From contig JAIROG010000012.1 in NCBI GenBank assembly GCA_031257675.1, positions 1-36,690 of the forward strand: a stretch of DNA of 36,690 bases. Reading direction: 5' to 3'. The DNA comes from Treponema sp. (GTDB taxonomy: Bacteria > Spirochaetota > Spirochaetia > Treponematales > Breznakiellaceae). Numbering within the stretch: position 1 is the stretch's first letter; each line of letters opens with the position of its first letter. The notes beneath the pieces are model-generated. The model was not told the origin of the DNA and searched no databases. It was given only the letters and a program-made list of their open reading frames with translations. Shown in pieces: positions 1-36,690 of this stretch. The translations under genes were made by a program, and so were the position numbers.

Positions 1-186
1 TTATTTAGCCATAAAGTTTATTTGGTTATTCCAGTACAATCAAGCCAGGATGAAATATCAAGGCTGGATTATTTATGTTATTTATTTGGTACAGGATTTG
101 TTCTTTATGATTGTACAAATCCTGATAATCCAAATTATCAATTAAAAAATAGAGATCAAAAGCATCCCCTGACCCATATTATATAA
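1..186 (+). CDS. C-terminal end of a hypothetical protein (HrgA-like, restriction-associated?), partial
   Basis: Frame 1 is open from the window edge to the TAA at 184-186, giving 61 residues with no start codon in the window. The readable part runs VYLVIPVQSS, then SRLDYLCYLFGTGFVLYD, then an Asn/Pro-rich tail. An 'LxIP...RLxxLCxxFGxGxxLxD' pattern is typical, from memory, of the C-terminal part of HrgA-like proteins found near restriction-modification systems; the family link is inference. Codon use is AT-rich compared with the genes that follow, which suggests an acquired gene. The rest of the protein lies upstream of the window. That it is a real coding end is fairly sure; the family is not. 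Confidence 0.5.
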   Translation, partial: LFSHKVYLVIPVQSSQDEISRLDYLCYLFGTGFVLYDCTNPDNPNYQLKNRDQKHPLTHII

Positions 187-254
187 ATCAAAATATAAAT
201 AAAGCAAGAGTTTTTTTAATGAACTATTAACATAAATTATAAAGCAAAAAACTG

Positions 255-276
255 CGCATAACGGCATGGTTATGCG
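255..276. repeat. Small perfect hairpin in the 187-431 intergenic region
   Basis: CGCATAAC at 255-262 is followed by GTTATGCG at 269-276, an 8-bp perfect inverted repeat with a 6-base loop. It lies about 70 bases after the partial gene. No T-run follows on the plus strand, so it is a weak terminator candidate. Nothing else recognisable is present between 187 and 431. Confidence 0.35.
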
Positions 277-431
277 AAACAACCCCCCTGCAAAACGTCC
301 GACAAGACGGCGGGCGCGGACCCTTTTGATTTTTATATTATCATGCATTTTATAGCATCTTTTATTCTACTGGCAAATGATACTATTAACATTGCCATAA
401 CGATGCATGATTGTTCGTTACTATTCTATAA

Positions 432-590
432 TTATTTATTATACACCTGAACACAAATATACCCGGCAATAACATTACAATTTTTGATGCGGCAAAAATT
501 GCAATCTTTTGGATCAAGCCGTCTCTTAAGTTCATTTACATCCAATCCTGAACATTTCTTACAAATTTTAATCTTCTTTTGTCCAAACAT
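432..590 (-). CDS. Small Cys-rich protein (52 aa), possible metal-binding
   Basis: The 52-residue product begins MFGQKKIKICKKCSGLD and contains CxxC (KICKKC), then CNFCRIKNC and a last Cys near the end (GYICVQ), six cysteines in all. The spacing suggests a small zinc-binding or ferredoxin-like fold. The CKKCSGLDVNELK opening recalls short thioredoxin-like [2Fe-2S] or DUF1450-type proteins, but this is a guess. A longer in-frame ORF starts at 650, but the ATG at 590 is preceded by AGAGGACTGTT, a good ribosome binding site, so this start is chosen. It stands alone, AT-rich, between intergenic stretches. Function unknown. Confidence 0.5.
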   Translation of the reverse strand: MFGQKKIKICKKCSGLDVNELKRRLDPKDCNFCRIKNCNVIAGYICVQVYNK

Positions 591-604
591 AACAGTCCTC
601 TTCC

Positions 605-620
605 ATTGAACAACTCTATT
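605..620. repeat. 16-base repeat ATTGAACAACTCTATT, copy 1
   Basis: This 16-mer is followed by TCTAAAAAAA. The same 16-mer occurs on the opposite strand at 9805-9820, followed there by CTATAAAAAA. It lies just upstream (minus-strand sense) of the small Cys-rich gene. The similarity extends beyond the exact match, so this may be the end of a small dispersed repeat. The 621-850 stretch holds nothing else recognisable. Confidence 0.4.
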
Positions 621-850
621 TCTAAAAAAATTCGAGTTTTTATTTCGCATAACATTCCGGTCGCCTAACAGGTCTGCGAACTCCCCGAAAACAAGGCGGA
701 GTCCCCCCGCGTGAGAACGCCTTCCGCCTATTCTCCACCTGCATCAAGACGCCAAAGCGTCCATGTCTTCGGCCATACGGCGCATCTTCCAAATGCGGGC
801 GCAACCAAAGCAATACGCGCAATGCCATCCTGAATCTTTTTGCAAAAGTA

Positions 851-859
851 TGGTATAAT
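851..859 (+). promoter_or_regulatory. Extended -10 promoter for the GH43 gene
   Basis: TGGTATAAT is an extended -10 element (TGn followed by a perfect TATAAT at 854-859). The -35 region is poor (TGAATC-like at 831-836). Transcription would start near 866, giving a leader of about 67 bases before the ATG at 933. Confidence 0.5.
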
Positions 860-932
860 GAAAATCACTAGCTGATGAGATCGGCGCATGTACAGCGGCT
901 CACTGGTAATGCGCCTAAAAGGAGAAATGAAT

Positions 933-2534
933 ATGTCCCGAATTGTCAATCCCGCGCTTGCCGGGTTTCATGCGGATCCATCAATACTCAGGGTGGGAGA
1001 GTATTTTTACATCGCCCATTCAACGTTTGAGTGGTATCCGGGCGTTGAGTTGCACCGCTCCAAAGACCTTGCCCACTGGGAATCCCTTCCCTCGCCGCTA
1101 CGGGAAAAGCGGTTGCTCGATATGGAGGGAGAACGCGCTTCCTGCGGCGTCTGGGCGCCCTGTTTAAGCTGTAGCGACGGCCTTTTCTGGCTCGTGTACA
1201 GCAATGTGCGTACATGGAACGCTGGTCCCTGGAAAGACTGCTCCAACTATCTCACCACGGCTCCATCCATCGAAGGACCTTGGTCTGACCCGGTGTTTCT
1301 CAATTGTTCCGGTTTTGACGCATCCCTGTTCCATGATGACAACGGCAAAAAGTGGCTTGTGAACATGGAGTGGGACTACCGGCAGAGCGCCGACCCCGAA
1401 GGACCCCAGTTTGCGGGCATTTTGCTTCAGGAATACAATGTGGCGGAACAAAAACTTTCCGGTCCTGTGCGTAAGATTTTCACCGGTTCCCCGATAGGCT
1501 GTGTGGAGGGCCCCCATCTTTACAAGCGCAACGGCTGGTATTACCTTCTTACCGCTGAGGGCGGCACGGTGTACAACCACGCGGCCACGGTGGCCCGCTC
1601 CCATTCCCTTGAAGGTCCCTACGCTATACATCCGCACAATCCGCTTGTCAGCTCTAGGGGCAAGCCTGAACTGCGATTGCAAAAAGCGGGGCATGCCAGT
1701 TGGTGCGAAACCGCTGACGGCCGCACCTATCTGGCGTATCTTTGCGGGAGGCCGCTTGCCGGCACGAAAAACTGTGTTCTTGGACGGGAAACTTCAATCG
1801 CTGAGTTGGTGTGGCATGAGGACTGGCCCTATGTAAAAGGTGAAAACGGGTCACGGCAGAATTATCCGGCGGACAGCTTTGAATCGCCCCTGCAAAACGC
1901 CGGACCAGCCGCTTCCGCAGGGGAGCAGGCGTATACTTTTGACGGATCCGCCATTCACGGGGATTTTAAGACCCTGCGTGTCCCCGCTGATCCGGCGCGG
2001 TATTCCTTCCGTGAGCGTCCCGGTTATCTCAGATTGCGGGGCGGGCAGTCTCCGGTTTCACCCTACGGACAAACCCTGCTTGCCCGGCGGCAGAGAGACT
2101 TCTCCTTTGATGCGGAAACCTGCGTGGATTTTGCGCCGCAATGTTTTCAAGAACTGGCGGGTCTTTGCTGGCGTTACGATGAACGCAACCAGTACCTGCT
2201 TGCCGTAACCCATGACGAAGCCCGCGGACGGACGCTTACCGTGTTGTCCATGATTGCCGGCCGTTTTTTCCGCGAGGAAGGTCCCGCCTTGCCAAAAGAA
2301 GGTTCGGTGTGGCTGGGGCTTTCGGTGAGGGAGCATAGCGGCGTGTTCCGGTATTCAATGGATGGCGAACATTTTACCGATGTTGGCAAAACCCTGGACA
2401 GCCGGACGCTCTCCGATGAATTTGACACCATGGGCTTTACCGGCGCCTTTGTGGGGATGTTCTGCGTGGATACCGCCCGCTATGAAGCCACAGCGGATTT
2501 TAAGCGCTTTTTATACCGGCCGTACGTCGCGTAA
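933..2534 (+). CDS. Glycoside hydrolase family 43 (beta-xylosidase / alpha-L-arabinofuranosidase)
   Basis: The 533-residue enzyme should remove xylose or arabinose from xylo-oligosaccharides in the cytoplasm; no signal peptide is visible. The GH43 five-bladed propeller occupies roughly the first 320 residues. Its Asp base is in FHADPSIL near residue 14, the Asp that tunes the acid is probably in FDASLFHDDNGKKW, and the Glu acid is in GCVEGPHLY. A C-terminal beta-sandwich (about 340-530) matches the GH43_C2 / DUF1349-like domain of XynB-type xylosidases, and total length is normal for that group. The ATG at 933 is chosen because AAAAGGAG lies 8 bases upstream; the ATG at 927 is too close to it. 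It is a single gene, convergent with znuB. Family certain, substrate inferred. Confidence 0.9.
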   Translation: MSRIVNPALAGFHADPSILRVGEYFYIAHSTFEWYPGVELHRSKDLAHWESLPSPLREKRLLDMEGERASCGVWAPCLSCSDGLFWLVYSNVRTWNAGPWKDCSNYLTTAPSIEGPWSDPVFLNCSGFDASLFHDDNGKKWLVNMEWDYRQSADPEGPQFAGILLQEYNVAEQKLSGPVRKIFTGSPIGCVEGPHLYKRNGWYYLLTAEGGTVYNHAATVARSHSLEGPYAIHPHNPLVSSRGKPELRLQKAGHASWCETADGRTYLAYLCGRPLAGTKNCVLGRETSIAELVWHEDWPYVKGENGSRQNYPADSFESPLQNAGPAASAGEQAYTFDGSAIHGDFKTLRVPADPARYSFRERPGYLRLRGGQSPVSPYGQTLLARRQRDFSFDAETCVDFAPQCFQELAGLCWRYDERNQYLLAVTHDEARGRTLTVLSMIAGRFFREEGPALPKEGSVWLGLSVREHSGVFRYSMDGEHFTDVGKTLDSRTLSDEFDTMGFTGAFVGMFCVDTARYEATADFKRFLYRPYVA

Positions 2535-2679
2535 CATTCCTGCTGACGCGAGACTTTGGTTTGCGACCACCCGGGATGACGGCGTTCCGCCTTGCCCGGA
2601 TTGGCAAAATCTGGCGAAGCGATCCGGAAATGAGAGCGCGACCCGATTGAGGCAGGCGCATCCTACAGGTGCGAGCGCT

Positions 2680-3522
2680 TCACCGTCTCGCCCGTATCGC
2701 CGAAGCGATGAGAAAAACCGCTCCTGATGTGATGACCGTCACCGCGCCTACCGGCAGGTCAAACATCCAGCCGAGAACAAGCCCTGCTACAGAAAAAAGC
2801 GCTGAAAGAAGGCAACTTGCCAGCATCATCATGGAGAGGCTTTTTACGCTTTTGGCGAAAGACGCTGTGCCGGCGGGCAAGGTGAGCATGGCTATAACCA
2901 TGACAATGCCGACAAAACTCTGGAGCAACACAATGGCTGTCGCCGTGACGAGAAGCGTTATCAGGAACACGACGGCGACAGGCACACGGCGGACGCGGGC
3001 GAATTCTTCGTCAAAAGACGACGCTTCAATTTGCGGATAGAATCGCCACGCAAGCGCGATGACAATGCAGTCCAATACCGCAAGAAACAGCAGGTCGCGG
3101 CTCGAGATGAGCAGAATGTTGCCGAAAAGATAGGTTGAAGGATCCGTATAACCCGGGGTTTTCGCCATGAAGACCACGCCAATACTCATGCCAATTGCCC
3201 AAATCGCGTTGATAACCGTGTCTTCCCGCTGTTTCGCCTTGAGCGAAACAAAACCGATGACGCAGGCGGACAACGCCGCAAAGATCAGCGCCCCCAATAG
3301 GGGTGAAAAATTTGGGATTATGTTTGCGGCGGACAGGAACAGCGCCATGCCTATGCCGCCCAGCGCGGCGTGAGAGACCGCGCCCGCGAGACTTGCTATG
3401 CGCCGCGCCGTTACGAGAGAGCCTATCACGCCGAACAAGATGGAAGACAAAAGCCCGGCAAAAAAGGCGTTTCTGATAAAGGGAAAGTCAGGATTGAAAA
3501 AAGCGGAAAAGAACGAAGTCAT
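2680..3522 (-). CDS. znuB: Zinc/manganese ABC transporter permease (ZnuB type)
   Basis: The 280-residue inner-membrane protein of the ABC-3 family forms the channel of a high-affinity metal importer. It is mostly hydrophobic with about eight membrane segments. The LAGAVSHAALGGIGMALF stretch near residues 45-62 is the typical EAA-like/ABC-3 signature region that contacts the ATPase. The start overlaps the end of znuC by 4 bases (ATGA), so the two are translationally coupled. It is the last gene of the minus-strand run. The 145 bases to GH43 (2535-2679) hold only a weak inverted repeat (CCGGAT...ATCCGG near 2600-2630) and no clear T-run terminator. Confidence 0.9.
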   Translation of the reverse strand: MTSFFSAFFNPDFPFIRNAFFAGLLSSILFGVIGSLVTARRIASLAGAVSHAALGGIGMALFLSAANIIPNFSPLLGALIFAALSACVIGFVSLKAKQREDTVINAIWAIGMSIGVVFMAKTPGYTDPSTYLFGNILLISSRDLLFLAVLDCIVIALAWRFYPQIEASSFDEEFARVRRVPVAVVFLITLLVTATAIVLLQSFVGIVMVIAMLTLPAGTASFAKSVKSLSMMMLASCLLSALFSVAGLVLGWMFDLPVGAVTVITSGAVFLIASAIRARR

Positions 3523-4289
3523 AGGCAGGCGTCCCCCGGAACGCTTTCTTCATGCAAGACGTGCAGATTTTCCTGATCCACCACGCTCAGTTCATGCTGA
3601 ACGATCTTGCCTTTTTCAATGCACAGCGCCCTGTCAACGAGAGACGACACAAAGTCACGGTCATGCGTAACGATGAGGATCGTGGCGCTTCCTTTGAGAT
3701 CCCCGAGCGTATGAAAAAGCCGCGCTTCGCTTTCCGCGTCCATGTTGGCGGTGGGTTCATCCAAAATAAGCAACGGCGGTTTTGAGGCAAGCGCGCGGGC
3801 AAGCAACACCCGCCGCCGCTCCCCGCCTGAAAGCGCGTTGTACGGCCGTTTTGCCAAGTGATGAAGCCCCACCTGTTCGAGCGCCTCCGCCGCCGCATCT
3901 CTATCCTCGGCAGTGAGTTTCCTTGAAAGGGAACGCAACCGCCCCATTCTGACAACGCCTTCAACGCTCACGGGAAACGCCTTGTCATACGCCGCTTGCT
4001 GAGGCACATAGCCGGCTTTGTCTATGCCCGGCGTGTCTCTGTTTCCGCGCTTTTTTTCGCCGGTTTTGCCGGTCTCGCCGAAAAGAAAAACGCTTCCGCT
4101 TTCCGGACGCTCAAGCCCCAGCATCAGTTTAAGCGCGGTGGTCTTGCCCGCGCCGTTCGCGCCGGCAAGCGCGATGAACTCTCCCTGATGTACATGGAAG
4201 CTCGCCGCGTCCAGCACTCTCGTTTCACCATAAGAGAAGGAAACGTTGTCAAAACGCAGAACAATGTCCTTACTTGAGTGATGTATCAT
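3519..4289 (-). CDS. znuC: Zinc/manganese ABC transporter ATP-binding protein (ZnuC type)
   Basis: The 256-residue ATPase energises the metal importer. All motifs are intact: Walker A GANGAGKTT, signature LSGGERRR, Walker B LLILDEPTA and the H-loop His in IVTHD. The frame can begin with GTG at 4301 or ATG at 4289. The Shine-Dalgarno AAGGAG at 4306-4301 overlaps the GTG and stands 11 bases before the ATG, so 4289 is chosen. It overlaps znuA by 20 bases and znuB by 4, a compact coupled operon. Zinc rather than manganese is inferred from the binding protein. Confidence 0.92.
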   Translation of the reverse strand: MIHHSSKDIVLRFDNVSFSYGETRVLDAASFHVHQGEFIALAGANGAGKTTALKLMLGLERPESGSVFLFGETGKTGEKKRGNRDTPGIDKAGYVPQQAAYDKAFPVSVEGVVRMGRLRSLSRKLTAEDRDAAAEALEQVGLHHLAKRPYNALSGGERRRVLLARALASKPPLLILDEPTANMDAESEARLFHTLGDLKGSATILIVTHDRDFVSSLVDRALCIEKGKIVQHELSVVDQENLHVLHEESVPGDACL

Positions 4290-5184
4290 AGACGCGCGCA
4301 CTCCTTTTCAGCGCTTCTCCCATTGCCCTGATATTTTCAAGCCAGTCGCGGGAAAGGGGATCAAGCGCGATGACAGCCGCGCCGGTCGCATCAGCCACTG
4401 TTTTCGCGGTCGCGGCGGGAAACTGAGCTTGGACAAAAATAGCCGCAGGCTTTTCCTGTCCGGCTTTTTCAATAAGCGCGTTGAGCGCCCGCGGTCCAGG
4501 CTCCTTGCCGCCGGTCTCCACAGCCTCCTGCCTGATGTTGAATTCATCAAGGAAATAACCGAACGCCGGGTGGTACACAAACACCGGCTTCCCGCTCAAC
4601 GGCGCAAGCTCCTGCCGCAAAGACTCGAATTCCGCGTCGATTCTTGCGACAAGCTCTTGGCAATTCCGTTCATACAGACCCGCGTTCTCCCTGTCAAGCG
4701 CGGAGAGCTGATCCCTGATATGCGCCGCCAGTATCTTCGCGGGTTCCCTCCCAAGCCACGAATGTCTGTCAATGCCGTCATCCTCGCCAGCAACGCCGTG
4801 TTCAAGCGTCCTGAAACGCGCCCCTTGCGTCCCGTCAACAATAGCAAGATTTTTGAAGAGCTTTTCTACCTTCGGACGCAGGCTTATCTCGAATTCAGAA
4901 CCGGAAAGCACCCATGCTCTAGCCTGCGCCAACGCTTCCAACTGTTTCGGACTCGGCTCAAAGGTATGGGGATTCTGACCGGGACCCGCAAGCGTCAGTA
5001 TGTCAAAAACGGAACCTGCGGCGGCGCCGGATTCCCGCGCAATCTGCTCCACAAACCACGCCTGCGGCAAGATGCTCACCGCGACAATGGGTTTTGTTGA
5101 GGATGAATTCGATTTTGAACATGACAGGACAAAAAATATGCACAACAACGCGGACAATCCCGCCGCTTTTATACAACGAATCAT
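4270..5184 (-). CDS. znuA: Zinc ABC transporter substrate-binding lipoprotein (ZnuA type)
   Basis: The 304-residue cluster A-I solute-binding protein captures the metal outside the inner membrane. A signal peptide ends in the lipobox VLSC, so Cys22 should carry lipid. Likely metal ligands are the His residues in NPHTFEPS, DRHSWLG and VYHPAFGY and the Asp in DPLSRDW, the three-His plus Asp/Glu pattern of this family. The long His/Asp-rich loop of many ZnuA proteins is short here. The Shine-Dalgarno GGAG lies inside the last codons of the acyltransferase gene (7-base gap), so expression should depend on the upstream gene. Confidence 0.9.
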   Translation of the reverse strand: MIRCIKAAGLSALLCIFFVLSCSKSNSSSTKPIVAVSILPQAWFVEQIARESGAAAGSVFDILTLAGPGQNPHTFEPSPKQLEALAQARAWVLSGSEFEISLRPKVEKLFKNLAIVDGTQGARFRTLEHGVAGEDDGIDRHSWLGREPAKILAAHIRDQLSALDRENAGLYERNCQELVARIDAEFESLRQELAPLSGKPVFVYHPAFGYFLDEFNIRQEAVETGGKEPGPRALNALIEKAGQEKPAAIFVQAQFPAATAKTVADATGAAVIALDPLSRDWLENIRAMGEALKRSARVYDTSLK

Positions 5185-5191
5185 CTGTTTC

Positions 5192-6559
5192 TCACTCCGC
5201 TTCCGCTCTGCTGTTCGTCAGCTCAAAAAATTCTTCCTCCATGTCAACCATCACTTTTTTTACGGTTTCTTTTCTGTCACGATGATAGGCGTCAAGATGA
5301 CCGCTCAGATTGATGGGGGCGGCTGTTTTGACGATCACCTTGTACGGATGAATGAGCTTTCTTGTTCCGAAAACGCCGCCCATGGTCCGATTCGCAAAAT
5401 CCCACAGGTTCTGCACATATTCAACCTGCTGATACAGCGGACTCTCCGCCGCGGGTACCGGCGCACAGCGGAGATACCACACAAAGTCAACTATTTCAAG
5501 ATGACGGCTCGCATGCCACGCTTCGCCCGCATTGAGATCTGCTATTGAACGGTCAAGCTGAACCATGTCATCCAGCGACGCTTTTCCCGCAACGAAGATG
5601 CGATCCCAACATATCTGCCGCAGGCAGTACATTCTGGTAAAAAAATCGCCCTGTTTCGTTACGCCAAGGGTCTTTGCGGTGCGATCCAAACATTTTTCTA
5701 TAAGAGCGTCAACCCGCCCGGTAAAATTCTCCGCGTTCTTGTCGGCTTTTATGCCATACCGCGCTTCGTTCTTTTCAAGGATGGCATCCCTGCACAGGAG
5801 AAACCTCTCTTCAAGTGTCAATACCCGCCCTTTTCCACGGCTTTCCACCCCGACGCACCGCTCAACGCGCCGCAACAGTTTTTCCACCGGCTTTTTTGCG
5901 CTCGCGTTAAAACAATACTGCACCGAGACCGGCAACACTTCAACCGGACACAGCCTGCCGCTTTTTTCAAGCCGTTCCGCCACAGTGAAGCCTATGCGCG
6001 CCGGACCCTGCTCCAGATGAGGCATCCGGTCTGAAAAGTAAGAAACCTGTCCTTCCGGGGCGATGGCCACCGGGTACGGTCCGTCCATCAAAGCCTTGTA
6101 GATGCGCTCCATGCTGCGCGAGTCGAATTTCGCGTGGTACACGGGCATGGCGCCGACCCTCGGAAGGATAAACCGCGCGAGCGTCCCGCCCCAGCGCAAG
6201 ACTTCATATCCATGCACAAACCTAAGGTGGGGCGGAACCGCGCATACGGCGCCCGCTTTTCCGGCAAGCGCCTTGAGGCGGGACAGGGTGAACCAAGCCA
6301 GTATTTGCGGCTCCGCGCCGTTTGGGTGCAGAAAGGCGGCGATGCAACGGCTTTCGTTTTTGAAGGCGCGGGTAAAACTTTCAATCAAATACCCCCCCCC
6401 CCCCCCGTGCGCTTCGATTTTCGCGCCGCCAATGAATTGGCGCAGATACAAGCGTCCAATCAGGCGGCACAGCAACCGCGCCCATAGGGAAACCCGGGGT
6501 TCAGGCACAAGAATCTCAGGCGCGGCTATTGTTACGGGCCGCATATAAGGTGTATGCAT
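5192..6559 (-). CDS. PlsC-like lysophospholipid/glycerolipid acyltransferase with poly-G tract
   Basis: The 455-residue product resembles 1-acyl-glycerol-3-phosphate acyltransferases. The block HPNGAEPQ stands where the catalytic HX4D normally is, here HX4E, and APEGQVSY matches the substrate-binding PEG motif. It is about twice the usual PlsC length, with a long C-terminal region of unknown role. A 15-G run (6392-6406 on the plus strand as C) encodes five Gly just before the catalytic block, near residue 52-56. At 15 G the frame is open; a change by one or two bases would truncate the protein before the active site. It lies between the glycosyltransferase (11-base gap) and znuA (7-base gap). 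The general fold is fairly sure; the substrate is unknown, and it may act on a glycan or lipoprotein. Confidence 0.75.
   Translation of the reverse strand: MHTPYMRPVTIAAPEILVPEPRVSLWARLLCRLIGRLYLRQFIGGAKIEAHGGGGGYLIESFTRAFKNESRCIAAFLHPNGAEPQILAWFTLSRLKALAGKAGAVCAVPPHLRFVHGYEVLRWGGTLARFILPRVGAMPVYHAKFDSRSMERIYKALMDGPYPVAIAPEGQVSYFSDRMPHLEQGPARIGFTVAERLEKSGRLCPVEVLPVSVQYCFNASAKKPVEKLLRRVERCVGVESRGKGRVLTLEERFLLCRDAILEKNEARYGIKADKNAENFTGRVDALIEKCLDRTAKTLGVTKQGDFFTRMYCLRQICWDRIFVAGKASLDDMVQLDRSIADLNAGEAWHASRHLEIVDFVWYLRCAPVPAAESPLYQQVEYVQNLWDFANRTMGGVFGTRKLIHPYKVIVKTAAPINLSGHLDAYHRDRKETVKKVMVDMEEEFFELTNSRAEAE
6392..6406. repeat. Poly-C/poly-G homopolymer (15) inside the acyltransferase gene
   Basis: Fifteen consecutive C on the plus strand read as GGG x5 in the gene, between codons for His and Tyr. 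Tracts of this length are prone to slipped-strand mispairing and are a classic phase-variation element in Campylobacter, Neisseria and Treponema pallidum. The present length is in frame. Confidence 0.85.
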
Positions 6560-6570
6560 AACGCCGGCTT

Positions 6571-7359
6571 CTACTGTTCCTTTGCCGGAACATCTTTCTT
6601 GTCTTTGAAAAGTTTATAGAATAACAAAAGAAGCGTATAGTAGATATACGGAAACAGCCGCAAGATGTGCACCGGTTTTTTTAAGCAGAACTCAACCCAT
6701 TCAAGACCGTGCTTAAACATGTATTCCGCCGGGTGGCGCTTCTTGTTCGCAAAAACTTCGTATATGTCGCTGCACCAGAGACGAATGCCAAGTCCCAGTT
6801 TGCCGCCCTTGCGCTGTATCCACAATTCCTCGCCCTGAACGCCCTTGCCGACAAGCACAAGGGACGGCGCGGCTTTCCGTATGGCTTCAAGAATGGCGTC
6901 TTCTCTGCTTTTCTTGAAACGTCCGGCGCAACGTCCCACAATTTGCAGGCATGGAAAAGTATGCTTGACATTCTTTTCGGCTTTTTCGAGGATTTTTTTC
7001 TTTCCGCCCATAAGGTACACCGACTGTTCCCGAAGCTCAAGCATGGAAAGAAGCGCGATAATGAAATCAAACGGCATGTACCGAATCGGTTCTTTGCCAA
7101 ATAAAAAACGCGAGCCGCTGACTAAACTTTTCGATATGGGGATAATCACATCAGCGTTAAGCACGTATGAGCGATATTCGCTGTTCCACCGCGCCCAAAG
7201 CAAATCCCACAGGGACAACAGCACGATATGTTTGGCTTCTCCGCTTCCCAGCAAGTCGCCGATAACAATGGGCAAATTTTCTTTTTCAACAATATCTATC
7301 GGCACATTCAACAGGTTTATCCGTTCTTTTACCCGCGCTACGAAGTTTTCAGCATCCAT
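6571..7359 (-). CDS. WecG/TagA/CpsF family glycosyltransferase (GT26)
   Basis: The 262-residue enzyme belongs to the family that transfers N-acetylmannosamine(uronate) or related sugars to lipid-linked acceptors at the cytoplasmic membrane. The family pattern is visible in SYVLNADVIIPISKSL, YLMGGKKKILEKAEKN, the YP.L.I.GR.AG.F-like block (FPCLQIVGRCAGRF), and VLVGKGVQGEELWIQR. The basic C-terminus with a hydrophobic stretch (IYYTLLLLFYKLF) may anchor it to the membrane. Its start lies 22 bases inside rsmE, with GGAGAGTGAAGA before the ATG. With the downstream acyltransferase it suggests an envelope glycan or glycolipid. Sugar and acceptor are unknown. Confidence 0.85.
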   Translation of the reverse strand: MDAENFVARVKERINLLNVPIDIVEKENLPIVIGDLLGSGEAKHIVLLSLWDLLWARWNSEYRSYVLNADVIIPISKSLVSGSRFLFGKEPIRYMPFDFIIALLSMLELREQSVYLMGGKKKILEKAEKNVKHTFPCLQIVGRCAGRFKKSREDAILEAIRKAAPSLVLVGKGVQGEELWIQRKGGKLGLGIRLWCSDIYEVFANKKRHPAEYMFKHGLEWVEFCLKKPVHILRLFPYIYYTLLLLFYKLFKDKKDVPAKEQ

Positions 7360-8123
7360 TCTTCACTCTCCAAAAGCAAGATACGAATTGCGGCCGCCGC
7401 ATATACGGCTGCGGTTTCGGCTCTCAACACATTTGCCCCTATGACAAGGGGCTGAAAACCCGCCTGTACGAACCGTTCGGCTTCTTCCGGGGAAAAGCCC
7501 CCTTCCGGGCCCACAACCGCAACGACACAATCAGGGTTTCCCGCAAGACAGCGGTGAAAGCTGCCGTTCCTCGCAAACGGCTCCTGATGAAGCAATATGC
7601 CCGCCGGATTCTTGCTCCGCATTCTAATAGTCTCCCAATGGGAAAAAACAGCGTCAAACGTACACGCCTCTCTAACGCTGGTCCCAACAGCGGAGCCGCT
7701 TTGCTGACGCGCCTCTTTAACGATCCGCTTCCACCGGTTGATTTTTTCGGCGGCTCCTTCTGTTCCTTTTAATTTCGGCACAGTGTACGCGGAAACAAAG
7801 GGAATAATCTCCGCAACCCCGCCTTCCGCGGCCTGCCGTATGATTTGGTCTATCTTGGCGCCCTTGGGCAGGGCCTGAAAAAGGATTATGGGCGGCGACG
7901 GCGAGCCAGCCATCCGCTCGACAGGCGCAAGACATTCGCAGACAATGGCGTCGCTGTACACGGCTTGCACCAGCGCCCGCGTTTCGGTTCCGTCCGGCAA
8001 GCGCGCCGTGAACACATCGCCCTCACGCAACCGCCGGACATTCGCAAGGTAGTGGTAATCGTCGCCGGTCAAACGCGCCACCCCATGAGCGTCTGCCGGA
8101 CGCGGCAGAAGGAATTGTTTCAT
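7338..8123 (-). CDS. rsmE: 16S rRNA (uracil-1498-N3)-methyltransferase
   Basis: The 261-residue SPOUT-class enzyme methylates U1498 of 16S rRNA with S-adenosylmethionine. An N-terminal PUA-like part precedes the trefoil-knot domain. The knot motifs VVGPEGGFSPEE and LRAETA near the C-terminus are intact, as is QALPKGAKIDQIIRQAAEGGV in the middle. Length is normal. The start overlaps the ctp stop (ATGA) and the end overlaps the glycosyltransferase start by 22 bases, so it sits within a coupled operon of otherwise envelope-related genes. Confidence 0.95.
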   Translation of the reverse strand: MKQFLLPRPADAHGVARLTGDDYHYLANVRRLREGDVFTARLPDGTETRALVQAVYSDAIVCECLAPVERMAGSPSPPIILFQALPKGAKIDQIIRQAAEGGVAEIIPFVSAYTVPKLKGTEGAAEKINRWKRIVKEARQQSGSAVGTSVREACTFDAVFSHWETIRMRSKNPAGILLHQEPFARNGSFHRCLAGNPDCVVAVVGPEGGFSPEEAERFVQAGFQPLVIGANVLRAETAAVYAAAAIRILLLESEEWMLKTS

Positions 8124-9604
8124 GATGCCGCCGGCATATCTGTTTCAGCCTCGTCTTGCAGTTGTCTAAGGGTCTTTGTCCCCCGCATGAGTTGTTTATA
8201 CGAGCCTCCGTTGATGATATTCACCGCTTCCCGCAACTGAACATCGTAGTCAAAGTCGTACACCGGCGCAACCGCCATACGGTTCTGCTCGTTTCTGATG
8301 AGGATGCGCAACAGATCCGCGTCAAGGGAGTATTTCGCGCTTAACCGCGCCGCATACGCGCTTATTTCCGCAAATGAAAGATTCGGACGCTCCTTTACAT
8401 ACGCCGGGATCTCGTTCGCCTCGACAAGCGCCTTGAGGTTTGGCATGTCCTCGTCACTGAATTCGGGCGCTTTCACCTCCCTGTCGGGCGGGATGCCGAT
8501 TTTGTCGATATTCACATCGCTTGGCGTGTAATACCGCGCAACCGTGATTTTGTACCCGTCTCCGCCGCCCTGTATCGGAAAAACCTGTTGCACCGAGCCT
8601 TTCCCATAGGATCTCCCGCCTACAAGATACGCTCTGCCTCTATCCTTTAACGCGCCCGCGACGATCTCCGACGCTGACGCGGATGCGTTGTTGATAAGTA
8701 CAACAACGGGCATATCCACGGGAACCGCAACGTCCTTTCTGGCGTAAAAGACGCGGTTTTCCCTCGGTATTCGGGACTTGGTGCTGACCACGGCGCCGCC
8801 GTCCAGAAACAGATCGCACACGTCAATCGCCGCGTTGAGAAGTCCGCCGTAATTGTTCCGCACGTCAAGGATAAGCGCCTTGTAATTACGCGCGCGGAAA
8901 TACGCCAGCGCCTCTTTCGCCCGCTCGCTGGTCATGGGGGTGAACGTAAGGAGCTTGAGGTAGCCCGTGTCGCCTATCATGGCGTATTTTGCGGTTGGCA
9001 CTTCAATAACGGCTCTCGTAATCGTCACTGGAAATTCGATGTCCGCCCCCCGCCTGATAAGCACCGTAACATCGGCGCCGGGCTTGCCGCGCAACCGCTC
9101 AAGCACCTCGTCCATAGACAGCGCATCGGTCGGCTCGCCGTCAATGTTGATGATAAGGTCGCCGGCGTTGATTCCCGCCCGCCAGCCGGGCGTGTCTTCC
9201 ATAGGAGCGGCCACTTCAACATACGGAGGCTTCCCGTCTTTCGCCTCAACCGGTTTTGAAATATACAAACCAACGCCCCCGAAGGCGCCTGAAGTCGTGT
9301 CGGTTAAATCCAGCATTTCCCGCGAGGACAAAAAGCTCGAATGCGGATCCTGAAGCGCGTTGAGCATTCCGTTCATGGCGCCTTCGTAAAGCGTCTTGGC
9401 GTCAACCTCGTCAACATAATGGTTTTGAATAAATTCAAGTATCTGTTGTATTATTGCTCCGTATTGTTTTGGGCTTTGATTTCCCTGCGCATCCGCATAA
9501 GAAACCGGAGTCACCATCAGGACAACGCCCAGCGCGATGGAGGAAAGCCACCAGAGAATGGGCGTCATCTTTTTATTTGTAAGAAGAAAAACTTGTTTCT
9601 GCAT
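8120..9604 (-). CDS. ctp: C-terminal processing protease (S41 family, PDZ domain)
   Basis: The 494-residue protease probably works in the periplasm on tails of envelope proteins. An N-terminal membrane segment/signal (ILWWLSSIALGVVLMVT) is followed by a PDZ domain (GGVGLYIS ... AGINAGDLIINIDG) and the S41 core. The catalytic Ser lies in NNASASASE and the Lys in SYGKGSVQ, the usual Ser-Lys dyad. The ORF is open back to 9865, but a TTGACT-17-TACAAT promoter ends 6 bases before the ATG at 9604. Upstream codons would therefore not be transcribed, and the transcript is probably leaderless. It is the first gene of the seven-gene minus-strand run. Confidence 0.92.
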   Translation of the reverse strand: MQKQVFLLTNKKMTPILWWLSSIALGVVLMVTPVSYADAQGNQSPKQYGAIIQQILEFIQNHYVDEVDAKTLYEGAMNGMLNALQDPHSSFLSSREMLDLTDTTSGAFGGVGLYISKPVEAKDGKPPYVEVAAPMEDTPGWRAGINAGDLIINIDGEPTDALSMDEVLERLRGKPGADVTVLIRRGADIEFPVTITRAVIEVPTAKYAMIGDTGYLKLLTFTPMTSERAKEALAYFRARNYKALILDVRNNYGGLLNAAIDVCDLFLDGGAVVSTKSRIPRENRVFYARKDVAVPVDMPVVVLINNASASASEIVAGALKDRGRAYLVGGRSYGKGSVQQVFPIQGGGDGYKITVARYYTPSDVNIDKIGIPPDREVKAPEFSDEDMPNLKALVEANEIPAYVKERPNLSFAEISAYAARLSAKYSLDADLLRILIRNEQNRMAVAPVYDFDYDVQLREAVNIINGGSYKQLMRGTKTLRQLQDEAETDMPAAS

Positions 9605-9610
9605 GATCTT

Positions 9611-9639
9611 ATTGTAGAGAAGTTTGACCGGATAGTCAA
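9611..9639 (-). promoter_or_regulatory. Promoter of the ctp operon (leaderless type)
   Basis: On the minus strand TTGACT (9639-9634), a 17-base spacer and TACAAT (9616-9611) are followed by 6 bases (AAGATC) and the ATG at 9604. A start site 7 bases after the -10 falls on the A of the ATG. No Shine-Dalgarno is visible. Confidence 0.7.
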
Positions 9640-9804
9640 CGCCTTCCCGCGCTCCCAAGCGGGAGACACGGGAAACGACAGCGCGACTTCGCCGTGATCG
9701 CATTAGCATAGCGGCGACGCCATTTGAATGCCGCAACGCGAAAAGCGTCCGGGCTGTTCGTGAGCGAGGACGCCATCCGCGCTCATTCGATTGCTTTTTT
9801 ATAG

Positions 9805-9840
9805 AATAGAGTTGTTCAATAACTTCAGTTGTTGAACAAC
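9805..9840. repeat. Inverted repeat GTTGTTCAA...TTGAACAAC and second copy of the 16-base repeat
   Basis: GTTGTTCAA (9811-9819) and TTGAACAAC (9832-9840) form a 9-bp inverted repeat with a 12-base spacer, and a further TTGTTCAA lies at 9858-9865. The reverse complement of 9805-9820 is identical to 605-620. The block lies between the dead methyltransferase and the ctp promoter. It could be an operator or the remains of a mobile-repeat end. Confidence 0.45.
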
Positions 9841-9861
9841 TTGCGCTAAAAAAAGATTTGT

Positions 9862-10505
9862 TCAACGCCCAGCCGGGTTTTGAAACGGGCTTATGAAATT
9901 AAATCTTTTTACACGCCCTAATTTCTTTCCCGCAACCGGGGTTGCGCCTGAACCTAAAAATGGGTCTAACGCCATTCCGCTTTTCTGGCGGCCTGCCAAA
10001 ATCAATTTTGCGATTAACTTTTCCGGTTTCTGTTCGGGATGGACTGTGTTCTCCGGCATAGACCAGTAAGGTATGGAAATATCACCCCAAAGATCGCTTG
10101 GATATGTCAGTCTGAAATTGCCGTCAAACGTTTCGTCTCAATCTTTTGGCTTGCCGTTTTTTCTATACGGCGCAATTACTCTCCGTTTTGTTTTACCGCG
10201 CCTGCGTTAAAATAATATCCTCCGCCGAGTTCTTCCAGTTTTCTTTTGCCCTTGTTTTTGACCGCGCTTATGCGGTATTCATACAGCGATTTCTTGCAAT
10301 TCCTTGTTCTAATAACGCCTGATTGAACGAGAATCCATTCTTTTCAAACATTTTCTGAAACAAAGCCGCAGAATCAACGCGAACATTAAAAAAAAGAAGA
10401 AACGCCCGCTATATAATACACTTGCGCGTTTTTATCAAGAATAGAGCCTTTCTGTATGCTCATACATATCGCGGAATTTCTTTGAAGCGCGAATTTTATG
10501 GCGAA
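9862..10505 (-). pseudogene. Decayed DNA methyltransferase (N6_N4_Mtase)
   Basis: Reading the minus strand in shifting frames recovers the C-terminal half of a type II modification enzyme. Recognisable blocks are KRRVIAPYRKNGKPKD, FDGNFRLTYPSDLWGDISIP, YWSMPENTVHPEQKPEKL and the SAM-binding DPFLGSGAT. An in-frame TGA replaces the Trp expected after GKPKD, near 10139. Farther upstream, around 10190-10500, blocks such as SLYEYRISAVKNKGKRKLEE and DSAALFQKMFEKNGFSFN appear in other frames. At least two frameshifts and one nonsense change are seen and the N-terminus is missing. The upstream blocks could belong to a separate partner gene. Confidence 0.7.
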
Positions 10506-10514
10506 GAAAGCTTA

Positions 10515-10860
10515 TTAAGAAGTCAGGCGTCCTAAAACCTTGCGAGTCCGCTTATCGATCTTGCCAACGATTTCGCCAAGCTGTTTTTGTGTAAGGGCGT
10601 CAAACGGTATTTTTTTAGGCGGGCGCCGCCGTATCAGTCCATTGGCATGTTCGTCAAGCCCCCGCTCTCATTAGTGATGCGGACGGGCGAAGTGGATGTT
10701 TATCCCAAGACTTTGCGACAGGCTCATGCGCCGCGAATTCCTTCCCGTTGTCCAGCGTCAGAGTGTTCCTCATCTGCGCCGGTATGCTTGAAGGCGCGGA
10801 CAGCGGACTTGTTTAAGGGCGCCGCCGTCCAATTTGTATAAATTATTTTCATTGAAATCA
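10515..10860 (-). pseudogene. IS30-family transposase, decayed C-terminal half
   Basis: The minus strand in three frames gives TLDNGKEFAAHEPVAK, SLGINIHFARPHH, ERGLDEHANGLIRRRPPKK, then QKQLGEIVGKIDKRTRKVLG and a stop at 10515-10517. These match the DDE core (D in LDNGKE, E in DEHANG) and tail of IS30 transposases. Two frameshifts and two tandem stops after ARPHH show it is dead. No terminal repeats were recognised. It sits directly upstream of the proS promoter. Confidence 0.8.
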
Positions 10861-10941
10861 TGTTTGTCAGCAAAAACGGAATCTAACGCCTCGCCCCAAA
10901 GAGCTTCAGGATCGCGACGTTTATGTGATTCATGCCGTACC

Positions 10942-10970
10942 TTGCAAAAAAAACTACAATAATGTATACT
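10942..10970 (+). promoter_or_regulatory. proS promoter (leaderless type)
   Basis: TTGCAA (10942-10947), a 17-base spacer and TATACT (10965-10970) precede the proS ATG at 10977 by 6 bases. The expected start of transcription coincides with the ATG, and no Shine-Dalgarno fits in the gap. Confidence 0.7.
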
Positions 10971-10976
10971 GTCCCC

Positions 10977-12806
10977 ATGAAATTTTCACAGACGTTTATT
11001 CCGACACTTAGAGAGGCGCCGGCGGACGCGGTGATTGTGAGCCACAGACTTATGTTCCGCTCCGGTATGTTGCGCAAACTTGCCAACGGGCTTTTCACCT
11101 ATCTGCCTTTAGGCCTGCTGGCGTTCCGCAAAGTGGAGAACATCATCCGCGAAGAGATGAACGCGATTGGCTCGCTTGAGATAAAGCCGAGCGTGGTGGC
11201 GCCAGGCGAATTATGGAAAGAATCCGGGCGGTGGGAAAGCATGGGCGATTCCATGCTTAGGGTCAAAAATAGAGCCGGCGCGGATATGGTGGTTTCTCCC
11301 ACAGCCGAAGAAATGGTTACCGGCATAGTGCGCGATGAATTGTCCAGTTACAAACAACTGCCCCTGTCCATATACCAGATCAACGTCAAATACCGCGATG
11401 AAATACGTCCGCGTTACGGCGTTATGCGCGGGCGGGAATTCACCATGAAGGACGCTTATTCCTACCATGTTGATGAACAAAGCCTTGACGAAACCTATCA
11501 AAAGATGGGAACGGCGTACAGGCGGATTTTCAAACGGTGCGGACTTGCCGTGTTGCCGGTGCGCGCTGATTCAGGCGCTATGGGAGGATCCGGCTCCGAA
11601 GAGTTCATGGTGGAAAGCGAGATAGGCGACAATACCCTGCTTCTGTGCCGGGAGTGCGACTATGCGGCGAATGTGGAAAAGGCGGGATGCAAGCCCGACT
11701 ACGACGCGCCGGCTGACGCTTTGGCGCCTGCGGCGGATGCCGCTCCCCTTGAAAAAATCCCGACGCCAGCGGCAAGAACCATCGCTGAACTCTGCGCCTT
11801 CCTGAAAACGGACGCGAAAACGTTTGTCAAGACCCTCATCTACCGCGCCGTGAATGTGGAGCTTGACCTTTCAAACGCGCCGGGTTGCGCTCTTCTAAAG
11901 CGCGTCCGTCCCGCGCCCGACGCGCCGGCCGTGTATGCGGAGGCGTTCTTCGCCGTGTGCATACGGGGCGACCTTGACGTCAACGAGGCGAAGCTTGCCG
12001 CGGCGCTAAAGGCGGGCGAGGTCAGCCTCGCGTCCGACGCTGATGTGGAGCGGCTCACCGGAGCGCCTGTGGGATTCGCCGGTCCCGTAGGGCTCGCTTC
12101 CCTGCCGGTCGTCGCTGATGAAACAACCGCCGCATTGAAGGACGCGGTGGCCGGCGCGCTTGAAAAAGACGTCCATTACCGGCATGTGGCGTACGGCAGA
12201 GACTTCGCGCCCTGGCTTGCCGCCGATGTCCGCACGGTCAAGGCGGGCGACCGGTGTCCGGTGTGCGGCGGCGAGATGTACGAGAAAAAAGGCAACGAGT
12301 TGGGGCATATTTTTAAATTAGGCTATAAATACACCAAACCCATGAACGCGCGGTTCCTTGACGAAAACGGCGCGTCTCAGACGCCTGTCATGGGCAGTTA
12401 TGGCATCGGCGTTGACCGCACCCTCGCTTCGATCATTGAAGAACACCATGACGATGCCGGCATCGTGTGGCCCATGAGCGTCGCGCCCTTCCATGTCGTC
12501 ATCGTGCCGATTAAATATGAAGGGGCGGTGAAGAGCGCGACCGATGCAATAGCGGCCGGTCTTGAGAAAAGCGGCGTTGAGACGCTGGTTGACGACAGGA
12601 ATGAACGCGCCGGAGTCAAGTTCAACGACGCTGACCTCACGGGCATACCGTTCCGCATTGTTGTTGGCGAGAAAAATCTGGCGCTTGAGACGCCTTCTGT
12701 GGAAGTGAAACGGAGAGGAGAAGAAGAAGCGAAACGTATGCCCGTGGATGCTGTTGTTCAAGAGACAGCCGGCATGGTGTTTGACGAATTGATGAGATTA
12801 GGGTAA
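10977..12806 (+). CDS. proS: Prolyl-tRNA synthetase
   Basis: The 609-residue class II synthetase charges tRNA-Pro. Motif 1 lies in the RSGMLRKLANGLFTYLPLG region, motif 2 in YRDEIRPRYGVMRGREFTMKDAYSYH (two overlapping blocks), and motif 3 in GSYGIGVDRT. A YbaK-like editing insertion lies between about residues 225 and 390, typical of the bacterial-type enzyme. The DRCPVCGGEMYEKKG block contains a CxxC. The ORF is open back to 10932, but the promoter -10 ends at 10970, so the ATG at 10977 is the start. Citrate synthase follows after 12 bases. Confidence 0.96.
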   Translation: MKFSQTFIPTLREAPADAVIVSHRLMFRSGMLRKLANGLFTYLPLGLLAFRKVENIIREEMNAIGSLEIKPSVVAPGELWKESGRWESMGDSMLRVKNRAGADMVVSPTAEEMVTGIVRDELSSYKQLPLSIYQINVKYRDEIRPRYGVMRGREFTMKDAYSYHVDEQSLDETYQKMGTAYRRIFKRCGLAVLPVRADSGAMGGSGSEEFMVESEIGDNTLLLCRECDYAANVEKAGCKPDYDAPADALAPAADAAPLEKIPTPAARTIAELCAFLKTDAKTFVKTLIYRAVNVELDLSNAPGCALLKRVRPAPDAPAVYAEAFFAVCIRGDLDVNEAKLAAALKAGEVSLASDADVERLTGAPVGFAGPVGLASLPVVADETTAALKDAVAGALEKDVHYRHVAYGRDFAPWLAADVRTVKAGDRCPVCGGEMYEKKGNELGHIFKLGYKYTKPMNARFLDENGASQTPVMGSYGIGVDRTLASIIEEHHDDAGIVWPMSVAPFHVVIVPIKYEGAVKSATDAIAAGLEKSGVETLVDDRNERAGVKFNDADLTGIPFRIVVGEKNLALETPSVEVKRRGEEEAKRMPVDAVVQETAGMVFDELMRLG

Positions 12807-12818
12807 AGGAGAAGAGGC

Positions 12819-14204
12819 ATGGTGAAATTTGAGGATTATCTTTCGGATCTGACAAGCAACGATTACATTGACATAGGTTTATATGACAAGTACAACGTAA
12901 AACGCGGGCTTCGTAACGCGGATGGAAGCGGCGTACTGGTGGGCTTGACCCGCGTGGGCGAAGTTCACGGGTACATCGTCATTGAAGGCGAACACCAAGC
13001 GGTTGACGGGCAATTGTTTTATCGCGGCATTAATGTGGAGGACATTGTCACTGCGGCCGCCCGCGAAAAACGCTTTGCGTTTGAGGAAGTCGTGTATCTT
13101 CTCATGTTTGGAGAGTTGCCGGCCAAGTCGCAGCTTGAAAAATTTTGCGCCCTCATGGGGGAAACCCGCAAACTTCCCATGTATTTCAGGCGCGATCACA
13201 TAATGAAGGCGCCTTCCAGCGACATTATGAACAAACTCGCCCAGTCGGTGCTGACCCTTTACTCATTTGACAAGAAAGCTGAAGATCGTTCGCCTGAAAA
13301 CGTTCTCCGCCAATGTATTGAACTGATCTCCCGTTTTCCAGCTATCATAGCTTACTCTTACATGGCGAAAAAACATTACCTTGACAAAGACAGCCTCATC
13401 ATCCATGAGCCGGATCCCGATCAAAACACCGCGGAAACGATCCTTTCTCTCATCAGGGCGGACAGGCGGTTCACCCGTCTGGAAGCGGAAACTCTTGATT
13501 TGGCGCTGACGCTGCATGCGGAACACGGCGGCGGCAACAACTCAACCTTTGCGGTGCATCTGATATCTTCCTCAGACACAGACACATATTCGGCGATTGC
13601 GGCAGGCGTTGGCTCGCTCAAGGGGTACAAACACGGCGGCGCGAACGCCAAGGTCAGCGGCATGATGGAGGACATCAAACAGCACGTCAATAAATGGGAT
13701 GATGAAGCCGAAGTGGAAGCCTATCTTGAAAAAATTTTGAAAGGCGAAGCCTACGACCGGTCCGGACTTATTTACGGACAAGGGCACGCGGTGTACACAA
13801 AGAGCGACCCGCGCGCCATCCTGCTCCGCGGCAAGGCGGCTCAACTTGCCAATGAAAAACAGTCTATGGATGAGTTCAACCTTTACACGCTCATTGAGCG
13901 GCTCGTACCGCCGGTCTTTAAGCGCGTGAAAGGCTCGGACAAAGAGATATGCGCCAACGTTGACTTTTACTCAGGCTTTGTGTACAGCATGCTCGGCATA
14001 CCGGTTGAATTGTACACCCCGATATTCGCGGTAAGCCGCGTGGCGGGCTGGTGCGCCCACCGCATGGAAGAAGCCGTCGCCGGCGGGCGCATCATTAGGC
14101 CTGCGTACAAGTGCGTTCAGAAGCACATCCCCTACATCTCCACCGCTGAGCGGGAGCGGGGGGCGTTATCACAAGAGGCGAACGGCAACCCTCGCGCTCC
14201 ATAA
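12819..14204 (+). CDS. gltA: Citrate synthase
   Basis: The 461-residue enzyme joins acetyl-CoA and oxaloacetate. The catalytic His residues are in LHAEHGGGNNST and GQGHAVYTKSDPRA, and the Asp in CANVDFYSGFVY. Length and the long N-terminal region fit the larger bacterial type. In a fermentative spirochaete it would mainly feed 2-oxoglutarate and glutamate synthesis (inference). TAAAGGAG overlaps the end of proS and serves as ribosome binding site, so the two genes are probably co-transcribed. The gene ends 9 bases from the convergent lipoprotein gene. Confidence 0.95.
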   Translation: MVKFEDYLSDLTSNDYIDIGLYDKYNVKRGLRNADGSGVLVGLTRVGEVHGYIVIEGEHQAVDGQLFYRGINVEDIVTAAAREKRFAFEEVVYLLMFGELPAKSQLEKFCALMGETRKLPMYFRRDHIMKAPSSDIMNKLAQSVLTLYSFDKKAEDRSPENVLRQCIELISRFPAIIAYSYMAKKHYLDKDSLIIHEPDPDQNTAETILSLIRADRRFTRLEAETLDLALTLHAEHGGGNNSTFAVHLISSSDTDTYSAIAAGVGSLKGYKHGGANAKVSGMMEDIKQHVNKWDDEAEVEAYLEKILKGEAYDRSGLIYGQGHAVYTKSDPRAILLRGKAAQLANEKQSMDEFNLYTLIERLVPPVFKRVKGSDKEICANVDFYSGFVYSMLGIPVELYTPIFAVSRVAGWCAHRMEEAVAGGRIIRPAYKCVQKHIPYISTAERERGALSQEANGNPRAP

Positions 14205-14213
14205 TCGCTTCTT

Positions 14214-15281
14214 TCATGCGCGGCGAGGACTGACGCCCCTCGCCGCAAGCGGCTTATAATTGTCGCCGAAGCGAATCCGGAGACAAGGGGCGGATCGCTC
14301 CGCAGACCGCTCTTTATAATCTTCCAATATTTCCAACTCATTCATTATTTTTTTTACATTTTCAATCTCGTCCCTGATATATGGAGGCCCATTGACGCCG
14401 GTTTCTACAATGCCGTCATTCAACGCTTCCAATAACGCAAGCGCGTCGCCAAACTGTCCATTGGCTTCAAGCAAAAGCGCCGCATTATATCCGGCGACAA
14501 TGCTGCCGGTGTTTTCATATATGTTTTTATATAATACAAGAGCTTCAAAATATTTTTTCCTTTTAACCAGCCTTTGAGCCTCTTTAAACGCCGGGTCTTT
14601 TCTCGTATGTTCTTCAACCCGCCGCTTTTCCACCGTTGTCCACGGAATAATCTCCCGATTCATTCCGTTTGAGAACTTTTTTATGGCTGACCTGGCGATT
14701 TTTGCGGATGGCGTCCCTCTTGGAGCGACAATAGCCAATAAAAAATTGACAAACCAGTTTGACGATCTGTCCGTATTGTCAAAAGAGACGCTTTCCCGCT
14801 CCGCTTTGTGAAAAACCCCGAGTATTGCAGAGTCTATGGCACGAATGTATGTATATGCAATATCCACCGTTACCGTTCTGACAACATATTCTTTTCTTTC
14901 AGTCTTATCGTCATACGTTTCTATTCTTGTTTCATATCTATCATAAGAAGCGACATTCCGTATGCCGCCGGTTACATATACATCAACATACTCCCAATAA
15001 CGCGACGGATCGGCGTCTTTTAAGACGGACGGATCCACATACGTATACATACCCGCTTTTTTTATGCCGACGGACAACGCTTTAGTCGCCTCGCTTGCAA
15101 GATATGCGTGATCTCCAGCCGCGTTCCATTCCAGCGGAATCACCGTAATCTTGTTTATATTGCGCATATCGACCAACGGCGGATGCTCAAGTTGAAATTC
15201 TACGACAGCGGCGCATGATGTCATCATTATGAAAATAACCGCCAGAATTAAGAAATTTGACGACGTATCCATCTTATTCAT
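14214..15281 (-). CDS. CsgG/LpoB-like lipoprotein with repeat helices, unknown role
   Basis: The 355-residue lipoprotein has signal LILAVIFIMMTSC, with Cys near residue 23 as the lipid site. A central alpha/beta region (NKITVIPLEWN, YVDVYVTGGIRNV) is followed by a helical stretch (VKRKKYFEALVLYKNIYEN, YNAALLLEANGQFGDALALL) like tetratricopeptide repeats. It is a distant relative of the broken lipoprotein at 34330-35419: both open with a lipobox then an EHPP/SHPP motif and carry a similar YxxIYxxTxSxxAG repeat helix. The ORF extends to 15323, but a TAGACA-16-TATAAT promoter lies in that extension, so the start at 15281 after AAAGGCGGG is chosen. Probably outer-membrane anchored. Confidence 0.7.
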   Translation of the reverse strand: MNKMDTSSNFLILAVIFIMMTSCAAVVEFQLEHPPLVDMRNINKITVIPLEWNAAGDHAYLASEATKALSVGIKKAGMYTYVDPSVLKDADPSRYWEYVDVYVTGGIRNVASYDRYETRIETYDDKTERKEYVVRTVTVDIAYTYIRAIDSAILGVFHKAERESVSFDNTDRSSNWFVNFLLAIVAPRGTPSAKIARSAIKKFSNGMNREIIPWTTVEKRRVEEHTRKDPAFKEAQRLVKRKKYFEALVLYKNIYENTGSIVAGYNAALLLEANGQFGDALALLEALNDGIVETGVNGPPYIRDEIENVKKIMNELEILEDYKERSAERSAPCLRIRFGDNYKPLAARGVSPRRA

Positions 15282-15305
15282 CAGTCCCGCCTTTATCTTG
15301 TTGTC

Positions 15306-15333
15306 ATTATACGATTTCATCATTGTTTGTCTA
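15306..15333 (-). promoter_or_regulatory. Promoter of the CsgG-like lipoprotein gene
   Basis: On the minus strand TAGACA (15333-15328), a 16-base spacer and TATAAT (15311-15306) precede the chosen start by 24 bases, leaving room for the AAAGGCGGG ribosome binding site. Confidence 0.55.
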
Positions 15334-15436
15334 CACGAACAGCGCGAACAGGCGCTTCGACGGCGATGATTTCAATTAATGTTCCGGCTGTAACAAAGCG
15401 CAGGTTTGCGGCGAAGGCGGACGGCGTTTCCACACG

Positions 15437-16039
15437 CTATCCCCACCGCCTGAAAAGCCTATGCTCCACATGCAGATGGTCGAGGATTTTTCCAACCACA
15501 AAATTAACCATGTCGTCTATCGTGGCCGGACTGTGGTAAAACGCGGGGGACGCGGGCAGGATGGACGCGCCGGTTTCAGCCAGCGTAGTGAGGTTTCGGA
15601 GATCAATGAGGGACAGAGGGCTTTCCCGCGAAACAATAATCAGCGGACGTGACTCTTTCAGGCTGACAAGAGCGGCGCGGTGAATGAGGTTTTGGCATAC
15701 GCCGGAGGCAATCGCACCCGCGCTGTTCATGGAGCAGGGGACAATGACGGTCGCGTCAAGCGGGAAAGAACCGCTTGCAATGGGCGCGGCAAGATCGCGG
15801 CAATTATGGATATGGTCTTGAGAGATGGCGAAATCGTTCATCCATACGGAAAATGGCTTGCCGGTTTCTTCGGCGACGACCCGCTCCCCCCATTCGGAAG
15901 CCACCGCGTGCACCTCGCACCCGCTTTCAAGCAACGCCTGTATGGTGCGTATGCCGTACATGGCGCCGCTTGCGCCTGTTATGCAGACAAGGCGCCTGCC
16001 CCCGGCGGGTTTCGGGCGTTGCGCTGATTCAGCGTTCAT
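15437..16039 (-). CDS. ubiX: Flavin prenyltransferase UbiX
   Basis: The 200-residue enzyme makes prenylated FMN, the cofactor of UbiD-type decarboxylases. The FMN-binding opening [20 protein letters not shown] is intact, as are [17 protein letters not shown] and the [17 protein letters not shown] block. No ubiD partner is in the window. An extended -10 box (TGCTATACT) ends 6 bases before the ATG, with no Shine-Dalgarno, so the message is probably leaderless. Residues 1-14 are outside the usual core, but the promoter position supports this start. Confidence 0.93.
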
Positions 16040-16045
16040 GAGGAA

Positions 16046-16054
16046 AGTATAGCA
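16046..16054 (-). promoter_or_regulatory. ubiX extended -10 promoter (leaderless type)
   Basis: TGCTATACT on the minus strand is an extended -10 element ending 6 bases before the ubiX ATG. The -35 is weak (TCTAGC at 17-base spacing). Confidence 0.5.
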
Positions 16055-16081
16055 TACAAGGGGGCCGCGCGCTAGAGGGAC

Positions 16082-16119
16082 GGCAGAAGCGGACGCCGCC
16101 CGGCGTGTCCGCTTCTGCC
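16082..16119. repeat. 13-bp inverted repeat upstream of ubiX
   Basis: GGCAGAAGCGGAC (16082-16094) and GTCCGCTTCTGCC (16107-16119) pair perfectly around a 12-base loop whose GCC/GGC can extend the stem. It lies 28 bases upstream of the ubiX -10. A terminator for the gene arriving from the right, or a regulatory hairpin, is possible; there is no T-run. Confidence 0.6.
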
Positions 16120-16185
16120 AGCGGAATCTGGACTGTCTTTAAAACGCTTGAAGCCGCTCAAAATTGAGAATTTTCGGCTGCAAAG

Positions 16186-16230
16186 CCGGGCGCCTCTGAA
16201 AACCCCGGATGGGCTTCCAGAGGCGCCCGG
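16186..16230. repeat. Second 13-bp inverted repeat between ubiX and the zinc-ribbon gene
   Basis: CCGGGCGCCTCTG (16186-16198) and CAGAGGCGCCCGG (16218-16230) pair perfectly around a 19-base loop. It stands between the stop of the zinc-ribbon gene and ubiX. With the hairpin at 16082-16119 it fills most of a 332-base gap without genes. The remainder, 16231-16371, shows nothing recognisable. Confidence 0.6.
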
Positions 16231-16371
16231 AGAAAACTGCTGATTTTATTATATATAAAGATAAAGAATTATACGATTTTCTCCAAGAGGTTCCCAGCCC
16301 GGACTCAGACGGCGTATCGCGGCGTAATTCTGTCTACCCGTTGTTTTTTCAGATTCGCCGCTTCACTGCCG

Positions 16372-16869
16372 TCACCCGTTCAACGCGGTTCCGCACTCAG
16401 AGCAAAACTTCGCGCGAAGCGCCGTTATTTCAACGCCGCAAGACGGGCATTTTTTCTGGAGCGCCGCGCCGCACTCAGAACAAAACTTCGCCGCAGAACC
16501 CGCCAATTCAGCGCCGCAAAACGGACATTTTTTCTTTTCCGCCGCTGCCGGCGCATCTTGCCCGCCCGTTGCAAGGACGGGCGTTGCCGCCGACGGTTCC
16601 GCCGGCTTATTTTTGGCGGCATCCGGCGCGCTGCGCCGCTCCTCCGCCTTAAACACTCTTTTAAAAAATCGCTTGATTTTATGCCAAAACACAGCGACAG
16701 CGGTACCGCTCGCTATGACCGCGCCGGCCACTATCTGAATGACGTACGTCATTGTTGACGGATCCAGATACGCCGCTCCATTCACCAGCAGCAAGAACTG
16801 GCAAAAAACAAAAAGCGCCAAAGCAAGAGCAAGATTCAAAGTCATTCCGGCTTTCTTTTTAAACTTCAT
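16372..16869 (-). CDS. Membrane protein with double zinc ribbon
   Basis: The 165-residue protein has two hydrophobic segments (about 9-32 and 43-62, with AAYLDPSTMTYVIQIV between), a basic stretch (HKIKRFFKRVF), a low-complexity Ala/Pro linker and a C-terminal double zinc ribbon. The ribbon has KCPFCGAE...KFCSECGAA and KCPSCGVE...KFCSECGTA, four CxxC pairs binding two zinc ions. The layout suggests a small membrane anchor presenting ribbons to the cytoplasm; partners are unknown. AAGGAGATGCATT before the ATG is a good ribosome binding site, and TTGAGC-16-TATACG upstream is a plausible promoter. Confidence 0.7.
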   Translation of the reverse strand: MKFKKKAGMTLNLALALALFVFCQFLLLVNGAAYLDPSTMTYVIQIVAGAVIASGTAVAVFWHKIKRFFKRVFKAEERRSAPDAAKNKPAEPSAATPVLATGGQDAPAAAEKKKCPFCGAELAGSAAKFCSECGAALQKKCPSCGVEITALRAKFCSECGTALNG

Positions 16870-17038
16870 AATGCATCTCCTTTTCTCCTACAATCGTATA
16901 AACTGCGAACCAACGGCTCAACCATGTTGTGGAGGCGTGTCCCTGTTTTCGTGGCATTTCCCGCAAAAATCCATGACAATTCCCTTGATAATTAAAGAGG
17001 GCGGGCGTTTCTCATTTTTTCAAGAGACGGCGAATCCC

Positions 17039-17437
17039 CTATTCAGCCCTGCCGCCGGAAACGAAAGAAGCGGGATTCGGGTACAGCCTCCACACAACCG
17101 CTCCCATTATGTCCGGCAGAGGAATAAAACCGATCTCCCGGCTGTCACGGGAACGCCCGCTGTTGTCTCCAATGAGATAGACCCCTCTCTCCCGGTCAAC
17201 AGCCGCCACCCGCTTGACCAGCCTTTCACGGAAAGGGTTGTTTTTATTTGTAATGACAATATCTCCTGTCTGCGGCGGGCGCCCCCGGCGCAGGACGAAC
17301 ACAATGTCGCCGTCATGCAAGGCGTCCCGCATGCTGTCTCCGTTGACTATCGCCAAACAAAAGACAAACCGGTTTACGGCAAGTATGAACGAACACACGG
17401 CAAGCCAGAACAAGCCGCTCCGTTTATTCATGCGCAT
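17039..17437 (-). CDS. lepB: Signal peptidase I (S26 family)
   Basis: The 132-residue protein is short for LepB but has the core: one N-terminal membrane anchor (FWLAVCSFILAVNRFVFCLAI), the catalytic Ser in NGDSMRDAL, the Lys in RLVKRVAAV and box E GDNSGRSRDSREIG. Compact forms of this size exist in Gram-positive bacteria and spirochaetes. It follows the cytidylyltransferase by 225 bases that hold no recognised gene; an 83-codon ORF there (17428-17679) has no family features. Whether it is specialised for one substrate is unknown. Confidence 0.85.
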   Translation of the reverse strand: MRMNKRSGLFWLAVCSFILAVNRFVFCLAIVNGDSMRDALHDGDIVFVLRRGRPPQTGDIVITNKNNPFRERLVKRVAAVDRERGVYLIGDNSGRSRDSREIGFIPLPDIMGAVVWRLYPNPASFVSGGRAE

Positions 17438-17662
17438 ATCATTCCATTGACGGATCCCGAACAGAAACCAGCGTCCTCCATGTATACGGAAGAGCGCAAC
17501 GCTCGAAAGTTTTTCGGGATGGACTGCTCCATAATCAGGCGGGATCCAAGCCCGCCATAATAACCGCTTGCCGTATCACCAGCGCGGCTCCTACCGTATA
17601 ATGCCGGAAACATCTCTGGATGCCGTAAAGCGCTCCGGTTGCGCGAAATTTGAAGCGGGCTT

Positions 17663-18454
17663 TCAATAGCGGGTTTCATGCCGGCCGACAGTCTTTTCAG
17701 CGATCAATAAATCATTATAATTGTCTATTTCGAACCACCCCCGCTTAATTCTCAACGCATGCAACGCCGCTCCGCTGTCAATAAGCCCTTGCAATAAATC
17801 CGTCATGTACATTTTCCGGTAAACGCGCGTGGTGCGCCAGAGAGGGATATTCGCCGCGCTTCGCCGTTCCGCCTCGTCCGCAAGCGCCACGAGAGACGTA
17901 AGTCCAGTTTGTTGAAACCGCATTAACCCGATATACTGAGACTCGATTCCGGAAAGCGATTTCGCTTTTTGGCCTATCTCAGTCAAGACGCCCTCAGCGT
18001 CAATTTTAAGCGTTTCCGCGTCGCTCAAAGGATCCTCAGAACGTTCATTCCAGTATCCATGCCAATCGTCATCAACAACAACAGACGCCGGATATGATAC
18101 GTCCAGTACTTTTCTCAACACCTCCTCTTCATAAATTATATCACCGTAAGATATAACAATGTCATCCCGCATTTCATCGCGGGCGCACATAAGACTATAC
18201 ACCATATTGGTAGTCTCATATTCTTTATTGAGACAAAATGAGACGTTCACGCCAGACAAATGCTCCCTTAAAACTTCATGTCGGTAGCCGCATACAATCA
18301 AAATGTCTTCTTCCCGAACGCCGCACCGCTTCATTACATCAATCTGGCGGTTCACAATGCTTTTCCCTGAAACGGGAACCATACACTTCGGCATATTATC
18401 CGTTAAAGGACGCAAGCGCGTCCCTTGTCCCGCCGCTAAAATAATAACCCGCAT
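17663..18454 (-). CDS. CTP:phosphoglutamine cytidylyltransferase (Cj1416-like)
   Basis: The 263-residue nucleotidyltransferase opens with the NTP-binding signature ILAAGQGTRLRPLTDNMPK. Further blocks, ETTNMVYSLMCA, ISYGDIIYEEE, VVDDDWHGYW, PLSDAETLKI, IESQYIGLMRF and MYMTDLLQGLI, resemble Campylobacter jejuni Cj1416, as recalled. That enzyme joins CTP and L-glutamine phosphoramide (made by Cj1418) to give a gamma-glutamyl CDP-amidate. A phosphocholine cytidylyltransferase (LicC) would share the fold, but the next two genes match Cj1417 and Cj1418, which argues for phosphoramidate synthesis. It begins 1 base after the amidotransferase gene, so it is co-translated. Confidence 0.8.
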   Translation of the reverse strand: MRVIILAAGQGTRLRPLTDNMPKCMVPVSGKSIVNRQIDVMKRCGVREEDILIVCGYRHEVLREHLSGVNVSFCLNKEYETTNMVYSLMCARDEMRDDIVISYGDIIYEEEVLRKVLDVSYPASVVVDDDWHGYWNERSEDPLSDAETLKIDAEGVLTEIGQKAKSLSGIESQYIGLMRFQQTGLTSLVALADEAERRSAANIPLWRTTRVYRKMYMTDLLQGLIDSGAALHALRIKRGWFEIDNYNDLLIAEKTVGRHETRY

Positions 18455-18455
18455 C

Positions 18456-19058
18456 TTATATTCCCTCCATTAAACTTTGAATTATTTCAATATCCCTTTT
18501 CCGACTTTTCTCCTCCCGTTCGGGATGCCACATGACGCCCATAACAGCATAAGACTTATGCCTCATCGCTTCAATAATCCCGTCGCCGCTTGCAGCCAAG
18601 GGGAGAAAGTCACTTTGGAGTTTTGTGACGCCATAGTTATGATAACTATTCACCTCTGTCTCTTCTCCCTTGAAACGCAAACGATGACGAGCCGCCGTAT
18701 GCCCTTCAACTTTTTGTAAAACCCCTCCAAAAAAGCAATGAATAAACTGCATGCCTCTGCATACGCCTAAAACAGGAAGATTTTCAGCTATTGCATATTC
18801 TAAAAGCCGCCGCTCTGTTTCATCCCGTTCAGGCGCGGCGCCGCCGTATGCGACAAGATCATTGCCTCCGGTAAAAATCAACCCCGCAGGATTCAGCATT
18901 GCAAGAATATCCACCGCAACAGCCGCATGATTCGGCGCCGCAACCGGCGCATAACCGCAATCCATAACAAAACGGCTCCAATTCTGATCAAGGCAATCAC
19001 GGCGTTCTCCGTAGGATTCCACCACCTCCACCCGCTGACTCAATAACACTATTTTCAT
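18456..19058 (-). CDS. Gamma-glutamyl-CDP-amidate hydrolase (Cj1417-like class I glutamine amidotransferase fold)
   Basis: The 200-residue protein has the class I amidotransferase triad: nucleophile Cys in GVCRGMQF, His and Glu in MWHPERE. It lacks a synthetase partner. The N-terminal LSQRVEVVESYGERRDCLDQ and IFTGGNDLVAYGG blocks fit the PuuD/Cj1417 group, which hydrolyses gamma-glutamyl bonds. In C. jejuni, Cj1417 frees cytidine diphosphoramidate from glutamate. Alone it could be read as a gamma-glutamyl-GABA hydrolase; the kinase on one side (13-base gap) and cytidylyltransferase on the other (1 base) favour the phosphoramidate role. Confidence 0.8.
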   Translation of the reverse strand: MKIVLLSQRVEVVESYGERRDCLDQNWSRFVMDCGYAPVAAPNHAAVAVDILAMLNPAGLIFTGGNDLVAYGGAAPERDETERRLLEYAIAENLPVLGVCRGMQFIHCFFGGVLQKVEGHTAARHRLRFKGEETEVNSYHNYGVTKLQSDFLPLAASGDGIIEAMRHKSYAVMGVMWHPEREEKSRKRDIEIIQSLMEGI

Positions 19059-19071
19059 CTTGCCCCTCGCA

Positions 19072-21231
19072 TCACTTGATTACTTCCACTTTTTTGAGCG
19101 CACAATCCAACTCAAGATATTCCGCCTGCGCGATCCGGTTATAGAGCTTCTCCCCCGCTCCAACAACAGCGGGAAGCGACAATTCCCCGGCGCGGATCGA
19201 CATATGCGAATTTGCGCCGCCGTATTTTGTAATAAATCCTGCTATATTTTTTGAAAATATCCAGTCATAGCCGGGATCCGCGCTTGGTATCATCAGAATG
19301 GAGCCTTCCAACTCGCTGTCAGTCTCAAAACAGACCGGACCCGCGGCTTTATTCAACGTGATAAAATTGGGGGAGGCGTCATCCAAATGGAAATAATAAC
19401 AATCATCCGGCTTTGTGATTACCGGCGGCATGGTAAATCCCAGCGTGTCTTGGTGGCGTTCCTTCCCTTGCGCTATTGATTTTCCTATGCTGTCGCCCAC
19501 ATCCTTTTCAGAATTATACAACCCCTTCCATATTTCAATATCCATATAAGAAAGCTCTTCCTTGGCAAACCCGCATTCGGATCCGATCTCGCCAATCATT
19601 ACGAGCGCGTCGGAAACGTTTTTTGAAAATACAAATTTCGAATATTCACGCCCTTCTATGGCGCCTTTCAAAAACTTAAAGAGCGACAACACATCATCAG
19701 ACAAATCAACCTCTTTTAGCAGCGTTCTAATGTGTTCCAACTGGGAAACCGTCACACGGAACTCCCGCCCGTATAACGCCGTATTTCTCGCGTTTTCCCA
19801 ATTGAAGTAGCGATCCGGCGCTTCGTCATACCGGGGAGAGCATATATCATACATCCCGGGCCGCAAATGCCCGTATTTATTCAAAAACGCTTCTTTCCTT
19901 AATTGAGCGAAGTCTTCCGTCATATTCGTACTGACCGTATTCAGACTGGCTATATACCCGTGATATTCTTCCTGTGAAAATACTCCGCAGGAAACAAACG
20001 ATTTCAGCATCTGCACCGCGACAAATCCGGCCCGCGCAAGCCCGGCGAACGGCAGAGTCCCATAGCGTCGGCAGTCCTCCAGCAGCCAGTATACTTTTCC
20101 AATGCGGCTTAGATCGCTGCTCATTATTTCCTGATGGCGCCGCTTCAGAATATCTATCTTGCTGGCGTCCGCCGTCCACAGTCCGTTGCTCATGTCAATA
20201 ATACGATTAGTCAAGTCCCTCAAACTTTCCGTCAGCATCCGGCATTCCTCTTGGCTAAAGCCGTACTTCCGCAACACCTCCACCCGTTCCCGCAAATCAA
20301 ACGTGTAACAAGAAAATATGATTTCAAATTCAACTTTATCGTGCATTTCAGGATGTTCTATCAATTGGTTTAAGTAATAATTCACCAGTTTATCCGCCAA
20401 ATCTGTCTCTATGCTTTTGGGAATGAATGAATTGAAGCTCACTCTGGCGTCTATATACGGCAATCCCGCAAAATCTATTATCAACGGAAATGAACGCAAG
20501 TCTTTATAGCCATAGTTGTCCCGCTGATACGCCCATGTCCCGTCTGTAACCAAATTTTTATACAAGGACAACGCCAGCGGTTTTGGACGCACTCCGACAA
20601 TTTCCGCTGGATTCCAATCAGGCATAACGCCGTATACCGGCCTATCCCCGAAAATATACGGTTTCTTCCCCAAACTTTTCCGTATATACCTCGCAGTCCT
20701 TTTCAGGATCGCTTCTTGCCTGGCAATATCTTTGCAGACGCGCTTCATAACCAACGGCCTGACCTGCAATATGTACACCTCTTGATTGGCGGAAACCGCG
20801 AATTCAATATCCAACGCTTGGCTCCGAAAGTGCTCCGCTATTTCTTCAGCCGCCCCTATCACCTTGTCCAGAATGGGAAAGCCTGTCGCGCCTCCGTATC
20901 CTTTAAACTGGTAAAAGATTTTTAGATCAGTTCCCGATCCTGATGTAACTGAAGACGTCGAACCGGTTTTATCATCATAATTAACCACATAATAATTTCC
21001 GCCCGTATTGGGATCCATCGTAAACAGCACCCCGCTTAATGCGACATCCCGCAACATAGGCTGAATGAACACCTCATCCTCCGCTGTTTGCCGCTCTCCA
21101 TACGAAGCTATCACCCGTTCCACCGCATCGTTTACGCCTTGCTCTCCACGTACATGCAACACCGACTCATACATGCCGGCTTTTGACTCCTCTCCGGTGT
21201 CTTCGCTTATGGCGCTCGACCGTACTATCAT
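19072..21231 (-). CDS. L-glutamine kinase (Cj1418-like, PEP-synthase fold), main part
   Basis: The 719-residue ORF covers all but the N-terminus of a PEP-synthase-like kinase. The ATP-grasp part starts at once with IVRSSAISEDTGEESKAGMYESVL and ends with LDIEFAVSANQEVYILQVRP. A central domain includes GVMPDWNPAEIVG, and the C-terminal swivelling domain has the phospho-carrier His in GGANSHMSIRAGELSLPAVVG (His about 676). Cj1418 of C. jejuni makes L-glutamine phosphoramide from ATP and glutamine and is about 770 residues; 60 + 719 residues here match that. The ORF is intact to the stop. Its ATG directly follows a TAA that ends the upstream 60-codon part, in the same frame. The poly-G tract 10 bases upstream may act as a ribosome binding site. 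Confidence 0.78.
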   Translation of the reverse strand: MIVRSSAISEDTGEESKAGMYESVLHVRGEQGVNDAVERVIASYGERQTAEDEVFIQPMLRDVALSGVLFTMDPNTGGNYYVVNYDDKTGSTSSVTSGSGTDLKIFYQFKGYGGATGFPILDKVIGAAEEIAEHFRSQALDIEFAVSANQEVYILQVRPLVMKRVCKDIARQEAILKRTARYIRKSLGKKPYIFGDRPVYGVMPDWNPAEIVGVRPKPLALSLYKNLVTDGTWAYQRDNYGYKDLRSFPLIIDFAGLPYIDARVSFNSFIPKSIETDLADKLVNYYLNQLIEHPEMHDKVEFEIIFSCYTFDLRERVEVLRKYGFSQEECRMLTESLRDLTNRIIDMSNGLWTADASKIDILKRRHQEIMSSDLSRIGKVYWLLEDCRRYGTLPFAGLARAGFVAVQMLKSFVSCGVFSQEEYHGYIASLNTVSTNMTEDFAQLRKEAFLNKYGHLRPGMYDICSPRYDEAPDRYFNWENARNTALYGREFRVTVSQLEHIRTLLKEVDLSDDVLSLFKFLKGAIEGREYSKFVFSKNVSDALVMIGEIGSECGFAKEELSYMDIEIWKGLYNSEKDVGDSIGKSIAQGKERHQDTLGFTMPPVITKPDDCYYFHLDDASPNFITLNKAAGPVCFETDSELEGSILMIPSADPGYDWIFSKNIAGFITKYGGANSHMSIRAGELSLPAVVGAGEKLYNRIAQAEYLELDCALKKVEVIK

Positions 21232-21414
21232 TTAATAAACACCCCCCCCCCCCCCCGAATCGCCAGTCCAACCCTCCGCCGCTACCTTTTCCAAGACGCC
21301 ATCTTTATTTTCACGCCATTCTTTAATGGTGAAAATAACCATCGGCAAAATACGCGCTGATGTTATTTTGTCCCGTAACGCTTGGAGCGTCATGGCTTTT
21401 GTGCTGTTCGCCAT
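21232..21414 (-). CDS. N-terminal segment of the L-glutamine kinase, separated by poly-G and a stop
   Basis: This 60-codon ORF has the strong ribosome binding site AAAGGAGGAAAAATA before its ATG and encodes LQALRDKITSARILPMVIF and IKEWRENKDGVLEKV, the kind of N-terminal strand-helix that precedes VRSS in Cj1418-type kinases. It then runs through the G tract (GGGGG) to VY and a TAA immediately before the ATG of the main ORF. It is therefore most likely the true start of the kinase gene. Either the TAA is a nonsense change, or the protein is made as two chains by stop-start coupling. See the finding on the tract. Confidence 0.65.
   Translation of the reverse strand: MANSTKAMTLQALRDKITSARILPMVIFTIKEWRENKDGVLEKVAAEGWTGDSGGGGGVY
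21242..21256. repeat. Poly-C/poly-G homopolymer (15) at the kinase split
   Basis: Fifteen C on the plus strand read as G in the gene. With 15 G the upstream ORF ends at TAA touching the downstream ATG. With 14 it would end at a TGA overlapping that ATG. With 16 it would run past the ATG out of frame for about 20 codons. The tract is the same length as the one at 6392. Confidence 0.85.
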
Positions 21415-21433
21415 TATTTTTCCTCCTTTTCTG

Positions 21434-21447
21434 GTTTGATATCAAAC
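21434..21447. promoter_or_regulatory. 14-bp perfect palindrome upstream of the kinase gene
   Basis: GTTTGATATCAAAC is a perfect palindrome 19 bases upstream of the ATG at 21414, just ahead of the Shine-Dalgarno. It fits a dimeric regulator's operator. A weak promoter, TGAACA-17-TAATGT, can be read just upstream on the minus strand. Confidence 0.45.
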
Positions 21448-21498
21448 ATTAGACTTTTGGACTCTTTCTGTTCAGATTGGTTCTTTTTTATTCGCAGC

Positions 21499-22642
21499 GG
21501 GGTGTAATACCCATGTGCGTTTACTTAGGGACAAGCAGCCTATAAAGCGCCGAGCCGTTTTCTTTTAGTATTGGCGCATAGAACCGCAACTTGATGTATA
21601 TTTTCTAACAGATCCATGAAGGAGATGGTCTCAAGAAGTATATGTTTTACCACAACCAACAGGAGCCGTTGTTCATTCCATAACGACCACGCTTTATCCG
21701 GAACGCTTCCCTGTAGAGGGGGAAAAGCGCCCTTTGTCTACCCACGTTTCACAAAGGGGGCCGCCGATAACAGTTTCCCGTAACCATACGCGGGCGCTCG
21801 CTTCAACACGCGCCGGTATCTCATAGTATTTAAACAACGACTTTATCCGCTTGAACGCCAACTCTATCTGCCGCCGGCGCCGGTATACATCCAGTATCAA
21901 TTCAGTGGCCGCTTCCCGTATTGACGTAACTAGCGCCACATACCGGTTATAGCGCCGTGCCCAACGCTTTGTCCCCCTGTTTCCTCATCCGGGTCTTCCT
22001 CAAGCTCTCAAGACCTTTTTCCTCCGCTTCTTTCGTTTTCCGCAACACATAAACCGTAACGGTTTGTATCCCCCCTCATATTCATAATACAGCCCTTTGT
22101 TCCAAAGCTCTTGAAATTACTAACCTTCTCTCCCTGTTCCGTCCCGGTCAGCGCCATCTCCTTCATCCCCAGATCAAACAGCCCTATCGCGTAACACGGC
22201 CGGCAATCCGCCTTGTCGCTCCCGCGCGCCGGTTCGCCGCCAGCGTCTGCCAGATACGCCTTCCGCTCCCCAAGCCCATCCCGGCGCTTCCCGGATCGCT
22301 CGGTTGTTCCGGTATATGCTTTCACACAGCCGCCGAAGCCATTCCCCGCGCTTCTGAAACCTCCTGAATACCGCTTTCTTGCTTATCGAACAAACATCGG
22401 CTAGCTGTAATAATGCCGCAGTCCCGCTAAAGGATTTCCCTTCGCTCAGCCGCGGTAAATCCAGGGCGTTTTTGATTTCCCGCCCCCGTCCGTACCAATG
22501 CCCCAAGCTCTTTTGCCTTGTCTTCCCATCCTTCGGGCATGACTGACAGCAATCGCTTAAAACCGCTTGCTCCCCTCTCATTTCTTGAGCTTATCATACC
22601 TTTACGGCTTTGGCAAGTAAACGCATATGGGTATTACACCCC
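21499..22642 (-). mobile_element. IS4-type insertion sequence, decayed, with 28-bp terminal inverted repeats
   Basis: The left end GGGGTGTAATACCCATGTGC... (21499-21526) and right end (22615-22642, reverse complement) match at 27 of 28 bases. They bound a 1144-base element. No target-site duplication is visible at the flanks. It sits 85 bases upstream of the kinase ATG and so lies across or beside the expected promoter of the phosphoramidate genes. Confidence 0.8.
21694..22581 (-). pseudogene. IS4-family transposase, frameshifted
   Basis: Fragments in three frames of the minus strand reconstruct a transposase. The N-terminal part (SFSGTAALLQLADVCSISKK, RRFQKRGEWLRRL) is near 22300-22470, a middle part (ALTGTEQGEKVSNFKSF) near 22100, and the C-terminal IS4 signature YRRRRQIELAFKRIKSLF near 21830-21890. 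The last has the correct Y-2-R-3-E-6-K spacing with the catalytic Glu. At least two frameshifts separate them, so the enzyme is inactive. Confidence 0.8.
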
Positions 22643-22796
22643 AAGAGATTAAAGGGCGCCTTGCCCGATGCCTCAGACGACAATTGTTCCTTCTATCCCA
22701 CCGTGTATTCCTTCTCTATCAGACGCTCACTTCCGCTTTGGGAAAACAGATGCGTGTTAAGAGCGTCGCCGTTCCGGTCAGGCGCTTTTTACGCCG

Positions 22797-23522
22797 CTAC
22801 GCCCATGCGCCGCGCTCTGCGCGGGGATCGCGGCTTTGGGCGAGCGTTGCGCGGAGCAGGCTAAGGTAATCGCCGCGGCTGATTTCGCGGCCGCCGAGGC
22901 TTTCCACGTGCTTGGTATGCGTCTGACTGTCGATAAAAGCGGCGCCGCGCTCAAAAATGAATTGCGCAAGGGTGAGGAAAGCCGCTTTTGAGGCGTTGGA
23001 AACCCTGGCGAACATGGATTCCCCGAAAAACACGTTGTCAAGCCAGATTCCGTAACAGCCGCCCGCCAATTCGCCGTCCGCGTAACTTTCCGCGGAATGG
23101 GCGAATCCCAGTTCGTGCAGCTTGATATATGCGTCTATCATGTCGGCGGTGATCCACGTGCCGTCTTGGCCGGGACGGCATACGGAGGCGCAGTTTTTGA
23201 TGACGCCCGCAAAATCCCTGTCAAAACGCACGTCAAATTGTTTTTTCTTGAGGACCTTCCTCATGGATTCTGAAACGCGGAGACTTTCAGGGAAAATAAC
23301 GAAACGCGGATCCGGAGACTGCCACAATAGAGGGTCCCCTTCATTGTACCACGGGAAAACGCCTTGCTCATACGCCGAAAGCAACATGCCGGGCGAAAGG
23401 TTGCCTCCTATGGCGATAACGTCGCCCCGGCTGTTTTCCGGCAATGGAAAAGAGAAACGATCACGCTCCGACAGGTAGGGAAAATCGGGATCGGGTCCCG
23501 CCCGGCGTCGCTTGGGATTCAC
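22797..23522 (-). CDS. aat: Leucyl/phenylalanyl-tRNA--protein transferase
   Basis: The 241-residue enzyme adds Leu or Phe from tRNA to proteins with N-terminal Lys or Arg, creating N-degrons. The core is present: FPYLSERDRFSFPLPE, IAIGGNLSPGMLLSAYEQGVFPW, GTWITADMIDAYIKLHELG, ESYADGELAGGCYGIWL, FFGESMFARVSNASKAAF and IDSQTHTKHVESLGGREISR. The start is GTG at 23522, 7 bases after clpA. The neighbours clpA and clpS act on its products, so one operon makes and destroys N-degron substrates. The 154 bases to the IS4 end hold no gene. Confidence 0.95.
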   Translation of the reverse strand: MNPKRRRAGPDPDFPYLSERDRFSFPLPENSRGDVIAIGGNLSPGMLLSAYEQGVFPWYNEGDPLLWQSPDPRFVIFPESLRVSESMRKVLKKKQFDVRFDRDFAGVIKNCASVCRPGQDGTWITADMIDAYIKLHELGFAHSAESYADGELAGGCYGIWLDNVFFGESMFARVSNASKAAFLTLAQFIFERGAAFIDSQTHTKHVESLGGREISRGDYLSLLRATLAQSRDPRAERGAWA

Positions 23523-23529
23523 CGGCCGG

Positions 23530-25899
23530 TCAACCTATAGCGGGCGTATCCCCGTCCTCACAACCGGCGTCCTCACGCGCCGCGGCCGCGTCAACCGCAA
23601 TCCGGTACTTGCCGCGCTTGTAGTCCGCCTTCGCGCTCCCGCCCTGGCTCAAACCGCCGAAAAGAACCTCGTCCACGAAGAACGATTTTATCTTTTCTTC
23701 AATGACCCGCCCCGCGTTGCGCGCCCCAAACTCCTTGCTGTAGCCGTCTTCCGCGAGTTTATGGACGCACGATTTGGTGGCCGTAAAGGCGACATTTTTT
23801 TCCGCCAGTTGGGATGTGAAAACATCAAGCTCTTTTTGAACAATGAAAATCATAATTTTTTTCGAGAGATGCCCGAAGCGAACCACCGCGTCAAGCCGGT
23901 TGCGGAATTCGGGGGTGAAGGTTTTTTCAACCGCGTCCTTCACTACCGTGTCATCCACGGCGCGATCCCCAAAGCCGATGAGGTTTTTGCCTATGTCACG
24001 CGCGCCTGCGTTGCTAGTCATAATGATCATCGCATTGCGGAAATCCGCCTTTCTGCCGTTATTGTCCGTCAATGTCGCGTAATCCATGATTTGCAAAAGG
24101 ATATTGAACACATCGGGATGAGCCTTCTCGATTTCGTCCAGCAACACGACCGCGTGAGGCTGCTTGCGTACGGCATCCGTGAGCAGTCCCCCCTCCTCAT
24201 AACCCACATAGCCCGGAGGCGAGCCGATGAGGCGGGAGACGGTGAACTTTTCCTGATATTCGCTCATGTCGAACCGGTGCATGGAAACGCCCAGAATATC
24301 GGCGAGACCCCGCGCAAGTTCTGTTTTGCCAACGCCTGTAGGTCCTACAAAGAGGAAATTCGCCACGGGTTTTCCCGGAGCGCGGAAACCCGCCCGCGAC
24401 CTTTTTACGGCTTTGACCACTGCGGCGACGGCTTCATCCTGCCCGAAAATACGCTCGCGCAACCTGTGTTCCAGAAGTTTCAGCTTGTCTTTCTCACTTT
24501 CTCCGACCGAACGCTCAGGTATACGGGCGATTTTGGAAACAACGGTTTCAATGAGAGGAAGGTCCACGGCGATTGGAGCGGGACGATCCGGCGATGAGGT
24601 ACTCTCTGACACAATCGCGCCGGCGGTTTCGCCAGCGTCCTCGCCTGTCTTCCATTCCCTAATCCGCGCAAACGCTCCCGCTTCATCCATGACATCAATG
24701 GCTTTGTCCGGCAGGCGGCGTTCGGTGATGTACTGGGCGGACAGGCTGACGGCTGAGAAAATGGCTTCATCCGTATAGGACACATGGTGGAATTCTTCGT
24801 ATTTGGATTTGAGTCCATGGAGGATGGCGATGGCATCTTCCTCGCTTGGTTCGCTTATGTCTATTTTTTGGAAGCGTCGGGATAAAGCGCGGTCTTTATC
24901 AAAGAATTTATTGTATTCCTCGTGAGTGGTGGAACCTATGCAACGAAGTTTGCCCGAAGCGAGCGCCGGTTTCAGAAGATTCGATGCATCAAGTGCGCTT
25001 CCCGACGCGGATCCCGCCCCCACAATGGTATGAATTTCATCAATAAATAGAATCGCCTTCTCTTTTTTCAGGATTTCTTCGATGACGCGCTTGATGCGCT
25101 CTTCAAAATCACCGCGATACTTGGTGCCCGCGACAAGCGCACCCATGTCAAGCGATAAAATGGAGAAGTTGTTAAGCAAGGGCGGCGTCTCGCCCCTGAC
25201 AATGCGCTGGGCAAGCCCTTCGGTGATCGCCGTTTTGCCCACGCCGGAATCGCCTACATGTATGGGATTGTTTTTTAAGCGGCGGCACAACACCTGAATG
25301 GTGCGGTTGAGTTCGGCTTCCCGCCCTATAACAGGCTCCAGTTTGTTTTCCCGCGCCAGCGCGGTAAGATCCACCACATATTTTTCCAGCGCTGTTCTCT
25401 TCGCCTTGCCCCTGCCGCTCTCGCTCGTTTCATCTTCGGAAGATGGTTCGGAAGATGGCGACGAGAAAACCGACTCGCGCCCAACGCCGTGAGAGAGTAT
25501 GGTCAAAAGGTCAAGGCGTTTTATGCCGGACTTGCGCAGATAATACGCGCAGTAGTTTCGTTCTTCATCATAAAGGGAAACAAGTATGTCAGCGACATCC
25601 ACGGTCTGCTTCTGGGAGCTTTGACTCTGTATAACCGCCCGCTCTATGACGCTCTGGAAGCCGACTGTTTGCGTTGGCTCGCTTCCTGTCAGAATGGGTA
25701 TCTTTTGCTCAAGATAATTTTCCATGCCTGTCCGAAGTTGGACGGCGTTGGCGCCGCATGCGGTAAAGACGGTTTGCACTTCCTCAAAAGCGAGGGCTGC
25801 GTAGAGAATATGTTCCGGTGTGAGATACTCGTGATTCCGTATTCGAGCTTCGTTATAAGCCGCGTTTATTATCGCTTGAGCAGGTCCTGAAATCTTCAT
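23530..25899 (-). CDS. clpA: ATP-dependent Clp protease ATP-binding subunit ClpA
   Basis: The 789-residue AAA+ unfoldase threads proteins into ClpP. The Clp N-domain (1-145) is followed by an acidic Ser/Glu-rich linker and ATPase domain 1 with a slightly odd Walker A (GDSGVGKTAI; usually GEPGVGKT) and Walker B ILFIDEIHT. Domain 2 has GPTGVGKTELARGLA and VVLLDEIEKAH. The ClpP-docking loop LIGFGD is present, so a ClpP partner elsewhere is expected. No middle coiled-coil domain is seen, separating it from ClpB/ClpC. It starts 2 bases after clpS, with GAGGTGTAGTA as ribosome binding site. Confidence 0.95.
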   Translation of the reverse strand: MKISGPAQAIINAAYNEARIRNHEYLTPEHILYAALAFEEVQTVFTACGANAVQLRTGMENYLEQKIPILTGSEPTQTVGFQSVIERAVIQSQSSQKQTVDVADILVSLYDEERNYCAYYLRKSGIKRLDLLTILSHGVGRESVFSSPSSEPSSEDETSESGRGKAKRTALEKYVVDLTALARENKLEPVIGREAELNRTIQVLCRRLKNNPIHVGDSGVGKTAITEGLAQRIVRGETPPLLNNFSILSLDMGALVAGTKYRGDFEERIKRVIEEILKKEKAILFIDEIHTIVGAGSASGSALDASNLLKPALASGKLRCIGSTTHEEYNKFFDKDRALSRRFQKIDISEPSEEDAIAILHGLKSKYEEFHHVSYTDEAIFSAVSLSAQYITERRLPDKAIDVMDEAGAFARIREWKTGEDAGETAGAIVSESTSSPDRPAPIAVDLPLIETVVSKIARIPERSVGESEKDKLKLLEHRLRERIFGQDEAVAAVVKAVKRSRAGFRAPGKPVANFLFVGPTGVGKTELARGLADILGVSMHRFDMSEYQEKFTVSRLIGSPPGYVGYEEGGLLTDAVRKQPHAVVLLDEIEKAHPDVFNILLQIMDYATLTDNNGRKADFRNAMIIMTSNAGARDIGKNLIGFGDRAVDDTVVKDAVEKTFTPEFRNRLDAVVRFGHLSKKIMIFIVQKELDVFTSQLAEKNVAFTATKSCVHKLAEDGYSKEFGARNAGRVIEEKIKSFFVDEVLFGGLSQGGSAKADYKRGKYRIAVDAAAAREDAGCEDGDTPAIG

Positions 25900-25901
25900 T
25901 A

Positions 25902-26198
25902 CTACACCTCTTCAATAATACATCTGAGTGGAAATTCAGCTTGTCTCGCAAGGCTATGAACCTGTTCCACCTTGGTTTGCGCAATGTCAAACGGATACTG
26001 CCCCACGATGCCTTTTCCCTTGCGGTGAACGTTCAGCATGATGCGGTTCGCCTCGCTTTCATTCTTATGAAACACCGCCATGAGAACATCCACCACAAAG
26101 TCTATGGTGGTGTAATTGTCGTTCAGGAGGATGATTCTGTAATCATTCGGCTCCTTGAATTTTTTCTCGTTCTTGGGTACAGTTTTTGTTTTTTCCAT
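25902..26198 (-). CDS. clpS: ClpS adaptor protein
   Basis: The 98-residue adaptor hands proteins with N-terminal Leu, Phe, Trp or Tyr to ClpA. The substrate pocket region is visible: ILLNDNYTTIDFVVDVLMAVFHKN and MLNVHRKGKGIVGQYPFDIAQTKVEQV (two blocks), including the Asn-Asp and His of the pocket. The first 20 residues are a charged tail. It is first in clpS-clpA-aat. The ATG has no clear Shine-Dalgarno, and the predicted leader is only about 10 bases. Confidence 0.95.
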   Translation of the reverse strand: MEKTKTVPKNEKKFKEPNDYRIILLNDNYTTIDFVVDVLMAVFHKNESEANRIMLNVHRKGKGIVGQYPFDIAQTKVEQVHSLARQAEFPLRCIIEEV

Positions 26199-26214
26199 AC
26201 TATTACCATTTATA

Positions 26215-26243
26215 AAGATACAGAAATTTTACAAAAAGAGCAA
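26215..26243 (-). promoter_or_regulatory. Candidate promoter of clpS-clpA-aat
   Basis: On the minus strand TTGCTC (26243-26238), a 17-base spacer and TATCTT (26220-26215) lie 16 bases before the clpS ATG. The expected leader is about 10 bases with no Shine-Dalgarno. Confidence 0.4.
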
Positions 26244-26345
26244 TAGGCGAAAATGAACGGCGACCGCATGGAACGCGCGATTTCAGCGTTTGGCGGGTCT
26301 TGCCCATTACGCTATACTGGAAGACAGGAGGTAAGCGTAGAAGCG

Positions 26346-26556
26346 ATGACAGCGGAACAAGCCGCCGAGTGGGGCAAGACCCTAAGTTTTGAAAAAGTCC
26401 GGGCGGCTTTGTATGGAAGATCGCGGACAAATGTGGGAGCTTCGGGAGACGGCAGCCGAATTGTCGAAAAATGCCGGCGGACTTAACCGTTTTATGGGGG
26501 ATACGATAGAAACCCTTATCGCGGCCCGGCTGTGGGAGGAGTTCGCGGATTATTAA
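26346..26556 (+). pseudogene. Fragment of a DUF3782/coiled-coil PD-(D/E)XK-like protein, frameshifted
   Basis: MTAEQAAEWGKTLSFEKVRAAL in one frame is followed, after a one-base shift near 26410, by MEDRGQMWELRETAAEL and LNRFMGDTIETLIAARLWEEF, ending at TAA 26554-26556. The pattern (short helix, 'FEKV', coiled coil, then GxxxExLxAxxLxxxF) matches the N-terminal part of the DUF3782-type family common in spirochaetes and cyanobacteria. The nuclease-like C-terminal half is missing. TTGGCG-17-TATACT and AGGAGG upstream show that it once had expression signals. Confidence 0.5.
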
Positions 26557-26725
26557 AAAATAAAAGCGCCGGCTCTGCTGGCGAGGCTTGAAAAGGCCGC
26601 GCCGTAAAGGGCGGGAACGCCGGTATGCTCCTCATGAAGCCCCCGGCAAGGCGGCGCGAGGGGCGCCTGTGCAGGATTGGAGAAGTTTGGCGCGTGACAA
26701 ATGAGCGCGCGAGCGTCATGCGGCG

Positions 26726-27106
26726 ATGGCGCCGAAACGCCGAAGGAAGGCGCTGTGTGGGAATGTTCGGCGGAAATCGGGGGAAGTCCCGCGGGAATTA
26801 TGCGGGCGAAAAGGGGTGGAAGCGTTGGAAGGGCGTGCGGGGCCGGAGCGTGTCCATGCGCGCCTGTCAGCGCCGCCGAAGCGGGGCGCGGCGGCGGCGG
26901 CGGGGCGCATGAAAGGGAAAAGCGCGATACGAATATATCGGGAATTATGCGGGGGAAAGGGAGGGCGAATAGGGATTTTTGGGCCCGTGGATAGTATGCG
27001 AGTGGCGGGATTAGATGAGAAGAGGGCGAGAGAATATATCAAGAGCCAAGAGTGTCTTGGCAATGGGAGACAAGGCGCGTTAAATCTAGGCGGAGCTAAA
27101 TTTTAA
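26726..27106 (+). pseudogene. tnpA: IS200-type transposase TnpA (Y1), degenerate
   Basis: The 126-codon ORF reads like the bulk of an IS200 TnpA: RRRKALCGNVRRKSGE, RELCGRKGVEALEGRAGP, RVHARLSAPPK, GRMKGKSAIRIYRELCG and VAGLDEKRAREYIKSQE, with the likely catalytic Tyr in REYIKSQE. The normal HUH block, GHAMPDHVHLLL in relatives, is here GRAGPERVHARL, so one metal-binding His is Arg. The N-terminal 20 or so residues are lost beyond a stop. It is unlikely to be active. Composition is strongly GC-biased compared with intact relatives. Nothing else was recognised from 26557 to 26725. Confidence 0.65.
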
Positions 27107-27111
27107 TTTAC

Positions 27112-27157
27112 AGCCCCCTTGAAGGGGGCTTCCTAAAGCCGCCGGCTCTGCCGGTGG
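27112..27157 (+). repeat. Tandem hairpins at the IS200 right end
   Basis: AGCCCCCTTGAAGGGGGCT (27112-27130) is a near-perfect hairpin. CCGCCGGC (27139-27146) pairs with GCCGGTGG (27150-27157) around TCT, with one wobble. Two stems just after tnpA resemble the subterminal palindromes that TnpA recognises at IS200/IS605 ends, or a terminator. The following bases are ATTATTACTC. Confidence 0.6.
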
Positions 27158-27529
27158 ATTATTACTCTTGAGTTCGCTGGAGAATCGGTCATTCGCTGAA
27201 ACCGCCGGAAGGTTTTCTTCCGCAACAATGGTGAAAGTCCTTGCAGAAGCGCAGACTGCGCAATTTTGTAAATGATTGGGGCTTTCCCATAACCTCTAAA
27301 CAAGGCGATTCGGCCTTTTAACTAAACATTACACCGCCAATAGAGGTAAGTAAAGGACGGGCTTATGACAACATGGGGCGTGTCAGACATTTCTTGTCTT
27401 GCAACACGTTCCATAAATGGCGGAGACATTCTTTTTTAGTCTTCAGACGCCTTTTGTGATGGATAGAGACGCTCTTCTTTGGACATTCGGACACTCTCGC
27501 CAAAAGGGGCGGTTTTCCTTCGCCGGATA
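27158..27529. other. Non-coding stretch between the IS200 remnant and the hydrolase promoter
   Basis: No ORF with family features and no RNA gene was recognised in these 372 bases. The composition is mixed, and the stretch may contain the outer end of the IS200 element. Confidence 0.4.
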
Positions 27530-27558
27530 TTGACATTCAAAGCCTTTTCGTATTCAAT
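27530..27558 (+). promoter_or_regulatory. Promoter of the alpha/beta hydrolase operon (leaderless type)
   Basis: A perfect TTGACA (27530-27535), a 17-base spacer and TTCAAT (27553-27558) are followed by 7 bases and the ATG at 27566. Transcription should begin at or one base before the ATG. Confidence 0.65.
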
Positions 27559-27565
27559 ATCCAGT

Positions 27566-28471
27566 ATGGATATCCGTATGCAACCATATCCCGCGTTGCT
27601 ACATCAGGCGAAATGGCTAAAAACAAACAAACGCGACAATATGTTTTACTACGATTCTGGCGCATGTGGCGGCGCCGCCAAGCCGCCCGTCATTCTGATA
27701 CATGGTTTGGGAGATGAAGCCGACTCCTGGCGACGCCTTATCCCGCTGTTGAACGGCGCCTGCCAGACGCTTGCGCCCGATCTGCCCGGGTTCGGGCGTT
27801 CAAAGGCGGGTGGCATTATAACGATCAACAGGCACATTAAAGCCATTGTCTCCCTCCTTGAAATGATCGGTCCCGCGGCGCTTGCGGGCAACTCGCTGGG
27901 CGGCATGATCGCTCAAGCCGTCGCCGCGGAGAAGCCGTCTCTGGTTACAGCGCTCATCCTCATTGACGGAGGGGCGCCTCTTGCCGCAGCGGGCGGCGCG
28001 TTGTCCTTAATGAGCAAGGCGCTGCCGTTTTATGGACCCTACTGGTACCGCTGGTTTCGCGCGAATCACGACGCGGCCTATCATTCACTTTTCGGCTATT
28101 ACCACAATCTGGCGGGACTGCCGGAAGATGACCGCGCTTTTTTGCGGAATCGCGTCATTGAAAGGGTGGAAAGCGCGGAGCAGGAGAAGGCGTATTTCGC
28201 CACCATACGGAGCATGATATGGTACACCATGACCAAGACGGCGTTTTTGACAAAGGCGCTGGCTGATTACAAAGGCGCGGTGTCGCTTGTATGGGGCGAG
28301 AACGACGCAATTCTGCCGCCGAAGACCGCGGAGATTATCCGTTCAATACGGAAAGACGCTCCATTCACGCTGATTCCCAACGCGGGGCATTTGCCCCAGC
28401 AGGAAAATCCGGCGGCGGTTGCCGATGCGGTCGTCGCGGCAACCGCCAGTCCGAGGGAGGAGCATGCATAA
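27566..28471 (+). CDS. Alpha/beta-fold hydrolase
   Basis: The 301-residue hydrolase has the oxyanion block VILIHGLGDEADSWRRL, the nucleophile elbow GNSLGGM (Ser), the Asp in VWGENDAILPP and the His in NAGHLPQQENP, a full catalytic triad. The DLPGFGRS block is typical of the family. No signal peptide is clear. The substrate cannot be named; esterases and meta-cleavage hydrolases share this pattern. The frame is open back to 27479, but the promoter at 27530-27558 ends 7 bases before the ATG at 27566, which fixes the start. The stop overlaps the next gene by 8 bases. Confidence 0.85.
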   Translation: MDIRMQPYPALLHQAKWLKTNKRDNMFYYDSGACGGAAKPPVILIHGLGDEADSWRRLIPLLNGACQTLAPDLPGFGRSKAGGIITINRHIKAIVSLLEMIGPAALAGNSLGGMIAQAVAAEKPSLVTALILIDGGAPLAAAGGALSLMSKALPFYGPYWYRWFRANHDAAYHSLFGYYHNLAGLPEDDRAFLRNRVIERVESAEQEKAYFATIRSMIWYTMTKTAFLTKALADYKGAVSLVWGENDAILPPKTAEIIRSIRKDAPFTLIPNAGHLPQQENPAAVADAVVAATASPREEHA

Positions 28472-28922
28472 ACCCAGAGAACTTTTTTATCAAAACGGGC
28501 TTCGGTTCTCCTGCATCCGTTGCTCCGCGTGTTGCCGTTACGAGAGCGGCTTTGTGTTTCTCTCGGAAGAGGACTTGGCGCCGCTCATCAAAGCCCTTAA
28601 TCTCCCGCGCCATGAATTTGAAGGGTTGTACTGCACATGGATTCCGTCGGGAACCGTAGACCGCCTGTCTCTGAAGGAAAAGCCTAATCTTGACTGTATT
28701 TTCTGGAACAACGGCTGTTTGGTGTACGAAAACAGGCCCCTGCAATGCAGAACTTTTCCATTCTGGGATTCGATACTCGCTGGCGCCGGCGCATGGGAAC
28801 GCGCCGCGCAAGACTGTCCGGGCGTGGGGCAAGGAACCCTCCATTCCTTTGATGAAATAGCGGATGCATTGGAACAAGGAACCGCCCGGCGGCTTATTCA
28901 GAGGATGCGGAATATCCGTTGA
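28464..28922 (+). CDS. YkgJ-type zinc/iron-chelating Cys-cluster protein
   Basis: The 152-residue protein carries the CxxCxxCC cluster CIRCSACCR near residue 17, and downstream Cys in DCIFWNNGC and PLQCRTFPFW, the signature of the UPF0153/YkgJ family thought to bind iron or zinc. Physiological role is unknown. The start at 28464 follows GGGAGGAGC and overlaps the end of the hydrolase gene, so translation is coupled; the longer ORF from 28419 is not used. The next gene starts within its stop (TGATG). Confidence 0.85.
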   Translation: MHKPRELFYQNGLRFSCIRCSACCRYESGFVFLSEEDLAPLIKALNLPRHEFEGLYCTWIPSGTVDRLSLKEKPNLDCIFWNNGCLVYENRPLQCRTFPFWDSILAGAGAWERAAQDCPGVGQGTLHSFDEIADALEQGTARRLIQRMRNIR

Positions 28923-29161
28923 TGACGAACCCAGCAGAACCCGTTGTTTCTTTATCGCCGCAGGAAGTGAGAGCTTTATTTATAAGGCTCAAGCGTATAG
29001 AATCGGAGGTTCCGTCTGCCGCCGCTAAACTTTCGCCTGTGGAACAGGCTTTTCTGTTGAAAATTGAAAAGTCGCTGTACCGGAATTTTTCCATTCAGGA
29101 AGCTGAAGGTCTGATGAATGAAGTTATGAGCGGAGTTGTTTCAAAACCAACTCGAACGTAG
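28922..29161 (+). CDS. Small hypothetical protein (79 aa)
   Basis: The predicted protein is soluble and largely helical (LSPQEVRALFIRLKRIESE, LSPVEQAFLLKIEKSLYR, FSIQEAEGLMNEV). Its ATG shares the A of the preceding stop codon (TGATG), typical of a coupled operon gene. I recognise no family. The heptad-like Leu/Ile pattern suggests a small helical bundle or coiled coil. Position between the YkgJ-like gene and mltG gives no firm hint. Confidence 0.6.
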   Translation: MTNPAEPVVSLSPQEVRALFIRLKRIESEVPSAAAKLSPVEQAFLLKIEKSLYRNFSIQEAEGLMNEVMSGVVSKPTRT

Positions 29162-29207
29162 TCTGCGTTTTGGGACAAGTTTATGTATAAGTAATAGTAG
29201 GAAATAG

Positions 29208-30236
29208 ATGCGGATACATACCATAAAACTTATCGTAGTTATTACTGTGTGCATTGTTGTTTTTGTCCTTATTGCGGGAGCAACCGTTGTACTAGTTGCG
29301 ATGGAACTCAACAAAGCGCCCGCTTCCGCTCAAAACGAGGTGATTTTCGAGGTGGAGCAGGGAGAAACGCCCCGTTCCATAGGGAGGAGGCTTGAGGATG
29401 AAGGCATCATCAAAAGCCGCCTCTTCTGGTACGTGGTGAGCAAGCTCGACAAAGGCGTTATAAAAGCCGGCGTCTATACGATACCGCTTCCCGCCACCCA
29501 GTTTGAAATACACGATATTCTGGAGACAGGACGGCAGCCGCTCATAAAAGTCACCATTCCCGAAGGCGCGACGCTTGCCAAAACCGCCCGCCTGTTTGAC
29601 GAAGCGGGCATCTGTACGGAAGAAGCTTTTTTGGAAGCCGCATCGAACCCTGAAATTCTTGAAGCCTTTCAAATTCCCGCGAAAACCCTTGAAGGCTACC
29701 TCTTTCCAGACACGTATTTGTTTCAAGAAAACTACAACGCGAAAAATGTGGCGCGGCTCATGGTCGAGACTTTTTTCAAACGCCTTTCTGGAATTGTTGA
29801 CATTGCGTCCATCACCCCTGAAGAGCTTTTTGAAAAAGTGACGCTCGCTTCCATTGTGGAGCGTGAATACCGGCTTGCGGAAGAAGCCCCGCTCATGGCC
29901 GGCGTGTTTTACAACCGGCTTGCCATCGGCATGGCGTTGCAATCCTGCGCCACAATTGAGTACCTCATCACCGAAATTCGGCATAAACCTCACCCGGAAA
30001 TCATTAGTATCGCAGACACTGAAATTGAAAATCCGTATAACACCTACATAGCGGAAGGGTTGCCGCCCGGACCCATTTCCGCGCCGGGATTAACCGCGCT
30101 TTCCGCGACGTTCAACCCAACTCCAAGCGACTATCTCTTTTTCAGGCTCATCGATCTGAATGCGGGCAAGCATTATTTTTCGAAAACATTTGACGAGCAT
30201 ATCAAAGCGGGAAAGCTGTATGTGAAAGGAAAATGA
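29208..30236 (+). CDS. mltG: Endolytic peptidoglycan transglycosylase MltG
   Basis: The 342-residue inner-membrane enzyme cuts nascent glycan strands and so sets their length. One membrane anchor (VVITVCIVVFVLIAGATVV, about 10-30) is followed by a LysM-like domain (VIFEVEQGETPRSIGRRLED) and the YceG catalytic domain. The domain has EGYLFPDTYLF, the catalytic Glu in LASIVEREY, VFYNRLAIGMALQSCATIEY and NPYNTYIAEGLPPGPISAPG. Length fits the family. AGGAA stands 6 bases before the ATG. The stop overlaps the start of the broken lipoprotein gene. Confidence 0.95.
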   Translation: MRIHTIKLIVVITVCIVVFVLIAGATVVLVAMELNKAPASAQNEVIFEVEQGETPRSIGRRLEDEGIIKSRLFWYVVSKLDKGVIKAGVYTIPLPATQFEIHDILETGRQPLIKVTIPEGATLAKTARLFDEAGICTEEAFLEAASNPEILEAFQIPAKTLEGYLFPDTYLFQENYNAKNVARLMVETFFKRLSGIVDIASITPEELFEKVTLASIVEREYRLAEEAPLMAGVFYNRLAIGMALQSCATIEYLITEIRHKPHPEIISIADTEIENPYNTYIAEGLPPGPISAPGLTALSATFNPTPSDYLFFRLIDLNAGKHYFSKTFDEHIKAGKLYVKGK

Positions 30237-30717
30237 AAAAGTTGCCGATGGAGTTGCCAGTGGCAATAATGATTCGCCGGCGCAACCGCCGCGTATACGC
30301 CTGTTATGCTGATCGGCGTGTTGTTGGGATGTCCTACGCCGGACAATCCCAACAAGACCATGACACCCGATCCTGAAACTGAAGTCCTGCCCGCATTGCG
30401 TGCCGGCGAGATGGTTGCGACAATAACCAAGAACGCGCGGAACGGCGATGACTTGGACGCCACAATCACCAAATGGCGCGAATGATAATGCCATAACAGC
30501 GCTCGCCTCGCTTGCTCCAGACACACAAAATACCGGCGCGAAGATACCAAATAACATTCAAGCGTTCAACGACAACGGAAATAAGATAGTGAAAGTACAA
30601 AGCTCTATGCAATTGACCGGCGAAATTCTCCGTTCCGGGCTAGCTAAGATACAAACGGGATTCGAAATGATTCATATGGATGAAACCCTAACGCCCGGTT
30701 CCGGGTATAGTAATTGA
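30233..30717 (+). pseudogene. Broken small lipoprotein gene
   Basis: An ATG overlapping the mltG stop (ATGA, after AAAGGAAA) begins MKKLPMELPVAIMIRR. A second frame supplies VMLIGVLLGCPTPDNPN with a lipobox and continues to ITKWRE (stop 30483-30485). A third frame supplies DNAITALASLAPDTQNTG to the stop at 30715-30717. Joined, they would make a lipoprotein of about 150 residues of unknown function. Two frameshifts suggest decay. The middle frame could also be an independent 59-residue ORF from 30306. Confidence 0.5.
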
Positions 30718-30802
30718 CTGCAAATTACAATTTGAGGAGGAGATCGACAAAGTATGCTAAAAGGAAGAATGAGAAAGAGAGCGAGAAGAGGCGCTATAAG
30801 AT

Positions 30803-31471
30803 ATGCAACTATCGACGGGTCTCTATTGCCCTCATTATGACAGTAAGAGTATAAAGAAAAACGGAAAAAAGCGCGCGGGGAAACAAAATCGCCGTTGTAA
30901 AGGTTGCGGACGGCAATTTATGACTGGACAGGAAAGAGCCTGCGGCGGCTGTGAGGCGGGGATTGGGGATCTGGTAAAACGGATGTTTGCGCGAGGTTCT
31001 GGAGATTAATTTCGCACTCCTTGTCAGTGTCAAAAAAGTCTTAAACACGTTTGCTTCTTCAAAACGCCGGAACACCGCGAAGCAAGAACACTATAAGAGG
31101 CTGGAGATTGATGGGTTTTGGAGGTGTGCGGGGAAGAAATCGAATGAAATATGGCTTGTCTACGCCTGTCATCGGGATTCGGGAGAAATAGCGGCGTCGA
31201 ACCTGCGGTTCGCTGTATGGGAGACGGGACATAAGGCGGCGGAAAAACTGAGAAGGAGAATGGGAACAAGCTATGAGAGGATAGGGAGGGATGATTGGCA
31301 AAATTTACATTTTTGGAAGATATCCATGATGGCGGCGAGGAGTTCGCCGTGGGTGTTGAAAGGAATGATCGCGCCTTTCGGCGCCGCGTCCGGCGGGTTT
31401 TCCGCGGAACCTGTTGTTTCTCCAAGAAACTACGCAATCACTGGAAAGCCTTCAATATGGCTTTTTTATAT
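30803..31471 (+). pseudogene. IS1-family transposase (InsA/InsB), frameshifted and truncated
   Basis: InsA opens with the zinc-ribbon helix-turn-helix part CPHYDSKSIKKNGKK and GKQNRRCKGCGRQF. After a frame change near 30990 the InsB part gives RLEIDGFWRCAGKKSNEIWL and YACHRDSGEI, and after another near 31300 it gives VGVERNDRAFRRRVRRVFRG and TCCFSKKLRNHWKAFNMAF. The first shift may be the programmed IS1 one; the second is a defect. The sequence ends abruptly at about 31471, where glycosidase sequence on the other strand begins, so the 3' end of the IS is lost. No terminal repeats or target duplication were recognised. Confidence 0.8.
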
Positions 31472-32543
31472 CCAATTATGCGCATCAAAATGAAACTTGC
31501 CATACCAACTGTTGCAGGCAAGCCCTGTCCGCCGGAGGCAAGTTTACCCGGCTCTGAATTGCCGTGAGATACTGGGACAGCGCAATGCGCCGCTCAAGTT
31601 CATGGGCGCTGCTGTCAGAGGATTGGGAGAGATCGAGCGCGCCGCCGCGCACCCGGCGCTGTTCCCAAAACGCCATGCCTATGGTTTTTGCCGCGTCAAA
31701 ACAGGAGTCGCTGGATTGACGCTGTAGCGTTTGGCTTCGTCAAGCAAAGCCATTGCCGGGACTCGGCGCGGCTCAAAGTGGAAGGCAATATCCATGTTTC
31801 GGCGCTGCGGGGCGCGGCGTGAAACCCGCGCGATGGGTGTCTTCATGGAAACTCGCGTCAACGTCGGCGCCACTGGCGATCGCCCGATACCGCGTGCCGT
31901 CCATCTCGCGCTCAAACATAAAAACGCCGTCAGCTTTCCTGCTGAAACTAGTTTTATGCAAAAAAGGAACAGTGAAATCAGCGGCGCTTTTTTTGTGGTT
32001 GCCGTAAGGAAAATGCAACACAACGCGCAGTTTTCCCGCTTTGATTAACGGCGAGGAGGAACGCGCATACACGGCGCCTTCTTCGGGATGTACAAACGTT
32101 TCTGTTTTAACAGGGCGCCGTCAATGGTGAATTCGGAATATAACACGCCTTCCCAGATGTTCAAGCGCTGTTTAAGCGGTTTTGTATTGCCAAGCGAAAA
32201 GACTGCGCCTTCAAGCTCAAAAGCGATTTTTCCCAGATGAAACTTGTAGGCGTTCGACGCAATCCTCTAAACGGGGTTTCTTGCCCGGTCTCGTCCACTG
32301 TGTAGCCAACGTCCCTGCCCCACGTGTCAAAAGGCTTGAAACGCAACGGGAGTCGTCTTTGGGAGCGCCGGTGTAGGAACGCCAGCCCCACTCGTCCATG
32401 GAGCAGAGGGGAAAAGCCTCCTCCCCGGCGGCGTATTCAGCGGTAAAGCAAAACACGCCGTTTCCCACAGAAAAAGGAGCTTCTTTTTCGAGTGTTGTTC
32501 TCAGGGGATTGTGACGGGTTATAAAAACACGTCTGTCTATCAA
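31472..32543 (-). pseudogene. Decayed glycoside hydrolase (six-hairpin, GH65-like), truncated
   Basis: The minus strand, over several frames, reads ITRHNP, VGNGVFCFTAEYAAGEE, LCSMDEWGW, GYTVDETGQETPFRGLRR, FVHPEEGAVYARSS, SSDSSAHELERRIALSQYLT, then TGLACNSWYGKFHF. The motifs 'RRIxLSQYLT' and 'CNSWYGKFH' are characteristic, as remembered, of a trehalase/GH65-like six-hairpin glycosidase family. At least four frameshifts are present and the C-terminal third is replaced by the IS1 remnant at about 31471. The TTG start (32543) overlaps the end of the GH4 gene, so the two once formed an operon. Confidence 0.6.
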
Positions 32544-33762
32544 TTAAGCGCGCTTCCATATATCATCAGCGTGGGTTTTAGCGCGCATTTCATCAAACAG
32601 AGAACGGGCGTCAGACACAACGGCAGTTTTTGCGCCGCCAAATCATGGGGGAAAACTCGAAAGGCTTTTTTCCGGTCAAGTTCAAACGCCGCTTCGACAC
32701 TCTCCTCCTGCGCAAGGACATGGGGCGCCACCAGCGCCCGCGCATCAGCAGGCAACCCTTCGCTTGCCAGCGGCTGAGCATCGTCACGAGAAATGGCCGC
32801 GTTGGTTTCTACTACCGCTTCACGGGGCAGATCGGGCGTCTGTCCGCGATTGAGCATATTCACGTTGGCGACAAGGCTTCGCAGTTTTTTCAGCTTCTCA
32901 TGGTTGCGCATCCGCCATGATACGAGCGTAAGGGCAAAACCCCGGCTTTCCACTTGCACGGGGGTTGCGAGATGCCACGAAGGAGGGCATCTTCCGCAAG
33001 ATGGGGATCAAACCGTAACGGTAGTGGCGGCTCCCGCTCCCCTGAAACCGGATTCGGCGTACGTATCCACAAATTGTTTGTAATTATGGAAAAATATCAA
33101 TACTCTCCCATAAGATATTGTCGATTCATGGAAAATGGTTGATCCCGAGTACGCGGGTTTAATGTCTTCCCGTTTTATGGCGCCCTCCGGCGCAAGCCTC
33201 GCTTTTTCAAGCGCCGTCGCCAGCGCTTTCCGGGTGTTGAAAACTTCATGGCAACAGCCAAGAGCCTTGATGCGCGGAAACTCCCGGTACAACGTTCTGA
33301 CGTAGATGGGCATGGGGTTGGTATAATTGACAACCCACGCATCCTGCGCGTATCGCTTGACGGCGCGGGCGATTTCCCGAAATTGGGGGGATAGTGCGGA
33401 TAATGCCCCCTATTCCAGCGGCGTCTCCCACAGACTGGTAGATGCCGCATCGTTCAGGCGCATGACATTCACAGACATGTCATTAAAATCGCCGGGAAGG
33501 ATGGATACAAACACAAAACCGCTTCTTTCAAAGGTTTTTTGCAAAGATGCGTTGGCGTAAAAGCGCCATCTTCCCTTATTGTGTTTTTCCATGAGGGCGC
33601 GCCAATCAGATCATTGGTCACGGCGGCTTTCGTCTGTATGTCGTACAGTTTGATAACGCCGGAAGCTTTTTTTTCAAAAGTCAAGTCCCGCATAAACGTC
33701 CACGCCCGGTTGCGGGAGCCGCCGCCGATATAACAGATTTTCAGTTGGCTGTCGCTTGATAT
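32540..33762 (-). pseudogene. Decayed GH4-family glycosidase
   Basis: The NAD-binding opening LKICYIGGGSRNRAWTFMRDL is followed in other frames by VSILPGDFNDMSVNV, SVGDAAGIGGIIRTIPPI, PIYVRTLYREFPRIKALGCC with HEVFNTRK, GQTPDLPREAVVETNAAISR and ARALVAPHVLAQEESVEAA. These match family GH4 (NAD and metal-dependent alpha-galactosidase or alpha-glucuronidase type), including the CCHEVF metal-ligand block. At least four frameshifts are present. At the place of the start codon (33762-33760) stands ATA, 6 bases after a good promoter, so the ATG has apparently been lost too. Confidence 0.75.
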
Positions 33763-33768
33763 AGTTCT

Positions 33769-33797
33769 ATGATAGCATGGCTTTCTATTATTTTCAA
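33769..33797 (-). promoter_or_regulatory. Promoter of the dead GH4 gene (leaderless geometry)
   Basis: TTGAAA (33797-33792), a 17-base spacer and TATCAT (33774-33769) are followed by 6 bases and the in-frame ATA where the ATG is expected. Confidence 0.6.
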
Positions 33798-33840
33798 TCA
33801 AATTTATTTCAAAACTCAGCCGGTTTTGGAACATCCGCAA

Positions 33841-34329
33841 TTAAAATATACAATTTCTCTGACAGAGACTACAGTCTCTTGATGATTTAGACGGCAACCG
33901 GAAAATCATGTGTTGAAACAAGCGGCAGGAGCGTAATCGGTTTCAGGGTTTTTAGAGCGAATTTTTGAAGGAAAGGACTTGCATATTCTTATAAATTATA
34001 TAAAATAAAATTGTTTTAGAATGTATGGAAAGCCCGGAACACAAGACGGGCAAGCGGCAATGGCGAAGAACTGAGCGCGGGCGTTAAAAATCAAGCCTTC
34101 GTTAGATACAGAACCCGGACAATGTCACTTTCGATTTTTTGTCGAATTATTCTTAATATCATAAAAGAAGTCCGCTGGTTAGGCGAAGTGGGAATCAGTG
34201 AAATCAGCGGATAATATTGACATTAAAAAGGGGCGTCTTGGGGATCGCCGCTGGAACGGAGTAATGGCGCGTATATGCATGAGGCGGCGGGGGAGGCTGC
34301 GCGCGGAAAAATCCGCAAAAGAGTGTTTG
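33841..34329 (+). other. Intergenic region with possible promoter and a hairpin
   Basis: No gene is recognised in these 489 bases. A possible promoter reads TTGCAT (33979-33984), 16 bases, TAAAAT (34001-34006) in an AT-rich patch. A short hairpin GCCCG...CGGGC lies at 34032-34051. A long untranslated leader of about 310 bases would then precede the lipoprotein gene at 34330. Confidence 0.4.
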
Positions 34330-35419
34330 ATGAAAAAGCTTGTGTTGCTTATGGGGGCGCTCGTCGTGGCGGGGGCGTTTTTTGTTTCTTGCTCGACCTC
34401 CATGCCAATCACCGTCAGCCACCCGCCTAAGATGGACACAAACGGCGTTGAGCGGGGGGGTGGTGATGCCCTTCGAAGGGTCGGGGGAGGGGCGGCGGCT
34501 CGCATCGGCGCTGACGGGCATGTTTCGGGAGAGAATCAGCGGGACTGGCAAGTTCAAACTGGTGGATCCCTTTGCGTACAAGCCGGGCGAGGGGGTGGCG
34601 GACGCTGTTTTTACGGGCGCGGTCGCCAGCTATGAAGCGTGGGACAGTTCCCGTGTGGAGACGCGCGCTAGAAAGGGCGGCGAGGGCAAGACGGTGCAGT
34701 ACCAAGTGACAGTCTATGAGCGGAGAGTGTCCATTGAGTTCACGTATCGCCTAATACGCGACAGGGACGGAGTCGCCATTGGCGAGCGGACGATATCCTG
34801 CGCGATGACGGACAGCAAAGAGAACAGGTCCGACCTGCGGTCTAGCGATGCTATGGCGAGGAGCGTCGCCGAAGGCGGGCTGGTCGGCTTTGCCCGTGAG
34901 ATAGCGACTTGGATGTCGCAGGAGAAGCTGACGCTGGACAAGGAGGCGTCCAAGGACAAGGCGCTCAAGGTCAGGATGAAAGAAGCCGGCGCCTTGGTGA
35001 AGGCGGGGAATCTGAAAGCGGCGCGGGACGCCTACGCCAGAATTTACGCGGAGACGAACAGCCTGGCGGCGGGGATCATCGCGGCTTTTCCGGCGGGTTC
35101 GCGGGTTTCTTTGCTCAACATATCCACGTCCGCGAAAGACAGGGTTGATGTGGTTATCCGTGAAATAACGGCGACCCTCATGTCCGGCGGCGTAATTGTT
35201 CTGGACCGGGAGAATCTGGACGCCATAAACGCTGAGAAGCGGTATCAGGCTTCAGGGGAGGTGGGGGATGATTCGTATGTGGACGTTGGCCGCATGCTGG
35301 GAGTGGAGTCCATCGTAACGTTTTCCATCGCCGGTTCGGGCGGTCAACGCAAACTTGCTATAAAGGCTGTGAGCGTTGAAACCGGCGAAGTTCTCTATAA
35401 CGCCCTGACGGAAATATAG
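34330..35419 (+). pseudogene. CsgG/LpoB-like lipoprotein, frame broken at a G7 tract (possibly phase-variable)
   Basis: The 5' part encodes a lipoprotein signal (MKKLVLLMGALVVAGAFF, then VSCS with the lipid Cys) and MPITVSHPPKMDTNGVER. After seven G (34454-34460) the reading must shift: deleting one G joins it to VVMPFEGSGEGRRLASALTG and on to the stop at 35419. The joined protein would be 362 residues, close to the 355 of its relative at 14214. The C-terminal part is CsgG/LpoB-like (SRVSLLNIS, VIVLDRENLDAINAEK, DVGRMLGVESIVTF). The rest of the frame is intact, so a recent slip, a phase-variable switch or a base-call error are all possible. Confidence 0.7.
34454..34460. repeat. G7 tract at the lipoprotein frameshift
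   Basis: Seven G separate the two frames; six would restore one continuous ORF. Confidence 0.75.
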
Positions 35420-35529
35420 GGTGACGCAAACTTATCCGGAAAAGATGAGAATGCGCCCATGGCGTCGGTAAAGGCCGTGAGAAAACGGAAATGTATACGA
35501 CAAGGGTCGGTATATTGGGAGTTATATGC

Positions 35530-35604
35530 AATTTGCGCTAAAAAATTTTATGAAATATATTGAAAAAATTAATTGTATGCGCTATATTATATATGGCGCA
35601 AATT
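35530..35604 (+). promoter_or_regulatory. Promoter with nested palindromes for the outer-membrane protein gene
   Basis: TTGAAA (35560-35565), a 17-base spacer and TATATT (35583-35588) form a good sigma-70 promoter. The palindrome TGCGC...GCGCA (35578-35600) covers the -10. A wider inverted repeat, AATTTGCGC (35530-35538) with GCGCAAATT (35596-35604), brackets the whole promoter. This is the layout of a repressor binding two sites. Confidence 0.55.
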
Positions 35605-35633
35605 AAGAATCATATACAATAGGGGGTAGAATT

Positions 35634-36236
35634 TTGAATAAATATTTCTTGATGTTAGGCTTAATAGTTTTATCAAATAATGCATTCGCACAGAATTTTT
35701 CAGTATCAGTTGACCCTATAACATTTATTGGCACTTTATTGGCTTCGAACAATGATATAAGAAACATGTGGTTATGTACGGAATTGAATATGGATGCAAA
35801 TAATAAAGAATTAGGTTTTGGCATTTTTGCCAGAGCCGACAGGTTCGCTTTGAGGACGCAATACCGATCATTTTTTAATAAAGAAAGACAAAGCGGTTTT
35901 TTTTGGGGTTTATATGGGTGTATTGAATGGAGAAAGATGTTTTGGATATACAATGAAAATAATAAAATTAATATAGGATGGAATTTTCCTTTTGTAGGAA
36001 GTGACAATGTGTATCATAGCGTTGGGTTAACCGGAGGATTTGATATTGGATTTAGAATTCGTGGAAAAACAGTAGGGGTAACGCCGTATATAGGGTTGGG
36101 CATCCCTCTGTTTTTTTGTTTTGGCGATTTGCCGCCTCAAAAAGATAGAGAGTTGTTTAATATTCAAAATATAATATTTAGAGCTTTTGATATAGGTTTA
36201 AGGATTGATTTCTTCACCAATAGAAATAAGTTGTGA
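35634..36236 (+). CDS. Predicted outer-membrane beta-barrel protein, unknown
   Basis: The 200-residue product has a cleavable signal peptide (MNKYFLMLGLIVLSNNAFA, cut before QNFS). Alternating hydrophobic/polar strands rich in Gly and aromatics follow (GFGIFARADRFALRTQYRSF, GFFWGLYGCIEW, GLTGGFDIGFRI, VTPYIGLGIPLFF, AFDIGLRIDFF), typical of a small 8-stranded barrel. The last strand ends ...FFTNRNKL rather than exactly in Phe. It uses a TTG start after AGGGGG. The gene is very AT-rich compared with most of the window, suggesting acquisition. No family was recognised. Confidence 0.65.
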   Translation: MNKYFLMLGLIVLSNNAFAQNFSVSVDPITFIGTLLASNNDIRNMWLCTELNMDANNKELGFGIFARADRFALRTQYRSFFNKERQSGFFWGLYGCIEWRKMFWIYNENNKINIGWNFPFVGSDNVYHSVGLTGGFDIGFRIRGKTVGVTPYIGLGIPLFFCFGDLPPQKDRELFNIQNIIFRAFDIGLRIDFFTNRNKL

Positions 36237-36283
36237 AAAAGCGGAAACGGCGCATAATGGACTTTCAGGGTTTGCAAAAATGT

Positions 36284-36339
36284 GGTTGCGAAAAACCCCG
36301 GTCGGCCGGACTACGGCCTTTGCGGGGTTTTTCGCAACC
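36284..36339. terminator. Strong 17-bp inverted repeat, possible bidirectional terminator
   Basis: GGTTGCGAAAAACCCCG (36284-36300) and CGGGGTTTTTCGCAACC (36323-36339) pair perfectly. The 22-base loop holds a nested GGCCG...CGGCC stem (36304-36318). The internal T5/A5 could serve as U-tracts for a terminator in either direction after the barrel gene. It may equally be a mobile-repeat end. Confidence 0.5.
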
Positions 36340-36474
36340 CGATCCGCCTGCTGGCGGCGAAGCATATATACAGCCGAAACGTTATGCGCCATGCTTTAAA
36401 CTCATGTGTATAAAAAGATATATACATATAAAAGGCTTAAAAAAATTTAAGGACATATAATATAATTTTGGATT

Positions 36475-36561
36475 ATGGATATAGAAACATTTGAAGCGGC
36501 GATAAAAAATAAAAACTTGAAAGAATCGGTGTTTTTGGTTCTTTTGCATGAGGCGAAATAG
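36475..36561 (+). pseudogene. 28-codon remnant of a hypothetical gene
   Basis: MDIETFEAAIKNKNLKESVF is followed by LVLLHEAK and a stop at 36559-36561. 'SVFLVLLHEAK' resembles the opening of a family with a following GDWDxAH motif, but the rest is missing, so this is probably a truncated remnant. AT-rich sequence precedes it. Confidence 0.25.
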
Positions 36562-36577
36562 CAAATGACAGCCGGAT

Positions 36578-36690
36578 TCAAGCGGCAAGCGCAACACCCC
36601 GGCATTCGGCAAAAACCTCAGCAGGCGTCTTGCAATCGCGGACTTTAGTCCGAAAACACTTCATCGGCGTTGAATTAATTCTGCTCACAA
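36578..36690 (-). pseudogene. C-terminal end of an IS30-family transposase, partial at the window edge
   Basis: The minus strand reads INSTPMKCF and then KTPAEVFAECRGVALAA before the stop at 36578-36580, the usual IS30 ending (N-x-RP-K-G-x-x-TP-x-EVF). An extra short segment (RTKVRD) between the blocks suggests damage. The rest lies beyond the window. It is not the same copy type as the IS30 remnant at 10.5 kb, whose tail differs. Confidence 0.6.

What the first reader, a model, noticed from the sequence alone, without database searches (positions are those of the whole stretch)
6385..6412. 15-G tract in an acyltransferase gene upstream of znuACB: candidate phase-variable gene with polarity
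The tract is inside the coding frame, just before the catalytic block, and equals the other tract in length. A slip of one or two bases would cut the enzyme at about residue 60. Since znuA's ribosome binding site lies in the last codons of this gene and the genes are nearly touching, loss of translation could also lower zinc uptake. Known: poly-G tracts switch surface genes in Campylobacter and in T. pallidum tpr genes.
Basis: partly seen in the sequence, partly recalled or inferred. Interest (0 to 1): 0.7.

Follow-up and report, generated by a model that had tools for sequence, protein, structure and literature searches.

The report
Slippery G-run in bacterial acyltransferase gene
A run of 15 Gs sits inside an envelope-enzyme gene of a termite-gut spirochete and would switch the gene off whenever it gains or loses one or two bases; it is one of about 58 such runs in this genome, so the surprise lies in the genome-wide pattern more than in this gene.

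Summary
There are 15 Gs on the minus strand at 6392-6406, in codons 52-56 of a 455-aa ORF (5192-6559). With 13, 14, 16 or 17 Gs the product ends after 57-59 aa; with 12, 15 or 18 it is full length. The ORF is a divergent PlsC-like (LPLAT) acyltransferase, 7 nt upstream of znuA, in a ctp-rsmE-wecG-AT-znuACB run conserved in relatives. The genome is a termite-gut Treponema MAG.

New facts: (1) the tract is lineage-specific; 24 other family members, including orthologs at 81-88% identity, lack it at that site. (2) One ortholog has its own G16 tract 577 nt further on, out of frame, but tracts are so common that this coincidence is at chance level. (3) The genome has 58 tracts of at least 12 G. Their lengths cluster tightly: mode 15 in this and two sister genomes, 12 and 11 in two others. 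(4) Other tract-bearing genes include glycosyltransferases, UDP-galactopyranose mutase and a DNA methylase.

Best reading: a hypermutable frame switch, caught ON, one of a genus-wide set of candidate contingency tracts. Selection for switching this gene is not shown. Polarity on zinc uptake is plausible but untested. New member of a known kind.

The parts
6392..6406 (-). 15-G tract (C on + strand), codons 52-56 (Gly5) of the acyltransferase-like ORF
   Evidence: orthologs read e.g. CAA GGG GAA GGG TAT at this place, 6 nt shorter
5192..6559 (-). 455-aa LPLAT/PlsC-like acyltransferase ORF (AT), ON (in frame) at 15 G
6311..6328 (-). invariant HPxGxE block (residues 78-83), H-x4-E; would be lost from the frameshifted product
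   Evidence: aligned with NHINFLE of a genus PlsC paralog (weak score)
6041..6058 (-). PEGxVS block (residues 168-173), like the PEG motif of PlsC acyltransferases
   Evidence: lies inside the Pfam PF01553 match at residues 109-181
5195..5198 (-). GGAG, putative znuA ribosome binding site, in the last codons of AT
4270..5184 (-). znuA, zinc-binding periplasmic protein
   Evidence: PF01297 E=3.9e-49
3519..4301 (-). znuC, ABC ATPase
   Evidence: PF00005 E=1.4e-30
2680..3522 (-). znuB, ABC-3 permease
   Evidence: PF00950 E=5.7e-51
6571..7359 (-). WecG/TagA/CpsF-type glycosyltransferase upstream of AT (11-nt gap)
   Evidence: PF03808 E=2.7e-35; order conserved in relatives
7338..8123 (-). RsmE-type 16S rRNA methyltransferase, upstream in the same run of genes
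   Evidence: PF04452 E=3.6e-39; order conserved

Best explanation
The tract is a hypermutable site that works as a random ON/OFF frame switch for an envelope acyltransferase. Slipped-strand mispairing during replication adds or removes single Gs. Lengths divisible by three keep the reading frame open and the enzyme is made; all other lengths end translation at about residue 58, before every conserved block. The assembly shows the ON state. It arose recently in this lineage by expansion of a G-rich stretch of three codons in a variable loop, so the two extra glycines are probably harmless when ON. It is one member of a genus-wide set of poly-G tracts that also hits glycan and envelope genes, so cells of one population would differ in envelope chemistry. 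When OFF, about 1.2 kb of untranslated message just upstream of znuA could lower znuACB expression through lost translational coupling or Rho. Shown: tract, frame consequences, lineage specificity, gene order, genome-wide context. Inferred: slippage in living cells, enzyme activity, a phenotype, polarity.
For: Frame consequences computed. Tracts are strongly non-random: 65 runs of at least 10 G against 7 of at least 10 T in the genome. Tract sites shared with sister genome G009 often differ in length, e.g. 14/15, 15/17, 16/14, 16/14, 15/14. At least 11 of 57 tracts lie within 120 nt of a contig end, 0.77 expected. G009's ortholog has its own G16 tract, out of frame, so an OFF state of this gene exists in an assembly. 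Tract-bearing genes in the two genomes include GT1, GT2 and GT8 glycosyltransferases, UDP-galactopyranose mutase, a DNA methylase, OppC permeases and a PF01553 acyltransferase. In T. pallidum clones, 24 of 46 poly-G/C tracts of 8 or more vary in length and no poly-A/T tracts do (PMC10013896).
Against: The tract site is not shared by any of 24 other family members, so there is no sign that switching of this gene has been maintained. The second tract in the same gene in G009 is not more than chance: with 57 and 78 tracts in about 2.4-2.9 Mb, roughly 4-5 non-identical pairs within 1.3 kb are expected and one was seen (own arithmetic). Nearly half of the tracts lie outside called ORFs. No read-level length data were available. 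MutS is present, so no gross repair loss is seen.
Confidence: 0.52

Rival explanations
1. Neutral by-product: in this genus poly-G runs expand at G-rich places because of lineage-specific slippage or repair, and settle at a genome-specific length. The run in this gene is a recent, unselected and mildly harmful event that happens to be in frame; frameshifts are mutational load, not a switch in use.
For: Tract is lineage-specific; same modal length in and outside genes; recurrence in the gene at chance level; tract lengths peak at a genome-specific value: 15, 15, 15, 12, 11.
Against: Many coding tracts fall in glycan, envelope and methylase genes, as in known contingency sets (no formal enrichment test). 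The frame here is intact although two of three lengths would break it.
Confidence: 0.33
2. The selected effect is on zinc uptake: AT frameshifts lower znuACB through polarity, so the tract is a zinc-uptake dimmer.
For: znuA GGAG overlaps the AT stop; AT-znuA spacing tight in G007 and G009; no minus-strand sigma-70-like site found between the genes.
Against: Promoter scan is crude and spirochete or Zur-regulated promoters could be missed. Tract is absent in relatives with the same gene order. znu genes are intact downstream of the out-of-frame AT in G009.
Confidence: 0.06
3. RNA-level bypass: RNA polymerase or ribosome slippage on the G run makes a mix of frames whatever the DNA length, so DNA slippage matters little.
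For: Long homopolymers can cause transcriptional slippage (general knowledge); the G009 ortholog is intact on both sides of its out-of-frame tract.
Against: No data here; no conserved stimulatory signal sought or seen; tract not conserved.
Confidence: 0.05
4. Assembly or sequencing artefact.
For: Some contig ends carry G runs of 23-54, which look artefactual; length within +-1 is uncertain.
Against: Both flanks align with orthologs up to the tract; similar tracts occur in genomes from other termite samples; a finished, single-contig relative (G048) has 19 runs of at least 10 G; termite-gut metagenomes of a large published survey used HiSeq, not two-colour machines (PMC9137090; not proven to be the source of this MAG).
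Confidence: 0.04

Closest known systems
Intragenic poly-G/C contingency genes of Campylobacter, Neisseria and Helicobacter
   Same: G run inside an ORF; +-1 changes truncate the product; envelope and glycan genes and DNA methylases among the targets
   Different: tract 15 long (from memory, Campylobacter tracts are mostly 8-11); no within-population length data; site not conserved between species
Treponema pallidum poly-G tracts (tprE/G/J, tprL, TP0126 promoters; TP0127, TP0969, mcp1 coding; PMC7864442, PMC10013896)
   Same: same phylum and order, G runs spread over the genome, some within genes, length variation between clones
   Different: the studied T. pallidum cases act mainly in promoters and are 8-11 G; here the tract is coding, 15 G, in a gut symbiont of another family
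PlsC / LPLAT acyltransferases (PF01553)
   Same: PEG motif; weak but recurrent PF01553 matches in 7 of 25 orthologs; H-x4-E block in the place of H-x4-D
   Different: about 455 aa with a conserved C-terminal half of unknown function; window protein below the Pfam cut-off

Membership tests
Slipped-strand (simple-repeat) phase-variable gene | long homopolymer tract beyond chance | tested here: met
Slipped-strand (simple-repeat) phase-variable gene | gain or loss of one unit changes expression | tested here: met
   predicted truncation at 57-59 aa; expression itself not measured
Slipped-strand (simple-repeat) phase-variable gene | tract length varies within a population | not testable with these tools
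   no reads held; indirect only: tracts at contig ends 11 observed against 0.77 expected
Slipped-strand (simple-repeat) phase-variable gene | tract at the same site with varying length in related genomes (supporting, not defining) | tested here: not met
   absent in 24 other family members; nine other tract sites are shared or nearly shared with G009
Slipped-strand (simple-repeat) phase-variable gene | reversible switching of a phenotype | not testable with these tools
   uncultured organism; needs experiment
tpr-type promoter poly-G switch of T. pallidum | tract in promoter, length changes transcription | tested here: not met
   tract is 153 nt inside the ORF
PF01553 / LPLAT acyltransferase | Pfam match above curated cut-off | tested here: inconclusive
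   window 14.3 bits, cut-off 23; 7 of 25 orthologs match, best E 8.7e-6
PF01553 / LPLAT acyltransferase | H-x4-D catalytic motif | tested here: inconclusive
   invariant H-x4-E (HPxGxE) instead; co-linear with NHINFLE of a genus paralog, weak profile score
PF01553 / LPLAT acyltransferase | PEG motif | tested here: met
   P168 E169 G170 invariant
PF01553 / LPLAT acyltransferase | LPLAT fold | tested here: inconclusive
   AlphaFold model from a shallow alignment has pLDDT 36 and is unusable
znuACB zinc importer | ZnuA, ZnuC and ZnuB domains in one operon | tested here: met
   gene order conserved in G007 and G009

The most novel reading that the evidence does not exclude
Termite-gut Treponema of this genus carry a genome-wide poly-G switching system in which every genome holds its tracts at its own preferred length (15, 12 or 11 G). 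Length, and hence switching rate, would be tuned per lineage, and dozens of envelope, glycan, methylase and transport genes, this acyltransferase among them, would be diversified at random in a mutualist rather than a pathogen.
Probability: 0.25. Interest if true: 0.75.

Novelty: new member of a known kind. Interest (0 to 1): 0.45.

Why it matters
Phase variation is mostly studied in pathogens. A termite symbiont genus with 50-100 long G tracts per genome would mean that random switching of envelope genes also serves, or burdens, mutualists. It would also give a natural series (modes 11, 12, 15) in which to ask what sets the stable length of a homopolymer. For this gene alone the consequence is modest: a predicted ON/OFF acyltransferase with a possible side effect on zinc uptake.

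Tried and rejected
Gene-specific selection from recurrence: an ortholog in G009 has its own tract 577 nt away, which looked like convergent acquisition, but tract density makes it a chance-level coincidence. Loss of mismatch repair: a MutS_V match is found in 12 of 12 genus genomes. Codon-usage scoring of frames around tracts was too weak to classify them. Structure prediction from the five sequences allowed gave pLDDT 36, so no fold search was made. PDB profile search: no relative. NCBIfam: no match for the window protein and only weak, unrelated hits in a few orthologs. In one search a non-G was also required at the end of the pattern, so it counts runs of exactly 12; that revealed the difference in modal length.

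Full report
Observation. The window has a run of 15 C at 6392-6406, that is 15 G in the sense of the ORF 5192-6559(-). The run fills codons 52-56 as five glycines. Shuffling the window gives 0.39 nine-G matches on average against 14 seen. I rebuilt the predicted products for 12 to 18 G. Lengths 12, 15 and 18 give 454-456 aa; 13, 14, 16 and 17 give 57-59 aa. The znuA start is 7 nt beyond the ORF's stop and its GGAG overlaps the last codon.

What the gene is. Pfam finds nothing for the window protein at 0.001, but PF01553 (Acyltransferase) appears at E=0.036 in it and in 7 of 25 orthologs, best 8.7e-6. Across the 25 sequences HPxGxE (78-83) and PEGxVS (168-173) are essentially invariant. A profile comparison with one genus PlsC-like paralog set is co-linear over these two blocks but weak (probability 13%). 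I call it LPLAT-like, at about 0.75. The predicted structure was unusable and no PDB relative was found. The neighbours are Ctp, RsmE, a WecG-type glycosyltransferase and znuACB; the order is kept in G007 and G009 (L047, L049).

Where it comes from. Named relatives are Treponema sp. MAGs with 82-87% identity in this protein; the genus is g1 of this tool, and I take it to be a termite-gut lineage from the MAG names and the published termite surveys, not from a record of the window itself. The alignment of eight genus members shows that the tract replaces nine nucleotides such as GGGGAAGGG, with six added, so the frame is kept. None of the other 24 family members aligned has an insertion here. 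The flanks match to the edge of the tract, which argues against a chimeric join.

A second tract in the same gene. In G009 the ortholog is split by a G16 run near codon 243; the two halves match residues 1-241 and 249-455 in different frames. In G004 the contig ends at residue 228. This looked like convergent evolution of a switch. But G000 has 57-58 and G009 78 surveyed tracts of at least 12 G. With that density about 4-5 non-identical tract pairs within 1.3 kb are expected and only this one was found (own arithmetic). It therefore shows that an out-of-frame copy exists, not that the gene is favoured.

Genome-wide context. The genome holds 65 runs of at least 10 G against 7 of at least 10 T. 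All 12 genus genomes have 12-G runs. Finished or single-contig relatives have 0, 4, 6 and 19 runs of at least 10 G, the genus members tested 53-112. Tract lengths are narrow: mode 15 with 14-16 making up 86% in G000, mode 15 in G009 and G001 (read off), but median 12 in G003 and 11 in G002 (20 sites each). That G000 has no run of exactly 12 while G003 has 57 and G005 39 agrees. The equal length of the two tracts in the window thus reflects a genome-wide mode.

Signs of instability. Nine tract sites are shared or nearly shared between G000 and G009; one of them, L074/L168, is offset by 28 nt. Most differ in length. At least 11 of 57 tracts lie within 120 nt of a contig end, where 0.77 are expected. 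This fits length mixtures in the population but also coverage loss after G runs. In T. pallidum clones, 52% of poly-G/C tracts of 8 or more vary and no poly-A/T tracts do (PMC10013896).

What else carries tracts. Among ORFs of at least 180 aa with a tract inside or at the edge are glycosyltransferases of families 1, 2 and 8, UDP-galactopyranose mutase, DegT aminotransferase, a CDP-glycerol glycerophosphotransferase-like protein, an N6/N4 DNA methylase, OppC permeases, a periplasmic binding protein, a histidine kinase, and in G009 a PF01553 acyltransferase. This resembles contingency-gene lists of host-associated bacteria, but I made no formal enrichment test, several ORFs have no Pfam match, one is a transposase, and 27 of 58 tracts are outside called ORFs.

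Mechanism and verdict. The most likely reading is a frame switch by replication slippage, ON in this assembly. The physical part is near certain from the length of the run; use as a switch is open. Rival: neutral expansion under a genus-wide slippage regime. Polarity on znuACB rests on spacing only; no minus-strand promoter-like site was found between the genes, which is weak evidence. No paper found in the searches made describes poly-G phase variation in termite Treponema; the library holds open-licence papers only.

Noticed in passing
G000, G001, G009 against G003 and G002: Poly-G tract lengths peak sharply at a genome-specific value (15, 15, 15, 12, 11) within one genus, as if each lineage had its own set point. 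A dataset effect is not excluded.
   Followed up: partly
window 21242-21256, ORF 19072-21231(-): The second 15-G tract ends an upstream ORF (MANSTKAMTLQALRD...GWTGDSGGGGGVY, then TAA) directly before the ATG of a PPDK_N/PEP-utilizer ORF that lacks about 100 N-terminal profile positions. The gene looks broken or coupled at the tract.
   Followed up: partly
L092 (G000:C78), 696-aa ORF 3-2090(-): N6/N4 DNA methylase with a 15-C tract (C in the sense strand) near its start: a possible phase-variable methylase.
   Followed up: no
G000:C15 (L059-L063): Five poly-G tracts on one contig within 35 kb, in and between genes that include GT2 and GT8 glycosyltransferases: candidate phase-variable glycan cluster.
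   Followed up: partly
L053/L131, L077/L124, L106/L167: At tract sites shared by G000 and G009, the 20-30 nt next to the tract look more diverged than the next 300 nt. Not tested for significance.
   Followed up: no
L152 (G009:C117), 283-aa ORF: A genuine PF01553 acyltransferase (E=1.5e-12) with an in-frame 15-G tract at 82% of its length.
   Followed up: no
L055 (G000:C11 start), L184 (G009:C193 end): G runs of 23-54 at contig ends, longer than any internal tract and probably artefactual.
   Followed up: no

Follow-up and report, generated by a model that had tools for sequence, protein, structure and literature searches.

The cassette and its three enzymes

The window analysed here, a stretch of 36,690 nucleotides from a gut-type Treponema sp. 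(GCA_031257675.1, JAIROG010000012.1:1-36690), contains three adjacent open reading frames on the minus strand at positions 21231-19072, 19058-18456 and 18454-17663, which are separated by gaps of 13 and 1 bases. An earlier note on this DNA had described the three genes in this order and with this spacing, and both were confirmed by the open reading frames and their family matches. The motifs it had listed, GGANSHMS, GVCRGMQ and LAAGQGTRL, were likewise present in the window and were kept in nearly all relatives.

The first frame (19072-21231, 719 codons) encodes the body of an L-glutamine kinase including the rest of the ATP-grasp domain, a central domain and a PEP-utilizer phosphohistidine domain with GGANSHMS. 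The body matched NF004508/PRK05849 over positions 61-788 with 899 bits, above the curated cut-off of 501 bits, and with 935 bits when read through the stop described below, while PEP synthase scored 69 bits, so the profile comparison called for in the earlier note came out on the side of the glutamine kinase. Background on the family and the conserved trio lead us to take NF004508 as the Cj1418-type kinase.

The second frame (18456-19058) encodes a gamma-glutamyl-CDP-amidate hydrolase of the class-I glutamine amidotransferase fold, with the catalytic Cys in GVCRGMQ, an NSYH motif and WHPER. Its best family was NF045546 (133 bits, E=1e-38), a score below the curated cut-off of 250 although the catalytic Cys and His motifs (CRG, NSYH and HPE) were in place. 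Since hydrolases from five other cassette loci scored 105-131 against the same model, a low score is usual in the wider hydrolase family.

The third frame (17663-18454) encodes a putative CTP:phosphoglutamine cytidylyltransferase, which matched only generic NTP_transferase models (PF12804/PF00483) and whose specificity is assigned from a nucleotidyltransferase fold within the conserved trio. The protein shared 58-62% identity with the cytidylyltransferases of Lachnospiraceae cassettes containing a 3'-kinase and about 37% with the cytidylyltransferases that accompany the kinases closest to its own outside Treponema. A PDB search found no solved structure of a CDP-amidate enzyme; the best PDB match of the cytidylyltransferase was a CTP:phosphocholine cytidylyltransferase (63 bits). 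This match and the slight resemblance between the kinase and PEP synthase would fit a PEP-synthase-like kinase and a LicC-like cytidylyltransferase serving choline or another head group, but that is very improbable given the kinase scores above, the CDP-amidate hydrolase family as best match of the second protein and the conservation of the trio together. The gene identities and the CDP-amidate (CDP-NH2) pathway are well supported.

Interruption of the kinase gene

The earlier note had treated the kinase as one intact gene starting at 21414, and this did not hold. A glutamine-kinase N-terminal fragment of 60 codons (21235-21414, minus strand) matched NF004508 positions 11-55 (E=6e-8) and is closed by an in-frame TAA at 21234-21232, after which the body reopens at the ATG at 21231. 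A good AAGGAGG ribosome-binding site lies upstream of 21414, and the start region aligned with the intact kinase gene of a second genome of the same genus (G004); on these grounds 21414 is likely the true start codon. The G004 kinase is uninterrupted, has 773 residues and reads SWGKDS-V-IVRSS without a break. Relative to it, the window carries a 24-nt in-frame insertion consisting of G14 and TGTTTATTAA and including the in-frame TAA, with a G15 homopolymer at 21242-21256 (C15 on the plus strand). A TAA in the kinase match of a further genome, G015, was rejected as an interruption as the G015 kinase frame was uninterrupted.

As assembled, the kinase copy in the window is, on its sequence, off, N-truncated or mis-assembled, and it probably does not make full-length kinase. 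The rest of the kinase body is open and 87% identical to the G004 kinase. Because the kinase is interrupted, the present making of a P-N bonded group by this organism is doubtful. The claim that the organism decorates a glycan with such a group is weakened for the same reason.

G-runs and locus history

G-runs 12 or more bases long numbered 59 in the window's genome (G000), the kinase G15 among them, whereas far fewer than one was expected by chance when scaled from the window. Numbers of such runs varied widely among relatives, where runs of exactly 12 were counted. The window has a second one, C15 at 6392-6406, which lies in frame in an acyltransferase-like gene; relatives lack it and have purine-rich sequence resembling GGGGAAGGG in its place. 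A formyltransferase gene contained C16 in G000, on contig C58, and C14 in G004, both out of frame, and the frames of both would open at run lengths that are multiples of three. The runs are likely real and slippage-prone, while the kinase run itself may be an assembly error. The idea that the G-runs are a mobile element carrying constant flanking sequence was rejected, as the flanks of the inspected runs were unrelated.

Phase switching in which the run length simply turns the kinase on or off was rejected because none of the run lengths from 9 to 21 restored the full kinase open reading frame in silico. Other forms of switching at the first P-N step are conceivable, in which the run and the TAA-ATG junction would regulate re-initiation at the ATG at 21231 or in-frame alleles would exist in the population. 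The excess of G-runs over chance would suit such phase variation, as would the formyltransferase gene, which adjoins the G004 cassette and is off in both genomes, and so would the switching of phosphoramidate transferases by G-runs in Campylobacter (PMC3907429). We regard this as unlikely, however, as no single run length restores the full kinase, a product from 21231 would be without the conserved N-terminal STKAxTL segment, and the case is based on one assembled sequence in which homopolymers are error-prone.

Downstream of the cassette, positions 17535-17583 (minus strand) match the start of a PntC-AEP-transaminase fusion gene (blastn of window 17535-18464 to 8064-7130 of the G004 locus, L082) that follows the cassette in G004, and the gene was not found elsewhere in the window's genome; the stretch is a probable deletion scar. 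The PntC-transaminase was rejected as a pathway member as it is present in four other genomes of the genus which are without the kinase. The next gene, a signal-peptidase-like (S26) gene at 17039-17437 (minus strand; TIGR02227, 76 bits), shares 86% DNA identity and synteny with a gene downstream of the G004 cassette and is probably outside the pathway. Directly upstream of the kinase is a degenerate transposase or insertion-sequence remnant (21789-22642, minus strand) with 88-97% DNA identity to L176 10018-10746, and a related copy ends C58, the contig that also carries the candidate transferase described below. The related copies at both places suggest that an originally single cluster was split. 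A direct join of the C58 tail to the window upstream of the kinase was unsupported as the insertion-sequence copies differ (88-97%).

These features may together mark a decaying remnant, in which the kinase was inactivated by the G-run insertion with its stop, the insertion sequence broke the cluster and CDP-amidate is not made. The in-frame TAA persists at every run length from 9 to 21, the transposase remnant lies upstream, the transferase sits on a separate contig whose end carries a related insertion sequence, and the PntC-transaminase gene was probably deleted. Against decay, the reading frames of the hydrolase, the cytidylyltransferase, the kinase body and the fused transferase are otherwise unbroken, and dN/dS relative to G004 was 0.13 for the kinase and 0.22 for the hydrolase, values mostly reflecting the time before the interruption. 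Decay is a serious possibility, if somewhat short of even.

Distribution of the cassette

A spirochaete kinase alignment was used to scan 84,980 species genomes and found 176 relatives, including those in Pseudomonas, Clostridia, Paenibacillus, Nitrospira and Spirochaetota. The best 80 of the 176, which were examined, span Bacillota, Pseudomonadota, Nitrospirota, Planctomycetota, Verrucomicrobiota, Acidobacteriota, Spirochaetota and others, and the order of kinase, hydrolase and cytidylyltransferase was kept in most of the 80 loci across many phyla, far beyond chance. Because the trio recurs in the same order in dozens of phylum-spanning loci, the cassette family is not specific to Campylobacter. 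The description of the cassette as lying outside Campylobacter was therefore true of the window but not special to it. A 2022 review called the glutamine kinase specific to C. jejuni (PMC9561416), contrary to the many phyla of this survey, and the reviews consulted describe the CDP-amidate pathway in Campylobacter only. Within the Spirochaetota the kinase was rare, occurring in 3 of 393 sampled genomes and in 3 of the 99 genomes of the order, and among the 12 genomes of the genus only G000 and G004 carried it.

Two cassette architectures

Six-frame profile searches detected both a Cj1415-like (APS-kinase-like) 3'-kinase and a methyltransferase in 65 of the 80 loci, and sulfotransferase-family genes were often present in these majority-type loci. 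In a majority-type spirochaete (G192), a sulfotransferase-like open reading frame, an APS-kinase-like gene, methyltransferase, kinase, hydrolase and cytidylyltransferase follow in a row, all but the kinase and methyltransferase having been read by eye. Nine loci with upstream sequence present lacked both the 3'-kinase and the methyltransferase (L082 in G004, L083, L084, L085, L089, L094, L103, L104 and L107). The count set aside L115, which has too little upstream sequence, L127, L143 and L161, which are at contig edges or unresolved, and L099 and L111, in which the 3'-kinase alone was detected.

In all nine of these type B loci the 4 kb upstream contained a CDP-X phosphotransferase, belonging to PF04464 in eight and to LicD in L104. 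In L082-L085, of which L083-L085 are from three gut Firmicutes, a YidC-like domain and the PF04464 domain form a single fusion protein. Sulfotransferase was not one of the families with at least two matching proteins in the type B set, while the 76 upstream proteins of 30 majority-type loci included 16 of the sulfotransferase family and three of PF04464. The contrast between the types gave a Fisher p of about 1e-6 with the loci treated as if unrelated. In the kinase tree the window grouped with L082-L085 (SH-aLRT 100), the other type B spirochaetes grouped with L089 in a second clade, and the nine type B loci fell mainly into these two clades; by this tree the correlation of type B with a phosphotransferase is about three independent cases, not nine. 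By gene content, the cassettes are split into two architectures, and that of the window is the minority one, type B, which has neither 3'-kinase nor methyltransferase.

Missing genes and a candidate transferase

The genome search for a Cj1415-type 3'-kinase was negative, as the APS-kinase family (NF004041) was absent from all 12 genomes of the genus and present in 8 of 14 control genomes. The methyltransferase was absent from G000 and G004, and the same query was positive in six other genomes. The observation that both genes lie outside the window was therefore correct but too narrow, as neither was found anywhere in G000 or in G004, and the label "O-methyl phosphoramidate-type" was left unsupported. 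A standard O-methyl phosphoramidate pathway whose two genes were missed would accord with the draft state of the window's genome (83% complete) and with the frequency of both genes among the relatives. It is nevertheless improbable, as both are also absent from the G004 genome (92% complete) and from the other type B flanks and the positive controls worked.

A YidC-TagF-like fusion (PF02096 and PF04464) was found in only two of the 12 genus genomes, G000 and G004, the same two that alone carry the kinase. It adjoins the cassette in G004 and in L083-L085, the G004 genes running from the fusion through a short open reading frame and the formyltransferase gene to the cassette, while in G000 the intact fusion is on the separate contig C58 and is 81% identical to the G004 copy. 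The G004 fusion scored 24.5 bits against PF04464 (cut-off 22.1) and the L083 protein 51 bits, and YMFH, RPHP and SDWS motifs were kept in both Treponema fusions. The predicted structure of the G004 fusion (pLDDT 71, pTM 0.54) had a capsule synthesis multienzyme and TagF (3l7k, E=3.5e-10) as its top PDB matches. Family, motifs and predicted fold agree with a TagF-like CDP-X phosphotransferase, and the fusion on C58 is the likely candidate for the transferase.

Proposed pathway and relation to known systems

The activities, product and transfer step that follow are proposed from the families, gene order, genome-wide presence and absence of genes and kinase interruption reported above. The glutamine kinase would convert glutamine to N-phosphoglutamine, the cytidylyltransferase would convert this to CDP-N-glutamine, and the hydrolase would release glutamate and CDP-NH2, the last soluble product. 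An enzyme of the TagF/TagB (PF04464) or LicD kind would then use CDP-NH2 as the direct donor and place the phosphoramidate on a hydroxyl of a surface glycan or lipid, yielding an unmethylated P-NH2 group and CMP without 3'-phosphorylation. In the window's genome the YidC-PF04464 fusion on C58 would take this step. PF04464 enzymes use plain CDP donors and the 3'-phosphate is a handle recognised by sulfotransferases, so no 3'-kinase would be needed.

We lean slightly towards this explanation as a whole, a type B CDP-NH2 cassette with direct transfer by an enzyme of the TagF or LicD kind and, in the window's genome, a split kinase. Several observations weigh against it. The donor of the PF04464 enzyme could instead be another CDP compound, such as CDP-AEP in L094 and G004 or CDP-glycerol, and the three PF04464 proteins counted above are near 3'-kinase-type cassettes. 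The activities of the type B proteins are predictions from sequence, and in the window's genome the kinase is interrupted, the fusion is on another contig, the assembly is incomplete and the hydrolase is below its cut-off. The decay reading is compatible with the direct-transfer explanation as applied to the relatives.

Three steps leading to CDP-NH2, those of the kinase, the cytidylyltransferase and the hydrolase, are homologous between the window's cassette and Cj1415-Cj1418 of Campylobacter jejuni. Unlike C. jejuni with its O-methyl phosphoramidate capsule, the Treponema genome had no detected Cj1415-type 3'-kinase or cassette-type methyltransferase, its candidate transferase is the YidC-TagF-like fusion and its kinase gene is interrupted. 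The fusion resembles the TagF/TagB CDP-glycerol glycerophosphotransferases (PF04464) in Pfam match, TagF fold and conserved His and Asp/Ser motifs, but has a YidC/Oxa1-like membrane domain and is genetically tied to a CDP-amidate cassette, its proposed donor source, and not to CDP-glycerol synthesis. LicD phosphotransferases (PF04991), a family different from PF04464, carry out CDP-X dependent transfer, known members using CDP-choline, and the one upstream of a cassette (L104) is in Bacillus renqingensis. In the majority (type A) cassettes an APS-kinase-like enzyme occurs together with members of the sulfotransferase family, in the manner of PAPS, APS kinase and sulfotransferases, whereas the window's architecture has neither.

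It is plausible that CDP-NH2 is finished by two routes, one PAPS-like with a 3'-kinase, a methyltransferase and a sulfotransferase-family enzyme and the other teichoic-acid-like with PF04464 or LicD enzymes, some YidC-fused, and an unmethylated product; that both exist and that the window's genome has the second is a proposition we hold as evenly balanced. A search over part of the literature found no link of the cassette to sulfotransferases or PF04464, and a 2026 paper describes the enzymology of the decoration step as unclear (PMC13276843). With different candidate transferases in the two architectures, the last step becomes directly testable with named genes. Unmethylated phosphoramidates on the lipopolysaccharide of Xanthomonas and Shewanella are cited in PMC3907429, and type B, seen here in other genomes, may be their genetic basis.

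Origin of the cytidylyltransferase and neighbours of related cassettes

The cytidylyltransferase of the window (17663-18454, minus strand) matched those of Lachnospiraceae cassettes of the 3'-kinase type at 58-62% and the counterparts in the cassettes of the kinase's nearest non-Treponema relatives at just 37%. Judged from these sequence comparisons the window cassette is a mosaic, and its cytidylyltransferase was likely acquired by gene replacement.

A small membrane protein encoded at 16372-16869 (minus strand) combined zinc ribbons with a YLDPSTMTY segment, and a similar segment occurred in a small ORF adjoining the gut Firmicutes cassette (L083) and in three relatives' cassette loci (L094, L103 and L107), where the PF04464 proteins carry it N-terminally. 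At L103 13664-19056 and L107 6026-8785, close to the cassette, a YidC-like domain was fused to a sulfatase-superfamily domain (approximately 900 aa), a possible further phosphotransferase. In L094 (4532-8770) a Treponema cassette lay immediately downstream of an apparent 2-aminoethylphosphonate operon with decarboxylase-like, transaminase-like, PEP mutase and PntC-like genes, and looks like one locus combining two unusual phosphorus groups. The apparent fusion of an APS-kinase-like domain to the glutamine kinase at its N terminus in a Bryobacterales genome (L117, 9419-12307) supports a functional link between the two.

Homopolymeric G-runs

Fifty-nine runs of at least 12 G were counted across the window's own 2.4 Mb draft genome (G000), with those in the window at 6392-6406 and 21242-21256. 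Sibling genomes carried anywhere from dozens to almost zero, which looks like a lineage-specific expansion and possibly widespread phase variation; runs close to contig ends may be artefacts. The acyltransferase-like gene at 5192-6559 (minus strand) has an internal, in-frame G15 where its relatives have a short purine-rich stretch, and is presently in frame. A formyltransferase-domain gene, located on contig C58 of G000 (L176, 8839-9447) and immediately upstream of the kinase in the same-genus genome G004 (L082, 3030-3611), contained a C16 run in G000 and a C14 run in G004 and was out of frame in both.

Follow-up and report, generated by a model that had tools for sequence, protein, structure and literature searches.

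The kinase locus lies on the minus strand of the window, by which we mean the whole stretch of 36,690 nucleotides that was analysed, and the DNA comes from an uncultured spirochaete of the Treponema group. The features are listed here in the order in which they are read on that strand:

21789-22642, minus strand: transposase-like remnant of an insertion element, upstream of the kinase; contig C58 has a copy at its end, past the formyltransferase gene (L071 2118-2846)

21422-21428, minus strand: Shine-Dalgarno sequence AAGGAGG of the first start, read from the sequence (duplex with the anti-Shine-Dalgarno −11.6 kcal/mol)

21232-21414, minus strand: N-terminal fragment of 60 codons plus TAA, residues 3-47 of which match positions 11-55 of the family model NF004508, including the invariant TKAxTL motif

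21242-21256, minus strand: G15 homopolymer tract, from the sequence and the count of runs in the window

21229-21234, minus strand: stop-start junction in which TAA touches ATG, from the sequence and an in-silico length series

19072-21231, minus strand: main part of the kinase, beginning at ATG and 719 codons long, covering the remainder of PPDK_N (ATP-grasp) and the PEP-utiliser mobile domain (NF004508 positions 61-788)

18456-19058, minus strand: class-I glutamine amidotransferase, gamma-glutamyl-CDP-amidate hydrolase-like (Cj1417-like; 133 bits to NF045546, under the cut-off of 250)

17663-18454, minus strand: MobA-like nucleotidyltransferase, Cj1416-like in position and size, from domain and profile matches

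6392-6406, minus strand: second G15 tract of the window, in the open reading frame 5192-6559, in frame at 12, 15 or 18 G and absent from alignable orthologues

On the minus strand AAGGAGG is followed by AAAAATA and the ATG at 21414, from which 60 codons containing the G15 tract run to the end of the N-terminal fragment at GWTGDSGGGGGVY. The tract is followed by TGTTTAT, the TAA (21234-21232) and the ATG at 21231. On re-reading, the initial annotation was exact in its coordinates, its count of 15 G, the strong ribosome binding site at 21414, the contact of TAA with ATG and the 719 codons. It had also put the G run 10 bases before the second ATG as a possible Shine-Dalgarno; that spacing, from the last G of the tract to 21231, is correct, and the duplex of the run with the anti-Shine-Dalgarno was calculated at −14.3 kcal/mol, compared with −11.6 kcal/mol for the site of the first start. 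The window contains two runs of at least 15 G or C where 0.00007 would be expected under a first-order model, and the longest other run of G or C is 7. It should be noted that the length of the kinase tract comes from one assembly and may be off by 1 or 2.

We varied the length of the kinase tract in silico from 11 to 19 G and followed the reading frames. At 12, 15 or 18 G the upstream frame ends at the TAA touching the ATG at 21231, at 11, 14 or 17 G it ends at a TGA overlapping this ATG, and at 13, 16 or 19 G it passes the ATG and ends around 20 codons further on, giving 81-83 residues in total. None of the lengths from 11 to 19 G fuses the two parts of the kinase, because the TAA sits in the kinase frame. 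Both the earlier statement that slippage cannot join the parts and the frame outcomes given for 15, 14 and 16 G were thus reproduced, and the latter hold modulo 3. The tract shares with contingency loci a homopolymer far above chance in or near a gene, and shows no on/off change of frame at 11-19 G; because of this second result we would not class it as a working contingency locus. A role in a promoter was considered and rejected, as there is no TATAAG box upstream of the tract and a TATTAA lies too near the ATG to serve it.

Both parts of the kinase matched one family model in a profile search, NF004508/PRK05849, the first at positions 11-55 and the second at 61-788. The whole locus covers positions 10-788 with one TAA inside and scores 934.9 bits, the main part alone scores 899 bits, and both exceed the curated cut-off of 501 bits. 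A profile search of the genome found the locus to be the sole full-length match to NF004508, so that the gene is single copy. Within the main part are the domains PF01326 (PPDK_N, ATP-binding) and PF00391 (PEP-utiliser mobile), with the conserved GGANSHM motif present and H737 invariant in all 46 aligned sequences; the first part is likewise invariant at K6, T9 and L10 (46/46). The chain from TKAxTL to IVRSSA is not a single unbroken one in the window, where TAA and ATG divide it. The family includes the L-glutamine kinase Cj1418 of Campylobacter, and the split gene is a predicted L-glutamine kinase of the Cj1418/PRK05849 type. A glutamine kinase split in two had been proposed by the initial annotation, and this is borne out by the single model which spans both parts around the TAA.

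We searched 39 genomes for the kinase, namely the window's own and those of relatives, 12 of them from the same genus. Only one other genome of the genus gave a strong match, Treponema sp. MAG Ct408_bin93 (G004, locus L097; 87% amino-acid identity), where the kinase is a single open frame without a tract; a comparison with relatives lacking the TAA, which had been proposed as a check, therefore finds an uninterrupted gene in this sister species. The sister reads WGKDS-V-IVRSSA at the point where the window reads WTGDS-GGGGGVY, stop, M-IVRSSA, a net difference of +24 bases. All 44 homologues listed run from TKAxTL, or close variants of it, to IVRSSA uninterrupted and in one frame, and no split kinase was found among these 44 or in two close relatives. 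The homologue of Bacillus renqingensis (L119 6001-8310) has one stop codon within its translated matched stretch. In a predicted structure of the read-through chain (pLDDT 87.9) the first 46 residues were modelled as folded within the domain and the insertion (residues 53-57) formed a disordered loop (pLDDT < 50), preceded by a helix and followed at once by the IVRSS strand; the nearest solved folds to the modelled chain were rifampin phosphotransferases and other ATP-grasp enzymes. The 719-residue chain is probably inactive by itself, because the invariant residues of the nucleotide-binding (ATP) lobe which the first part holds would be missing from it.

We also compared the evolution of the two parts. 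Relative to the sister species, dN/dS was 0.13 for the main part and 0.30 for the first part. With outgroups, the amino-acid changes on the branch of the window vs that of the intact sister numbered 6 vs 5 in the first part and 16 vs 23 in the main part, with 2 vs 2 at conserved columns. The N-terminal part has 66% amino-acid identity to the sister, compared with 74-96% for equal-sized blocks of the remainder, which could mean relaxation; this part is also variable family-wide. No further lesion was found in the 2157 bp of the main part or the 159 bp of the first part. Because both parts evolve under constraint like an intact gene, the break would appear to be recent, or else not fully inactivating, with the parts still working.

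The amidotransferase and nucleotidyltransferase genes downstream of the kinase are both intact, and from their sequences the three genes would make up the set expected for phosphoramidate synthesis. The cluster of the sister species also encodes a CDP-glycerol-transferase-like protein, a formyltransferase and a nucleotidyltransferase-aminotransferase fusion, a content which suggests that the cluster decorates a surface polymer. In the window's genome the remainder of the cluster sits on a different contig. Copies of the transposase-like remnant flank both halves of the cluster, as would follow from an insertion-mediated rearrangement or from an assembly join, and the gene order upstream of the kinase, where the join passes through the remnant, may reflect a rearrangement or be chimeric. 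The formyltransferase gene carries a C tract at one position in both species, C16 in the window's genome (L071 1521-1536) and C14 in the sister (L032 795-808); it is out of frame at both lengths, a length of 15 would be open in both, and the frame past the tract is conserved.

Tracts of this kind are common in the window's genome (2.37 Mb), which has around 60 G runs of at least 11; a few of these, at contig ends, look artificial, and around 50 tracts are internal. The lengths of 45 well-flanked tracts form a sharp peak at 14-16, and no runs of 8-10 G were found in the sampled loci of this genome. Tracts of at least 12 occur in all 12 genomes of the genus (20-179 per genome) and in G021, from another genus of the same family (n = 142), compared with 0-3 in most members of the order's other families. 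Seven tract positions are common to the window's genome and the sister species, with different lengths at six of the seven, which agrees with the initial idea of a tract of variable length. Around 12 tracts of the window's genome bridge two long open frames, roughly half of them in frame and half out, and among the Pfam matches at genes with tracts are glycosyltransferases and a DNA methylase. The genome encodes MutS. Many of these tracts look like on/off switches, with the marks of ordinary simple-sequence contingency genes.

TATAAG was found within 60 bases upstream of the 45 tracts 7 times (0.6 expected), so that some of the tracts may directly follow the −10 box of a promoter. Beyond a preceding pyrimidine and A/T-rich bases after the run, the 45 tracts have no common flank, and we rejected the idea that a mobile element carries them. 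Comparison of filled and empty sites suggests instead that tracts grow from G/A-rich sequence, for example from AGGGGAAGGG or CGGGAGAACG to G15. As an idea only, 15 G is the shortest run able to form a three-layer quadruplex with one-base loops. The gene with the second tract of the window (5192-6559) has a G16 tract elsewhere in its G003 version, where the gene is split by it.

A stop in the downstream frame with an immediate restart was found at the kinase and at no other tract checked. Three candidates were rejected: L081, where comparison with the sister species gives another coding frame and hence an ordinary off state; L064, which sits at the 3′ end of its gene; and L056 as an interrupted gene, since the relative L233 shows a junction of two glycosyltransferases there. 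At this last junction (L056 ~1497-1511; C28 ~16268-16282) a G15 replaces the Shine-Dalgarno of the relative. With 15 G the first glycosyltransferase ends near the start of the second, and 16 G would fuse them into a frame of 769 residues.

The reading that we favour, and consider rather probable, is that a poly-G tract arose inside the kinase gene and that the allele is locked off, at best yielding a truncated chain. A tract of the genome-wide contingency-locus type would have arisen in the 5′ part of the single-copy L-glutamine kinase gene and, together with the bases that follow it (TGTTTATTAA), would have introduced a Gly-coded loop and a stop codon in the linker immediately ahead of the conserved IVRSSA strand. 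In the assembled state a 60-residue stub would be made, some ribosomes may restart at 21231 to give the 719-residue chain without the start of the ATP-binding lobe, and the enzyme would be off or nearly off. Slippage would alter only the distance from the end of the first frame to the restart and could not turn the enzyme fully on; because the stop lies in the kinase frame, the allele would stay locked off until a second mutation. Two points count against a locked-off allele. The restart is well placed for translation, with the G run as a possible Shine-Dalgarno and the stop touching the ATG, and the first part keeps its invariant residues at a dN/dS of 0.30, which suggests that it is not simply dead.

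Plain decay of a pseudogene, with an incidental tract and an operon being lost as a whole after a rearrangement by the insertion element, is consistent with the remnant directly upstream, with the rest of the cluster being on another contig and with a stop that slippage cannot bypass. We nevertheless regard such decay as unlikely, given that neither part has another lesion, that constraint persists and that both downstream genes are intact.

The initial annotation had proposed a possible coupling switch or an enzyme of two chains. Were the 60- and 719-residue parts both made and able to assemble, the number of G (15 or 14 vs 16, modulo 3) would set the level of reinitiation, and such an arrangement would fit the TAA touching the ATG behind a possible Shine-Dalgarno, the modelled position of the break in a loop, the lack of excess amino-acid change in either part on the window branch and the comparable layout of the tract at the L056 junction. 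However, the 44 homologues listed and the two close relatives have no split, the sister species has no tract at the kinase, and the break cuts the ATP-binding lobe and leaves the invariant TKAxTL on a 60-residue peptide, so that we think an enzyme of two chains improbable. Rather doubtful too is a split kinase whose two chains come from a single message, with the G count both supplying the Shine-Dalgarno and fixing the end of the upstream frame, so that slippage would adjust how much large chain is made instead of switching the frame. The coupling and two-chain proposals gained no positive support, with the sister gene intact, invariant residues stranded and the arrangement seen at no other tract checked. 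An assembly or sequencing error at the homopolymer, the true sequence having no stop or another tract length, is very unlikely: the assembly is in 133 contigs and 83% complete, and some very long G runs, at the ends of contigs C11 and C68, look artificial, but the internal tracts are flanked by unique coding sequence, seven of them have counterparts in place in the sister genome, which was assembled separately, such tracts also occur, in small numbers, in near-complete and one-contig genomes of the family, and a homopolymer error would not create the stop, which stands in non-repetitive sequence (TGTTTATTAAATG).

The allele can be set beside three known systems. The poly-G tracts of Treponema pallidum tpr genes are generally described as acting via the promoter region. 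Such tracts lie upstream of tpr genes, e.g. TprL (PMC7864442). The likeness is of a spirochaete with a G homopolymer near a gene start; however, the kinase tract is inside the coding sequence and we recognised no promoter-like arrangement. Campylobacter genomes have many poly-G tracts, with a length peak at 9-10 (PMC6321876, PhasomeIt). The window's genome resembles them in its dozens of G tracts, many within reading frames and varying in length between relatives, and differs in its peak at 14-16 and in a kinase tract that gives no on/off change of frame. The third system is the O-methyl phosphoramidate pathway Cj1415-1418 of C. jejuni, with the same kinase family and with the amidotransferase and nucleotidyltransferase next to it, as in cj1416-1418. 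Poly-G phase variation touches the pathway there, where the phosphoramidate transferases cj1421/cj1422, and their 81-176 orthologues with polyG:C tracts, are phase variable (PMC3907429). In the window, unlike in C. jejuni, the tract is within the kinase itself, before the IVRSSA strand, and with the stop in frame slippage gives no on state.

We found no description in the open literature of phase variation in termite-gut spirochaetes or their relatives. The relation of this organism to the termite gut is presumed from its sister, the MAG Treponema sp. Ct408_bin93, and the record series to which that MAG belongs. Our results point to a large complement of poly-G switches in uncultured spirochaetes akin to the treponemes of termite guts. 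It reaches genes for surface decoration of the phosphoramidate type, a pattern shared with the poly-G tracts of Campylobacter. In the kinase allele such a tract has apparently failed as a switch or turned into something different, and the allele could serve to test whether tract-dependent translational coupling can take the place of frame switching.
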